A stretch of DNA of 64,000 nucleotides from an uncultured Granulosicoccaceae bacterium (GTDB lineage Bacteria; Pseudomonadota; Gammaproteobacteria; Granulosicoccales; Granulosicoccaceae), in the NCBI GenBank assembly GCA_938041955.1, contig CALISD010000021.1:1-64000 (forward strand), written 5' to 3'. How positions within the stretch are numbered: the first letter of the stretch is position 1; every line of letters begins with the position of its first letter. Under the pieces are notes generated by a model. That model searched no databases. It had not been told where the DNA came from and saw only the letters and a list, made by a program, of their open reading frames with translations. Below, in pieces: positions 1 through 64,000 of this stretch. The position numbers were made by a program, and so were the translations under genes.

Positions 1-451
1 GCATAATCGAGTGAGAAACGTGGCCCGCCACGTGCCGAGCTTGATCATGCGAGATGTGACGCGATATTTTCGTCTGATGGCGAATAGACACACTGCTATT
101 TTCAAAGTAGCCCTCCAATGACAGTTCAGACCTATGTTTACAGGTGTTTGCCTTAGTTTTCCTCGTCGCCTTGTGAATAATGCAGGCTAGTGCATCGATT
201 CAAATACAAATGCTCATATGAGTCGGTTGATTAAAGTGCCTGTTTTTATAGTAACTATTTTCAGGACCCACCCTGAAAAGCTACAGAAGACTGCAAACCG
301 TTGAATATTTGAATTCCGTTCTTTGCAACTGAATAGTGATTCACCATGGCATCCGGCTTTTGCAGAAATTGACGCTCATCAAGTACTTTAACCAGCCGCC
401 CTGCGAAGACCTGTCATGTCGTCTGCAACGGCGTTACAGCCTTGAAAAGAA

Positions 452-1063
452 TTAGCCTTTCGCCCGCCACAACAAAATTCTATTGTTGGCAGGCATAGGG
501 TTGTCGCTGTGCAATTCCAAGCCACAACTATTGGCCAGAAACTCAAGTTCATCTTTGTCTCTGATTCCCATGTGGGATTGCTGCATTCTCAGGTTGGCAT
601 CAAATTCAGCGTTGCCATCGCTGGTGTGGCTACCATCGATTTTGAACGGACCGTAGAGTGCAAAAAATGCATTCGGGTCTAACCTGCTTGCTATCACTTG
701 AAACATCGCAGCCACCTCATCAATAGACATGATGTGTGCAGTATTAGAGGAATAGGCAAAAGTGTAATGCGAAGTACCGCCGCTTACCTTGTCTTTAACA
801 CTTTCGGCAACATCCAGCTCTACAGGCGCTGCAATATTATTGACCGGTGCTTTTTCAATCGCATAAGCCAATGATTCAAGGTGAAGTGCCTGCTCGGTCG
901 GCTGCCACTGCAGGTTTTTAAAACGGCCACAAAGGTAAATGGCATGTTGACCGGTACCACTTCCAATCTCAAACACAGTGGATGCCTGTGACAGATAATT
1001 TGCCAATGCGTCGCCTATCGCTTCCTTGTTGCGATCAGCCGATGGACTGTACGGCAGCTCCAC
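452..1063 (-). CDS. DUF938-type SAM-dependent methyltransferase
   Basis: ORF 203 aa; FEIGSGTGQHAIYL SAM-binding motif, PYSPSADRNKEAI N-terminus typical of DUF938. Confidence 0.85.
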   Translation of the reverse strand: MELPYSPSADRNKEAIGDALANYLSQASTVFEIGSGTGQHAIYLCGRFKNLQWQPTEQALHLESLAYAIEKAPVNNIAAPVELDVAESVKDKVSGGTSHYTFAYSSNTAHIMSIDEVAAMFQVIASRLDPNAFFALYGPFKIDGSHTSDGNAEFDANLRMQQSHMGIRDKDELEFLANSCGLELHSDNPMPANNRILLWRAKG

Positions 1064-1105
1064 TATGATGCTCCTGTGTGTTATTCAACGACAGCAATTA
1101 TTTTC

Positions 1106-2596
1106 TTAACGCGGCATCACCAGTGCAATAAACACAGGTTTTTTCTTGCGCTGAATCAAAACGGCAACCGTAGCCCCCTTATCAGCACTTTCAGCTAACT
1201 GTCGCAGCTGCGAGTTAGAGCTCACGGTCGCTTGATTAAAGGACACCAGCACATCTCCCTTCATAATGCCCGCCAGTGCCGCTGGCCCGTTTGGATCCAC
1301 CTCTCCAATCAACAAACCGTTAGTGACCTCAAGTGCAGATTTTTGTTTTTCATTCAGAGGGATGGCCGTTAACCCGAGCAATTGGTTCATATTGTCTGCA
1401 GGATCAGCTTTCTCACTACGATCCTCCTGAAGCTCTCTTATCAGAACCTCAAGACTCATCCGTTCTTTGTTTCGAATCAGCTCAACAGTGGCTACTTCTC
1501 CGACCGGGGTATTGCCTACCATCGGTGGCAGATCAGAGGACTGATCAATCGATTGACCATTGAAGGCCAAAAGCACATCACCGACGATAAGCCCGGCATC
1601 CGCCGCCGGACTGCCATCGGTCACCTGGGCGATCAATGCGCCTGTCGGGCGATCTAATCCAAAAGACTTAGCAAGCGGCGGATTAACATCTTGAATTGAC
1701 ACACCTAACCAGCCGCGACTGACATAGCCTTTTTCACGCAACTGGTCGGCAACTGATCTCACCACATTTACAGGTATCGCAAACGATAATCCCATGTAGC
1801 CGCCTGAGCGCGAAAAGATTTGCGAATTGACGCCGATCACATGGCCATCAAGATCAAACAGCGGACCGCCGGAGTTTCCCGGATTCACGGCCACATCGGT
1901 CTGAATAAAAGGCACATAATTTTCAGTGGGCAGACTGCGCGATAACGCAGAGACAATTCCCTGGGTAGCAGTGTATTCGAAACCGAACGGCGAACCGATG
2001 GCCAACACCCACTGCCCCACTTTCAATTTGTCTGAATCACCAAGTACCAGAGTCGGCAATCCCTCGGCGTCGACCTTAAGAAGTGCTACATCAGTTCGCT
2101 CATCAGAACCGACGGTTTCGGCATCGAATTCCCGTCCGTCCGGCAAGCCGATAGTGATGCCGGTGGCATTCTGAATCACATGCGCATTGGTAATCACATA
2201 GCCATCTTCGCTCAATATAAAACCAGAGCCAAAGCCCGATGACGGAATAGCACCTGGAGGATTTCCAGACCCTTCGGGAAGATCTTCAAAGAAGCGACGG
2301 AAGAATTCCGGCAGCTCTTCTTCATTAAAATTTGGCAAGCTACGTATTTCACCATCTGGCAATTGCGTGGAAGAAACGGTCACTTTGACGACCGCCTTAC
2401 CCTGATCCCTTACCAATCCTTCAAAATCTGGTAAATCTATGGCAAAAGTCTGTGTTGTTGTCGTGACAAAAAGCATCAACAGCATCAGTTTGAAAAGCAA
2501 ACTTATGTGGCTAAATCTGGCGGTTGTGATGGCAGCGGAGGACGCAATGTGGGATGATGAAGCGTAACTCTGTGGCACCTTATTGCTTCTTGTCAT
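1106..2596 (-). CDS. Do/DegQ/MucD-family periplasmic serine protease (trypsin domain + two PDZ)
   Basis: NAHVI, DVALLKV, GNSGGPLFDLDG catalytic motifs; two PDZ-like regions; N-terminal hydrophobic segment. True start may be internal. Confidence 0.93.
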   Translation of the reverse strand: MTRSNKVPQSYASSSHIASSAAITTARFSHISLLFKLMLLMLFVTTTTQTFAIDLPDFEGLVRDQGKAVVKVTVSSTQLPDGEIRSLPNFNEEELPEFFRRFFEDLPEGSGNPPGAIPSSGFGSGFILSEDGYVITNAHVIQNATGITIGLPDGREFDAETVGSDERTDVALLKVDAEGLPTLVLGDSDKLKVGQWVLAIGSPFGFEYTATQGIVSALSRSLPTENYVPFIQTDVAVNPGNSGGPLFDLDGHVIGVNSQIFSRSGGYMGLSFAIPVNVVRSVADQLREKGYVSRGWLGVSIQDVNPPLAKSFGLDRPTGALIAQVTDGSPAADAGLIVGDVLLAFNGQSIDQSSDLPPMVGNTPVGEVATVELIRNKERMSLEVLIRELQEDRSEKADPADNMNQLLGLTAIPLNEKQKSALEVTNGLLIGEVDPNGPAALAGIMKGDVLVSFNQATVSSNSQLRQLAESADKGATVAVLIQRKKKPVFIALVMPR

Positions 2597-2812
2597 TGTT
2601 GGCTCCTAGCATGGTTCGGCAATCGTTCGGACGGTAAAGCCCGGAAAGGATAGTCGCTCATTGTTAGCTAATTTGTTGTTAGTTACTTGGGAACGTCTTA
2701 CTTGTTACAGTAATTTAATCGTTTGGGTATCAAACTTTGGATACCTCCGATCCGCACGTTGCGCCTGAGACCACCTTTGTCTTTTGAGCAGCAATCAGTA
2801 CGAGTTTAATAC

Positions 2813-3487
2813 ATGCGCATACTACTAGTTGAAGATGATATGGAGGCGGCGGGCTATCTCGTCAAGGGACTCAATGAAATAGGTCATGCCGTTGACCACG
2901 CAGACGATGGGGAGTCTGGCTTAAGCTATGCAAAAACCAACGCCTATGACTGCATGGTGATCGACCGGATGATGCCTCGCAAAGATGGCATCTCAATGAT
3001 CGAAGATCTGCGTCGAAGCGGAGACAACACACCAGTACTTATACTCAGCGCCCTTGATGACGTTGATGAAAGAGTCACAGGACTACGGGCCGGTGGTGAC
3101 GACTACCTCACAAAGCCTTATTCGCTGTCAGAACTAAATGCACGCCTGCAAGCACTTTCGCGACGGGCTCAGCCGGAAAATGCAGTGACTACCCTGCGCG
3201 TTGCAGACCTGACACTGGATTTACTCAAGCACAAGGTCACTCGTGCAGGCAACAACATCAACCTACAGCCGAGAGAATTCCGCCTGCTGGAGTATTTAAT
3301 GCGCCATGCAGGGCAAGTGGTGACGCGCAGCATGCTGCTTGAAAACGTCTGGGACTATCACTTTGACCCGCAAACCAATGTCATCGATGTGCAAATCAGT
3401 CGTTTGCGCAGCAAAATAGACAAAGATTTTGAACAACCCCTGCTGCACACAGTACGCGGCGCCGGTTACAAACTGGTGGAAGGCTAG
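2813..3487 (+). CDS. OmpR-family two-component response regulator
   Basis: MRILLVEDD, receiver Asp in MVIDRMMPRKDG, GGDDYLTKPY, C-terminal winged helix (VIDVQISRLRSKID). Confidence 0.95.
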   Translation: MRILLVEDDMEAAGYLVKGLNEIGHAVDHADDGESGLSYAKTNAYDCMVIDRMMPRKDGISMIEDLRRSGDNTPVLILSALDDVDERVTGLRAGGDDYLTKPYSLSELNARLQALSRRAQPENAVTTLRVADLTLDLLKHKVTRAGNNINLQPREFRLLEYLMRHAGQVVTRSMLLENVWDYHFDPQTNVIDVQISRLRSKIDKDFEQPLLHTVRGAGYKLVEG

Positions 3488-3536
3488 CCCTTACACCGTA
3501 AGTACAACATCGTTGTACCGTTCAATGTCAAATTCA

Positions 3537-3568
3537 ATGTAGCCCGCGACGCGGGCTACATTTGTTTT
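3537..3568 (+). terminator. Rho-independent terminator-like hairpin between response regulator and kinase genes
   Basis: atgtagcccgc-ga-cgcgggctacat followed by ttgtttt. Confidence 0.7.
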
Positions 3569-3627
3569 AGCAGGATGCAACACAACTTTGATCCTTCCGC
3601 AGCTCCACTAATTTATACTCTGGCCTT

Positions 3628-5031
3628 ATGAATATCAGGCTGTTCAGCACCACCGCCTTTCGGCTCACCATTATTTACGCTGCGTTGTTCAGTCTGTTCT
3701 CGGCTGTCACGCTTGGCTTCATTTATTGGTCTCTGCGCGATGAGATCGAATCTCAGGTAGATGCCCGTCTTCGCCTGGAAACCGACTTCCTGGTGAACCT
3801 GTACAAATCAGGTGCACTAAATGAGCTGCTGGATGCCATTCAGCAGCGTAATGAAGTAGATTCCTACGGTCGCTTTTATAAACTCGAAAGTGAAGGCAGT
3901 GAGCTAAATGAAGGCAACGAGACCGAGTGGCCATTAAAAATAAAGTCGGTCCGCACCCATAGCACTCAACCCATGGGTGACGTCGACAAAGACCTGCCCA
4001 GAGACAACCCTCGAACCACACTGCCAATGCGAGTGGCGCAAACTCAGTTTTCCAATGGATTAAAACTCACCATTGGCCATGAGATCAGTGACGAGAAAGC
4101 ACTGCTCGATTACACCTTTGCACTGGTGGTCGGCGGCACAGTCATCACCCTGATTTTTGCAGTTCTCGGTGGCATCTGGATGAGCATGAGCGTGTTGCGA
4201 CGCATCGCCAGCATCAGTGAAACCGCTGGAGAAATCATGAGTGGCACGTTCTCCCGACGTATACCGGTGACTGAAAGGCGCGATGAATTCGACACCATCG
4301 CCGTTAAGATCAATCAAATGCTGACACGTATTGAAGATCTGATGGAAAGCATGCAACAAGTCACCAACAACGTGGCGCACGATTTACGCAGCCCTTTAAC
4401 GCGTCTGCGCAATCGTCTCGAAGTGACGCTGCTGGAAAACCGCAGTGACGATGAGTACAGAGAAACCATCGAATACTCTATTACTCAAGCCGATGGCATG
4501 ATCCACACATTCAACGCAATGCTCTCCATCGCACGCCTTGAAGCCGGACTTGATAAAACCGAATGGGAAAATGTGCATATGGGCGAATTGGCCGGTGAGC
4601 TGGCCGAACTCTATGGCGCCGTCGCCGAAGATGCCAATTTGATTTTCGTTGAACGAATTAATTCCAACCCGGTGTTTTATGGCAACCGCCATTTGCTGGC
4701 GCAGGCAATTACTAATCTGCTTGATAATGCTATTAAATACACCCGCGTCGGTGGCCTGGTAGGTATCTATTTATCAGGCGACGATCAGGAATTCACCATT
4801 ACTGTGACCGATAACGGGCCTGGTATTCCACGCCATGAGCGCGACCGGGTGCTGCAAAGATTTGTGCGACTGGAAAACGAACGCAAGTCACCCGGCAACG
4901 GTCTGGGTCTGAGTCTGGTACAAGCCGTAGTACGTATGCACGGTGCCGAATTGAGATTGGCAGACAATCGGCCCGGCCTCGCAGTAAGTCTCGGCTTTAG
5001 AGGTCGTGGAATCAACTCAGCCGCAGCTTAA
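3628..5031 (+). CDS. Sensor histidine kinase (HAMP-HisKA-HATPase)
   Basis: two TM segments, HAMP, VAHDLRSPLTRLRNRLE H-box, NLLDNAIKYT N-box, DNGPGIP and GNGLGLSLV G-boxes. Confidence 0.95.
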   Translation: MNIRLFSTTAFRLTIIYAALFSLFSAVTLGFIYWSLRDEIESQVDARLRLETDFLVNLYKSGALNELLDAIQQRNEVDSYGRFYKLESEGSELNEGNETEWPLKIKSVRTHSTQPMGDVDKDLPRDNPRTTLPMRVAQTQFSNGLKLTIGHEISDEKALLDYTFALVVGGTVITLIFAVLGGIWMSMSVLRRIASISETAGEIMSGTFSRRIPVTERRDEFDTIAVKINQMLTRIEDLMESMQQVTNNVAHDLRSPLTRLRNRLEVTLLENRSDDEYRETIEYSITQADGMIHTFNAMLSIARLEAGLDKTEWENVHMGELAGELAELYGAVAEDANLIFVERINSNPVFYGNRHLLAQAITNLLDNAIKYTRVGGLVGIYLSGDDQEFTITVTDNGPGIPRHERDRVLQRFVRLENERKSPGNGLGLSLVQAVVRMHGAELRLADNRPGLAVSLGFRGRGINSAAA

Positions 5032-5067
5032 CTCACACTCTCTAAAATTTGACATGCCGTTACCCAT

Positions 5068-5484
5068 CTATTGATCAGATTCAGGGGTGTCATCCAGGAT
5101 CAATTGATCGCCGCTGACTAATCTATACACCCATCGCCTTGTAGAACCCGATACCCGCGGTGCAGTCCACACTTCTATCTGCGATCCTTTGCTCAGCTCA
5201 CGGACTTCAGCGGCCTGTTGATAGGTGATGCGAACACGTCTCTGGTCGTTGTCATCAACCTTTATCAACAGAATACGGCGGGCATTAACGCCTTTATTTT
5301 GCTCGCTTAATCCATCGAACTGACCTTGCAGATATTCCGATTGCTCGATCAGCAACGGACCGTCGGCAGGTTCTCTGTCGCTAAAATAATAAAATCCGAA
5401 ACCGACCACAAGCATCAACATTGGTAAAGCAGTTAACACTGATTCGATTGGATTCTTCTTATGAACCGTATGCTCAGCTGACAC
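5068..5484 (-). CDS. Hypothetical single-TM protein
   Basis: 138-aa ORF; N-terminal TM (VLTALPMLMLVVGFGFYYF). Confidence 0.6.
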   Translation of the reverse strand: MSAEHTVHKKNPIESVLTALPMLMLVVGFGFYYFSDREPADGPLLIEQSEYLQGQFDGLSEQNKGVNARRILLIKVDDNDQRRVRITYQQAAEVRELSKGSQIEVWTAPRVSGSTRRWVYRLVSGDQLILDDTPESDQ

Positions 5485-5579
5485 CTTGTTTAAGGGTGGT
5501 TTTTTAATTGGGATTTTTGAAGAGGAAATGAGTTTTCCAGAAGCTACTTTCTCAATAGCCAGGTAATAAGTTAAAGATA

Positions 5580-6440
5580 CTACTCAATGTTTTGCACTTG
5601 CTCACGCATCTGCTCAATCATTACTTTAAGGTCAACAGACAGTGCGGTCGTTTCAGCGTCGGATGATTTTGAGCTCAGTGTGTTCGCTTCGCGATTAAAC
5701 TCCTGCACCAGAAAATCAAGCCGTCTGCCCACCGGTTCATTGCGCTTTAAAATATCGCGCAGCTCACTCAGGTGTGCGGTGAGTCGATCAAGTTCCTCTT
5801 CAACATCAAGGCGTTGTGCGATGTATACCAGCTCTTGCTCTAGCCGGCCGGTGTCATGCTCAACGTTTAACTCTTCAATTTTGGCAATCAGCTTGGCGTG
5901 TTGCCGCTCAATTAAAACTGGCCTCAATACTCGGACTTGCTCAACAATCTTGTCGATCGCATCACATCGATCGGTAAGCATTTTCGCTGTCTTATCACCT
6001 TCACGCTCACGGGTTTCAATATAGTCTGCGAGCGTGATATCAAAGAGTTCCAGTGCCAGTTGCTGCAGCGGGCCAAAATCTGCCTCGGCCTGCCCCACCA
6101 CACCCGGCCAGCGCAACACTTCAAGCGCTGACATTGGTTGTGAATCACTCAACTGAATCGACTTTGCCGCTTCGACAACCTGTGCTGCAAGTGCTTCATT
6201 TACAGCGATTTGGCTGCTGATTTTTTGCGATGGCTTGAAACGCAGTGAAACCTCTACCTTGCCGCGGCTGAGTTTGGAAGTCAGCTTGTCACGCACTTGA
6301 GGCTCAATCAGTCTGAGCTCATCTGCCAATCGCAGTGAAACATCAAGGTAGCGATGGTTGACCGATCGCATTTCCCACACCAATGCACCCCAGTCGTTAA
6401 CCGATTCCTTACGACTAAAAGCAGTCATACTTTTCAACAT
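5580..6440 (-). CDS. yicC: YicC-family endoribonuclease
   Basis: MLKSMTAFSRKE..., RSVNHRYLDVSLRLADELR, C-terminal DFLVQEFNREANTLSSKS; start trimmed to MLKSMTAF at 6440 (ORF extends to 6533). Confidence 0.93.
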   Translation of the reverse strand: MLKSMTAFSRKESVNDWGALVWEMRSVNHRYLDVSLRLADELRLIEPQVRDKLTSKLSRGKVEVSLRFKPSQKISSQIAVNEALAAQVVEAAKSIQLSDSQPMSALEVLRWPGVVGQAEADFGPLQQLALELFDITLADYIETREREGDKTAKMLTDRCDAIDKIVEQVRVLRPVLIERQHAKLIAKIEELNVEHDTGRLEQELVYIAQRLDVEEELDRLTAHLSELRDILKRNEPVGRRLDFLVQEFNREANTLSSKSSDAETTALSVDLKVMIEQMREQVQNIE

Positions 6441-6559
6441 GAAACTATCCTGCGAGATGACTCGGTTTTGCGGGCAGAGAACTGTATCATGCGATCTATA
6501 CCGATACTTATTCGAAGTGGACACGAGCCCCACAATTCGAAAAAAAACAAAGGAAATTT

Positions 6560-7273
6560 ATGCGCCCCAGCCAACGTGCTAACGATGAACTCAGAGCAGT
6601 AGCATTTGCCAGAGATTTTACCTGTCACGCCGAAGGTTCGGTGCTTGTAAGCTTTGGTAACACCAAAGTTATTTGCAACGCCAGCATCGAAGACCGTGTC
6701 CCCCCTTTTCTCAAGGGCAAAGGCAGCGGCTGGATAACGGCAGAATATTCCATGCTGCCAAGAGCAACGAACACACGCTCAAGACGGGAAGTCACCAGCG
6801 GTAAACAATCCGGGCGCAGCATGGAAATCCAGCGCCTAATCGGTCGCTCACTGCGAGCCATTATTGACCTTGAAGCACTGGGTGAAAAAACGATCACCAT
6901 CGATTGCGATGTCATTCAAGCAGATGGCGGTACGCGCTGCGCATCTATCAGCGGCGCGTATGTGGCTTTAAGTGATGCAATCAATCACCTGATGAAGAAA
7001 AAAAGCATCAAGAAAAACCCGCTCCATGGACAAGTGGCAGCGGTGTCAGTTGGCATATATAACGGCAAACCTGTGCTTGATCTCGACTACGCGGAAGACT
7101 CAAACGCAGAAACCGATATGAACGTGGTGATGAATGAAGCCGGCGCATACATAGAACTGCAGGGCACGGCTGAAGGTCATGCATTTCATGCGCAGGAACT
7201 AGAATCCATGCTGGCGCTGGCACGAAAAGGCGTTGATGAAATTGTTATCGCTCAGCGTGCAGCACTGAACTAA
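6560..7273 (+). CDS. rph: Ribonuclease PH
   Basis: [57 protein letters not shown]. Confidence 0.97.
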
Positions 7274-7287
7274 TCCAGATTTCAACC

Positions 7288-7926
7288 ATGTCGATACAAA
7301 AAACTGATTCCAGCCAATGCGTGCTGGCAAGTGGCAACAAAGGCAAGCTCGCTGAGCTTTCCCATGCACTGGCGGGCCACAACATTGAGCTGATTTCACA
7401 ATCAGAGTTCAATGTCAGCGAAGCCATTGAAGACGCACCCACTTTTATTGAAAATGCGCTAATCAAAGCACGGCATGCCAGTCAGGTGACAGGCTTGAGT
7501 GCGTTGGCGGACGATTCCGGATTGGTTGTGCCGGTGCTAAACGGCGAGCCGGGCATTTTCTCAGCCCGGTACGCCATGCAACCGAACACCACCCGAAAAC
7601 CAACAGACGCAGACAATATCAACAAGCTTCTGGAGCAACTGCAGTCGCACAGCGATGACAAAGCGCGAGCCGCCTACTTTGTTTGTGCGCTGGTGTACCT
7701 GCGCCACGCGGATGATCCGGAACCGTTAATCAGCACCGGCCTCTGGCATGGCAGGATACTGCATACACCAGAGGGGGAAAATGGATTCGGCTATGACCCG
7801 GTCTTTTATTGTCCAAAAAACAAAATGGCATCCGCGTCCATGAGTAAGGAATTAAAAAGCAGCATCAGCCATCGAGCCATCGCACTGGAGGCATTAAACA
7901 AACAGCTGACAGATCGCTCACAGTGA
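7288..7926 (+). CDS. rdgB: XTP/dITP diphosphatase (RdgB/HAM1)
   Basis: VLASGNKGKLAEL, ALADDSGLVVPVLNGEPGIFSARYA, GENGFGYDPVFY. Confidence 0.96.
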   Translation: MSIQKTDSSQCVLASGNKGKLAELSHALAGHNIELISQSEFNVSEAIEDAPTFIENALIKARHASQVTGLSALADDSGLVVPVLNGEPGIFSARYAMQPNTTRKPTDADNINKLLEQLQSHSDDKARAAYFVCALVYLRHADDPEPLISTGLWHGRILHTPEGENGFGYDPVFYCPKNKMASASMSKELKSSISHRAIALEALNKQLTDRSQ

Positions 7927-9122
7927 GACACTTCACTGAATACCCACCGGTAACTCTCTACATCCACTTTCCGTGGTGTGTAAAAAAATGCCCTTATTGC
8001 GACTTCAACTCTCACGCCGCGCGTGATGAGATACCTGAAAAGCAATACATCGATGCCCTGATAGCAGATCTAGAGCAACATGCGCCAGACATATGGGGCA
8101 GATCAATTGAGTCGATCTTCATTGGCGGCGGCACCCCCAGCCTGATTTCAGCTGAAGGTATTGACAGGCTTTTGGGGCAAGTTCGGGCACTTAGCAAATT
8201 AGAGCCGACCGCAGAAATCACATTAGAAGCCAACCCGGGTACGTTTGAACAGCAACGCTTTCAAGACTTTCGCACCATCGGCATCAACCGGCTTTCTATC
8301 GGCATACAAAGCTTTAACGACGATCATTTAAAAACACTTGGCAGAATTCACGATGCGAATAACGCGATAGCAGCTTGTGAAACAGCCAGGCACGCCGGCT
8401 TTGACAACTTCAATATTGATTTAATGCACGGACTGCCGAACCAAACTGCTGCTGAAGCCATACAAGACGTGAAGCAGGCCATTTCGTTGCAACCTACGCA
8501 CTTGTCTTATTATCAGCTAACACTTGAACCGAATACCCTTTTCGCCACTAATCCTCCGACGCTACCGGATGAAGACACACTGGCAGACATTCAGGAACAC
8601 GGTAAGCAACTAATCACTGCGGCGGGATTTTCACAGTATGAAGTATCGGCCTACGCACAGGACGGCAAACAATGTCACCACAACTTAAACTACTGGAGAT
8701 TCGGTGACTACCTTGGCATTGGCGCAGGTGCACATTCCAAATTGAGTTTTCCAGCTGACAATTCAATTGTCAGACATAGCAAACCACGCCACCCAACCGA
8801 TTATATGAAAACCGCGTCAAGTGCCGAGCGCATCAGGGGTATGCAAGCCGTCACCGAAGAAGATGCTCGACTGGAATTCATGATGAATGCACTGCGCCTG
8901 ACAGACGGGTTTGCAACTCATGACTTTGAGCAACGCACCGGTGAGCACATCGCGGTAATCAGAGCGACACTCGATAAAGCTGAATCCGAAGGCTTGCTGA
9001 CACGCACCATGCAGCATATTCAGACCACAGAGCATGGCGCTCAGTATCTCGACACTCTGCTACAACTCTTTATGCCACAAGAACAAAGTAACAGAAGAGT
9101 CATACCCATTAGTTCTGCGTAG
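7923..9122 (+). CDS. hemW: Radical SAM protein HemW (oxygen-independent coproporphyrinogen oxidase-like)
   Basis: LYIHFPWCVKKCPYCDFNSH (CxxxCxxC), IFIGGGTPSL; 4-nt overlap with rdgB, GTG start. Confidence 0.95.
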   Translation: MRHFTEYPPVTLYIHFPWCVKKCPYCDFNSHAARDEIPEKQYIDALIADLEQHAPDIWGRSIESIFIGGGTPSLISAEGIDRLLGQVRALSKLEPTAEITLEANPGTFEQQRFQDFRTIGINRLSIGIQSFNDDHLKTLGRIHDANNAIAACETARHAGFDNFNIDLMHGLPNQTAAEAIQDVKQAISLQPTHLSYYQLTLEPNTLFATNPPTLPDEDTLADIQEHGKQLITAAGFSQYEVSAYAQDGKQCHHNLNYWRFGDYLGIGAGAHSKLSFPADNSIVRHSKPRHPTDYMKTASSAERIRGMQAVTEEDARLEFMMNALRLTDGFATHDFEQRTGEHIAVIRATLDKAESEGLLTRTMQHIQTTEHGAQYLDTLLQLFMPQEQSNRRVIPISSA

Positions 9123-9185
9123 CGTTTTCCGCGCAGTGTCTGTACTGAGCTGAGCCCCTCCCAACAGAATAGTCACCTGGTCATT

Positions 9186-9371
9186 ATGGAAGAGTACGAA
9201 ATCAACTGCCCCTACTGCGGCGAGTCCATCACCATCCTGATCGATTGCTCCGTACCCGAACAACAGTATGTTGAAGACTGCCAGGTTTGTTGTTCACCCA
9301 TATTACTGAACGTGATCACAACGCCAGACAGTGAGATTTCTGAAGTCACCATCCGACAAGAAAATGAGTAG
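9186..9371 (+). CDS. CPXCG motif-containing cysteine-rich small protein
   Basis: 61 aa, INCPYCGE...DCQVCCSPI. Confidence 0.85.
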   Translation: MEEYEINCPYCGESITILIDCSVPEQQYVEDCQVCCSPILLNVITTPDSEISEVTIRQENE

Positions 9372-9770
9372 GGGGCAGAAACCCGGCGCGTGTGCGAGTG
9401 ACCTGTCAGGGGGAATTTCCAATTCGTTTTACGATAGTTATGTACGTGCGACCTGTACATCGCCGCGCGTACCGATAGTTTCCTGCGCAGCCTCAATGCA
9501 CATCCAACGAAAACTAAACCCAATGTGAACATAGCCATGAAAACACGTCCTCCAGTTATGCCCTCTACGGTATGCATAAACGGGCATGGGTGAAATCGCC
9601 ACTGGCTTCACCGACAAGGTTTGAGGCATCCACGCTTGTTTCGATTGAATAAGACCCCATATTGCACTACACTGGCGGGCTGATTAGTGAATTTTTCACC
9701 CGCCACGCCAGCTCGACCGCCGCACCGCGGGCCGGTCAGCTCAACAAGCGGAAAGGCTAAGGATTAAGTA

Positions 9771-9974
9771 ATGAAAGCAGATACACACCCAAAATACGAA
9801 GAAATCGCTGTTGCATGCAGCTGCGGCCACGCATTCAAGACCCGCTCAACTATCGGCAAGGATCTGAATGTGGAAGTATGTTCTAACTGCCACCCGTTCT
9901 ACACCGGCAAGCAGAAGATTCTCGATTCAGCCGGCCAGGTTGACAAATTTAATCGTCGCTTCGGCAAAAAGTAA
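9771..9974 (+). CDS. rpmE: 50S ribosomal protein L31 (Cys-containing, zinc-binding type)
   Basis: [48 protein letters not shown]. Confidence 0.97.
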
Positions 9975-9984
9975 ACCCTTGTTT

Positions 9985-10008
9985 GGGTCAGCCAATTTGG
10001 CTGACCCG
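9985..10008 (+). terminator. Terminator-like hairpin after rpmE
   Basis: gggtcagcca-att-tggctgaccc perfect stem; weak T tract. Confidence 0.5.
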
Positions 10009-10073
10009 CTCAATATTCAACTTACCTTGCCAGGTACCGGACTTCCCAAGCGCCGGCAACACTTGGCAGGCCT

Positions 10074-11003
10074 ATGAAGCCATCTATTGCTGCGAAATCC
10101 GATCCGGATGCGTTTTATCTGATCGACAGCAGTATTTATATTTTTCGCGGCTGGCACTCCATGCCCGCCAGCATGACCGACAACAACGGTCGACCAGCCA
10201 ACGCCACCTTCGGTTTCATTGAATTTCTCTATCAACTGCTGTCACGCCGAAAGCCAAAGCTTGTCGCCTGCGCGTTTGATGAAAGCCTGAATACTTCCGC
10301 TCGCAACGACATCTACCCGCTTTACAAAGCCAACCGAACCAGCGCCCCACCCGATTTAAAAAACCAGTTCCAACAGTGCAAGGCATTTAGCCAGGCCATC
10401 GGCCTCACCTCACTTTCCAGCGGCACTCTGGAAGCTGATGACATCATCGGCACATTAGCCGGAATCTCTCAAAGGGATGGCACCCATTGCGTTATCGTGT
10501 CCGCCGACAAAGACTTATGTCAGTTTATCGGTGAAGGCGATGCGGTATGGAACTTTGCCCGAGATCTCTGGCTCGACGCGCGGTTGATTGAAAAACGTTT
10601 TGGCGTGCGGCCCCAGCAAATTGCGGATTCGCTGGCCATCACCGGCGACAAGGTAGATAACATTCCAGGTGTCCCGGGCGTCGGCACCGCTACAGCCGCC
10701 AGATTGTTGGTAAAATGGGGCAACTTGACCGCCCTGCTGGACAATACCGACAAAGTGGCTGCAATGAAATTTCGCGGTGCCAGCCGGGTTGCGGCGTTAT
10801 TGAAGGAGCATGCCGATACCATTTGGCTTTCCCGGCAACTCACTGGCCTAATTCCGGATCACAGCGTCAACCCCACACTCGCCGACTACCGCATCACGCC
10901 AGACACTGAGGCGATGGAAACCGTCTTCGACCAACTAGGCTTTAACGATAAGCGCCGAACCCGATGGCACGACCTCCTAAACCAACACAACGCAAGCGCG
11001 TAA
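10074..11003 (+). CDS. Stand-alone 5'-3' exonuclease (ExoIX/Xni or Pol I 5'-exo domain-like)
   Basis: YLIDSSIYIFRGWHS, ACAFDESLNTSARNDIYPLYKANR, EADDIIGTLA, SADKDLCQFI, GDKVDNIPGVPGVGTATAARLL. Confidence 0.9.
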   Translation: MKPSIAAKSDPDAFYLIDSSIYIFRGWHSMPASMTDNNGRPANATFGFIEFLYQLLSRRKPKLVACAFDESLNTSARNDIYPLYKANRTSAPPDLKNQFQQCKAFSQAIGLTSLSSGTLEADDIIGTLAGISQRDGTHCVIVSADKDLCQFIGEGDAVWNFARDLWLDARLIEKRFGVRPQQIADSLAITGDKVDNIPGVPGVGTATAARLLVKWGNLTALLDNTDKVAAMKFRGASRVAALLKEHADTIWLSRQLTGLIPDHSVNPTLADYRITPDTEAMETVFDQLGFNDKRRTRWHDLLNQHNASA

Positions 11004-11593
11004 CAAATCAGAACCAGACCAACACGGGTGGCAAAGTCATTTTGCTCAACAAACCCTTTGGCGTGGTGAGCCAGTTCAGTGGTGAAGACAATACCCTCGC
11101 AGACCTTGTCAAAGTCAAAGGAGTGTATCCGGCCGGCCGACTAGATAAAGACAGTGAAGGGTTGCTTCTGCTGACCAACCACGGTCCTTTGCAGCATCGC
11201 ATTAGCCACCCCAGGATGAAATGGGAAAAGAGCTATTGGGTTCAAGTGGAGGGCTTGATCACTGACGATGCGTTAAAGCAATTGCAGCAGGGAGTTGCAT
11301 TAAAAGACGGGCCAGCCAAAGCGATATCAGCCGAAAAAATCGAACCGCCAACACTCTGGCCGCGCAATCCGCCGGTGCGCTATCGCGCCACCATACCGGA
11401 CAGCTGGATCAACATAACCCTCGGCGAAGGCCGCAACCGACAAGTGAGAAGGATGACTGCCTCAGTCGGTTTTCCAACACTCAGACTGATCAGACATCGG
11501 ATTGGAATGTGGGAAATTACCAACATATTGAGTGGTAAATATCAGACATTAGACTTGTCTGAGGTTCAGCTGAGGGCGCTGCTAGACCAGTAA
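10964..11593 (+). CDS. rluE: 23S rRNA pseudouridine synthase, RluE/RsuA family
   Basis: LLNKPFGVVSQFSG, YPAGRLDKDSEGLLLLTNHG, LGEGRNRQVRRMTASVGFPTLRLIRHRIG. Confidence 0.9.
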   Translation: MARPPKPTQRKRVTNQNQTNTGGKVILLNKPFGVVSQFSGEDNTLADLVKVKGVYPAGRLDKDSEGLLLLTNHGPLQHRISHPRMKWEKSYWVQVEGLITDDALKQLQQGVALKDGPAKAISAEKIEPPTLWPRNPPVRYRATIPDSWINITLGEGRNRQVRRMTASVGFPTLRLIRHRIGMWEITNILSGKYQTLDLSEVQLRALLDQ

Positions 11594-11939
11594 TTCCTTC
11601 AAAGTATTGGCAGATTTTAATGTAAATCTTGCCTGTTCAAGCCCTGCTTTCCTTGATTTGTCAGTTCAAACAATACACGATACGCTTGAATTTGCTTGAA
11701 TTGCATCAACTTAGGCCAATCTCCTGACAATTTACCTGTGTTTTCAGTCGTAAGCGGCTCAAAACGGTAGCCTGTACGAAGACTGTCAAAGCAGAGTGTT
11801 GTTTTTTAGCAACGTTCGAACTAAAGAAAGCATTTCAAACAATAATTTTTTTACTACCCCGACGCCGAATGCCCCGCCAGAAAGGCAGCGGCTCTCAATT
11901 TACTTACTGGCGAATTGTCCTCCGGAGGGACTTATTCAA

Positions 11940-13106
11940 ATGAAACTAGCTAAAAATATTGGAGCACTCGCGTCAGCAGCGGTTATCGCTGCTTCAATGT
12001 CTGCATGTTCCACTGCAGGCAAGATGAAGGACGGTGTAACTGGTACTGCTGCAAAAGTAATGGATGGCGGCGATGATGCCATGTCCGAAAAAAGCAAAAT
12101 GCTTGAATCACAGGCTGCGACGTTAGAAGCACGTGCCGCAGAACTGGACAAGCGAGAGTCAATGCTCGCCGAAAAGTCCAGCGCCATGGCTGCTGCCAGT
12201 GCAACTCCTGCCGGCTCAAACTACGGTGCCGGTGACCTGCTGCCACCGGGTGCTAAACCTGGCCAGTGCTTCACCCGCCTTTGGGTACCACCTCAATATC
12301 AGACTCTGTCTGAAAGAATTCTGGTTGAAGAAGAAGGCGAGCGAATTGAAATCATTCCTGCCACATTCAAAACGACGAAGAAGCGTGTTTTGGTAAAAGA
12401 AGCTTCTGAAAAGCTCGTTACTGTTCCTGCCACATTCAAAACTGTGAAAGAGCGGGTTATGGTAAAGCAGGCGACGAAGAAAATTTCACAGGTGAGCCCT
12501 GTCTATGAAACTGTCACTGAGCGAGTGATGGACAAGCCAGCTCACACTACCTGGAAGAAAGGCACAGGCCCTATCCAGAAGATTGATGAAACTACCGGTG
12601 AGATCATGTGTCTGGTAGAAGTACCAGCAACCTTCAAGACCGTGAAGAAGCGTGTTTTGAAGAAGCCAGCTTCAACCAACGTGCAAGACATTCCAGCGGT
12701 TTATGACACAGTCGATAAGAGCGTCATTGCAACACCTCCAACCACACGCAAAGTGGCAATCCCGGCGGTTTATAAAACCATTACCGTGACCGAAGAAGCG
12801 ACCCCTCCAAAAGAGCGCAGAATCAAGATTCCTGCAAAATATGCCACCGTCACCAAGCGAAAGCTGGTTAAAGACGGCATGATGGATTGGCGCGAGATTC
12901 TTTGCGATACCAACATGACTCGCGATCGCATCTCTGCTATCCAGACTGCACTGAAAGCTGCTGGCCACAACCCTGGCACAATCGATGGCGTCATTGGTGG
13001 TGACACCATGAAAGCTGTCAACGCATTCCAACGTAAGAAAGGATTGCCGGTTGATAGATACCTGAATATCGCCACCGTTCAGGCGCTCGGAGTGTCACCG
13101 AAGTAA
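11940..13106 (+). CDS. Putative lipoprotein: coiled coil + about 8 VPAxYKTV repeats + PG_binding_1-like domain
   Basis: ATG at 11940 preceded by tccggaggga; lipobox-like SMSAC; coiled-coil heptads; repeats; C-terminal ISAIQTALKAAGHNPGTIDGVIGGDTMKAVNAFQRKKGLPVDRYLNIATVQALG. ORF track start 11796 is probably too far upstream. Confidence 0.85.
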   Translation: MKLAKNIGALASAAVIAASMSACSTAGKMKDGVTGTAAKVMDGGDDAMSEKSKMLESQAATLEARAAELDKRESMLAEKSSAMAAASATPAGSNYGAGDLLPPGAKPGQCFTRLWVPPQYQTLSERILVEEEGERIEIIPATFKTTKKRVLVKEASEKLVTVPATFKTVKERVMVKQATKKISQVSPVYETVTERVMDKPAHTTWKKGTGPIQKIDETTGEIMCLVEVPATFKTVKKRVLKKPASTNVQDIPAVYDTVDKSVIATPPTTRKVAIPAVYKTITVTEEATPPKERRIKIPAKYATVTKRKLVKDGMMDWREILCDTNMTRDRISAIQTALKAAGHNPGTIDGVIGGDTMKAVNAFQRKKGLPVDRYLNIATVQALGVSPK

Positions 13107-13187
13107 GCGGAACTTAACCGTAAATGTAGTCAAATTGGCCCAAGTAAGGGCCAATTAGCAGCAAGTCTCACGCTGCAAGCTGTACTC

Positions 13188-13224
13188 CACCCGCTCCGGG
13201 TTATCCGGTGCGGGTTTTTTTTTA
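13188..13224 (+). terminator. Rho-independent terminator
   Basis: cccgc-(tccgggttatccggt)-gcggg followed by nine T; a second hairpin attggccc-aagtaa-gggccaat lies just upstream. Confidence 0.8.
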
Positions 13225-13326
13225 ATATTGTTAACCTTTTGAAATGTCATTATATTGTTACACTATGGGTAAGCGCCGGACCACCAGCAGGTTCCGGCTT
13301 GTTGTAACTCGGTAATGTAGAAGCTC

Positions 13327-14988
13327 ATGTATCCAGAGAACATCGCGGCAAAAGGAATAGCTGCGCTCGTCTCATTTCTCCTGCTGATTTTGCCCCCAGC
13401 GATATTTGCGGATGAAACTTACGGCGCAACCCTTGTGGCTGTCGAACAAATCGACTCCGGCCAACACTCGCATCGAGTATCTGTACAACTCAACAACCGT
13501 GTAGAGCACTTACTGCTCAATGCACACCCTCATCTAAACGAACTTCTGATCGTAGATACCGAGGGCAATACGCATCAACAAAACGGCATTGCCTACACTG
13601 GAATCGTGGAATCCTTACCGGCTTCTTCATGGGCCAGAATCGTCATTGACGGGGACTACGTCGCTGGCACCGTCAACACTAACGGCCAGAGCGTACACCT
13701 TTCATCTGATGGCTCAGTGTTCAACACAGCAGATGTAGAACAAACTCTCGGCCACGATTCAGTGCTGTTGCCGCCGCCGCTCCCGCCAAAACGGCAAATA
13801 CAAGAGGCGGAATTATTTGAACAGATAGCAGTCCCCGTACTAACACCGTTTCTAGACCGGGAAGGGGTGGTGTCCACAGTGGCCCGAATCGGCGTCGTCG
13901 TCGACTCTCTTTACGAGGAAGCGATAGGCGGCAGAGGCTTGAGCAAAGCGATCGCTACCATTAACTCGGTGGACGGGTTATACCGAGAAAAATTCGGTCT
14001 GGCGTTAAAAGTTGATGTGGTTGTGCTGATCACAGATACAGAAACCCTGGTCTTGAACGGCGCTTCGCTTGAAGACAATCTGGGGCTGTTTCGCGACTAC
14101 CGAATTCAATCAGACCTCTTACCAGCCGACCTCGGGCTGGTGCATCTTTTTACCGGTATCGAGACCAGCGACGATTCAATCGGCCTTGCTTATAGTGGTG
14201 CAGCGTGTCGAACCGATGGCTACGACGTCAGTATGTCTCGACCATTTCGCTACCCGGTCATTTTAGCGGCGCACGAGATTGGCCATAACCTCGGTGCTAT
14301 GCACGATGACGAGACCACTGATTGCCAGAGCCTCACTGACAATTTGATGTTTTCTGAAATTAATTCAACGACCACACAGGAGTTTTCAAGCTGCAGCACC
14401 ACTGCAATAAACAACCGTTTGCAGCAAAGCGCCTGTTACGAAGCAGCTATCGATATCGGGCTCGCGATCACCCAACTCGAGTCAAATCAAATTCTCGCGA
14501 CTGTGACCAACCATGATACAGAACGAGCTTTTCCCGCAGCAAAATTACAGATAGACCTGAAAAACGCGACAATCGCTGAAGCACCAGCGAGTTGTGTGCT
14601 GGAAGCACCAACAAAACTCATCTGCACAATTGCAGCGACGTATGCAGGCGACGAGCAAGCATTGGCAGTGAAGTTGCGACTGGATCCAAATGAAGCGCGC
14701 ACAGTTAACGTACGTCTCGACCCTGTTGGTTTTTTCGATCTTACCGATGCTAACAATGCGGTTGAACTGATCATCCCACGTGAACAACCGGAACCATTGG
14801 CAAGTACCGGTGGCGAAATCACTGTTCAAGGGGCTGGTGGAAGTGGCGCAGGCAACGGAACAAGCGGCGCAGTAGCGACCGGTGGCAGCGGTGGTGGTGG
14901 GAGCTTCGCACCATGGTTGTGGTGGTTGCTTTTGCCCTGCATTTTTTACAGGCACTTTGGCATCCACGGCCGTAGCAAACTCAACTAA
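13327..14988 (+). CDS. Secreted reprolysin-like zinc metalloprotease with GlyGly-CTERM-like C-terminus
   Basis: signal peptide, HEIGHNLGAMHD (HExxHxxGxxHD), C-terminal GGSGGGGSFAPWLWWLLLPCIFYRHFGIHGRSKLN. Confidence 0.88.
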   Translation: MYPENIAAKGIAALVSFLLLILPPAIFADETYGATLVAVEQIDSGQHSHRVSVQLNNRVEHLLLNAHPHLNELLIVDTEGNTHQQNGIAYTGIVESLPASSWARIVIDGDYVAGTVNTNGQSVHLSSDGSVFNTADVEQTLGHDSVLLPPPLPPKRQIQEAELFEQIAVPVLTPFLDREGVVSTVARIGVVVDSLYEEAIGGRGLSKAIATINSVDGLYREKFGLALKVDVVVLITDTETLVLNGASLEDNLGLFRDYRIQSDLLPADLGLVHLFTGIETSDDSIGLAYSGAACRTDGYDVSMSRPFRYPVILAAHEIGHNLGAMHDDETTDCQSLTDNLMFSEINSTTTQEFSSCSTTAINNRLQQSACYEAAIDIGLAITQLESNQILATVTNHDTERAFPAAKLQIDLKNATIAEAPASCVLEAPTKLICTIAATYAGDEQALAVKLRLDPNEARTVNVRLDPVGFFDLTDANNAVELIIPREQPEPLASTGGEITVQGAGGSGAGNGTSGAVATGGSGGGGSFAPWLWWLLLPCIFYRHFGIHGRSKLN

Positions 14989-15035
14989 AACACACTCCTC
15001 TGTTATTCCGGAGGAGCTAGACACCCAATGTCCCC

Positions 15036-16061
15036 TTAAAAGCGACGCTGAGCAGAAGCAGCTGCTATCGATACCAACGCCTCCTTATACTTACTCTCAG
15101 GCAAACACGACAACGCCTGTATTGCCAACTTTACCTGCTGTTGCGCCTGCTCAACCGTGCGCTCAATCGCACCTGACTGACATACCAGTTTAACCACTAA
15201 CTGCACACGCTCTTCAGATAACTGCCCGCTTTGTTGCGCTGCCAGCAGGGCAGCACGAATTTCGTCGCACTCTGATTGGCCAACCGTTTGAAGTGCATAG
15301 ATCAAAGGCAGCGTTGGCTTACCTTCGACGAGATCATCACCGGCATTCTTGCCCAGTTCATCGCTGTCGGCAGTGTAGTCGAGCACATCGTCTATTAACT
15401 GAAACGCAATGCCCAGACGCGCGCCATAATCTGCCATGGCATGTTCACGTTCGCTATCTGCCTCCGCCAGCACTGAACCGAGCTGAGTGGCGGCTTCAAA
15501 TAGCTTTCCCGTCTTCGCTGAAATCACTTCCATATAACGCGCTTCAGTCACTTCAGCTTCACCAATATTCATCAATTGCATTACCTCACCCGCTGCAATT
15601 GTGTTGGTAGCGGCCGAAAGGATTTCCATCACTCGCATCTGGCCTACTTCAACCATCATTTCGAATGAGCGTGAATACAAGAAGTCACCGACCAATACAG
15701 CAGCCTCATTACCCCACACTGTATTGGCTGTTTCACGTCCCCGCCGAAGGCTTGACGAGTCGACCACATCATCATGCAGCAGAGTTGCGGTGTGAATAAA
15801 TTCGATAATGGCGGCAATGTTGGTGTGATAATTCCCTTCATAACCCTGCGCCAGAGCAGACAGTAACACCAGCTTTGGCCGGAGCCTTTTTCCGCCGGCA
15901 CCTATGATGTAGTGGCCCATCTGATTGATAAGCACAACATCTGACTGCAGGGCAGTTTGAATTCTCTGGTTCACCTCTAGCATTGCCTGCGATACAAGCG
16001 CATCTACTGACGTACTGGTACGCAGATTTTCAGGGTTGAGAGGCGCTTCTAATTGACTCAT
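15036..16061 (-). CDS. ispB: Octaprenyl/polyprenyl diphosphate synthase
   Basis: GGKRLRPKLVLLSA, LLHDDVVDSSSLRRGRETAN, FQLIDDVLDYTAD. Confidence 0.95.
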   Translation of the reverse strand: MSQLEAPLNPENLRTSTSVDALVSQAMLEVNQRIQTALQSDVVLINQMGHYIIGAGGKRLRPKLVLLSALAQGYEGNYHTNIAAIIEFIHTATLLHDDVVDSSSLRRGRETANTVWGNEAAVLVGDFLYSRSFEMMVEVGQMRVMEILSAATNTIAAGEVMQLMNIGEAEVTEARYMEVISAKTGKLFEAATQLGSVLAEADSEREHAMADYGARLGIAFQLIDDVLDYTADSDELGKNAGDDLVEGKPTLPLIYALQTVGQSECDEIRAALLAAQQSGQLSEERVQLVVKLVCQSGAIERTVEQAQQQVKLAIQALSCLPESKYKEALVSIAAASAQRRF

Positions 16062-16318
16062 TGTTTGGGTCGGACTATCATTGGAGGGTTTTCGGCGACT
16101 TTAAAAGCGCTTCCTGAGTCGCTCCCCAGCTTGAGATCTTAAGCATTGCCTTAGTCTTGTATTAGGTGAGCTTGAGAAATCATTTAGCAGAACGGCTATC
16201 TTTGTTTAATAGCTGATGCTGCAGCTAAAGGTTTGGCAGACCAAATTATCGGTCTATCGTCTCTAAGACGCTAGCAAAAGTTTCAACGTTGGCGAGTAAT
16301 TCGCCCGAGAGTAGCAAC

Positions 16319-16579
16319 ATGGCACATAAAAAAGCAGGTGGTAGTACACGCAACGGTCGCGATTCTGAATCCAAACGACTCGGCGTCAAGAAATATGGCG
16401 GCCAGGCAGTGCTGGCTGGCAACATATTGATTCGTCAACGTGGTACTAAAGTACACGCTGGACTCAACGTAGGTGTTGGCAAAGACCACACACTATTTGC
16501 CAAAGCTCACGGCGTGGTCAAGTTCCACACCGGCGGCCCGAAAAATCGTAAATTCGTCAGCGTGGTTGATGCGTCGTAA
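16319..16579 (+). CDS. rpmA: 50S ribosomal protein L27
   Basis: [44 protein letters not shown]; start ATG at 16319. Confidence 0.97.
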
Positions 16580-16605
16580 AACGGCATCGCAACCGCACTG
16601 ACCAA

Positions 16606-16633
16606 ACCCCGTCACTTGGCGGGGTTTTTTATT
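16606..16633 (+). terminator. Rho-independent terminator after rpmA
   Basis: accccg-tcactt-ggcggggtttttt. Confidence 0.8.
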
Positions 16634-16675
16634 TGTACCACTGGATTTAGCCTGACCAAGTCCGACTCCAGCTAA

Positions 16676-17842
<1,167 letters not shown>

Positions 17843-17932
17843 GAACACTGGTTGGTATTGCCTTGCTCCACGATTCAGGCAATATCACCCGACTTAACGC
17901 ACCAGATAAACTCATCGGCTCACACCATCATC

Positions 17933-19084
17933 ATGCAAACCACGACGGGTTCCACCGCAGCTCAAAAAAAGCCAAAAAAGCGCTGGGTAGTGAAGATTGG
18001 CAGTGCGCTTATCACGGCCGATAACGGGCTGCATCTGGACAACATTCATCAGTGGTCGCGACAGTTTGCGGCACTAATGAATGACCATGTTGAATTGGTT
18101 CTGGTGTCATCCGGCTCTATTGCCGAGGGCATGCATCGGCTGCAATGGTCAGAGCGCCCTACGGCGCTACACGAACTGCAAGCAGCAGCCGCTGTTGGAC
18201 AGATGGGTTTGGTCCGCGCCTATGAATCAGAGCTTCAAACACATGGCTTGCATACTGCGCAGATACTGTTAACCCATGATGACCTTAGCAATCGCAAGCG
18301 TTACCTGAATGCCAAGAGCACTCTGGCGACACTTTTAGCGCTTCGCGTGCTACCCGTAATCAATGAAAACGATACCGTCACCACCGATGAAATCGGTGTC
18401 GGGGACAACGACAATCTCGCCGCATTGGTTGCCAATCTAATCTCTGCAGATCAATTGATTATATTGACAGATCAAACCGGTCTATTCGATTCCGACCCGA
18501 CCAGAAACCCACAGGCGACACTCATCAAAGAGGCCACCGCCGGTGATCCGGAATTATTTGATATGGCGGGGCCGAGCAACAACCGCTTGGCAATCGGTGG
18601 CATGCGCACCAAGGTTCTTGCGGCAGAACGTGCTGCACGCTCCGGCACAGACACTGTGATCGCATCAGGGCGAGAGCAGGATGTACTAATTCGATTGCAC
18701 CGTGGTGAATCGATCGGCACAAAACTGCTCGCTACCCACAAGAAGTTGGTGGCGCATAAAATGTGGCTGGCCAATCAACTCAAAGTACGCGGCAAGTTGC
18801 ACATTGACAGTGGCGCACAGGAAAAAATGAATGATGGTATATGCAGCCTGCTACCGGTTGGCGTTACCAGCGTGGACGGAGAGTTCCGGCGTGGCGAATT
18901 AGTCTCTATCTGTTCGGCTGACGGCACTGAGATAGCACGCGGGCTGGTCAATTACAACGCCACAGAGGCAGCCCTGCTAATGGGGTGTCAGAGCGATATG
19001 ATAAATGAGCGTCTGGGTTACGTACATGAACCAGAGCTGGTCAACCGGGACAACATGGTGGCGGTCAATGCCCGCCACCGGTAA
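17933..19084 (+). CDS. proB: Glutamate 5-kinase (with PUA domain)
   Basis: RWVVKIGSALIT, LVSSGSIAEGM, NENDTVTTDEIGVGDNDNLAALVA; likely start ATG 17933. Confidence 0.95.
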   Translation: MQTTTGSTAAQKKPKKRWVVKIGSALITADNGLHLDNIHQWSRQFAALMNDHVELVLVSSGSIAEGMHRLQWSERPTALHELQAAAAVGQMGLVRAYESELQTHGLHTAQILLTHDDLSNRKRYLNAKSTLATLLALRVLPVINENDTVTTDEIGVGDNDNLAALVANLISADQLIILTDQTGLFDSDPTRNPQATLIKEATAGDPELFDMAGPSNNRLAIGGMRTKVLAAERAARSGTDTVIASGREQDVLIRLHRGESIGTKLLATHKKLVAHKMWLANQLKVRGKLHIDSGAQEKMNDGICSLLPVGVTSVDGEFRRGELVSICSADGTEIARGLVNYNATEAALLMGCQSDMINERLGYVHEPELVNRDNMVAVNARHR

Positions 19085-19097
19085 ACCGTTGAGTTTT

Positions 19098-19358
19098 TTA
19101 AAGCGCTTGTATCTGCGCGTTCAAACGACTTTTATATCGTGCGGCTTTGTTCTTGTGAACGTGGCCTTTTCTCGCCATGCTATCGAGCACAGGCACTGCC
19201 GCCGTGTAGGCATCAGTGGCCGCTGTTTTATCGCCAGCAGCAATAGCGCTAACCACTCGCTTTACATGTGTACGCATCATCGAACGCATACCTGCGTTTC
19301 GAGTACGTCTTGTTTCCGCCTGACGGGCGCGTTTTTTGGCTTGGAGGGAATTCGCCAA
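19098..19358 (-). CDS. rpsT: 30S ribosomal protein S20
   Basis: [35 protein letters not shown]. Confidence 0.96.
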
Positions 19359-19519
19359 GTCAGTCTCCTAGAAGAATTGCAAATGCAACAAAGCAGTATC
19401 GTTCGTGCTCATTCTGTTGTCAACCGTTTGCAGCCAATTTCGGCGGCCAATTTGACTTTGATTCGCAGTATTCAAGCTGTCGGCGCGATTATCAGTTGTG
19501 CAATGTTGACCCCGGCTTA

Positions 19520-21082
19520 ATGGCAACCGGTAAATTCAGCTTGCTGCGTTCAGGGTCTGTGGTCAGTGCCATGACACTGTTGTCACGAATCCTGGGCTTC
19601 ATACGTGACCAGGTGTTTGCCTATATTTTTGGCGCAGGCTCACTGACCGATGCTTTTTTGGTGGCCTTCAAAATCCCGAATTTTCTGCGCCGTCTATTCG
19701 CTGAAGGGGCTTTCGCACAGTCTTTTGTACCGGTTTTTTCAGAATACAAAGAGACTCGATCACCGGATGCACTAAGAGCCCTGGCAGCACAGGTCAGCGG
19801 CACCCTTGGTTGGATAGTATTAGTACTTAGCATTGTGGGCAGTGTGTTCGCACCGGCCCTTATCAGCCTGTTCGCTCCGGGCTTTGAAAACGGCGGCGAG
19901 CGCGCTGTGACGGCAACGGCTTTGCTGCGCATCACTTTTCCTTATCTGTTCTTCATCTCTCTTGTCGCCTACTGCGGCAGCGTACTCAACACATTTCAGC
20001 GCTTCGCGGTGCCTGCCTTTACACCAGTGTTGCTGAACGTCTGCCTGATCACAGCCGCTCTGTGGGGCTCAAAATTTTTCGACGTACCAGTCACTGCACT
20101 GGCCTGGGGTGTATTTGCAGCAGGGTTATCTCAGCTCCTTTTTCAGTTGCCATCACTGTACAAACTCGGCTTATTGTCGATGCCGAAATGGGGCTGGAAA
20201 GATAGCGGCGTGCAAAAAATATTAAAGCTGATGCTGCCGGCGATACTCGGGTCCTCAGTCGGTCAGATCAATTTACTGCTCGATACCATTATCGCGTCGT
20301 TTCTGGTCGCTGGCAGCTTGAGTTGGCTTTATTTCGCAGATCGATTAGTCGAATTTCCACTGGGAATCTTTGGCATCGCCATTGCGACCGTCATTCTTCC
20401 GCGACTATCAGCAGCACACTCAACAGACAAAGCAGGTGACTTTAATAACACGATGAGTTGGGGGTTCAGGGCCGCCACACTGCTCGCCTTCCCGTCCGCT
20501 GCAGCGCTTTTGGTATTGGCAGCTCCATTGATCGCCACACTTTTCGGCTACGGTGAGTTCCAACCGGAGGATGTGCGAATGTCTGCCTGGGCCTTACGCG
20601 CCTACGCGCTGGCACTGCCTGGCCTGGTGTTGGTGAAAATTTTTGCACCCGGCTTTTTTGCTCGCCAAAACACCCGCACTCCGGTTCGCATTGGAATTAT
20701 CTCTATGATCAGCAACATGGCCTACAACATCATATTTGTCGGCGCCATGATGCTGGCTGCCTTACCAGCCGCACATGCAGGCCTGGCATTGGCGACCGCT
20801 TTATCTGCCAACCAGAATGCGTTCATGCTGTATCGACGTTTAAAGCACGACAACATCTACCATCTTCAAAGTGTTGATACGGCCACCATCAAGCGGGTAT
20901 TGATCGCAACTGCCGTGATGACGGTGGTCATTCTATTGATCAATCCTGCATTCGATGCCTGGTTGGCAATGCAGGCAATCGAACGGGCAACCCACTTAGC
21001 CGGTATAATCCTGGCTGCAATACTGGCTTATGGCACCACTCTGCTTGCTACAGGCTTTAGACCCACCAGCTACAGGGTGTAG
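19520..21082 (+). CDS. murJ: Lipid II flippase MurJ (MviN)
   Basis: SGSVVSAMTLLSRILGFIRDQVFAYIFGAGSLTDAFLVAFKIPNFLRRLFAEGAFAQSFVPV; start set at ATG 19520 because the upstream ORF extension overlaps rpsT. Confidence 0.96.
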   Translation: MATGKFSLLRSGSVVSAMTLLSRILGFIRDQVFAYIFGAGSLTDAFLVAFKIPNFLRRLFAEGAFAQSFVPVFSEYKETRSPDALRALAAQVSGTLGWIVLVLSIVGSVFAPALISLFAPGFENGGERAVTATALLRITFPYLFFISLVAYCGSVLNTFQRFAVPAFTPVLLNVCLITAALWGSKFFDVPVTALAWGVFAAGLSQLLFQLPSLYKLGLLSMPKWGWKDSGVQKILKLMLPAILGSSVGQINLLLDTIIASFLVAGSLSWLYFADRLVEFPLGIFGIAIATVILPRLSAAHSTDKAGDFNNTMSWGFRAATLLAFPSAAALLVLAAPLIATLFGYGEFQPEDVRMSAWALRAYALALPGLVLVKIFAPGFFARQNTRTPVRIGIISMISNMAYNIIFVGAMMLAALPAAHAGLALATALSANQNAFMLYRRLKHDNIYHLQSVDTATIKRVLIATAVMTVVILLINPAFDAWLAMQAIERATHLAGIILAAILAYGTTLLATGFRPTSYRV

Positions 21083-21132
21083 GTATTGTGTCAGTAAGCA
21101 CAGGCATCAACTTCAGGATTTAATCTAAACCA

Positions 21133-22071
21133 GTGGAACTTATACGCGGACTGTACAACCTGCGAGAACATCATCGCGGATGTGCAGTGACTATTGGCAA
21201 TTTTGATGGAATACACCTTGGTCATCAAAACCTGATTGACACAGTTTGCCAGCACGCAAACATCAACAAGCTTCGGGCTTGTGTGGTTAGTTTCGAGCCT
21301 TTGCCGGTTGAGTATTTTGTGGCCAAAGACAAACGCCCGCACAGGCTGACATCGCTACGCGAGAAAATATCGGTACTTGGCACACACCCGCTGGAACAGC
21401 TCCTGTTGTTAAGATTTAACCAAAGCCTCGCCAACACCACCGCCGCTGACTTTATCAAGCAAGTCCTGATAGACGGGCTGAACGCGAAATACTTATTAGT
21501 CGGCGATGACTTTCAATTTGGTAAAGACCGCGAAGGCAACTTCGGCACGCTAAAAACTGCCGGCGAGCAATACGGATTTGAACTCCAGCAGGCGAGCACC
21601 CTGATGGCTGCAAATGATCGGATATCCAGCACCAGAGTCCGGGCACTACTGGCCAATGGTGACCTCGATTCAGCTGCAGAACTGCTGGGCAGAAGCTATT
21701 CTCTACAGGGGCGGGTCGAATACGGCGCTCAACTTGGCCGGACATTGGGCTTCCCGACTGCAAATATAGCGCTACGGGGTCACAATCCACCGTTGCGGGG
21801 TGTATTTGCGGTAGCAGTCACCAGCGGCCAGCATCCAGACCACATTCACAATGGCATTGCCAATATAGGGGTTAAGCCCACCGTCAATGGAATGCGTTTG
21901 AGCCTTGAGGTGCATTTGCTGGATTTTGCTGCTGATTTATATGGACAACAGTTGCGAGTAAACTTTATGCACAAACTCAGAAATGAAAAAAAGTTTCACG
22001 GCTTAGATGAATTGAGGGCCGCTATTGCAACTGATGAGCAAAACGCCCGACAATGGTTTACCCAAAAATAA
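21133..22071 (+). CDS. ribF: Bifunctional riboflavin kinase/FAD synthetase
   Basis: TIGNFDGIHLGHQNLI, VGDDFQFGKDREG, LGFPTANIAL. Confidence 0.95.
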   Translation: MELIRGLYNLREHHRGCAVTIGNFDGIHLGHQNLIDTVCQHANINKLRACVVSFEPLPVEYFVAKDKRPHRLTSLREKISVLGTHPLEQLLLLRFNQSLANTTAADFIKQVLIDGLNAKYLLVGDDFQFGKDREGNFGTLKTAGEQYGFELQQASTLMAANDRISSTRVRALLANGDLDSAAELLGRSYSLQGRVEYGAQLGRTLGFPTANIALRGHNPPLRGVFAVAVTSGQHPDHIHNGIANIGVKPTVNGMRLSLEVHLLDFAADLYGQQLRVNFMHKLRNEKKFHGLDELRAAIATDEQNARQWFTQK

Positions 22072-22138
22072 TTCATCAAATAAATTTTTTAATTAAGAAC
22101 CAAGTGAGCATCCCGCTTTCTATGCAGCTTTGTAAAAA

Positions 22139-24988
22139 GTGCGTACACACAGAGACTCCACAGTGAGTAATTACAAACACACGTTAAACTTGCCGAAGAC
22201 CAATTTTCCGATGCGCGGAAATCTGGCCAATCGCGAGCCCGAAACCCTTGCCCGCTGGCAAGCGCTCGATATTTATAAAAAAATTCGAGAAGCTTCTGCC
22301 GATCGTGAAAAGCAATTTGTGCTTCATGATGGTCCTCCTTATGCCAATGGCGACATTCACATTGGTCACGCGGTGAATAAGGTCATAAAAGACATGATCA
22401 TCAAAAGCAAACAGCTTGATGGTTATAACTCACCGTATATTCCGGGCTGGGACTGCCATGGATTGCCGATTGAAAATAAGGTGGAATCGGAAATTGGCAG
22501 ACCGGGTGAAAAAGTCGATGAGGCGACTTTCAGAGCGCGCTGCCGTGAATACGCACAACAGCAGATCAACGGCCAGCGCGAAGACTTCAAACGTCTCGGT
22601 ATATTTGGCGATTGGGACAACCCCTATCTCACGATGGATTTTGAAAACGAAGCCGGAATCGTCAGAGCGCTTGGTAAGATGATCGAAAACGGTCACGTCT
22701 ACAAAGGCACCAGACCGGTGTACTGGAGTATCGGCGCACGCTCGGCACTGGCTGAAGCAGAAGTTGAATACCGTGACAAAAAATCCACCTCTGTCGATGT
22801 CAGATTCAGCGCGGTAGACAACGAAACACTACACAAAGCCTGTAACAGTTCGCGTACTGAACTGCCACTCTCTGTTGTCATCTGGACCACCACACCGTGG
22901 ACTCTGCCCGGTAACCTCGCCGTTGCACTCAACCCTGAGCTTGAATATTCGGTGGTCGAGTGTGACCTGGGATCAGGTGCCGAATGCCTGGTGCTTGCCA
23001 CTGAACTGGTTGATACCTGCATGAAAAGGTACCAGTGCGAGTCATACAAGACGGTTTCCGTATTTACTGGCAGCGCCATTGAAAAGTTGTTACTCCAACA
23101 TCCTTTTTATCAGCGCACCTCGCTCATTGTACTTGGCGATTATGTCACTACCGAGGCTGGTACAGGCGCGGTACACACAGCACCTGACCATGGTGTAGAT
23201 GACTTTATTGTAGGCAAGCAATACGAGCTCGGCTTATTGAATAATGTCAGCGCTACCGGAAGCTATGAACCGTGGGTTGAAAAGTTCGCCGGTGAACATG
23301 TGTACAAGGTTGAAGAACATATTCTCGACGAGTTAAAAGCTGCCAACAAACTCGTGCTGAGCGAATCATTCGAACACAGTTACCCGCACTGCTGGCGTAC
23401 CAATACACCTATTATCTTTCGCACCACGCCGCAGTGGTTCGTCAGTATGGAAAAAGAGAACCTCAGAGCCGATGCACTGGCGGCAATTAAAACCGTTCGC
23501 TGGGTGCCTGCATGGGGTGAAGACAGAATCAACGGCATGATCGACAAGCGACCTGACTGGTGTATCTCAAGGCAACGCTATTGGGGTGTACCCATCACAC
23601 TGTTTATTCACAAGGAAACCGGTGAAATGCATCCTGACACACTGCAACTGCTTGAACAGGCGGCACAGCATATTGAGAAGGGTGGCATACAGGCCTGGTC
23701 TGATCTCGGTATTGAAGATTTTATAAAAGAAGATGCCGATCAATACGAAAAATCAACTGACGTATTAGACGTCTGGTTTGACTCCGGCACCACTTACGCA
23801 CACGTGCTTCAAAAACGTGGGCAGCCCTACCCTGCCGATATGTATCTGGAAGGCTCAGATCAACACCGCGGCTGGTTTCACTCATCACTGCTGACCAGCG
23901 TTTCAATTAATGGCATTGCACCTTACAAGCAAGTGTTAACGCACGGCTTCACCGTTGATGCCAAAGGTCGCAAGATGTCTAAGTCAGTCGGCAATGTCAT
24001 CGCACCGCAAAAAGTCATGAAGACACTTGGCGCAGATATCATTCGCCTGTGGGTGTGTTCCGCCGACTACCGCGGGGAGATGAGCGTTTCTGATGAAATT
24101 CTTAATCGCATGTCTGACTCATACCGCCGCATCAGAAATACCCTGCGTTTCCTTCTTTCCAACCTCAACGGCTTTGATCCGGGTACCGATCTAATCGCGA
24201 TTGAAGACATGCTGGCATTGGACCAATGGGCTGTTGATCGCTCACTGTCACTTCAAGAGGAAATACGTGTCGCATTTGACGACTATCAGTTTCATACGGT
24301 TTATCAGCGGCTGCATAATTTTTGCACCACGGAACTAGGTGGTTTTTATCTGGATATCGTTAAGGACAGACAGTACACCACACAAGCTGACAGCCATGCA
24401 CGGCGCTCTGCACAGTCTGCGATGTATCATATCGCCGAGGCAATGACGCGCTGGATAGCCCCCGTGCTGAGTTTTACCGCTGAAGAAATCTGGACACACC
24501 TTCCCGGTGAACACAGTGAAACTATTTTCACTGAAACTTACTATGACAAACTAAAACCACTCGCTGCCAGCTCGATCTACAGCAAAGAAGAATGGGACAC
24601 CATAGTGCAGATTCGTATTGAAGTATCTCGAGCGCTTGAAAAGCTTCGAGTAGAAAGCTTAATCGGTGGTTCATTAGATGCAGAAGTGAACCTCTATTGC
24701 GACGCTGATACGGAATCCTTGTTAAAGCGGATTGGTGATGAACTCAGGTTTATACTGATCACCTCTGAAGCGGGGGTTAACGGTTTGGCTGACAAACCCG
24801 ATACCGCTGAGAAGGCTGAACTTGAAACAGGCGAGTTGTGGATCAGCGCCAGGGCTTCGGAACAACCTAAGTGTGATCGCTGCTGGCACCATAGAAGCGA
24901 CGTAGGCACAGTGGAGAGTCATCCGGACCTTTGTGCACGCTGTGTGCAAAACGTTGATGGTGACGGCGAACCCCGGCAATTTACCTAA
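22139..24988 (+). CDS. ileS: Isoleucyl-tRNA synthetase
   Basis: [23 protein letters not shown] (HIGH), KMSKSVGNV (KMSKS), C-terminal [12 protein letters not shown]...CARCVQNV zinc site; true start may be GTG at about 22163. Confidence 0.97.
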
Positions 24989-25015
24989 CTTACCCCACGA
25001 CTTACCTGGCAACTC

Positions 25016-25522
25016 ATGAAGAAAATATACTTTGGTCTGACAGCACTGGTTATTCTGCTTGATCAAATCACCAAGTGGATGGCTAACACGCAGCTCACCA
25101 TGCATGAGCAGAATCCGGTGATGCCCTTTTTTAACTTCACCCTGATGTACAACAAAGGCGCAGCGTTTAGTTTTTTAAGTAATGCCGGTGGGTGGCAGCG
25201 ATGGTTTTTCACTATTGTGGCTGTGGTGATCAGTATCGTTCTTATCGTTTGGCTACTGCGCCTGAAAGCTCACGAAAAGTGGTTGGGTATTGGCCTGGCA
25301 CTCGTTCTGGGTGGTGCAATAGGCAACGTGATCGACCGGGTGCGCTTCGGCCACGTGATAGACTTTATTCAATGGTTTGGCACCTGGGGAGGTGACACCT
25401 ACTACTGGCCAGCTTTCAATATAGCTGATGCCGCTATACTGATGGGAACCGCCTTAATATTAATTAGCTCTTTTTTTATCGCTGATGATCCCCAAAATCC
25501 CTCTGTCACACACAACACTTAA
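25016..25522 (+). CDS. lspA: Lipoprotein signal peptidase
   Basis: DQITKWMA, FTLMYNKGAAFSFLS, GGAIGNVIDRVRFGHVIDFIQ, FNIADAAI. Confidence 0.96.
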   Translation: MKKIYFGLTALVILLDQITKWMANTQLTMHEQNPVMPFFNFTLMYNKGAAFSFLSNAGGWQRWFFTIVAVVISIVLIVWLLRLKAHEKWLGIGLALVLGGAIGNVIDRVRFGHVIDFIQWFGTWGGDTYYWPAFNIADAAILMGTALILISSFFIADDPQNPSVTHNT

Positions 25523-25548
25523 GTCGTACATATTAAAGCGAGTGCTCA

Positions 25549-26499
25549 ATGGAAATTTTAATGGCCAACCCGAGAGGGTTTTGTGCAGGCGTTGATCGCG
25601 CCATAGAAATCGTTGAGCGGGCGCTGGAATTATTTGGCGCACCTATCTATGTCCGTCACGAAGTGGTTCACAATAAATATGTGGTTGACGGGCTGCGCGA
25701 CAAAGGCGCTATTTTTGTTGATGAGCTTCACGAAGTCCCCGACGACAGCACGGTAATCTTCTCTGCTCATGGGGTATCCAGAGCGGTGGAACAAGAAGCG
25801 CAATCCCGCCAACTCCAGGTGTTTGATGCCACTTGTCCTCTAGTGACAAAAGTCCATATCGAAGTGGTTAAGTACGCTAAAGAAGGCCGCGAAGTCATCT
25901 TGATTGGCCACGCCGGGCACCCCGAAGTTGAGGGCACCATGGGGCGCTACGACACCCAATGGGGCGGTCGCATTTTATTGATCGAAACACCAGAGGATGT
26001 CGAGTCATTAAAAGTTGAAGATCCGGCACAACTTGCGTTTGTGTCACAGACGACACTCTCCGTTGATGACACCCACGACATCATTGAACGCTTAAAAGAA
26101 CGATATCCACACATCGCAGCGCCACGCAAAGACGACATCTGCTACGCCACTCAAAATCGACAGGACGCAGTGAAAATTCTCTGCCGTGATGCCGATCTTT
26201 TATTGGTTGTCGGGGCGCAGAACAGCTCAAACTCGAATCGCCTTCGGGAACTCGGCGAACGTGCCGGTATACCGTCTTATCTGATCGCCGACGCAAGCGC
26301 AATAAAGGCAGAGTGGCTCAAAGAGGATCTAAAAATCGGCGTTACTGCGGGTGCTTCGGCCCCTGATGAGCTCGTACAGCAGGTTATTGGCCACCTGAAA
26401 TCTTGTGGTGCGAGCGTGGTAAATGAAGTTGAAGGCGTCGTTGAAACAATATCTTTCAGTATTCCCAGGCAATTGCGTAAAACTGACTCCCGGTCATAA
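25549..26499 (+). CDS. ispH: 4-hydroxy-3-methylbut-2-enyl diphosphate reductase
   Basis: [45 protein letters not shown]. Confidence 0.97.
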
Positions 26500-26551
26500 A
26501 ACCCGGCAGTTTACCGACATCTGGTCGCTGAAAGCGCCGATTGTCGCTTAC

Positions 26552-26716
26552 CTGGGAGCTTGTCCGAGAACCAGGATCTACTGCGGTCGCGATATTTGGC
26601 CAGCTATTTCGATCCATATCGTTAAAGAAGAATGTCTATTCGCCTCTATCGATCGAAATATCTGACCTAAAATCTCACGACCTCGCTAAGATCCTAGTTC
26701 TCGGACAGGCTCCTAG
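26552..26716. mobile_element. MITE-like palindromic element (non-autonomous)
   Basis: 28-bp terminal inverted repeats ctgggagcttgtccgagaaccaggatct (26552-26579) / agatcctagttctcggacaggctcctag (26689-26716), 3 mismatches; second inner inverted arm 26591-26614 / 26651-26674; no transposase. Confidence 0.75.
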
Positions 26717-26857
26717 TGCTATTTACCGGCAGTCCTTTCAAAACAAAACGTTGCAGCAATGTGTTGTACGACACGTTACGTAACAAACCCCTAAACCTTC
26801 AATCACTACCGCCGATGGAATCCCATAGCATCACTAAAATAATCATGGGCGTGAAAC

Positions 26858-28141
26858 GTGTTCAATTTCGACTCAAAATCTTCAGCTGCAGCCGACACCG
26901 ATTCAAATGACATTGGTGAGTTACTGGCACTCGCTGCCCGTCTAACCCCGATCTCCGATCTGAACGAAGCAAACAGAATTACGATCTGCAAGTCTGCCAC
27001 TCTCGTTAATGTCAATCGATCGACTGCCCTCGCCGCAAACAAAGAGCACCGTTGGTTCACCTTTTTGTTTGAAGGCCAGGTAGAAGTTCGTAACGCTAAA
27101 GACAAAGACGAAACAGATTCTGTGAACGCTAATACCGACCGTTCGCTTCACCCTGTACTGAAAGAGTTTACCCAGCATCATTCAATCGCAACCAAAACAA
27201 CAGCCACGCTGGTTAGATTTGGCCGCGAGCTGTTCGAAATTTTGCTTAAAGAACAGCAAAAAAACGCGACGAAGGTCCACGACGTGCGGGTGTCAGAAAA
27301 TGACAACATCATTTTTGACAGCATCATCGAATCATTTGAACAGCGAACCGTTAATCTGAGCTGCCAGGCGGCAGTCGGTAAAAAAATAGGTGAATTAGTT
27401 AAGCTCGGCACGATGGGAATACCAGAGTTATCTATGGCGCTGGTTGCAGACCCGGCCCTGACCGCTCACACAATGCACGAAGCGAACAAACTGGCAGGAA
27501 AAGGCGAAACGACCCAAACCATGCGAGGCGCTATCACTCGACTGGGTGTTGAGAGCGCTAACCAGCTGGCGGTGAAAATCCCCACCGAGCAACCATGGCA
27601 AGCAGCCAGCCCTGTCATACAACAGCTGATGACAAACTACCAACGCAGAGCCACGCTTACCGCAGCAATTTGTAAAGTATTTGCAAAGTCAGTTCCTCAT
27701 CTTACTGACGAACGCGCCCACCTTATTGGCTTGATGGCAGACATCGGTGAACTGATGGTGATAGGCCATGCCAACAAACACCCGGAACAATTCGCTGATG
27801 CTGAAGCTCTGCAGAATTCAGCGCGTAATCTTCGCGAGCTGGTAGGTACCTGGCTGTTAAGCGCCTGGGGTTTCAACGAAAACTTCATCGAAGCTGTTGA
27901 GTCAGCGCGTGATTTCTACCGAAATCACACTGGCGATATCACTTACGCTGATCTGGTAACTGCTGCCCTACTGACCATTGAGACTGAATTGCCGGAAGGT
28001 GAAAACAAGTCGATACCAAGTGTTGTGAACCTGTTATTGCCTCGCAAACTGCAGCAAGCTGGTATCGATCTGAAGAATCCACAGCCCATACTGCAGCAAG
28101 CAGCAGCAGAATTAAATGGCCTGCAGCAACTACTTCAGTAA
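26858..28141 (+). CDS. HDOD-domain signalling protein with N-terminal cyclic-nucleotide-binding-like region
   Basis: KLGTMGIPELSMALVADPALTAHTMHEANK...TTQTMRGAITRLGVESANQLAV; HLIGLMADIGELMV; N-terminal FLFEGQVEV cNMP-like segment. Confidence 0.75.
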   Translation: MFNFDSKSSAAADTDSNDIGELLALAARLTPISDLNEANRITICKSATLVNVNRSTALAANKEHRWFTFLFEGQVEVRNAKDKDETDSVNANTDRSLHPVLKEFTQHHSIATKTTATLVRFGRELFEILLKEQQKNATKVHDVRVSENDNIIFDSIIESFEQRTVNLSCQAAVGKKIGELVKLGTMGIPELSMALVADPALTAHTMHEANKLAGKGETTQTMRGAITRLGVESANQLAVKIPTEQPWQAASPVIQQLMTNYQRRATLTAAICKVFAKSVPHLTDERAHLIGLMADIGELMVIGHANKHPEQFADAEALQNSARNLRELVGTWLLSAWGFNENFIEAVESARDFYRNHTGDITYADLVTAALLTIETELPEGENKSIPSVVNLLLPRKLQQAGIDLKNPQPILQQAAAELNGLQQLLQ

Positions 28142-28369
28142 ATCGCTGTATTGCGGGTAACCCACCCAAATACTCCCAGATGACCAAACCCCGCCGCAGG
28201 CGGGGTGTGCAAGCCACAACGCTCAAACGCCCTGCCAGCAGGGCTTCATGTTAAAATCCCCTCGGTTTGTCTTTCAGACCTGATCACTATCCACTGCCAG
28301 CGTCATCACATGACCCGCAGACGGCATGTTCAGCAATCTTGACGACGTTTTTTACAGGAGGGGTTTCAA

Positions 28370-28858
28370 GTGCACATTAAACGGTGGAGCTGGCTCCGGC
28401 TCAGATTCGTCATCACTCTTTTGGTTGCATCTGGGCTGCTGGTTTCCGGCTGCGCCAGCATCCTCGCAAAGCCACTTAAACCGACCATCGAACTGGTTAG
28501 TGTCAGGCCACTCAACATTAGCTTGACCGACCAAAAATTGCGTTTCGAGCTCAAAGTGAGCAATCCCAACGCGTTTGACATGCCCATCGAAACGGTCGAC
28601 TTTATCGCTCGCTTTAACAACACCAACATCGCCAGCGGAAAGAGCAGTCAATCGGTGACTGTCGGTGCAAACAGTGACGCCATATTGTCACTTGACGTTA
28701 CCGCCGGGGTTGATCGACTGGCCAGCACCCTGTCAACCCTTTTGCAGGGACAATCTCTTAATTTGGAATACGAGCTGTCCGGTTCAGTTAAAGTATCGAC
28801 TTGGCCCACGCCCATCCCATTTGATGTAATAGGTGCAATGGACGTGAAAGACACCTAA
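28370..28858 (+). CDS. LEA14/WHy-type lipoprotein
   Basis: lipobox LLVSGCAS; KPTIELVSVRPLNISLTDQKLRFELKVSNPNAFDMPIETVDF; GTG start. Confidence 0.8.
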   Translation: MHIKRWSWLRLRFVITLLVASGLLVSGCASILAKPLKPTIELVSVRPLNISLTDQKLRFELKVSNPNAFDMPIETVDFIARFNNTNIASGKSSQSVTVGANSDAILSLDVTAGVDRLASTLSTLLQGQSLNLEYELSGSVKVSTWPTPIPFDVIGAMDVKDT

Positions 28859-28965
28859 CAGGTAAGATTCCGGTGTCCGGCTATCAGACATAGTGAGGTC
28901 CAGGCGAACGTGAGCACTCCATAGGGGAGCACCGCGGAAATACAAAATAGGTTTACGATAACAAT

Positions 28966-29628
28966 ATGCTCCGTCCCGTAATTAATGAAGCCAACGTCAG
29001 CCAGCCTGAACGTGCCGTCCAGAGACGACGTAACGACCTCAAAAGCACCAGGTTCAGTTACGCAGACTTCGCCAAACAGCTTGCCCAGGAGCCACTCTCA
29101 ACGGGCGCTATCGCCCCTTCATCACAACTGCTTGCCAGACAAGTCGTCCAACAGGCAGCGCTTTCTGAAGCGAAAACAGTGGTAGAACTCGGACCGGGCA
29201 CAGGAGTATTCACAGAGCAAATCATTAAGCGGCTTTCGCATGATGCTTCTTTTTTTGCCATTGAGCTAAACCCGACATTTGTGGAGGCAACCAAGAATCG
29301 CTGCCCGACAGCGCGGGTTTATCATGATGCCGCCACGAGCCTGCCTGAATACCTTCAGAAGAATGACCGATTACACGCGGATTGCATTGTCTCAAGCCTG
29401 CCGTGGACAATCTTTGATGAAGAAGAACAAGACCAAATACTCAACGCTATCTCTGACTCACTAAAGCCGGGAGGCGTTTTTATTTCAATCATTTACCTCG
29501 GCGCTAAATTCAGATCACGCGGCAGATACTTTATTAGTAAACTGCCGGCACATTTCTCTTTGGTAAAAAGTACACCCACTGTTTGGCGTAACTTACCTCC
29601 CAGCCAAGTTTACCGCTGCATAAAATAA
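28966..29628 (+). CDS. rRNA adenine dimethylase-like / phospholipid N-methyltransferase-like SAM methyltransferase
   Basis: TGAIAPSSQLLARQVV, VVELGPGTGVFTEQII, IVSSLPWTIFDEEEQ. Confidence 0.8.
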   Translation: MLRPVINEANVSQPERAVQRRRNDLKSTRFSYADFAKQLAQEPLSTGAIAPSSQLLARQVVQQAALSEAKTVVELGPGTGVFTEQIIKRLSHDASFFAIELNPTFVEATKNRCPTARVYHDAATSLPEYLQKNDRLHADCIVSSLPWTIFDEEEQDQILNAISDSLKPGGVFISIIYLGAKFRSRGRYFISKLPAHFSLVKSTPTVWRNLPPSQVYRCIK

Positions 29629-29631
29629 ATC

Positions 29632-30366
29632 ATGTCGTTTAACTTGCGCTCCCTCTTTCTTTTGAAGCATCTGTCTAAGCAAAAATCGGCTGATAATAAG
29701 CATGCAACCAATAGCCCGGCAGAACCAGCCACCCGTAACAGACGAGAACGTTTTTCAGATTGGCTGTCACCTAAGCCCGAAGCAATCAAACTCTTCCCCG
29801 GCGAAATCGAATTATTTCGAAAAGGACTGATACTGGTTACCGACACCCGGCTTGCCTACATCGACCCGTTTGATCGAATGCTCAAAACCTATATGTTTGA
29901 ACACATGATCAGTGTGCACAAGCAATTCTATAGAACCACGCTTTTTAATCGCAGGCTTTGTAAAGGGCTGCTTATAATCAGCTTACTGGTACTGTTGATC
30001 ATTCTCACAATCGATCTTCTTGACAGCAATTCAAGCGGTTTCTTTCTAATTTATATGCCTCTGCTGGCAAGCATTGTCCTTGGCGTAAAGGTTTGGAATG
30101 ACATGAAACCCAGGTATGTTATTCACTGGAGAATGAGTGACCTGACCTATGGCGAGATCGTCCAGGAACCCATGCTTCGAGAACGCATACTCGGCAGCAA
30201 TAAACGCGAAGACTTCATGAACGCACTGGCAGAAGCCATGAATCAGGCCTTATCGGGTAAATCCTGGTGGCCTGACCACAACGCCCAGGTTGCTGACGAT
30301 ACAGCTCCGGCAGCGGATACTGCCAATCGACCAGCGCTAAAGCTTGTCACAGACAGCTATCAATAG
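29632..30366 (+). CDS. Hypothetical protein with two central TM segments
   Basis: 244-aa ORF 3 nt downstream of the methyltransferase; LLIISLLVLLIILTIDLL and FFLIYMPLLASIVLGVKV. Confidence 0.65.
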   Translation: MSFNLRSLFLLKHLSKQKSADNKHATNSPAEPATRNRRERFSDWLSPKPEAIKLFPGEIELFRKGLILVTDTRLAYIDPFDRMLKTYMFEHMISVHKQFYRTTLFNRRLCKGLLIISLLVLLIILTIDLLDSNSSGFFLIYMPLLASIVLGVKVWNDMKPRYVIHWRMSDLTYGEIVQEPMLRERILGSNKREDFMNALAEAMNQALSGKSWWPDHNAQVADDTAPAADTANRPALKLVTDSYQ

Positions 30367-30537
30367 CCGGGCTTTACAGTACTCCGATTCCTTCATAACC
30401 AGCCAGTAAAGGCATCGACATCAGAGCCCCTCATTCATCACAAAAATCCCTGCCCAACCTCTTCTTCAAGCAAATTCAGCTAATAGTCTTACATACGAAA
30501 ACGTGTAAACTATTTCTGATTAAGCTATCTAGACAAT

Positions 30538-32250
30538 GTGGCGAGGTGCAATATGGCGGGTGAAGTTGACTGGAGCAAACCGAGTAATAGAATCGCCGGC
30601 ATTGCATTGATCATCGGCTTTTTGCTCTTGAGCCTATCTGCATTTAACCCCTTACTTGATATGCTCGCCGGCACACCATTGTGGGTGTTTCGGGGGGCAT
30701 GTGTAGCCGCCATCATTTACTGTGTGCATGTGCTTTTTACACCGAACGCAATCGTCATGCTCTTTCTCGGCTTCTCCGCCGGTGTACCCATTTTACTCAT
30801 CTTCGGCTCACTTAGCGCCTGGTTGACAGAAGCCGGCTTGAAAAAATCGGCCGTTACCTACTTTTCCTGGGCCGCTTTAGGCTACTCGTTCAAGTTTGTC
30901 TGGGCCCCCCTTGTAGACAAACTCCCCATTCCCTTACTCACCAATTGGCTTGGACGACGGCGGGCGTGGATGCTGATATCTCAATTGGCTGTTATCGGTT
31001 CAATACTGATGATGGCATTTACTGATCCCATAGCAGGCGATACCGGCCTGACAATGATGGCATTTGCTGCGGTGGCGCTCGGTTTCTCATCCGCAACGCA
31101 AGATATCGTTATTGACGCGTATCGGATCGAGAGTGCACCAGCAGATGAGCAAGCGATGACATCTTCAACCTATATTGCCGGTTACCGAATCGGTATGATC
31201 GTCGCAAGCGCCGGTGCTTTATTACTTGCGACTCAGCTCGGCTCAACTAAAGAGTCATATAGCTACACAGCCTGGATGTATACCTACGCAGCAATGGCTG
31301 CAGTCATGTTAGTCGGTGTGGCTACAACACTGCTTATTCAAGAGCCTGCTAACCATCGCAATGATACTAATAAATATCGAGCTTCTGACTATCTACGATT
31401 TTTAGCAATCTTTGTTGTGGCTGTCATTGCATTCATCGCCACCTTTAAGCTCAGCTCCGAGATTGCCAGTAACTCAAAAGCGTACCTTAAAGAGGCACTC
31501 AGCAATCAGCATCTAGCCGGCTTTATCGTCGCCACCGTGCGATTAGCTGCGGCAGCGGGCGTATGTGCGCTGGTCGCGTTCGGGCTTGTCAAAGCAGGTG
31601 CAGGTAATAAACAAATGATTACCGAGGCCTACGTTGACCCGATACGGGATTTCTTCAGCCGTTACGGTATGGGCTTGGCAGTGTTATTGATCGCGCTCAT
31701 TGGCTTGTACCGGGTGTCTGACATAGTCATGGGCGTAATTGCTACGGTGTTTTATCTGGACCTGGGGTACACCAAACCGGAAATCGCCGCGGTCTCAAAA
31801 TTCTTCGGTCTCATTATGACAATCGCCGGAGGACTCATGGGCGGCTTCCTGGCCGTACGATTTGGTGTGATGCGCATTCTTTTTCTCGGCGCGGTGCTTT
31901 CTGCGATCACCAATCTTTTGTTTATCGTTCTAGCTAAGTCAGAGCCAAGTATTGCAATGTTAGTAGCGGTTATCGGTGCGGACAACCTTTCCGCAGGACT
32001 AGCAAGTGCTGCGTTCATAGCATTTTTATCAAGCCTGACTAATATCTCTTTTACCGCCATGCAATATGCGATTTTCAGTTCTGTGATGACACTGTTTCCA
32101 AAAATTCTTGGTGGGTATTCAGGTTCGATAGCAGAGTCGATCGGCTATGCCAATTTCTTCACCATGACGGCACTGCTAACACTGCCTGTATTGGTATTGA
32201 TTTACATCATGCGAAATAAATTCAACGATAAAGTGACCATGAAAACCTGA
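30538..32250 (+). CDS. AmpG-family MFS permease
   Basis: LGFSAGVPILLIFGSLSAWLTEAGLKKSAVTYFSWAALGYSFKFVWAPLVD, LGRRRAWMLISQ, SATQDIVIDAYRIE. Confidence 0.9.
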   Translation: MARCNMAGEVDWSKPSNRIAGIALIIGFLLLSLSAFNPLLDMLAGTPLWVFRGACVAAIIYCVHVLFTPNAIVMLFLGFSAGVPILLIFGSLSAWLTEAGLKKSAVTYFSWAALGYSFKFVWAPLVDKLPIPLLTNWLGRRRAWMLISQLAVIGSILMMAFTDPIAGDTGLTMMAFAAVALGFSSATQDIVIDAYRIESAPADEQAMTSSTYIAGYRIGMIVASAGALLLATQLGSTKESYSYTAWMYTYAAMAAVMLVGVATTLLIQEPANHRNDTNKYRASDYLRFLAIFVVAVIAFIATFKLSSEIASNSKAYLKEALSNQHLAGFIVATVRLAAAAGVCALVAFGLVKAGAGNKQMITEAYVDPIRDFFSRYGMGLAVLLIALIGLYRVSDIVMGVIATVFYLDLGYTKPEIAAVSKFFGLIMTIAGGLMGGFLAVRFGVMRILFLGAVLSAITNLLFIVLAKSEPSIAMLVAVIGADNLSAGLASAAFIAFLSSLTNISFTAMQYAIFSSVMTLFPKILGGYSGSIAESIGYANFFTMTALLTLPVLVLIYIMRNKFNDKVTMKT

Positions 32251-32367
32251 TGTTGAATAGTGACCGAGGGAGTTAATGGATCGGGCCCGATTCTTAACGA
32301 TGAGCACCTGTACTTGCCATCGTTAAAATAGTTCTTATGTTCTTATGGGCCACCCGTACAGGTTAAC

Positions 32368-33147
32368 CTATACCTCGATCTTGAAATCATAGTCAATGCA
32401 AAGCGGGGCATGATCGGAAAAACGCTGATCCCGATACACTGACGTCTTCTTCACCGCCTCTTTCAATCCCGGGGTGGTAATTTGATAGTCTATTCTCCAC
32501 CCCGTGTTGTTGGCATATGCCTGGCCCCGGTTAGACCACCATGTATATTCGTGTTCTTTTTGCTCAAGTGTTCTGAAAGCATCAACATAACGATGCTTAT
32601 CAAACAACGCAGTGAGCCACTCTCTTTCTTCAGGGAGAAAGCCCGAGTTCTTCTTGTTGCCACGCCAATTACGGATGTCTTCGTTAGTATGAGCGATATT
32701 CCAGTCCCCACAGATAATATACTGACGCTTTCTTTTTTTAAGTTTTAAAAGGTGCGGCAGCATAATATCCATCATTCTGATCTTAAACTCCTGTCTAACA
32801 TCACCGGAAGAGCCCGACGGCATGTACAGTGACACCACCGATAAATTGCCATAACAAGCCTCAAGGTAGCGACCTTCACGATCAATGAGCTCATCATCCA
32901 GCCCGTGTATGACTCGACGGGGTTTATGCTTGCAATAGAGCCCTACGCCGCTATAGCCGGGCTTCTCTGCATCATGTAAGAATCGGTGGTAGCCGGCAGG
33001 ATGGAATAGCTCATCATCAAGCTGTGGCTCCTGCGCCTTAGTCTCCTGCAGGCAAATCACATCGGCGCGCTGGCGCACCATCCATTCGAAAAAACCTTTT
33101 TTGGCTGCCGATCTAATACCGTTGCAATTCAGGGTAATAATTTTCAT
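32368..33147 (-). CDS. xthA: Exodeoxyribonuclease III
   Basis: MKIITLNCNGIRSAAKKGFFEWM, DVICLQETKAQ, ICGDWNIAH, DHAPLCIDYDF; start trimmed to 33147. Confidence 0.93.
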   Translation of the reverse strand: MKIITLNCNGIRSAAKKGFFEWMVRQRADVICLQETKAQEPQLDDELFHPAGYHRFLHDAEKPGYSGVGLYCKHKPRRVIHGLDDELIDREGRYLEACYGNLSVVSLYMPSGSSGDVRQEFKIRMMDIMLPHLLKLKKRKRQYIICGDWNIAHTNEDIRNWRGNKKNSGFLPEEREWLTALFDKHRYVDAFRTLEQKEHEYTWWSNRGQAYANNTGWRIDYQITTPGLKEAVKKTSVYRDQRFSDHAPLCIDYDFKIEV

Positions 33148-33383
33148 GGGCAGTTTCGAACGTGGAAATGTCGATGTTCGCACACTAGGGGATGATTTTT
33201 CCACCACACTGCAATTCTGAACGTCTGCTACAGCGCATTACAAAACAAAAACAAACCTCTTATTTGGCCTCATCGCTCAATATATTTTCAGATCTCCCGC
33301 TATAAACAGAGGACTCCGGATCACAATTGTTCATACCAATGTCAGGGCTTTGATCCAGCTCAACGAGGAATCGGGTTTTCGAT

Positions 33384-34055
33384 GTGAAAAAGCCAGACCA
33401 AGAATTTTCTGCTCCACAGGTCGCCAATCATTGGATGTCCCGTGGCACTGCAACACTACTGATGGTTGTCGGACTAGCGATGATCGCCACTCCTGCGAGT
33501 GCGCGTTGGTATAAGTGGGTAGATGAAAGTGGCAATATCTCATATCAAGACCAGCCCCCGCCGTCCAACTCTGAACAGTCCGCGCAGGTACTGAACAAAA
33601 ATGGTGTGACTCTTCAACACATTCCAAGTCGGGCAGAGGAGCGGGAAAATAGACGTCTGGCAAAGATTGAAACCGAGCAGCGTCAGCGCGATGATGCTTT
33701 GATCAAAGCGTTCCCACTTGAAAGTGATCTCATCAACACACGCGACAAACGTATTACGCACATCGATGGCTCTGTGTCTCGAATGTATGAGCAGCTAGTG
33801 ATTCTCAATAGCCGTTTAGTCTCGATAGAAGATCGCGTCAACGTCAGAATAGAGCGAGAACTTTCTCCCAGCCAGGCGCTGGAGTCTGATCGTATCGCCG
33901 TCACGCGCAGTATTGACAGCACCAACGCACTGATTAAATCGAAACTTCGGGAACGTCGGCTGGTCATGTCTCAGTTTGACAACGATTTAGCGCGCTACCG
34001 AGACTTGAAATCCGGCGTCACCACCAGCGGAGCCACTGCAAGTTTCAGCGACTGA
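33384..34055 (+). CDS. DUF4124-domain exported protein
   Basis: SARWYKWVDESGNISYQDQPPPSNSEQ followed by coiled-coil region. Confidence 0.82.
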   Translation: MKKPDQEFSAPQVANHWMSRGTATLLMVVGLAMIATPASARWYKWVDESGNISYQDQPPPSNSEQSAQVLNKNGVTLQHIPSRAEERENRRLAKIETEQRQRDDALIKAFPLESDLINTRDKRITHIDGSVSRMYEQLVILNSRLVSIEDRVNVRIERELSPSQALESDRIAVTRSIDSTNALIKSKLRERRLVMSQFDNDLARYRDLKSGVTTSGATASFSD

Positions 34056-34131
34056 CAACCCAATTGGAGCGTCGCTACAGCAAGCAAGGCACCTGTAACT
34101 ACATTGGCGGCTTACTAGTCCGCTGTATGGA

Positions 34132-34253
34132 AAGTTCGGTAGCACTTTTCTTCGCCATAGCTGCGTTAGAAAATTCGACGCAGGCCCTGCTATGACTGCA
34201 TTTTCCGCCTTGCTCTGACGACTGTGGCTGTGAACAAGCTTGTCACCGAACTT
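34132..34253. repeat. Dispersed intergenic repeat family 2, copy 1
   Basis: terminal inverted aagttcggt / accgaactt (perfect 9 bp); collinear with 50240-50358 (shared cgccatagctgc, gccttg, gctgtgaa at matching spacing). Confidence 0.65.
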
Positions 34254-34265
34254 CTGCACAGCCGA

Positions 34266-35180
<915 letters not shown>

Positions 35181-35183
35181 CTA

Positions 35184-36560
35184 CTAAAACGGCAACTCAA
35201 GTTTTGGATCAACACTTAGCATCGCCGTGCGAAAGTTAGACTGAATCTGTTCCAATGCTGATTGTGAATCAGCTTCGAAGCGAATTACAAGAGATGGTGT
35301 CGTGTTAGATGCTCGAACCAGCCCCCAACCGCTTTCAAAGTCGGCGCGCAAACCGTCTATAGTGGTCAGTTTGGCTTCGCCAAAGTCTGCACTTTCAACA
35401 AAAGCCTGCATGAATTTATGATGCTCGCCTTCGGCGAATTTGATTCCAAGCTCCGGTGTATTCACACTGTCCGGAATTTCACCAAATATTTCACTGACAG
35501 GCCGATCATCACGAGAAACTATCTCAAGTAACCTTGCAGCTGAATAGAGGGCGTCATCAAAGCCATACCAGCGCTCTTTGAAAAAGATATGACCACTCAT
35601 TTCACCACCGAGCGCCGCACCTGTCTCTTTGATTCTCGCCTTAACAAACGAGTGCCCTGTCTTCCACATTTCAGGCTCACCACCCGCTTCGGTAATGGCC
35701 GCTGGTAATAATCGAGAACACTTAACGTCATAGATAATTTTTGCGCCCGGGTTACGGTCGAGAATATCTCGTGAGTAAAGAATCATCTGACGATCCGGCC
35801 ATATGATCTGACCTTTATCGTCTATCACACCAACGCGATCACCATCACCATCAAATGCCAAACCAATCTCGAGCTTTTCCTTTTCAACCAATGCAGTGAT
35901 GTCGACCAGATTTTCAACTTTGGCAGGATCGGGGTGATGATTGGGGAAGTTGCCATCTACGTCTGAAAAAAGATCATGCACTTCACAACCAAGCTTTTCA
36001 AACAACTCGACCGCACAAACACCGGCGACACCGTTACCGCAGTCAGTGGCAATCCGCATTGGTCGTGAAATTTTTATATCTCCAATGATGCGTTCAAGAT
36101 AAGCGCCCATTACATCTGCCTCAGAATACTCACCTTCACCACTGGCCAGGTCATCGTTAACTAATCTCTGGTAAAGCAGCTGAATACCATCACCGAAAAG
36201 CGTGTCACCACCAATCATCATTTTCAACCCGTTGTATTCAGGAGGGTTGTGACTGCCAGTCACCATGATGCCGGTACCCGTGTCGAGATGATATGTGGAG
36301 AAATACAATACCGGCGTCGGTACCATGCCGATATTAATCACGTCGCATCCAGTGCTTTGAATTCCGCGCGCTAACGCAGCAATGAGATCCGGCCCGGAGA
36401 GCCTGCCATCACGGGCCAGGTTGACCACCTTCTGGCCACGAGCCAATGCCTCGGAGCCAAAGGCACGACCAATTTGCTCACACGCTTCAGGCGTCAATGC
36501 GTCAGCCACAACACCACGGATGTCATAAGCGCGAAAAATGGAGGCATCTATATTCATCAT
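35184..36560 (-). CDS. algC: Phosphomannomutase/phosphoglucomutase
   Basis: FRAYDIRGVV, GTGIMVTGSHNPPEYNGLKM, AFDGDGDRVGVID, GGEMSGHIFFKERWYGFDDALY. Confidence 0.95.
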   Translation of the reverse strand: MMNIDASIFRAYDIRGVVADALTPEACEQIGRAFGSEALARGQKVVNLARDGRLSGPDLIAALARGIQSTGCDVINIGMVPTPVLYFSTYHLDTGTGIMVTGSHNPPEYNGLKMMIGGDTLFGDGIQLLYQRLVNDDLASGEGEYSEADVMGAYLERIIGDIKISRPMRIATDCGNGVAGVCAVELFEKLGCEVHDLFSDVDGNFPNHHPDPAKVENLVDITALVEKEKLEIGLAFDGDGDRVGVIDDKGQIIWPDRQMILYSRDILDRNPGAKIIYDVKCSRLLPAAITEAGGEPEMWKTGHSFVKARIKETGAALGGEMSGHIFFKERWYGFDDALYSAARLLEIVSRDDRPVSEIFGEIPDSVNTPELGIKFAEGEHHKFMQAFVESADFGEAKLTTIDGLRADFESGWGLVRASNTTPSLVIRFEADSQSALEQIQSNFRTAMLSVDPKLELPF

Positions 36561-36731
36561 AAAATCTCAAATAGTTGGAATAGATTTCGGTATTTCAGCG
36601 ATTCCGCAACACATTCCGTAGTGGATTTAAAACCAACAGGGTTAAATGCAGGAAACTCGCCAGACATTACCTAAACATTACAAAATCACAAATCTTAAGC
36701 CCGCTCAGACTAACGCCGCTTCCTCCGGGTA

Positions 36732-37202
36732 TTAACCGAGGCCAGAGGACCCGAATCCGCCACTGCCACGGTTGGTGCTGGTAAATTCATCAACAACCTC
36801 GAACGCAGCCTGCACCACAGGCACAATCACCATCTGCGCTATTCGGTCACCAGCTTCGATGACAAACTCTGTAGAGGATCGATTCCAACAAGACACAAAC
36901 AACTGCCCCTGATAATCGGAGTCAATTAGCCCCACCAGATTACCGAGCACAATGCCATGTTTATGGCCAAGGCCGGAGCGCGGAAGCAGCAGGCCAGCTA
37001 AACCGGGGTCAGCAATATAGACTGCCAGGCCAGTCGGGATAAGCTCGACAGCACCTGCCTTAAGCACCAGCGTAGACTCAACACAGGCCCGCAAATCCAG
37101 CCCGGCAGAGCCGTCAGTAGCATGGCCAGGCAAGGGAATTTCGGTGCCTATACGCGCATCAAGAATCTTTAGCTGCACATTATGTAAGTGATTTTTTGTC
37201 AC
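36732..37202 (-). CDS. dut: dUTP diphosphatase
   Basis: [61 protein letters not shown]. Confidence 0.96.
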
Positions 37203-37257
37203 TACGCTTATACCTTCCGGTCATTCTTGAATTGGCCAGTAACAATTGGTCAGCCAT

Positions 37258-38517
37258 TTAACTTTGCTGCGCATGATAGCGTTCGGATATTAATCCAACC
37301 AGGCTATCCGCTAACGTGCGCTTAGATTGAAGTTCAAATGACTTCGAGCCACCATCGCGCCAAAAAACTTCGACTGCATTGTCGTCCTTGCCGAACGTTC
37401 GTCCATCACTGACCAGGTTGGCAACAATCATATCGAGGTTTTTATTTTTTAATTTGCCTCGAGCATACTGTTCGAGCTTCTGCGTTTCGGCGGCAAAGCC
37501 AACACAAAACGGCCGGTTCTTATCTTGTGCCACGGTAGCCAGGATGTCCGGGTTTCGTTCAAGCTTCAAAGTCATTTCATCATCGGACTTTTTAATTTTT
37601 TCATCACTCTGTTCAGCTACGCGGTAGTCTGCGACCGCCGCAACCGAAATAAAGATTGCATCTTTTGATAGTCGGGACATCACTTCACGCTGCATATCCA
37701 GCGCACTTGATACATCTATCCTTTCAACACCTGTCGGGGTAGCAAGGTTTACCGGACCACTGACCAGTGTCACTCGTGCACCGGCTGATATTGCCGCCTC
37801 TGCAAGAGCGAATCCCATTTTTCCGCTACTGTGGTTACTTAAAAATCGCACCGGGTCAATACGCTCTCTTGTGGGTCCTGCTGTAATCAGTACTTCAACA
37901 TCGCTGAGCACCTGATCAGCTTTAGTGGATGACGACTGATGATTCATTACGACATGCTTCGAAATACCATCAGGCCATGGATTGCTCTTCAGGTATTCAA
38001 TAATCTCACTCGCTTCCCACATGCGCCCGGCACCGGTTTCACCGCATGCCTGAGATCCTACGCCCGGGCCAAGCACCATCACACCCCGGCTTTGCAATGT
38101 CTCAAGATTTGTCCGCGTCGCCGGATGCGCCCACATCACCGAATTCATCGCAGGTGCCACCGCTATCGGTGCAGTGGTAGCGAGACACAAGGTACTCAGA
38201 AGATCATCAGCCAAACCAGCAGACAGTCTTGCCAATGTATTGGCCGTCGCGGGTGCTATCAAAATAATATCTGCCCAACGGGCAAGTTCAATATGGCCCA
38301 TGCCGGCCTCGGCCTGCTCATTAAGTAAGTCCACATGGACTGCGTTACCTGACACCGCCTGAAACACTAACGGTCGAACAAACTCGCAAGCGCCTGCCGT
38401 CATAACCACCTGGACTTCAGCGCCCTGATCAATCAAACGTCGCACTACTTCTGGGGCCTTATAGGCTGCGATGCCGCCAGTAACCCCTAAAATCACCTTC
38501 TTTGAAAGCATACTCAT
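37258..38517 (-). CDS. coaBC: Bifunctional phosphopantothenoylcysteine decarboxylase/synthase
   Basis: ILGVTGGIAAYKAPEVVRRL, APAMNSVMWAHPATRTNL, ITAGPTRERIDPVRFLSNHSSGKMGFALA. Confidence 0.96.
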   Translation of the reverse strand: MSMLSKKVILGVTGGIAAYKAPEVVRRLIDQGAEVQVVMTAGACEFVRPLVFQAVSGNAVHVDLLNEQAEAGMGHIELARWADIILIAPATANTLARLSAGLADDLLSTLCLATTAPIAVAPAMNSVMWAHPATRTNLETLQSRGVMVLGPGVGSQACGETGAGRMWEASEIIEYLKSNPWPDGISKHVVMNHQSSSTKADQVLSDVEVLITAGPTRERIDPVRFLSNHSSGKMGFALAEAAISAGARVTLVSGPVNLATPTGVERIDVSSALDMQREVMSRLSKDAIFISVAAVADYRVAEQSDEKIKKSDDEMTLKLERNPDILATVAQDKNRPFCVGFAAETQKLEQYARGKLKNKNLDMIVANLVSDGRTFGKDDNAVEVFWRDGGSKSFELQSKRTLADSLVGLISERYHAQQS

Positions 38518-38657
38518 GGCTCTATTGTATCAGTCTGATTCCCAAGCTGACGGGTAAACGATAAGCCGCAAACGCGGATGTACGGAATCGCCTTACCATT
38601 TGTTAAAACTAGACCTGATCGATAGCTCAAGAGTCAAAAAAAACAAAAAATCCGCTC

Positions 38658-39332
38658 ATGGCTATGACAGATGTACCGGTCAGTGAGCGCCCTCGAGAGA
38701 AGTTACTATCGCGTGGCGCTGAAATCCTGACCGACGCCGAACTATTGGCAATTTTTGTGCGCACAGGCGTTCCGGGTCGCAATGCAGTGGAAGTCGCCCA
38801 CGACATCATTGCAGAGTACGGAGGCCTGGTTGAGCTCTTACAGGCCAATCAGAAAGATTTTTGCAGCACCAGGGGCCTCGGCCCGGCAAAGTATGCCCAG
38901 CTGTCAGCAGTGCTGGAGATGGCGAAACGCTACCAGTTTAACAAGGCTGAAAAAGGCGCATTTCTGGAATCACCTGATGCCGTGAAAAGTCTCGTAGCGC
39001 TTAAAATGCGCGACCTGGAACACGAAGTGTTTGCCTGCTTGTTTCTTGATAACAGACACAGGCTCATCTCATACGAACCCCTGTTTAGAGGCACTATTGA
39101 CAGTGCTTCTGTTTATCCGCGTGAGGTAGTCAAGGCGGCTCTGACATGCAATGCGGCTGCTGTAGTGCTGGCTCATAACCACCCGTCAGGGGTGGCCGAA
39201 CCCAGTCGCGCTGATATCGATATCACTGCCAAATTAACCAAAGCATTGATGCTTATCGATGTGCGGGTGCTGGACCATATCATCGTTGGCGACAACTACC
39301 AGGTGTCCCTGGCAGAGCGTGGAGAAATGTAG
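38658..39332 (+). CDS. radC: RadC family protein (JAB/MPN+ domain)
   Basis: RPREKLLSRGAEILTDAELLAIFVRTG, VVLAHNHPSGVAEPSRADIDIT. Confidence 0.95.
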   Translation: MAMTDVPVSERPREKLLSRGAEILTDAELLAIFVRTGVPGRNAVEVAHDIIAEYGGLVELLQANQKDFCSTRGLGPAKYAQLSAVLEMAKRYQFNKAEKGAFLESPDAVKSLVALKMRDLEHEVFACLFLDNRHRLISYEPLFRGTIDSASVYPREVVKAALTCNAAAVVLAHNHPSGVAEPSRADIDITAKLTKALMLIDVRVLDHIIVGDNYQVSLAERGEM

Positions 39333-39431
39333 GCTGGCCTTAACCATTCAGCCGGACATGAACTGAATCCAAGCTTCGTCGGGTTTGCAGTCTGTTAGTA
39401 GCCTTTCAGGATGCAAAGCAACAGGCAAAAA

Positions 39432-39457
39432 AAAGGCGGTCCCAAAGGACCGCCTTT
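39432..39457. terminator. Bidirectional terminator between radC and OmpA-family gene
   Basis: aaaggcggtcc-caa-aggaccgccttt with flanking A and T runs; convergent genes. Confidence 0.8.
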
Positions 39458-39479
39458 CTTATTTTCTCACCGGAAAATC

Positions 39480-40169
39480 TTAGTTGATTGCTTCAACTCT
39501 GATCTCTACCCGACGATTCAAGCGACGACCTTCAGCAGTATCGTTGCTCGCTATTGGTGCAGTCTCACCCAAACCAGACGCAGTCATAGGCACCTGAGGG
39601 AAAGAGCCTTGCAGAGTAGCTTTCACTGTTTCTGCTCGACGCTCTGACAAGCCCTGATTGTATTCAGTAGCACCACGACTGTCTGCGTGACCTACTACAT
39701 CAACCAGTTCAATATCAGAGTATGACTTCAGCTTTTCGATAAGCGTAGTCATTTCACGGTTGCCCTGACCAGTCAGCTGAGCTGAATCATAAGGGAACAA
39801 CGCGCGACCACTTAAGACAACCTTTTCAACTTCAGCTTCTTCTTCTGCAGCTGGAGCCGGCATTTCAGGCTTAGGTGGTGGTGGTGGAGGCGGGGGAGGA
39901 GCTACAGCCACCTCTTCTTTAGGTGCCTCCATTTCCTTCTCTGCCATTGCCTCTTTGCCTTCGCAAGAGCCAATCATGGTATCGTCATCATACTTAGATG
40001 TACGCAAACATCCGTCACCTGAAAGTCCGACTACACTACCAACTGAGGATGCGACATAACTCTTTGTCGCCTTCATCGCTTCATCACTTGAAGCACCACC
40101 GCCCGCTAGTGTGCCGCAACCTGTAAGGATCGCTGCTGCCATAGCGACGGACAGGAGTTTTATATGCAT
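39480..40169 (-). CDS. OmpA-family lipoprotein with proline-rich linker
   Basis: lipobox ILTGCGTL; PPPPPPPPPKPEMPAP; OmpA_C: VVGHADSRGATEYNQGLSERRAETVKATL...RRLNRRVEIRVEAIN. Confidence 0.9.
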   Translation of the reverse strand: MHIKLLSVAMAAAILTGCGTLAGGGASSDEAMKATKSYVASSVGSVVGLSGDGCLRTSKYDDDTMIGSCEGKEAMAEKEMEAPKEEVAVAPPPPPPPPPKPEMPAPAAEEEAEVEKVVLSGRALFPYDSAQLTGQGNREMTTLIEKLKSYSDIELVDVVGHADSRGATEYNQGLSERRAETVKATLQGSFPQVPMTASGLGETAPIASNDTAEGRRLNRRVEIRVEAIN

Positions 40170-40427
40170 GGAATCACTCCGATTTTGCAAAATACTCTAA
40201 TTAAATTTCTTAAGAGCAGAATCCGTAAGTTCCTACTCACCCACAGGTGCACGACATCGTGCTTGTTTTTGTTTTGCCGCAACAGGAAAGCCTTTGGTCA
40301 TACATCAACCCAACCACTGCATGCTACCCGACACTTATCAATCAACTCTGTCACGAATTTCATAATACGTACACGGTTAACTCGAATCCTAACACAACTT
40401 TATCTCACGTGAGAAACAATTGCTTAC

Positions 40428-41204
40428 GTGGATTCTTTGTTAAAGTGGCTACCAGCCAGCATCGGACGCTGCAAGACTAGTGTAATACGTTGGTGTGTCA
40501 ATAATTTAATGTTGCATAAACTTTACAAAAAGATCATGCCCGATGTGTGCTGTCTTTGTGACGCTCCGGGAATCACCGGTCTCGATTTGTGTCAAAACTG
40601 CCACAAAAATCTTCCCCACAACCATCGATGCTGCAGGCAGTGCGCAACACCGCTAACCCAGGCAAATATCACCTGTGGCCGTTGCCTAAGAAATCCCAGC
40701 GGTATAGATCACGCGGTCATCCCCTATCTGTACAGGCCACCGATCGATCACATGATCAAAAGACTAAAATTCTCTGCTGATACCAAATACAGCCGCCTCG
40801 CCGGGGAATTACTCGCAGACGCCGTTGTGCAGCGTAAGCTGGATTGCCCGCTACCTACTGTGATTGTTCCGGTACCAATTCATCCTGAACGGTTATTGGA
40901 GCGTGGTTTCAACCAGGCTGAACTGATTGCCCGAACATCAGCTGATCGTCTCAAAATTCGCCTGGATAGCTCCATGCTGAAACGCTCCAGCCTGCAGCTG
41001 CCACAATCCAGTTTAAGCGCCAGAGAGCGTGAAGCGAATATTCGCCGGGCTTTTAAAGTCGACAAATTGCACGGGCGACAATTGCACGTAGCAGTGGTGG
41101 ATGACGTCTACACTACTGGAGCAACCGCACGTGCAATCGCGCGGCAGCTGCAGAAAGCCGGCGTTGCAAAAATCAGTATCTGGGCTGTGGCTCGCACGCC
41201 GTAG
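40428..41204 (+). CDS. ComF-family amidophosphoribosyltransferase-like protein
   Basis: CCLCDAPGITGLDLCQNC zinc motif, VPVPIHPERLLERGFNQAELIA, VAVVDDVYTTGATARAIARQLQKAG; start uncertain (possibly about 40509). Confidence 0.92.
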   Translation: MDSLLKWLPASIGRCKTSVIRWCVNNLMLHKLYKKIMPDVCCLCDAPGITGLDLCQNCHKNLPHNHRCCRQCATPLTQANITCGRCLRNPSGIDHAVIPYLYRPPIDHMIKRLKFSADTKYSRLAGELLADAVVQRKLDCPLPTVIVPVPIHPERLLERGFNQAELIARTSADRLKIRLDSSMLKRSSLQLPQSSLSAREREANIRRAFKVDKLHGRQLHVAVVDDVYTTGATARAIARQLQKAGVAKISIWAVARTP

Positions 41205-41209
41205 CCCCG

Positions 41210-42862
41210 TTACAGTGGATCAGGCGAAGACATTAATACCCGATCGAGTGACGGGTCGGCCTGATCCGCGCTGGCAATGAACTGCTCAATTCTTTGATCA
41301 ATATGAGCAGCGTTCGCCGCATGCTCAAGACGCGCGTCATTGATTTCTACCAGCTTTAGCTGCACCTGCTGCTCTACTTCAGCTAACCCGGTCCGCAGCC
41401 CACCGTGTAACTCGCGGTAAATAGAGTCTGGCAACGAAGGGACGAACAATTTCCCAACCATCATCGGAATCAGCCAACCTAATCCGGCAAGTAAAAGCCC
41501 ATTGGTCAGAAAATCCAACCCCACATAGGCTGCTCGATCTTCTGCGCCGGCAATAAAGCCGTTAATGACCCGCCAACTTACCCAGGCAAGCGCCAGAAGC
41601 GGCAACGCAATTTTTAGTATTCCTGCCAATTTCGCTACCAATCGTTGCCATTGCGTACCAGGTGATTCAATGGTCGTTTCAACCGCCTGCTTCAGATGTT
41701 GACTAATAATGGCTCGAGCATCGATAGAACTCATATCATTTTTCATCGACATTACGGCTGCAGGTACACCATGTTCGCTGCCAGCCAGATTAAATTGCTG
41801 TACGGAATCCGTCATCCGGATTGAAAGCCAGTCATCCCACAATTCACTGGCGTCAGACCTTAATGCAATATTGCCAGCAACCTCAGTGACGGCCTCTTTA
41901 CCGCCCAGTGATTTAAATACTGTGGTAACCGCATTGGTTTTTTTTTCACTAAACAAAGCGCTGTAGGTTTTGAATGGCGCATCAAGGTGTGCGGTCGCCG
42001 CGTTTTCAAATTCGTGCCATCGATGTGCAAAGCTCTCATCAAGCTTTTTTGAAGCATCAATCGCAAGATACTGAGATTCAGCCTTTAACTTAGATTGCAC
42101 AGTGCTGAGTCTGCGTATCCAGCCACGCTCCTGTAAATGCGATATCACATTACGCTTAGCCAGAGAGGCAATCACTTCAACCAACTCGTTAAATTGATCA
42201 TCCGCATGTGCGGCGTTACACACTGTTCGAAAAACCTCCGGCGTCTGAAACCCGGCCGACTCAAGCATATGGGTGAAGTCCTGATACTGAATCGGCTCTG
42301 CCTTATCCCACTGATTGATCACAAAAAGCCAGGCGTGTTGGTAGCCGTTTTCCAGCATCATTCGCCAACCTTCTGCGTCTTTATAGCGCTCTGGCGTCAC
42401 AACATAAATCAGTAAATCAATATGTGGCAACCATTGCAGTACCTGATCTTTATTTTGCGTTTCATCACTATCAAAATCCGGCATATCAACCCACATAACA
42501 TCAGACAAATGTGCGTTAGTGTGTCTGTTGTCAGAGAATCGATCAGCCACAAAATAATCAGGTAGTGCATCAAGCTGAACGTCTTGATGGAGATAAGCAG
42601 TAATCTCCATCGATGTCGGCCGAACCACACCTGTGCGCGCTATCTCAGCACCGGCAAGACGATTCAACAGTGAGCTTTTGCCGACTCCTGTACCGCCGAA
42701 TAAACCCACCACTAAGGGCCGTTCCTCGCTTGCGAACAAATCGACCGGACTCTTGCTACCGATCACGGAAACACTTTGATTGGCACTCCAACCAGTATCT
42801 TTAAGCGTTGCATTGAATTGCTGTGCTTCGTGAAATAGCTGTCGCGCCAGTTTTTCAGACAT
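41210..42862 (-). CDS. Membrane-associated GTPase of the YfjP/HSR1/dynamin-like type
   Basis: GLFGGTGVGKSSLLNRLAG (G1), DMPDFDSDE (G3-like), VINQWDKAE (G4); C-terminal TM pair. Confidence 0.8.
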   Translation of the reverse strand: MSEKLARQLFHEAQQFNATLKDTGWSANQSVSVIGSKSPVDLFASEERPLVVGLFGGTGVGKSSLLNRLAGAEIARTGVVRPTSMEITAYLHQDVQLDALPDYFVADRFSDNRHTNAHLSDVMWVDMPDFDSDETQNKDQVLQWLPHIDLLIYVVTPERYKDAEGWRMMLENGYQHAWLFVINQWDKAEPIQYQDFTHMLESAGFQTPEVFRTVCNAAHADDQFNELVEVIASLAKRNVISHLQERGWIRRLSTVQSKLKAESQYLAIDASKKLDESFAHRWHEFENAATAHLDAPFKTYSALFSEKKTNAVTTVFKSLGGKEAVTEVAGNIALRSDASELWDDWLSIRMTDSVQQFNLAGSEHGVPAAVMSMKNDMSSIDARAIISQHLKQAVETTIESPGTQWQRLVAKLAGILKIALPLLALAWVSWRVINGFIAGAEDRAAYVGLDFLTNGLLLAGLGWLIPMMVGKLFVPSLPDSIYRELHGGLRTGLAEVEQQVQLKLVEINDARLEHAANAAHIDQRIEQFIASADQADPSLDRVLMSSPDPL

Positions 42863-44609
42863 TACCTGACTCCAGCATTTTCGTCATTCGTTGCAATTCA
42901 TCCTGCGACAGGGAAGTATTTTTGTCTAACATTTGTTGTTCGATCGCAATCAGAGGTTTGCGTATTTTTCTGTCAAGAATAGACTGCACTTCTTTTTCTT
43001 GATAAGCATTCAGCTTTTTTTGAATGCGTTGCATGTACTGGCCAAGTGCACCTTCAGTTAACAATGTGGTTAGTGATAACATCGCAGGGGCAACTATTAA
43101 ATCTACTGCACCAAGACCACCCGACTTAACCGCTAAAACCACTGCCGCAGCATCCGCTGTTACCCGCGCTGCACGCAAGCCATTAAGTGTGGCTGGTTGT
43201 TCCTGTAGATTTTGATAGAGCGACTGAGCAGCCCGATCAATTTCAACATGCAGCAGGGTCTGATAATTATCCAGACTCTGGTCATACTTTGTATTGATCC
43301 CGCGTTCGGCTTGCTCAAGATGAGAGCGAACCTCACGCCACCAAGGCCCATCAGCACTTGATTCCCGCGCAGCAATAGACGAACCCAACGACGCTATCGT
43401 ATGTTTTCCCAGCTCATCCAACAGGCGGCGTTCTTCATTTCTTCCATCCTTTGCAACAGGCGAAGGTTCACTGGCACGTGAAATTAACGTGCGCACGGGC
43501 CAGGTGACCACACTGCGTATTTTGCTCAGCGGCTTGGCCATGCCGGGCACTTCAAGCAAGACAAGCAACTCAGAGAGCGCGAGTTGAATCACTTCCCGGT
43601 GTCGGTCGCTCTCAAGATATTCAGTCTTGTAGCGTTGCAAGCTGCTATCAACCACAAGTTCAACCATGACCTGATACTCACGCTGCATTCGATGTTCTGC
43701 ACTTAACCCTGATGTCCAGTTCGGCCAATGCAAACGGAGATACTCAAGCGTATCGGTCTTAAGTTGCTCCGGTTGGCGGCGTTTCAGCTGTTGCAAAGCG
43801 ATTTGGCGTAATGCCTCAAGCTCACTTCCTGATGCAGCCCCTATAAGATCGTTGGGGTATTCATCAATAAAGGTGATTGGCGGAACACTACTCTCTGGTA
43901 TTGCGGCGAGATATTTCTTTTCCAGTGAAGCTTTCAACTCATCCCTTGGGCCGGTCGGGGTTTTATTCATCACCAACACAGAGGGTATAGAGCGATTGGC
44001 GACTAACTCAAGCATCTTCCATACGGTTTTGTCAGCATATTTTTCTTTACTCACCACAAACACGACAAGATCTGCAAGCGCAATCGCCTTTAATAAAGGG
44101 GCACGATAATCAAACGAATTGACGGAATCAAAATCCGGCGTGTCCCAGACGACGGTGTCCATAAATTCCGAATCAGGAATGGACACTTCCTGCAGTGAAT
44201 ATTCTTCCAGTGCCTGCCTGTCCAGTGCACTTTGCTTGGAAATACTCAGCTCACCAAAATATCGTGCTGCCCAATGATCGGCCCGGTTATAGATATTTTT
44301 CACTTCATCTACCACATGAAAACCCTGACAATGCACAGTAAAGCCTGCCTGCGCACTGGATTCGGCCAGTTGTTGTTGCAGCAACAGATTCACTACCGCG
44401 CTCTTACCGACTTGCGTCGGGCCAATCACGACTACCTGCAACGGGTAGCCGGTGTCTTCTCTGCCCAATGCCAGCTTATTAAGAGAGGTTTGAGCAATGG
44501 CGAGCGTTGTCAGTGAATATTCAAGTTCGGCTTCTTCATCAGAGTTATTAACGCACGCATCAAGTTTTACTCTATTGCGCTGTATTAATTGGTTTATAAA
44601 GTCTTGCAC
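42855..44609 (-). CDS. Second GTPase of the same type, adjacent paralogue
   Basis: VVIGPTQVGKSAVVNLLL (G1), DTPDFDSVN (G3-like), LVMNKTP (G4-like); overlaps the next gene by 8 nt. Confidence 0.8.
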   Translation of the reverse strand: MQDFINQLIQRNRVKLDACVNNSDEEAELEYSLTTLAIAQTSLNKLALGREDTGYPLQVVVIGPTQVGKSAVVNLLLQQQLAESSAQAGFTVHCQGFHVVDEVKNIYNRADHWAARYFGELSISKQSALDRQALEEYSLQEVSIPDSEFMDTVVWDTPDFDSVNSFDYRAPLLKAIALADLVVFVVSKEKYADKTVWKMLELVANRSIPSVLVMNKTPTGPRDELKASLEKKYLAAIPESSVPPITFIDEYPNDLIGAASGSELEALRQIALQQLKRRQPEQLKTDTLEYLRLHWPNWTSGLSAEHRMQREYQVMVELVVDSSLQRYKTEYLESDRHREVIQLALSELLVLLEVPGMAKPLSKIRSVVTWPVRTLISRASEPSPVAKDGRNEERRLLDELGKHTIASLGSSIAARESSADGPWWREVRSHLEQAERGINTKYDQSLDNYQTLLHVEIDRAAQSLYQNLQEQPATLNGLRAARVTADAAAVVLAVKSGGLGAVDLIVAPAMLSLTTLLTEGALGQYMQRIQKKLNAYQEKEVQSILDRKIRKPLIAIEQQMLDKNTSLSQDELQRMTKMLESGNV

Positions 44610-44615
44610 TAATTA

Positions 44616-45512
44616 TCAGCTCATCATCTGGCGGGTGAAAAAATCGAGAAACATACCCAAAAAAATAGCTCCACCCAGATGGTTATTGAGCATAAATGCT
44701 CTGAAACATTTCGCGGGCTCACGGGTACTGATCAGCTGCCATTGACGCGCTAATACGGCAGCTGCTGCAATCAAACCGAAAAGAAACAACCAACTTAAGC
44801 CATTGGTGAAACCAATAGCACCGACCCCCGCAAGCACAATAATTTGCAGCACCATAACGATAGTGACATCGTGTTCTGCAAAGAGTATCGCCGTGGATTT
44901 AACCCCGAGTTTGATATCATCCTTGCGATCAACCATTGCGTAAATAGTGTCGTAAGCCAATGCCCAAACGATAGCCAGGAAATAGAAAAGCCAGGCAACA
45001 GGAGCAATCTCACCAAGCTCAGCGGCGCTCACCATCGGCACGGCCCAGCCAAATGCCAGGCCGAGAAACAGTTGTGGCCAATAGGTAACACGCTTGGTAA
45101 ATGGATACAGAAAAGCCAGACCGACGCCAACAAATGACAGCGCAATCGTGAGTCGGTTCATTGTCAAAACCAGCAGAAACGAGACAACAGATAACCCGAC
45201 CGCTACCATCACTGCTTCCATCGGTGACACAGCTCCAGTCACTATCGGTCTGTTTTGAGACCGTTCAACTGCACCGTCAATGTGCCTATCAGCAAAATCA
45301 TTTATTGCACAGCCCGCTGATCGCATGAGAAAAGTGCCACAAACAAACACTGTAAGCACGGCCCATCCCGGCTTACCTCCGGACACAATCCACAGCGTCC
45401 ACAACATCGGCCACAGCAACAAGGCTGCTCCGATGGGTTTGTCAGCCCGGACCAAACGCACATAGTGGTGCAGACGATCCGCTAACAGTGAGGAAGTATC
45501 GCTCAACGACAT
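44616..45512 (-). CDS. ubiA: 4-hydroxybenzoate octaprenyltransferase
   Basis: DKPIGAALLLWPMLWTLWIVSGGKP, RSAGCAINDFADRHIDGAVERSQNRPI, YDTIYAMVDRKDD; start at 45512. Confidence 0.95.
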   Translation of the reverse strand: MSLSDTSSLLADRLHHYVRLVRADKPIGAALLLWPMLWTLWIVSGGKPGWAVLTVFVCGTFLMRSAGCAINDFADRHIDGAVERSQNRPIVTGAVSPMEAVMVAVGLSVVSFLLVLTMNRLTIALSFVGVGLAFLYPFTKRVTYWPQLFLGLAFGWAVPMVSAAELGEIAPVAWLFYFLAIVWALAYDTIYAMVDRKDDIKLGVKSTAILFAEHDVTIVMVLQIIVLAGVGAIGFTNGLSWLFLFGLIAAAAVLARQWQLISTREPAKCFRAFMLNNHLGGAIFLGMFLDFFTRQMMS

Positions 45513-45653
45513 TGTTGTTATACTTTTATTGAATGTGGCATTTTGAGCCACAATTATAAACGCCTGCCCATGAGCGTAAGACAATTATTCCGCTCGTAAC
45601 CATGTTATCACTTGCTACCGATAAACAGCGACCGGTGGCACCAAGGAGCTTCT

Positions 45654-47000
45654 GTGAGTTATCAATACGATCTAATTGCCATAGGCGGCGGAAGCGGTGG
45701 CGTCGCGGCAGCGAGGCGTGCTGCAAAACATGGCGCTAAGTGTGCCGTGGTGGAATTTGATCGTCTGGGTGGCACCTGCGTTAATCGCGGCTGCGTGCCC
45801 AAGAAAGTCATGTGGAACGCCGCCCACATTGCCCACACCATTGGTGATGTTGCAGGCTACGGATTCGACGTAGAACAAAAAAGCTTCGACTGGACCAGGC
45901 TGGTCACAGACCGTGAAAAATATATTGCCCGGCTCAACGGCATTTACGAGGCAAACCTTGCGAAAGAAAATGTAGAGCACTTGCAAGGCTTTGGATCGTT
46001 GGTCGATGCACATACAGTCAAGGTCGGGGACAAATCTTATACTGCAGAGCGCATTCTGCTCGCACCGGGCGGCACACCCACTGTGCCTGAAATTCCGGGT
46101 GCCGAACTTGGTATCACATCAGATGGCTTTTTCGAACTCACAGAAATGCCAAAGAAGGTAGCTGTGGTCGGAGCTGGCTATATTGCTGTAGAGCTCGCAG
46201 GCATGTTGCATTCACTCGGCGCCGAAGTCAGCCTGATTATTCGTCGCGAGCATTTCTTACGGGAGTTCGATGATTTGTTGTCGAGCACGCTCACTGAGAC
46301 AATGCACGCTGAAGGATTGAAGATCATCAACAATACCGAACTGGCAGAACTTAAGTCGAGCGGATCAGAGATAAATGCCACCACTAAAGATGGTCGCGAT
46401 CTTGGTCACTTCGACCAGGTGATTTGGGCCATCGGAAGACGTCCGTTGTCGGCAGAGCTCAATCCACAAAATGCTGGTATAGAAGTGAATAGTAATGGCT
46501 ACATACCGACAGACAAATGGCAGGCGACCAACGTTGAGAATATCTTTGCGATCGGTGACGTAACAGGGCGAGAGCAACTTACCCCGGTCGCTATTGCCGC
46601 TGGCCGCCGCCTGGCCGAACGTCTATATGCAGGAAAGACAGACCGGCATCTGAACTATGACAACATAGCCTCCGTCGTTTTTAGCCACCCACCTATTGGC
46701 GCTGTGGGTCTAACTGAAGCCAAAGCACGAGAAAAATTCGGCGATGACGTCAAGTGCTATCAGGCGAAATTCACTCCGATGTACCACGCATTCACTGCCC
46801 ATCCTCAAAAGACGGCAATGAAGCTTGTGGTCACCGGGGCTGATGAAAAAATTGTCGGCATACACATGATCGGTGCCGGTGTGGATGAAATGCTACAAGG
46901 CTTTGCTGTGGCGGTGAAAATGGGTGCCACAAAGAAAGACTTCGATGACACTGTCGCCATTCACCCAACCAGTTCAGAGGAACTGGTTACATTGGTATGA
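45654..47000 (+). CDS. gor: Glutathione reductase
   Basis: [52 protein letters not shown] start 45654 with aaggag upstream. Confidence 0.94.
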
Positions 47001-47089
47001 TTATCAGCTGCCGCTTACTGGCAGCGACATAACTATTCAATAGGAAATAAGCTACCTTCATAGTTTGACTGCTTTTGCAGTCTTTGTAG

Positions 47090-47201
47090 CTATTCAGGGT
47101 GGGCCTGTCGTATTCCTGGAGTAGGAGTTCGCGCGCAATATACAAGTGTATTCGGACACGAACAACAACGCCCATGGATACGACAGGTGTGACCTGAATA
47201 G
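47090..47201. repeat. Dispersed intergenic repeat family 1, copy A
   Basis: inverted ends ctattcagggtgggcctgtcgtattcctgg / ccatggatacgacaggtgtgacctgaatag; core gtaggagttcgcgcgcaatatacaagtgta shared with 48347-48452. Confidence 0.75.
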
Positions 47202-47459
47202 TTACGCAGCGGCAAGCACTATTTTTAAGGCGATATAAGGAACAATATTCAGCGCCATAATGATCAGTTTGTAAGTACTGAGAAAACTAAAGTACTCTGA
47301 CCTGATTACCGTTTCAGATAGATCAAATAGTCTTGCATGAATGCGTGGTATCCATTGGCGGCCCAAGACCATCACAACCGTAAACAGCGCAAGCATTGCG
47401 CTGTTTATCACTGCACACCAACCCAATACTGATGTTATTTGTTCTAATGTGATTTCCAC
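47202..47459 (-). CDS. Small hypothetical membrane protein
   Basis: 85 aa with two TM segments (VINSAMLALFTVVMVLG; LIIMALNIVPYIALKIVLAAA). Confidence 0.65.
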   Translation of the reverse strand: MEITLEQITSVLGWCAVINSAMLALFTVVMVLGRQWIPRIHARLFDLSETVIRSEYFSFLSTYKLIIMALNIVPYIALKIVLAAA

Positions 47460-47487
47460 AATATACCTTAATTTTTCCTGGTATCGC

Positions 47488-48186
47488 TTAGCGCTGCTTA
47501 TCCCGCACCAACTGCAAGGCCGCTTGATAATTGCTTTGCATAAAACCCGCTAGATCTTCAAATTGGCTATCTGAGAGTTGAGCAAGTGTTTCATCATCAG
47601 AAAAGATAGCACTCAATTTCTGGCGACGCAGGACAGCAGGATCCTGTGCTCTGATATTACCTTGTACATCAGCTGAACCTGAACCTTGACCGGGTTCATA
47701 CAAAGCCCTCAAGCGATCAAAGAACTCAAGCGGATCCCGATGCCTGAGAACCTCAACTGCCTGATCAAACCAATCTTTGGGAAAAACCTCGCGGCCCGCT
47801 TCCGCTGCCTCGACGGTACTGCGTGCGTCCTCTCGATTCATCGCTTTGGCAAAACCATCAATGGTGAACCCTGCTGCCTCACGAAGTTCACGCAGGTAGT
47901 CTCCCGCTTCTCGCCAGGCAACATCTGCCTGATATCGGTTATGGCCACCTTCGTGGCGTGGCTGACGTCTGGATTCATCTTCAGATGCACTGCCAGTGTG
48001 AGCATGACCGCCATCCTGCCTAGAGGTTGCATGGCGCTCCCCCGCTTCACTACCACCGGATGCAACGCTATCAAGCTTCTTTGAAAACTCATTGGCAAAA
48101 GACATAAATTCACCAATAACACGTGCCGCCTGTTCGCCGGCTTCGGTATAGCGCTGTTTGTCGCTTGAAGTGTGACGTGAGTCCAT
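47488..48186 (-). CDS. HTH (XRE-like) domain protein, function unknown
   Basis: AGDYLRELREAAGFTIDGFAKAMNREDARSTVEAAEAG; acidic/low-complexity N-terminal linker. Confidence 0.7.
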   Translation of the reverse strand: MDSRHTSSDKQRYTEAGEQAARVIGEFMSFANEFSKKLDSVASGGSEAGERHATSRQDGGHAHTGSASEDESRRQPRHEGGHNRYQADVAWREAGDYLRELREAAGFTIDGFAKAMNREDARSTVEAAEAGREVFPKDWFDQAVEVLRHRDPLEFFDRLRALYEPGQGSGSADVQGNIRAQDPAVLRRQKLSAIFSDDETLAQLSDSQFEDLAGFMQSNYQAALQLVRDKQR

Positions 48187-48346
48187 AGTTCGATACCTCT
48201 ACTTGTCTGTTCTGCTTAATTTAAGGGCATTTTCAGAAATTTCCAGATCACTGCAAGCACACCAGGTGTAAGAACGTTAACTTTTATCTATTCAGCAGAA
48301 ATGCCTTCAATTCAAATTTGAAGGCTGCATTGCAGCCTTTTGATTC

Positions 48347-48452
48347 GCTTTCAGGCTCGTGTCGTGCGCATCGGGTAGGAGTGCGCGAGCAAAATACAAA
48401 TGTAGTTGAGCACAAACAAAACGCCGGTAGATCGACAATGTGCCCTGAATAG
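48347..48452. repeat. Dispersed intergenic repeat family 1, copy B
   Basis: core gtaggagtgcgcgagcaaaatacaaatgtagttgagcacaaacaaaacgcc and ccctgaatag end; homologous to 47090-47201. Confidence 0.75.
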
Positions 48453-48457
48453 TGACA

Positions 48458-49378
48458 TTAACCTAGCCACTGATTAATTAACAAGCGAGCTATGGAATCC
48501 ACACGCGGCAACTTCGGGCCGTCCGTCTGATCAGTCCATTCACCGAATTTACGGACCTCATCTGCCGAAAACCAATGTGCCTCTGCAAGCTCCTTGTCAT
48601 CAAGGACAATATCGGTAGTGACCGCGGTAGCAATGAAACCCAACATCATGGATTGAGGAAACGGCCAGGGTTGCGATGCGATATACCTCGGATTAACTAC
48701 ATTCACACCGGTCTCTTCGAGCACCTCTCGAATAATCGCATTCTCTAGCGACTCACCGGTTTCTACAAAGCCCGCCAACGTAGATAAACACCCTTCAGGC
48801 CATGCCGGGCTGCGGCCAAGTAAACACTTTTTATTACCTAGATCGTCAGTATGCTCCACCATCATGATTACCGCCGGATCAGTGCGTGGAAAACACTCAC
48901 CAGAGCACTGAGTACACTTCATAGTGTGGCCACCCGCCACCAGTTCATTTGTACCACCGCACCTGGCACAGTAAGCATTTTTACTTTGCCAGTAAGTAAG
49001 ACCACGGGCATAAGCCAGCATTGACGCTTTATCATTGCCGATTGCAGGTCCGGCGGCTCTGAGATCAATGAAGTCTGAATCCGGATAGTGTTTACACCAC
49101 TTATTCGCCTCATCCCTGCTACAGCAGACTGCAAAATAGGGAGTATCACCCTCAAACCCCAGAAACGACCCAATACCATGTTCCATACCATTGGCGCTGA
49201 GTTCAGACTGCGTGGCTAGTACTGGGACAAAACTTTTACTGAGCAGATTTTTATTTTCATACAAAGCAACTACCCGACAATTCGGATCATTCCAGTGCTC
49301 GGCCAATAGATCGGGGGAACGACGCAATTCATCCGCCCGATTTAAGTTCATTTGGGTGTATTGCAAAGAGCTGATCAC
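48458..49378 (-). CDS. nudC: NAD(H) pyrophosphatase / decapping Nudix hydrolase
   Basis: CARCGG...MKCTQCSGECFPRTDPAVIMMV, GFVETGESLENAIIREVLEETG Nudix box, SQPWPFPQSMMLGF. Confidence 0.95.
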   Translation of the reverse strand: MISSLQYTQMNLNRADELRRSPDLLAEHWNDPNCRVVALYENKNLLSKSFVPVLATQSELSANGMEHGIGSFLGFEGDTPYFAVCCSRDEANKWCKHYPDSDFIDLRAAGPAIGNDKASMLAYARGLTYWQSKNAYCARCGGTNELVAGGHTMKCTQCSGECFPRTDPAVIMMVEHTDDLGNKKCLLGRSPAWPEGCLSTLAGFVETGESLENAIIREVLEETGVNVVNPRYIASQPWPFPQSMMLGFIATAVTTDIVLDDKELAEAHWFSADEVRKFGEWTDQTDGPKLPRVDSIARLLINQWLG

Positions 49379-49479
49379 AGGAGTCCCGAGGTATTTAAAA
49401 CCGGAAATCAGTCTAACACCTCACTTCAATGATCTGTCATGCGATCTTTACCCCGAAGCCATGGAGTTGATAAGACCAT

Positions 49480-50181
49480 CTACCAAGCAAAGCCAACGAA
49501 GGCCGACAATGATTTCCCGTCTACCAGCCCATCATCTGAAGACGACAGCGGATTAAGCTGTGAGCGATATTCAATATCAGTGAAGCGTACACCCAGTCGC
49601 GCACCACGCATTGGATTTAAGCGACGATCGTAAGCTCCTCCAAAGTCCACACCCGCCGTTGTAAGCGCATACTCTACGGTGTATCCAACGGCAGAATCAA
49701 ACTCTACATCTCCCGCGCAAATAGAATTAATATCGCAGCGATATCCAACCCCTGTATGTGCTGTTAAACCCACCCCAAGGTCACTCGCGCCAAACTTACG
49801 CAACAGCATCAGATCAAATCTAAGGCGGTCAAAAGTAGAATGGCCATTTAGTCTGCTGACATTGTCTATTTCATAACCGCCCGTCAGGCGTAAATGAGTG
49901 ACCGGATCAACGGCCATTAGCAATCCGCCCTCAAAAAGAAATCCGCCGCCGCTTCGTACTTTTTCCACATCACCATAACCGTCCGTAAAGCGACCGATGA
50001 CATCACCACCGGAGCCGACCCCGATCGCCAGATACGGCGTCAGGTACGGCCCACGATACTGAATTGCCGATTCAGCCAAAGGCGTATCAGGCACGACGAT
50101 CAGTTCATGATCGGCATGAGCCACACTGCCGATGATCAAAAATCCGGTGAGTAATGCTGTTTTTATCAATTTGCTTATCAT
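49480..50181 (-). CDS. Outer-membrane beta-barrel-like protein
   Basis: signal peptide ALLTGFLIIGSVAHA; alternating beta pattern; C-terminal SLSAFVGFAW ends in an aromatic residue. Confidence 0.65.
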   Translation of the reverse strand: MISKLIKTALLTGFLIIGSVAHADHELIVVPDTPLAESAIQYRGPYLTPYLAIGVGSGGDVIGRFTDGYGDVEKVRSGGGFLFEGGLLMAVDPVTHLRLTGGYEIDNVSRLNGHSTFDRLRFDLMLLRKFGASDLGVGLTAHTGVGYRCDINSICAGDVEFDSAVGYTVEYALTTAGVDFGGAYDRRLNPMRGARLGVRFTDIEYRSQLNPLSSSDDGLVDGKSLSAFVGFAW

Positions 50182-50239
50182 CTCTAATCCCTTGTACTTA
50201 ATTTTCCTTCACGACAGACGTGGTTGTACCAGAATGTCT

Positions 50240-50358
50240 TGAACACTTTCTTCGCTACAATCGCCATAGCTGCTTGTAAAAATCTGAAGTATTCCTATAC
50301 ACCACACTTTTCAGCCTTGATCTAACCACTGTTAGCTGTGAAATATTTGTTCACGAAC
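50240..50358. repeat. Dispersed intergenic repeat family 2, copy 2
   Basis: tcgccatagctgcttg...cagccttgatctaaccactgttagctgtgaa...gttcacgaac; collinear with 34132-34253. Confidence 0.6.
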
Positions 50359-50540
50359 CTCGGGACAACCCACCAGGTAGCCGCTTCAGGTACTGAAGTA
50401 TTTCAGGAATAAGATTCTCATCGATTAATGCTGAACCGAGACTGTCTTGTTATCAACACTTGCGGGATAGCGTTGTCTGTTGTGCAGCAAGCACTTAAAA
50501 AGCGATACACTGCAGTCATTGCAATTACATGGAACACGTC

Positions 50541-51212
50541 ATGTGCGGTCGAATGAATATTTCTGATCATGAGGGCATTCAATGGTTGCTGGACCATCTG
50601 GGCCTGGTATTGCCCGAAGAACGATTTACGCCAAAATACAACGTATCGCCAACCGCCGCTATCTGGGGTGTTCTGGTGTCGCGAACCGCCACAACCCTGG
50701 AACCTATGCAGTGGGGCTTTGTGCCACCATGGGCAAAAGAAGGTCAGTTTAAAAGACCGTTGTTTAATGCGCGTTCAGAGACTATATGGGAAAAACCATC
50801 ATTTAAAAACCTGATCCGCCGCTACCGTGGCATTGTTCCTGTGAACGGATTTTATGAGTGGCAGAAAAAAGGGAACTCAAGGCTTGCCAATTACATCAGC
50901 TTAAAAGATGCACCGGCAATGGGCCTCGGCGCAATAATCCAGACCCACTCAGATGGATACAGCCAATGCTGCCTGATTACTGCCGATGCAAACTCACAAA
51001 TGCAGGACGTTCACAATCGACAGCCGGTGATCATCAACGCAGACAACATGGATGAATGGCTGAACGGTGAAAAAGAAGACCAGATTAATCAATTAATGCA
51101 GCCACTACCAGCCGGGGTCTTTGAGATCCGTGAAATAAGCGATTACGTCAACAACGCTCGCAACGACGGGCCTGATTGCCTGAATGATCGCGCCAGCGAT
51201 TCACTAGTGTAA
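50541..51212 (+). CDS. SRAP/HMCES (YedK)-family abasic-site processing protein
   Basis: MCGRMNIS catalytic Cys2, KYNVSPTA, QWGFVPPWAKE, NARSETIWEKPSFKN, GFYEWQK. Confidence 0.93.
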   Translation: MCGRMNISDHEGIQWLLDHLGLVLPEERFTPKYNVSPTAAIWGVLVSRTATTLEPMQWGFVPPWAKEGQFKRPLFNARSETIWEKPSFKNLIRRYRGIVPVNGFYEWQKKGNSRLANYISLKDAPAMGLGAIIQTHSDGYSQCCLITADANSQMQDVHNRQPVIINADNMDEWLNGEKEDQINQLMQPLPAGVFEIREISDYVNNARNDGPDCLNDRASDSLV

Positions 51213-51517
51213 TAGAACGTTCAAAACCTGTGAATGAAAATTTGCATTCGCTTCTACCCGTTACCGCAATTAGCGGGCACAACTGGCAGGCAACGGTTAC
51301 CCTCCCCCTGCTCAAGAGCAGCTTTGCTGTTGCGGGCAAAATACCGAACTCACGACGTGGCGGTCGAGAAAAGATCCATGATGATCACAGGCAGATGTGG
51401 AAGTTAGACTCCACTGGATACCAGTGCAACAGAAGGTAGACGACACTAAACCGACGACCTCCATTGATTCAAGAAAATTAATCTCATGCCGCTATCTTTG
51501 CATCGAGCTATCCGGGA

Positions 51518-52537
51518 ATGATGCTTTTACCAACCACAACCCATAGTGGTATTTATGGCATGAGCCAAAACAGCACACCTAAAAAGAACACAGTCAATCA
51601 ATACAGCGGTCCTGCATTGGTTCTTCTAACCACAGTCTGCGCAACCGCTCTGGCGATACTTGCATACCGTGATGCATCCGGACTCACTACGTATCTGCCG
51701 TTGCTGTTACTTACGATATTAACTGCCGCACAAATACTTCTATACAAATCTCTACAAAAGCAGCAACGGCGAACGGCAAGATATCATCAACTGGGTCGAA
51801 AGCTGGTTCATATCCAGACAAAGAAGCGGCGCGATGAAAATCGTGCCCTGAAAATACTTAACCACATCAATTCTGTTGTCGACCAATCACCGACCCACGC
51901 CTGCATATGGCAAAAGCCTTTGCGCGGATTTTCGGGAGACCTTGCGATGGCATGTGAAAGCCGTTGCGGGAAAAAATATACCTTGCTTGCGGATCTGACT
52001 GGCCACGGTATTGCCGCTGCAATGGGTGCCGCACCGGTGGCGTCTATTTTTCAGGCAACCGCCAAACGCGGTCTTAGCGTTGCAGAAATTATCACCGAGC
52101 TCAACAACCGGCTGGAACAACTCCTACCGTCGGGTTTCTTCTGCAGCACCGCAGTCATTATGAGCGATCAAGGCGTGGTAACCGTGTGCAACGCAGGTCT
52201 GCCTGACATACTCATAACCAATGAAACCGGCGCGCTGATCGATACTATACCCAGCGGGCAATTGCCTCTCGGCATCGAAACCATTGCGATGGATAATGTG
52301 CAGCTGTTCACAAAAAAATACCCATCGCCTCACCAACTGTATGCGGTAACCGACGGTATGATTGAATCTGTGAGCGCGAACGACGAACTGTTTGATATGG
52401 ATACACTTACATCTCTGATAGCGACAAAGAATACAGGTTCAGGGCGAATTGTGGACATCACTGATCATTTTGAAGCGTTCACTAAAGGTTCTGCATTGAA
52501 CGACGACATATCTATTGTTGAGGTAATGATCTGTTGA
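51518..52537 (+). CDS. Membrane-bound SpoIIE/PP2C-like protein serine phosphatase
   Basis: two TM segments; GFSGDLAMACESRCGKKYTLLADLTGHGIAAAMGA; TDGMIESVSANDELFDMDTL; NDDISIVEV. Confidence 0.85.
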   Translation: MMLLPTTTHSGIYGMSQNSTPKKNTVNQYSGPALVLLTTVCATALAILAYRDASGLTTYLPLLLLTILTAAQILLYKSLQKQQRRTARYHQLGRKLVHIQTKKRRDENRALKILNHINSVVDQSPTHACIWQKPLRGFSGDLAMACESRCGKKYTLLADLTGHGIAAAMGAAPVASIFQATAKRGLSVAEIITELNNRLEQLLPSGFFCSTAVIMSDQGVVTVCNAGLPDILITNETGALIDTIPSGQLPLGIETIAMDNVQLFTKKYPSPHQLYAVTDGMIESVSANDELFDMDTLTSLIATKNTGSGRIVDITDHFEAFTKGSALNDDISIVEVMIC

Positions 52538-52870
52538 CGGAGTGAGATCGAAGTTGTCTGCTGGCCCGGATGGCGGGAAATTGATCCCTGAAGAAAATTA
52601 CATTGACGAATGAGACTTACTTTCTCATAAAAGGCGGTAAATTGGTGGGGGGCGCTTCGGCAGAACCCACCCTTTTACCTTACATTTGCCGGTTACAACC
52701 TGGCTACTCATGTGCCTCTTCTAAGTCGCAGTTCTGCGCAACTCCAAACTATTCCACTTTACCTCACTGCGTAGCCATACGATTGTATCGCTAAAGTAGC
52801 CCATGCCGGGGTTGCACTTCATTCAATACACAATACGAATATAAAAAATTGACGAACCCAGCATAAGCTT

Positions 52871-52896
52871 CATGGTGGAGCTACGCTCCACCATGT
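52871..52896. terminator. Hairpin downstream of dodecin gene
   Basis: catggtggagc-ta-cgctccaccatg inverted repeat; no strong T tract on the minus strand. Confidence 0.45.
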
Positions 52897-52905
52897 TTGC
52901 CGCAT

Positions 52906-53109
52906 CTAGTCATTAAGTACAAACGTTACTTTCATGACAACGCGATACTCTTTAATTTTTCCTTTCTCAACATGAACACTTTGGTCTTTTACCCAGGCTG
53001 AAGTGATGTTTTTAAGCGTCTTGTCTGCACGCTCAACACCATTGGCAACAGCGTCGTCAAAACTCTTTGTTGATGAAGCTATGATTTCGGTAACTTTTGC
53101 TACTGACAT
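52906..53109 (-). CDS. Dodecin-family flavin-binding protein
   Basis: 67 aa; VTEIIASSTKSFDDAVANGVERADKTLKNITSAWVKDQSVHVEKGKIKEYRVVMKVTFVL. Confidence 0.92.
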   Translation of the reverse strand: MSVAKVTEIIASSTKSFDDAVANGVERADKTLKNITSAWVKDQSVHVEKGKIKEYRVVMKVTFVLND

Positions 53110-53200
53110 ATCTATTTCCTTCTTTTATTAAACAGGTTTCATTAATGGGCGATCATGCACTAAGATCGACACCTAATAATAAACGAAGTTCAATCGATAG

Positions 53201-54397
53201 ATGGACCAGAATGAAGATAATCGAATGAAGAATTCACCTTTTGATACCTTTATAGATCGACGCCAATCTGCGTCAATCAAATGGCAAAAATTTCACGAAG
53301 ATGTCATCCCTATGTGGGTTGCCGATATGGAATTTGCGACCCCGAAAGTGATCACAGACGCATTGAAAGAGAGGATTGATCATCCGATATTCGGTTATAC
53401 CGCAGCTCCGGAAACGCTTGTCAGTGCAGTTACGGAGTATTGCACCACCCGTCATCACTGGACCATAGATTCCAATTGCATAGTTTGGGTGCCCGGAGTA
53501 TTGCCAGCCTTAACTGCCGCTTGTCAGGCAGTCGCAAAAAAAGGCATCAGTGCGAAAGAGAATGAGATTATTGTTTTCCCACCGGTTTATCACCCGTTGC
53601 TGGAGATACCGGAAAAGCTCGGCCAGACCCGTGTCGATGTTCCGATGACCTACGACAACGGAAAGTGGAGCCTCAACTTTGAATTGCTTGAGGCATCCAT
53701 CACCGATAAAACTGTAGCCATTCTACTATCAAGCCCACATAACCCGATGGGCATGATGTTCACGGCCGAAGATCTGTATCGTCTGTCAAGCTTATGTACA
53801 GAAAGAAAAATAGTGCTGATTTCAGATGAGATTCATTGCGATCTTATTTTGCATGAAGATAAAAAACATATTCCCACCGCCCTTGCCGCTGCAGAACATC
53901 ATCAGTCGGTGATCACCATTATGTCGCCAAGTAAAACATTTAACGTAGCCGGTGCTAACTGTTCATTCGCACATATCACCGATCCGGAACTATTAAAGAA
54001 ATTTAAACATGAATGCCACTATACCGTGCCGTTAGTGCCGACACTTTCATACACGGTAGCGGAAGCCGCTTATGCAAAGGGCTGGCAATGGCATAGCGAA
54101 CTTATCGACTACTTGCGTGGCAATCACGACTACCTGCATTCTGCTATCAATGACATTGAAGGCTTATCGATGGACCGAATCGACGCCACTTATCTGGCCT
54201 GGATCGACACCCGGCACTTGACGAAAAACTTAAATCTGGAGGACACCAACGCGTTCTTTGCAAACGCAGGCGTTGGCTTATCCCCGGGTAGTCAATTTGG
54301 CGAAAGTAACTATCAACGGTTGAATTTTGCTTGCAGCCGCAAACAGCTCGAAGAGGGTATTGAGCGCATCCGTGACGCTATTGCTAAGAGTAGTTGA
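53201..54397 (+). CDS. PatB/MalY-type PLP-dependent C-S lyase/aminotransferase
   Basis: IPMWVADMEFATPKVI, SSPHNPMGMMF, ISDEIHCDLI, SPSKTFNVAGANCSF (PLP Lys). Confidence 0.93.
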   Translation: MDQNEDNRMKNSPFDTFIDRRQSASIKWQKFHEDVIPMWVADMEFATPKVITDALKERIDHPIFGYTAAPETLVSAVTEYCTTRHHWTIDSNCIVWVPGVLPALTAACQAVAKKGISAKENEIIVFPPVYHPLLEIPEKLGQTRVDVPMTYDNGKWSLNFELLEASITDKTVAILLSSPHNPMGMMFTAEDLYRLSSLCTERKIVLISDEIHCDLILHEDKKHIPTALAAAEHHQSVITIMSPSKTFNVAGANCSFAHITDPELLKKFKHECHYTVPLVPTLSYTVAEAAYAKGWQWHSELIDYLRGNHDYLHSAINDIEGLSMDRIDATYLAWIDTRHLTKNLNLEDTNAFFANAGVGLSPGSQFGESNYQRLNFACSRKQLEEGIERIRDAIAKSS

Positions 54398-54406
54398 ATC
54401 GAATTT

Positions 54407-55069
54407 TCACCGATTCAACAATAGCTCACCGCTGTATAACGCCTTTAAAAGTGAAATGGTCATACGAGCAGATGCCCCCCACAATAGCTCATCGTCATAC
54501 TTATCGTAGTACACCACCTTCAAAGTGGTGCTGACGTCATCCTTTGTCACCGCCTTATCACGAACTTCGACGTTGGACTGATTAGCCAGCCAATTCAGCG
54601 GTATGGAAAATATGCGGCCGACCTCATCCGGCTGCGGCTGATACGGATATGGCCATGGCACGATACCGACCACTGGTGTGACAATGAAATTACTACTGGT
54701 TCGGTACTCGGGCAGTACCTGCAAAACATCAACTTCATGTTGATGTAATCCTATTTCCTCTTGAGCTTCCCGCAACGCCACTGATATGGCATCAGTGTCA
54801 ACAGGATCACGTCTGCCTCCGGGAAATGCCACTTGCCCACTGTGCCGGTCACGTTGGTTTGTCACGCGTCGAATGTACAGCACATGCCATTCCTCCCGGT
54901 ACCAATAAAGCGGTATCAGCACTGATGCTTCGGCCGCATTTTCTGAGGTCTGTTGTAATTCTTCAGGCAAATCAGCCCGCTGCAGGTAACCACTGGCCTG
55001 CAACACCCATTCAAGTGATGAATCAGGCATGGTTAAAATCAAAAGTTGGCACGAATTACGCGACTCCAC
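54407..55069 (-). CDS. CoA pyrophosphatase (NudL-like Nudix hydrolase)
   Basis: HSGQVAFPGGRRDPVDTDAISVALREAQEEIGL. Confidence 0.9.
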   Translation of the reverse strand: MESRNSCQLLILTMPDSSLEWVLQASGYLQRADLPEELQQTSENAAEASVLIPLYWYREEWHVLYIRRVTNQRDRHSGQVAFPGGRRDPVDTDAISVALREAQEEIGLHQHEVDVLQVLPEYRTSSNFIVTPVVGIVPWPYPYQPQPDEVGRIFSIPLNWLANQSNVEVRDKAVTKDDVSTTLKVVYYDKYDDELLWGASARMTISLLKALYSGELLLNR

Positions 55070-55120
55070 TGGGCTATTAACAGCAATCTACCATAGCCCC
55101 AAACAGCGCGACAGCCACTC

Positions 55121-56452
55121 ATGAGCCAACTCAAAAAAGCGTCACACTCGGCAAAGTCAAATCCGGGTAATGATTTCGGCAACCACTTGCGGGTATTGAT
55201 TGCCGAGCAGGAACAAGCGGTGCGGGATGCCCTCGTGGATCGCGTAGAGAAAACCCTGGGTGTCACCGCGGATGCGGTCAACACCGCCACGGCTGTTCGA
55301 AAACTGGTCGAACAACACGCCGGCGAGTATGTGCTTGCCGTAGTTGACACTCGCCTGCCGGATGCGCCGAATGGTGAAGTGCTCGACACACTGACTCAAC
55401 ATTCAATTCCAACCATTGCCATCTCTTCGAAAGTCACAGAAGAGATCGCCGACCGTCTGCTGGACAAACATATTATCGAATGTGTTCTAAAGCGAAGCGA
55501 TGACGACATCGAACTAATTGCAGACACCGTGCAGCAAACCCTGTGTAATCCACAACGTAAAATCCTGTATTTCAGCAAGAATGACTTTGATCGAAAGAAA
55601 ATCCGTGGCCTGCTCGACATCCATCGTTACACGATTATCGATGTGCGCAATAAAGCTGACATCAGAAGACAACTTAACGACAATAGAGATATCTCACTGA
55701 TATTAATGGATCAAAGCACGTTGCAATCCAACCCGATAGATACTGTAAGTGAATTGCGGGAACACTATCGTCGTGAAGATCTTGCTATCGCTGCAGTGTG
55801 TGATCATGACGATCAACAGCTGGGAGCAAAACTACTACGCGCAGGCGCCAATGATGTTATCCGCGAACCAATGGCTGCAGACGAGTTCTACTACCGCATC
55901 AAACATTGTGTTGAATCGGTAGAGCGGGTTCGTGAAATCAAATATTCTGCTACCAGAGATGTTCTCACGGGCGCATACAATCGCGACTACCTGTTCGATA
56001 TGGGTGAGAAACTCTACGCGAGTGCAAAACGTGGTGACATTAAGCTCACCATGGCTATGATCGAGATCGACAATTTTGAACAAATCACCACTCGCCATGG
56101 TGCTGAAACCAGCAATGCTGTGCTTGAAACACTCGCTCCACTACTAAATAATGAACTGAGGAAAAACGACATTCTTGCTCGTTATGACTCCGCCAAGTTT
56201 ATTTGCCTGGCTAATAATGTCGGCAACCACAACGCTATCATGGTCTTCGAACGCATAAGGCAGTTGGTGAATAAAAGTCAGATTGAATATGCATCGGGAA
56301 CCTTATCGGTCAGTTGCAGTATTGGAGCTACCACCAGCCTCGACAACTCTTTCCTTGATATGATCAGCAACGCTCAGAGGTCGCTGCTGGCAGCCATTGA
56401 CGCTGGTAAAAATAACGTCGTGGTTTCAAGCACTACAACAGACGATTCTTAA
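55121..56452 (+). CDS. Receiver-containing GGDEF-like protein with degenerate active site
   Basis: N-terminal REC-like region, second REC-like region, then TRDVLTGAYNRDYLF...IDNFEQITTRHG...ILARYDSAKFICLANN (GGDEF motif replaced). Confidence 0.82.
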   Translation: MSQLKKASHSAKSNPGNDFGNHLRVLIAEQEQAVRDALVDRVEKTLGVTADAVNTATAVRKLVEQHAGEYVLAVVDTRLPDAPNGEVLDTLTQHSIPTIAISSKVTEEIADRLLDKHIIECVLKRSDDDIELIADTVQQTLCNPQRKILYFSKNDFDRKKIRGLLDIHRYTIIDVRNKADIRRQLNDNRDISLILMDQSTLQSNPIDTVSELREHYRREDLAIAAVCDHDDQQLGAKLLRAGANDVIREPMAADEFYYRIKHCVESVERVREIKYSATRDVLTGAYNRDYLFDMGEKLYASAKRGDIKLTMAMIEIDNFEQITTRHGAETSNAVLETLAPLLNNELRKNDILARYDSAKFICLANNVGNHNAIMVFERIRQLVNKSQIEYASGTLSVSCSIGATTSLDNSFLDMISNAQRSLLAAIDAGKNNVVVSSTTTDDS

Positions 56453-56612
56453 GCGTGCCGCAGCGTTCACAACGATACACGGTTACCAGCTTTCCGCTTT
56501 TAACGTCGAATTTCCTGTCAGTTTGTACCTTCCATTTATGATGGTTGCTGTTGCATAAGGTCTTGCCCTTAGAGGTGGCTTTCTTTTTTTTAAATTCCAG
56601 AATTTTTGCCAT
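56433..56612 (-). CDS. Small (59 aa) basic Cys/His-containing protein, zinc-ribbon-like
   Basis: MAKILEFKKKKATSKGKTLCNSNHHKWKVQTDRKFDVKSGKLVTVYRCERCGTLKNRLL*; translated by hand; not in the supplied ORF track. Confidence 0.7.
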   Translation of the reverse strand: MAKILEFKKKKATSKGKTLCNSNHHKWKVQTDRKFDVKSGKLVTVYRCERCGTLKNRLL

Positions 56613-56808
56613 CAGTCCAAATCAATGCCTCATGGTTGCGGTTGAAGTTTATCAAAACACGATCACAATAGATGATGCAACCCACAGCGTTTAACTTCGG
56701 CAATTACAATTGCTCCTGTTCCTGGCCACTTGATATTGCAGAACTGCCAATATCACGTTACCTTGATGACCGTGCAAGGAATGGCAAAATGTAGCAACGG
56801 GAGTCAAA

Positions 56809-57237
56809 ATGAAAACAGTCACGCAGTTAATCGCCGGGAAAAGTCCAATTGTCTGGACCATTGAGGCTGATCAGCCGGTATTAGATGCCATTAGATTAAT
56901 GGCTGAAAAAGAGGTCGGCGCTCTGCTGGTCACCGAAAACACAAAATTAATCGGCATTATCTCGGAACGGGATTACGCCCGAAAAGTAATACTTCGAAAT
57001 AAATCATCACACGAAACACCGGTCTCAGACATCATGTCAACGAACGTGGTAAGCGTTGGACCCGATGACACTATCAATAAATGCATGGAGTTAATGACCG
57101 AACACAAAATCCGTCATTTGCCGGTACTTGAGAGAGACCGTATTACCGGTGTCTTATCAATTGGAGATCTGGTCAAAGCCATCATTGCTGACCAGCAAAA
57201 AACCATCCAGCATTTGGAAGGTTACATTATGAGCTAA
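56809..57237 (+). CDS. CBS-domain protein
   Basis: two CBS repeats: DAIRLMAEKEVGALLVTENTKLIGIISERDYARKV; CMELMTEHKIRHLPVLERDRITGVLSIGDLVKAII. Confidence 0.92.
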   Translation: MKTVTQLIAGKSPIVWTIEADQPVLDAIRLMAEKEVGALLVTENTKLIGIISERDYARKVILRNKSSHETPVSDIMSTNVVSVGPDDTINKCMELMTEHKIRHLPVLERDRITGVLSIGDLVKAIIADQQKTIQHLEGYIMS

Positions 57238-57387
57238 CACCTCTGTGAGCTCGCTCCCTCATCCGGTCACATGCGCGCTTCGAATCCGTGCCTCTCATCT
57301 TATCCATTTGGAACATACTTCCAATCCAGGCGTTATAATTGACTGTGCATATCGCACCCTAGTCATTTTGTTCTACTGGATATTTCC

Positions 57388-59166
57388 ATGAGTCAGCCGC
57401 AGATCATTATCACCGGCATTTTGTTTATCACCTTAATTCTGTTTGCCTGGGGCAAGTACCGGCACGACATTGTGGCAATATTTTGCCTGGTCATGGGAGT
57501 CGTGGCCGGTGTAATACCTTCAGAAGATGCATTCAGCGGCTTCGGCCATGCAGCAGTTATTACTGTCGCCGCGGTTCTTATTATCAGCCATGCTCTGAAA
57601 AACGCCGGGGTGGTTAACGTCATTGCTTCCTACCTGACACCCTACACCGGCAACATATATATACACATTGCCTCGTTGACTCTGGTGGTCACCGTGGCTT
57701 CTGCATTTATGAACAATGTAGGCGCACTCGCACTCATGTTGCCAGTCGCCATCGCCACTGCCAATCAGGCCAATCGTTCGCCCGCATTGGTACTCATGCC
57801 CCTCGCATTTGGAAGCATCCTAGGCGGCATGACGACGTTAATAGGCACACCGCCGAATATCATTATCGCAAGCTATCGCGCTGAAGTCAGTGGCCAGCCT
57901 TTTTCCATGTTCGATTTCAGCCCGGTGGGCTTCTTTGTCGCCGTAATTGGTCTTGCATTTATCACCCTCATCGGCTGGCGCCTCATTCCCACTGATCGCA
58001 GCAGCAAAGACGGTTCAAAAGCGCTGTTTGAGATTTCGCACTATTTAACAGAGATCGAGATCAAAGCAGACTCGCCACTTGTAGGTGAACTACTAAAAGA
58101 CAATGAGATTTTTACTTCCGATCAAATAGACGTGGTCGGCATGGCGCAAAAAAACGGATTCGCTCGTCCGATTCCACTGCAATATCGTTTTGCTGAAAAT
58201 GACATTCTATTGGTGCAAAGTGATCCGTCGCACTTGCAATCAATCGTTGAAGAAAATGGCTTGGCACTACTCACAACGGCATCAGGAAACTTTGTTCAAC
58301 CACAATCTGAAAACGAAATAATGCTGGAAGGCGTAGTGGGTCAAACGTCACCTCTGGTCGATCGCAGTGTTGAATACCTGCGTATTCAAGCGCAACGAAC
58401 GCTTGCACTCGTCGGTATTGCGAGAAACGGTGACGCAATAAAAACGCGGCTGAAGCGCCAACGATTTAAAGCAGGTGATGTACTGTTGCTGTTCGGCGAT
58501 GCTGACACCATTGACCAACGATTTCATGAACTTGGCTTGTGGCCATTGGCAAAACGACCTTTGTCACTCAACAGACAGCGTAAAGTCATTCCGGCGCTAC
58601 TGGTGTTCGCGGGTGCTATTGCAATGGGTGTAGCCGGGCTTGTTACGCTACCTATCGCCTTCTTAATCGCTATTGGCATCTTTATCTTAATGAAGATCAT
58701 TTCAGTACGTGAAATTTACGATGAAATTGATTGGCCGGTGATCGTACTACTGGGCTCGATGATTCCTGTCGGGCGTGCCCTTGAAAGTACCGGCACCACC
58801 ACATGGATGGCGAATGGCATACTACAGATCACTGACGGGCTACCAGCGGTTGCACTGTTAACCATGATTCTGGTTGTCACCATGTTCCTGTCGGATATCA
58901 TTAACAATGCAGCCACAGCACTGGTAATGGCACCTATAGGAGTGGCAATTGCCACCTCCCTGGGTGTGAGTAGTGACGCATTTCTAATGGCCGTCGCGGT
59001 CGGTGCATCTTGTGCATTCCTGACGCCCATTGGCCATCAGTCGAACACACTTGTGATGGGACCCGGCGGTTATCAGTTCGGCGACTATTGGCGAATGGGC
59101 ATGCCGCTGGAAATTATGATTGTTGCCGTGTCTGTTCCGTTACTACTGATCGTGTGGCCACTTTAA
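57388..59166 (+). CDS. SLC13/DASS-type anion permease with two central TrkA-C (RCK_C) domains
   Basis: multiple TM; FMNNVGALALMLPVAI, IGTPPNIIIASYR; ADSPLVGELLKDNEI and RLKRQRFKAGDVLLLFGDADTI; FLTPIGHQSNTLVMGPGGY. Confidence 0.92.
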   Translation: MSQPQIIITGILFITLILFAWGKYRHDIVAIFCLVMGVVAGVIPSEDAFSGFGHAAVITVAAVLIISHALKNAGVVNVIASYLTPYTGNIYIHIASLTLVVTVASAFMNNVGALALMLPVAIATANQANRSPALVLMPLAFGSILGGMTTLIGTPPNIIIASYRAEVSGQPFSMFDFSPVGFFVAVIGLAFITLIGWRLIPTDRSSKDGSKALFEISHYLTEIEIKADSPLVGELLKDNEIFTSDQIDVVGMAQKNGFARPIPLQYRFAENDILLVQSDPSHLQSIVEENGLALLTTASGNFVQPQSENEIMLEGVVGQTSPLVDRSVEYLRIQAQRTLALVGIARNGDAIKTRLKRQRFKAGDVLLLFGDADTIDQRFHELGLWPLAKRPLSLNRQRKVIPALLVFAGAIAMGVAGLVTLPIAFLIAIGIFILMKIISVREIYDEIDWPVIVLLGSMIPVGRALESTGTTTWMANGILQITDGLPAVALLTMILVVTMFLSDIINNAATALVMAPIGVAIATSLGVSSDAFLMAVAVGASCAFLTPIGHQSNTLVMGPGGYQFGDYWRMGMPLEIMIVAVSVPLLLIVWPL

Positions 59167-59176
59167 AAAAAGCAAT

Positions 59177-59205
59177 AAAAAAGGCCAGCTTCCGCTGGCC
59201 TTTTT
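59177..59205. terminator. Bidirectional terminator between convergent genes
   Basis: aaaaaaggccagc-ttcc-gctggccttttt. Confidence 0.85.
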
Positions 59206-59223
59206 CTAACAGATGTTTTTTAC

Positions 59224-59907
59224 CTAAACAGGGGAATTAAACGCCGAAGACTCACGACCTTCAACAATAGGCTTGAGAAAAATCTCTACCCGACGATTCT
59301 GACTTCGACCATCACTGGTAGCGTTGCTGGCAACAGGCATATTCTCACCACGTCCATCTGTACGTGTTCGGGGTTCATCCACTCCCTGGCGTGTCAAATA
59401 GTTTTTGACACTGGAAGCGCGCTTCAGCGACAAAGTATGATTGTACGCATCTGAGCCACTACTGTCGGTGTGACCAATGATATGCACCGCAGTTTGCGGA
59501 TAGTCCGCTAACACGCTAGCAACTTTATTCAAGCTCTGATAAAACCCGCGATTAATTCGCGAACTATCGACATCAAATGATACTTCACTACTGAGATCAA
59601 GCTTCAGTGTATTGTCTGCCAGTCGTGAAATCTGTATTTCATCCGCCGCCTGTTCGCGACTAAGCTGTGCTTCGAGTTCGCGTTGTTGCTCATCCATGTA
59701 CTTTCCGACCGCACCACCGGCTAATGCCCCGGCCACAGCACCTACAAAACGGCCTTTATCATCATCAACCTGATGGCCTAGGATCGCACCCGCCACCGCG
59801 CCAACCGCTGCTCCCGTCTGAGAGCGATTCAGAGAACCATTGCCCGCACAGGCTGAGAGCCCTGCCGTTAAAACTGTTACCAACGCTATATTTTTATAAG
59901 AATTCAT
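59224..59907 (-). CDS. OmpA-family lipoprotein with glycine-zipper domain (YiaD-like)
   Basis: lipobox GLSACAGN; GAAVGAVAGAILGHQ...GAVAGALAGGAVGKYMDEQ; IIGHTDSSGSDAYNHTLSLKRASSVKNYL. Confidence 0.92.
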   Translation of the reverse strand: MNSYKNIALVTVLTAGLSACAGNGSLNRSQTGAAVGAVAGAILGHQVDDDKGRFVGAVAGALAGGAVGKYMDEQQRELEAQLSREQAADEIQISRLADNTLKLDLSSEVSFDVDSSRINRGFYQSLNKVASVLADYPQTAVHIIGHTDSSGSDAYNHTLSLKRASSVKNYLTRQGVDEPRTRTDGRGENMPVASNATSDGRSQNRRVEIFLKPIVEGRESSAFNSPV

Positions 59908-60276
59908 CATGATCACCTGTCGTTCAATGCGAATTGCTTCGCGATACCACCAATAGATATTGCCAAAATTGAATCAATTCAATCGCGACGTCCATTCTAT
60001 AGCGGCAAATTGTACGAGGCGTTTACTGACGGTTGCTGAACAGAAATGAAATAAATGAAGAATTACGCGACTGTATCCAATTCACAGGGGTTAGTGAACC
60101 CGGGGCGGGAGTTTGATTGACCAAAGCGACGAGGGAACGCATGATCGACAACAGCAAGTGGATCCGCTTCTAGCGCGGACCGCAATGGATGATAAAAAAG
60201 TCACCGTCGACCGATCGGGACGAGGAACAGAGCCTGCGGAGCCGCTCAGGCAATGAGCGACACCACAATCACAGTT

Positions 60277-61452
60277 CTACTTAACAATCTTAATTTCAAC
60301 CCGACGATTGGCCGTACGACCCTGCGCAGTCCGATTACTCTGACGTGGTCTGCTCTCACCGTAGCCAATCGCGGCCATCCGGCCCAGATCGATACCGCCT
60401 ACATCAACAAGATAACGGACCACGGTTTCAGCGCGCTTTCGAGACAAGTCCATATTGCCCGCCGCTGCTCCACGATTATCAGTGTGCGCTTGAACAGAGA
60501 TTTTAACCTCTGCGTTTTTCTTCAATTCTATAATGACCTTATCGAGCGCTCTGGTACCGTCCTGAGTTAAATCAGCCGATGCGGTAGTAAAATTAACTCC
60601 TTCCAGCACACCAGTAAAAGCACATCCGCTGACATCAACACGAACACCCGCGGCCGTTGAGTTACAGAGATCGTCCTTGTCATCTACGCCATCATCGTCG
60701 CTGTCTTTCCGAGCTACAGTGGGCTGCTCGGCTGGTTTGTCTTCAGCATCGACTAATTCCGAATCAGCGCTTCCATCTGCAATAGTGAAAGTTGGTTCCG
60801 GCTTTTCGTCCAAAGCCTCCATGAGTGGTATCTCTTTACTGCCTCTAAAACTAAATCGTTTAACAAGGTTGAGAGTGACAACCCGCGCATCACTATCGAA
60901 GTTGTGAAACTCAGCCCTTACGCCAAAACCGTTCTTTAAATTGTATTCAGCACCAAGTCCGCTTGACACGTGCCAATCATTGACCCGATTAAATGGAATG
61001 CCCGAGCCTTCGTTACTGAGTCTGCCAAAACCGACACGGGCGTAGATGTTAAATCCTCGACGGCTTGCCAGTGCATCCGCCCCGCCCGCTCCGATCAGGT
61101 ACAAAAGGCCACTGGCACCAATGGTGGAATAATTAATTCTTCCATTGTTAACGTCATTGCTGAGTTCCGCAGCCCCCATATCAGAGAAATAGCCTTCAAC
61201 AGACATACGGCGGCTGATATCGCGGCCTAAAAACAATTGAATACCACTGTCACTGCTGTCCGTGACGCTATAACCGGATTCATTCACTACCGGCTCAATG
61301 CCAGAACTTCCAAAGCCGACCCCGCCGTAATAATTCCCGTTCACATCAAAATCCAGCGCGCTCGCATCAGGTGCCCAGCAAGTAGCCGTAATGGCTACAG
61401 TACAGGCGAGCGCGAGATTGGAAGAAAACGACTTTCGAATTCGCAGGGTCAT
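60277..61452 (-). CDS. OmpA-family outer-membrane protein (beta-barrel + short type-3 calcium-binding linker + OmpA_C)
   Basis: signal peptide; DSDDDGVDDKDDLCNSTAAGVRVDVSGC; VQAHTDNRGAAAGNMDLSRKRAETVVRYL. Confidence 0.9.
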   Translation of the reverse strand: MTLRIRKSFSSNLALACTVAITATCWAPDASALDFDVNGNYYGGVGFGSSGIEPVVNESGYSVTDSSDSGIQLFLGRDISRRMSVEGYFSDMGAAELSNDVNNGRINYSTIGASGLLYLIGAGGADALASRRGFNIYARVGFGRLSNEGSGIPFNRVNDWHVSSGLGAEYNLKNGFGVRAEFHNFDSDARVVTLNLVKRFSFRGSKEIPLMEALDEKPEPTFTIADGSADSELVDAEDKPAEQPTVARKDSDDDGVDDKDDLCNSTAAGVRVDVSGCAFTGVLEGVNFTTASADLTQDGTRALDKVIIELKKNAEVKISVQAHTDNRGAAAGNMDLSRKRAETVVRYLVDVGGIDLGRMAAIGYGESRPRQSNRTAQGRTANRRVEIKIVK

Positions 61453-61477
61453 TACTTATCCTTGGATCTATTCAATT

Positions 61478-62758
61478 CTACATTTTACGACGACGCAGTC
61501 CGGCAACAGCCAACAGACCTGACATCAGAAATAACGGATCGAAGCCGGTACCGCTTCCGAGAGTACAACCGCCTCCGGAAACACCGGTTTCAACTAATGA
61601 GTTGATCGGTCCGGACTGCACCGTGACGACCTGCCCACCATTGTTTATTGTGTTTGGATCTCTTGAATCAGGCACCCCGTCACCATCACTATCGATCGCG
61701 CCGTCACCCTCGTCAATATCAGAAACACCGTCTCCGTCATCATCTGTATCGACATCATCAAAGATACCGTCACCATCTGTATCGGTAGAAACGTCGTCAC
61801 CGTTAGGTTCTTGTGCATCCGGAATACCGTCACTGTCTGTATCTGTGACCGAACCGTCTGAGTTTACCGGGTTTCCATCGGAATCCACTTCGCCGTCGAT
61901 CATGCCGTCGCCGTCGATATCAAAGTTACCGTTACCGCTTTCAGCGACATCCAGCAGCCCATCATTGTCAGAATCTGTGTCCAGTGAATCTGGAATACCG
62001 TCCCCATCAGTGTCGAGCACGCCATTACCTTCATCGATATCTGAAATGCCATCGTTGTCGTCATCGAGATCAACATCATCGAATACGCCGTCGCCATCTG
62101 TGTCCACGAGAAGGCGGATTTCCGGATCAATCTCATCAGCGATACCATCAAGATCTACATCGGTACAAGCTTCTGTGGTAATGGTCCACGATTGAGGCTC
62201 TGAAGTGTCAATCCCTCCCTGACCGGTACCAGACGAATCTTTCAATACCGCAGTGATTGTCGAGAATGACCCACCCGGGGTTCCCGGCTTAAGTTTGTAG
62301 GACAAAGTTAACGACGGCCAACTTACAAACGGCAGTCCATCATTACCATCAAAAATATCAGCGTTCGAAATACCCGTCATCCGGAAATCCAATCGCGACG
62401 TCATGTTGTCACCGTCGGTGACATTTTGCGCCCATCCAACGTACTCAACCTCTCCGTCACAAGGAGTGTTTACCGGATTAAATCCGGGGGTAAATGAAGG
62501 CGCGTTATTCGGTGCTGCATTGACACTCGGTGCCATTACCGCGGCTGCGATACACATTGGAAGCACTGCCAGGCGCATGCCTGAAGTAAAATCTATGATT
62601 CGTTTATTCAACGGTTTATCCTCGGAAATGGGAAGGCTAAAAATGTAACCGCCTATTATTCTCGGGAATCCAGCGCATGTCGCAGAACTATCCGAAACTT
62701 TACATCTCCCGACGATATCATCTAATACAGGCAATCCAGGCACAGATCGGCTATACAT
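61478..62758 (-). CDS. Thrombospondin type-3-like calcium-binding repeat protein with C-terminal sorting signal
   Basis: DTDGDGVFDDVDLDDDNDGISDIDEGNGVLDTDGDGIPDSLDTDSDNDGLLD...; C-terminal SGGGCTLGSGTGFDPLFLMSGLLAVAGLRRRKM. Start probably internal (MRLAVLPMCIAAAVMAPSVNA signal). Confidence 0.88.
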   Translation of the reverse strand: MYSRSVPGLPVLDDIVGRCKVSDSSATCAGFPRIIGGYIFSLPISEDKPLNKRIIDFTSGMRLAVLPMCIAAAVMAPSVNAAPNNAPSFTPGFNPVNTPCDGEVEYVGWAQNVTDGDNMTSRLDFRMTGISNADIFDGNDGLPFVSWPSLTLSYKLKPGTPGGSFSTITAVLKDSSGTGQGGIDTSEPQSWTITTEACTDVDLDGIADEIDPEIRLLVDTDGDGVFDDVDLDDDNDGISDIDEGNGVLDTDGDGIPDSLDTDSDNDGLLDVAESGNGNFDIDGDGMIDGEVDSDGNPVNSDGSVTDTDSDGIPDAQEPNGDDVSTDTDGDGIFDDVDTDDDGDGVSDIDEGDGAIDSDGDGVPDSRDPNTINNGGQVVTVQSGPINSLVETGVSGGGCTLGSGTGFDPLFLMSGLLAVAGLRRRKM

Positions 62759-62918
62759 TTAAGCAATAAAAATAACGAGTTAGCTTCTTCTTACAAGAGC
62801 CATGAAACCAATTTCTAATCAGAAAAAATGTAATATTTGTGAAACACGACGGTTAACGCGTTTACAAGCATATGACTGGAAGAGGAGAGACGCGCTACAG
62901 CCCGATGCGGATCACGGC

Positions 62919-63770
62919 CTAGCTTTCTTTGGGATCTTCGAGATAGTCAGACCAATTGTGGTCGCCGGCACCGAAAACAAAAAAGTGTGGATTCAGCAAA
63001 GAATCTTTGGTGTTGTAGCGAAGCTCACGCATATTGGTGTCAGTGATGTGCCCACCCGCCTCTTCGACAATACACTGCGCGGCTCCTGTGTCCCATTCAC
63101 TTGTGGGTCCAAGACGTGCATAAACGTCGGCCCTGCCTTCAGCGACCAAACAGGACTTCAAGGCGCTGCCCATAGACACCACGTTGTACTCCCCTAGTTT
63201 GTCTAAAAATCGGTTTAACAATCCACCCGTCAGTGGTGCGCTGCTGCGGGCCACCGTCACGCATTGTTGCGGGGCGGTGCGAACACAGATGCTTTCCGGA
63301 TCTGCATCACCGGATTGCTTCCACGCACCGCAACCTCGTCGCGCCCAGTAGGTGACGTCCAGCACCGGCGCATGCACCACCCCCAACACCGAAACGCCTT
63401 TATCAATGAGCGCGATGTTGACACTGAATTCACCACTGTGTTTGATGAACTCACGGGTACCGTCAAGCGGATCAACCAACCAATAGGTGTTCCACTCGTT
63501 GCGCTCAGCAAAGGGAATACCGCACGATTCCTCAGTTAAGATCGGTACTTCAGGAAAAAGAGATTGCAGCTGCTCAATTATAATTTGATTAGCAGCAAGG
63601 TCGGCATCGGTCAGCGGTGTGTCATCTTCCTTTGAAGTGACAGTGACTTCTGACTCATAGTGCTCGAGTATTTTAATACCAGCGACTTTCGCTATGGCCA
63701 CCACCTTATCTAAACGGTCAGCCATATCATCAGCTTTAACAGACATGCAGAATTGATCCGCCAAGTTCAC
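62919..63770 (-). CDS. cysQ: 3'(2'),5'-bisphosphate nucleotidase
   Basis: DTPLTDADLAANQII, LTEESCGIP, YWLVDPLDGTREFIKHSGEFSVNIALID, STSEWDTGAAQCIVEEAGG-like region; start probably internal. Confidence 0.93.
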   Translation of the reverse strand: MNLADQFCMSVKADDMADRLDKVVAIAKVAGIKILEHYESEVTVTSKEDDTPLTDADLAANQIIIEQLQSLFPEVPILTEESCGIPFAERNEWNTYWLVDPLDGTREFIKHSGEFSVNIALIDKGVSVLGVVHAPVLDVTYWARRGCGAWKQSGDADPESICVRTAPQQCVTVARSSAPLTGGLLNRFLDKLGEYNVVSMGSALKSCLVAEGRADVYARLGPTSEWDTGAAQCIVEEAGGHITDTNMRELRYNTKDSLLNPHFFVFGAGDHNWSDYLEDPKES

Positions 63771-63853
63771 AGCGATGGTATGTGCAAACGGAGCTTATAG
63801 CCAGTGAATCGGCGCTAGTATTGTAACTTTTGGTCAACATCGTTGTGCGATCG

Positions 63854-64000
63854 TTACTGGACGACCTTATTGAGGCATTGTGGAAAAGCCAGACACTTTG
63901 TAGGCCATTTTTTTACAACATGCCACAAGTCATCAGCATTAAGATCACCCACTAGATGTAACTGTGAATATTGCCACTCTGTCTGATGCGGTAGCTGCCG
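63854..64000 (-). CDS. Possible C-terminal 48 codons of a protein running off the window end
   Basis: open frame without start: RQLPHQTEWQYSQLHLVGDLNADDLWHVVKKWPTKCLAFPQCLNKVVQ*. Confidence 0.35.
   Translation of the reverse strand, partial: RQLPHQTEWQYSQLHLVGDLNADDLWHVVKKWPTKCLAFPQCLNKVVQ

Follow-up and report, generated by a model that had tools for sequence, protein, structure and literature searches.

A predicted lipoprotein from Granulosicoccaceae with a probable giant two-stranded beta-hairpin of 23-residue repeats next to a peptidoglycan-binding domain

The window analysed here is a stretch of 64,000 nucleotides from an uncultured Granulosicoccaceae bacterium. One of its genes encodes a putative lipoprotein of 388 amino acids, in which two blocks of 23-residue repeats very probably pair with each other, over their full length, as a single giant antiparallel beta-hairpin. 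Structure prediction, covariation, charge pairing and the matching of arm lengths together lead to this conclusion, and the topology, the register, the repeat period and the domain content are all strongly supported by computation. As the best explanation for the protein as a whole, we propose a periplasmic, probably outer membrane anchored, giant-hairpin mechanical element that is pinned to the cell wall (probability roughly 0.6). Within this reading, a role as a tether is likely, whereas the mechanical role, which we infer from the predicted architecture, is a tentative suggestion. The features of the gene and its product are collected in Table 1.

Table 1. Features of the hairpin gene and its flanks (window positions; residues in precursor numbering unless stated otherwise)
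Feature	Position	Strand	Basis
Shine-Dalgarno-like GGAGGG	11924..11929	+	upstream of ORF 11940-13106; sequence reading
Gene for giant-hairpin lipoprotein, 388 aa	11940..13106	+	ORF; ATG at 11940; orthologues; synteny
Signal peptide, lipobox MSA at its end	11940..12005	+	sequence; LSAC in orthologues
Cys23, predicted lipidated	12006..12008	+	sequence
Heptad-rich helix, mature residues 23-64	12072..12197	+	AlphaFold2 helix
Arm A: Cys110, four 23-aa units, Trp205	12267..12560	+	period; predicted strands; register
Hairpin tip loop KGTGPIQKIDETTG	12561..12602	+	loop length equal in 62/73 two-arm relatives
Arm B: four 23-aa units, Trp317; antiparallel to arm A, i + j = 430	12603..12899	+	strands; register
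Cys224, hairpin tip, dispensable	12609..12611	+	kept in 69/73 two-arm relatives
Cys322, hairpin base	12903..12905	+	Cys110 and Cys322 kept in 73/73 two-arm relatives
PG_binding_1 domain (PF01471), residues 328-383	12921..13088	+	Pfam
Intrinsic-terminator-like stem and T run	13190..13224	+	sequence reading, unscored

In both termini the protein resembles a tether. A preliminary description had pointed out a lipobox-like SMSAC and, as an inference, an outer membrane lipoprotein that binds peptidoglycan. The lipobox holds, with Cys23 in place and LSAC in the orthologues (97-39% identity), and the wider proposal fits the lipobox, the following residue and the C-terminal domain. By inspection, the lipobox cysteine is followed by serine and not by aspartate at +2 (MSAC|S), which points to Lol-dependent transport to the outer membrane. 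Lipidation and wall binding are thus presumed from sequence features. The lipobox is unrecognisable in 22/73 two-arm and 21/37 four-arm relatives, so lipidation is not family-wide. The heptad-rich segment is helical in the AlphaFold2 model, in agreement with the earlier account, with pLDDT values mostly between 61 and 87; this N-terminal helix of about 40 residues, which would span some 6 nm, is likely a coiled coil. The domain that had been called PG_binding_1-like matches the Pfam model with an E-value of 1.8e-13 (50.9 bits, cut-off 23) and is present in all 16 aligned members.

The repeats have a period of exactly 23 residues: autocorrelation reaches +0.86 at lag 23, is negative at lags 22 and 24, and has only one further, weak peak at 46. 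The repeat motif matches eight times in the protein, whereas 5000 shuffled sequences gave 0.06 matches on average and never more than 2. The units start at residues 116, 139, 162 and 185 and at residues 228, 251, 274 and 297, and a 20-residue insertion parts the two blocks of four. The preliminary description had counted about eight consecutive repeats of 24 residues; the number stands, but the length has to be corrected, and the units are not consecutive. It had also overlooked the conserved residues at the block borders. A cysteine precedes each block (C110, C224), a tryptophan ends it (W205, W317), and a third cysteine, C322, closes the repeat region. The protein follows the pattern of its family, Cys-arm-Trp, loop, Cys-arm-Trp-Cys, and its arms have the same number of 23-residue units (4+4). 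The earlier impression that the repeat lies outside named families was borne out: no model or sequence covering it was found in Pfam, NCBIfam, PHROG or the PDB sequences, which excludes a known repeat family among these resources, and in the relatives, divergent ones included, the repeat is likewise without a Pfam model.

For structure prediction, the mature protein was submitted to AlphaFold2 together with 15 relatives. Strands of 7 and 12 residues alternate throughout both arms, separated by two-residue breaks, and the arm pLDDT is about 80 (mostly 76-85). The strand limits are mirror-symmetric around i+j=386 in mature numbering, or i+j=430 in the precursor. The pTM of the whole model is 0.32, and the model does not fix the curvature or the placement of the helix and the wall-binding domain. 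As both arms are periodic, mirror symmetry alone cannot tell a hairpin from local meanders. Arm A was therefore modelled alone, with its own alignment. It gave a pLDDT of 51, a pTM of 0.14 and not a single strand.

An independent view of the pairing comes from covariation, for which we used a simple method, APC-corrected mutual information, on a gapless alignment of 73 two-arm proteins, summed for each antiparallel register. The predicted register (x+y=86, equivalent to precursor i+j=430) scores highest of all antiparallel registers (z 5.4). When arms were permuted among proteins, 0 of 200 trials reached its score, and it came first in 92 of 100 bootstraps. It also remains first in a 70% non-redundant set and among relatives less than 50% identical to the window protein (z 4.4). 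The strongest 30 between-arm pairs include 18 within 3 of this register, against 2.1 expected. Charges that face each other at register 86 are opposite in 206 cases and alike in 55 (79% opposite, non-redundant set), while the share is mostly near 50% at registers away from 85-87.

These data bear directly on two other ways to arrange the repeats. Each unit could pair with its neighbour in compact local meanders or a solenoid, with turns at the two-residue breaks between predicted strands. Pairs around these breaks have no covariation excess in the two-arm set, which argues against local meanders; Pro-Ala breaks make poor hairpin turns, and the model of arm A alone has no strands. Local pairing is thus scarcely credible, and we reject it. 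The preliminary description had taken the repeats for a periplasmic spacer, extended between a lipid anchor at one end and the wall-binding domain at the other, as the order of lipobox, helix, repeats and PG_binding_1 domain along the chain would suggest. This is very unlikely. The arms pair antiparallel over their full length at one register with opposite charges, a single arm is not predicted to fold, and arm lengths are matched across the family (see below). Since the ends of a hairpin are neighbours, the repeats contribute next to nothing to the separation of lipid and wall and cannot act as a spacer. The spacer model was rejected on three grounds: the covariation at one register, the matched arms and the control with a single arm.

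The hairpin model finds further support in the numbers of units per arm, which were counted with a position-specific matrix for the 23-residue unit in all fetched proteins. The arms are equal in 114 of the 123 complete non-redundant members, a count that is descriptive because relatives are not independent events. The main point is that there are several different arm sizes, each of them matched: 4+4 (73 proteins), 3+3+3+3 (31), 2+2 (6), 6+6 (2) and 3+3 (2). The 6+6 proteins (L086, L083) have an extra N-terminal region ahead of the hairpin. The nine members outside the rule include two genes that are cut off or broken (L050, L055), two proteins with a weak unit below threshold, in which the arms look equal by eye (L157, L158), and four divergent, degenerate members with uncountable units (L102-L105). 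In L055 (genome G185), the hairpin gene is broken by a TGA codon, and an apparently identical match exists elsewhere in the same genome. A true exception is L209 (genome G594, minus strand), a 10+6 protein with near-identical, recently expanded units; at this locus, two relatives without a wall domain, 4+4 and 10+6, are neighbours. A giant relative, L139 (genome G762, contig 220, 1-4896), has more than 1600 residues and about 50 units in a single basic array, together with a wall-binding domain and a Gly-rich tail; the contig ends before its start is reached.

In the four-arm proteins of the 3+3+3+3 type (n=37), the predicted antiparallel register is the best one for arms B and C (z 4.35) and for arms A and D (z 3.8), and it is not the best for A-B or C-D. 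Such pairing would give one nested 6+6 hairpin, in which A and B would lead outward and, after a turn, C and D would lead back, with a joint mid-way. The B-C linker usually has 13 residues, as in the tip loop of the two-arm proteins, and about 30 residues link A to B. The net charge is negative for arms A and B and positive for arms C and D. At equivalent positions, A/B and C/D show parallel covariation as well. We take this signal for a remnant of arm duplication, since a linker of 30 residues is too short to return along a straight arm.

The following arrangement would account for these data. Arm A would pair with arm B along its whole length, the hairpin would turn at the conserved KGTGPIQKIDETTG loop, and C110 and C322 would close its base. 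A hairpin brings the first and third cysteines (C1 and C3) together at the base and places the second (C2) at the tip, and a base disulfide between Cys110 and Cys322 is predicted from this geometry. The wall-binding domain would follow directly after the base, and the lipid anchor, helix and flexible linkers, N-terminal to that base, would span the distance from outer membrane to wall. With the beta-strand rise of 0.33 nm per residue, the stiff ribbon would be about 30 nm long if straight, and it would project sideways from the tether point. A straight ribbon of this length would not fit across a periplasm of usual width; it would have to run along the wall, be bent, or stick out. At the interface between outer membrane and wall, the favoured role for the protein, put forward tentatively, is that of a wall-pinned mechanical element, for instance a batten along the sacculus or a bridge to neighbours.

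So long a two-stranded ribbon is unusual and may need partners. It is plausible that the protein forms oligomers through the helix, which has heptads. In a fuller version of this idea, the helices would join at least two chains, and the ribbons would lie side by side as a wider sheet, a fibre or a closed beta-tube. The two open edges of a two-stranded ribbon, the opposite net charges of the arm pairs in four-arm proteins and the existence of giant relatives are in line with such assemblies, but the Foldseek likeness to barrel stems is found only at TM-scores of about 0.10 or less, and we consider the proposal possible yet rather unlikely. A distinctly improbable extension, taken with all its parts, would make the family a novel type of envelope fibre. 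Its ribbons, each with two to six repeat pairs or with many more, would join edge to edge via their helices and complementary charged edges, duplication of units in both arms would fix their lengths, and the wall-pinned sheet or tube would set envelope mechanics or cross the periplasm.

The giant-hairpin lipoprotein was compared with several known systems. Like Pal and OmpA-like lipoproteins, such as Pba (PA1041; PMC7947798), it is a predicted lipoprotein with a non-covalent peptidoglycan-binding domain, through which it would tether the outer membrane to the wall. The protein described here differs in having PG_binding_1, its sole Pfam domain, instead of OmpA (PF00691), which was not found in the 388 residues, and in the giant hairpin of 23-residue repeats. 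Braun lipoprotein Lpp has a lipid anchor and a helix between outer membrane and wall, as predicted here too, but it is a short helical protein, in contrast to a 388-residue precursor with a beta-hairpin and a binding domain, and the conserved C-terminal lysine for covalent attachment is missing here (the last residue of the orthologues varies between K, M, Q and N). The G5-E rods of SasG and Aap are, similarly, long exposed-beta rods of tandem repeats fixed to the envelope. SasG is a head-to-tail chain of small triple-stranded domains with its ends far apart (PMC4458895), whereas the hairpin protein zips two arms of one chain so that the ends meet; no Pfam match to G5 was found in it or its relatives. 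Outside the wall domain, Foldseek mostly matches proteins whose stems are very long beta-hairpins, a resemblance that is a shape cue only. Beta-barrel pore proteins such as lysenin likewise contribute a very long two-stranded hairpin per chain, but the present hairpin is far longer, has a soluble K/E/T-rich repeat pattern and is unrelated in sequence; in the absence of a sequence match, and with such low TM-scores, a relation to pore proteins was rejected. SltB3 and the N-domain of SleB have domains homologous to the C-terminal wall-binding domain, and the enzyme domain of such proteins is absent here. By the features tested, the protein is tether-like at its ends, as Pal, Pba and Lpp are, and SasG-like in its long exposed beta-structure, and it belongs to none of these groups.

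The distribution of the family was surveyed within the Pseudomonadota. It occurs in 47 of the 48 genomes of the window's order. Among 369 sampled gammaproteobacterial genomes, 97 have any match, many to the wall domain alone, and about 47 have repeat-bearing members (E-values below 1e-10, repeats included). Shorter versions are found in other Pseudomonadota, apparently Alphaproteobacteria, and several of them have no wall domain or no lipobox. Four members are encoded in the window's genome itself. Besides the window gene, there is one for a lipoprotein with 58% identity to it, and two more code for four-arm proteins whose signal peptide is of the ordinary type. One paralogue adjoins the gene for a 1065-residue coiled-coil protein with a C-terminal OmpA domain (L025:1140-4334). 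A viral or mobile origin was rejected, as there was no phage match, no relative on viral contigs, and a single plasmid record. No paper on the giant-hairpin family was found in the open-access literature text. The family thus appears to be widespread in one large bacterial class and undescribed.

In the Granulosicoccaceae, the gene order Xni-RluE-hairpin gene-M12 protease-IspB-RpmA-ObgE is conserved, and RluE adjoins the hairpin gene in Shewanella as well. An operon with the window's neighbours was rejected: the order is kept within the family Granulosicoccaceae, but the genes are mostly housekeeping genes. The M12 protease gene (window 13327-14988) adjoins the hairpin gene in all Granulosicoccaceae loci that show synteny. 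It encodes a reprolysin-like metalloprotease whose C-terminus is rich in Gly and runs into a hydrophobic stretch; this tail resembles a GlyGly-CTERM sorting tail (weak NCBIfam SVAGG match). Elsewhere, mscL is close to the hairpin gene in six loci from about three lineages, directly downstream on the same strand in five and convergent in one. L020, L170, L178 and L192 come from unrelated lineages and have mscL beside the hairpin gene, with a recurring DUF4332 gene close in several of them. These neighbours could suggest that the protein is not a passive tether but acts together with the MscL channel in the response of the envelope to osmotic stress. MscL was not detected in the window's genome, however, so the link is not universal, and the window neighbours are housekeeping genes and a metalloprotease. 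We therefore regard a partnership with MscL as unlikely.

If the proposed structure is correct, bacteria have a widespread, unnamed route to very long stiff elements, in which matched arms are zipped together beside a wall-binding domain. This would be a new structural class among envelope proteins, and it would show that repeat number can be constrained in pairs. Equal arms, a fixed register and opposite charges would then provide a testable rule for a family that is absent from the model libraries searched. The order of anchor, repeats and anchor along a chain need not mean that the repeats are a spacer.
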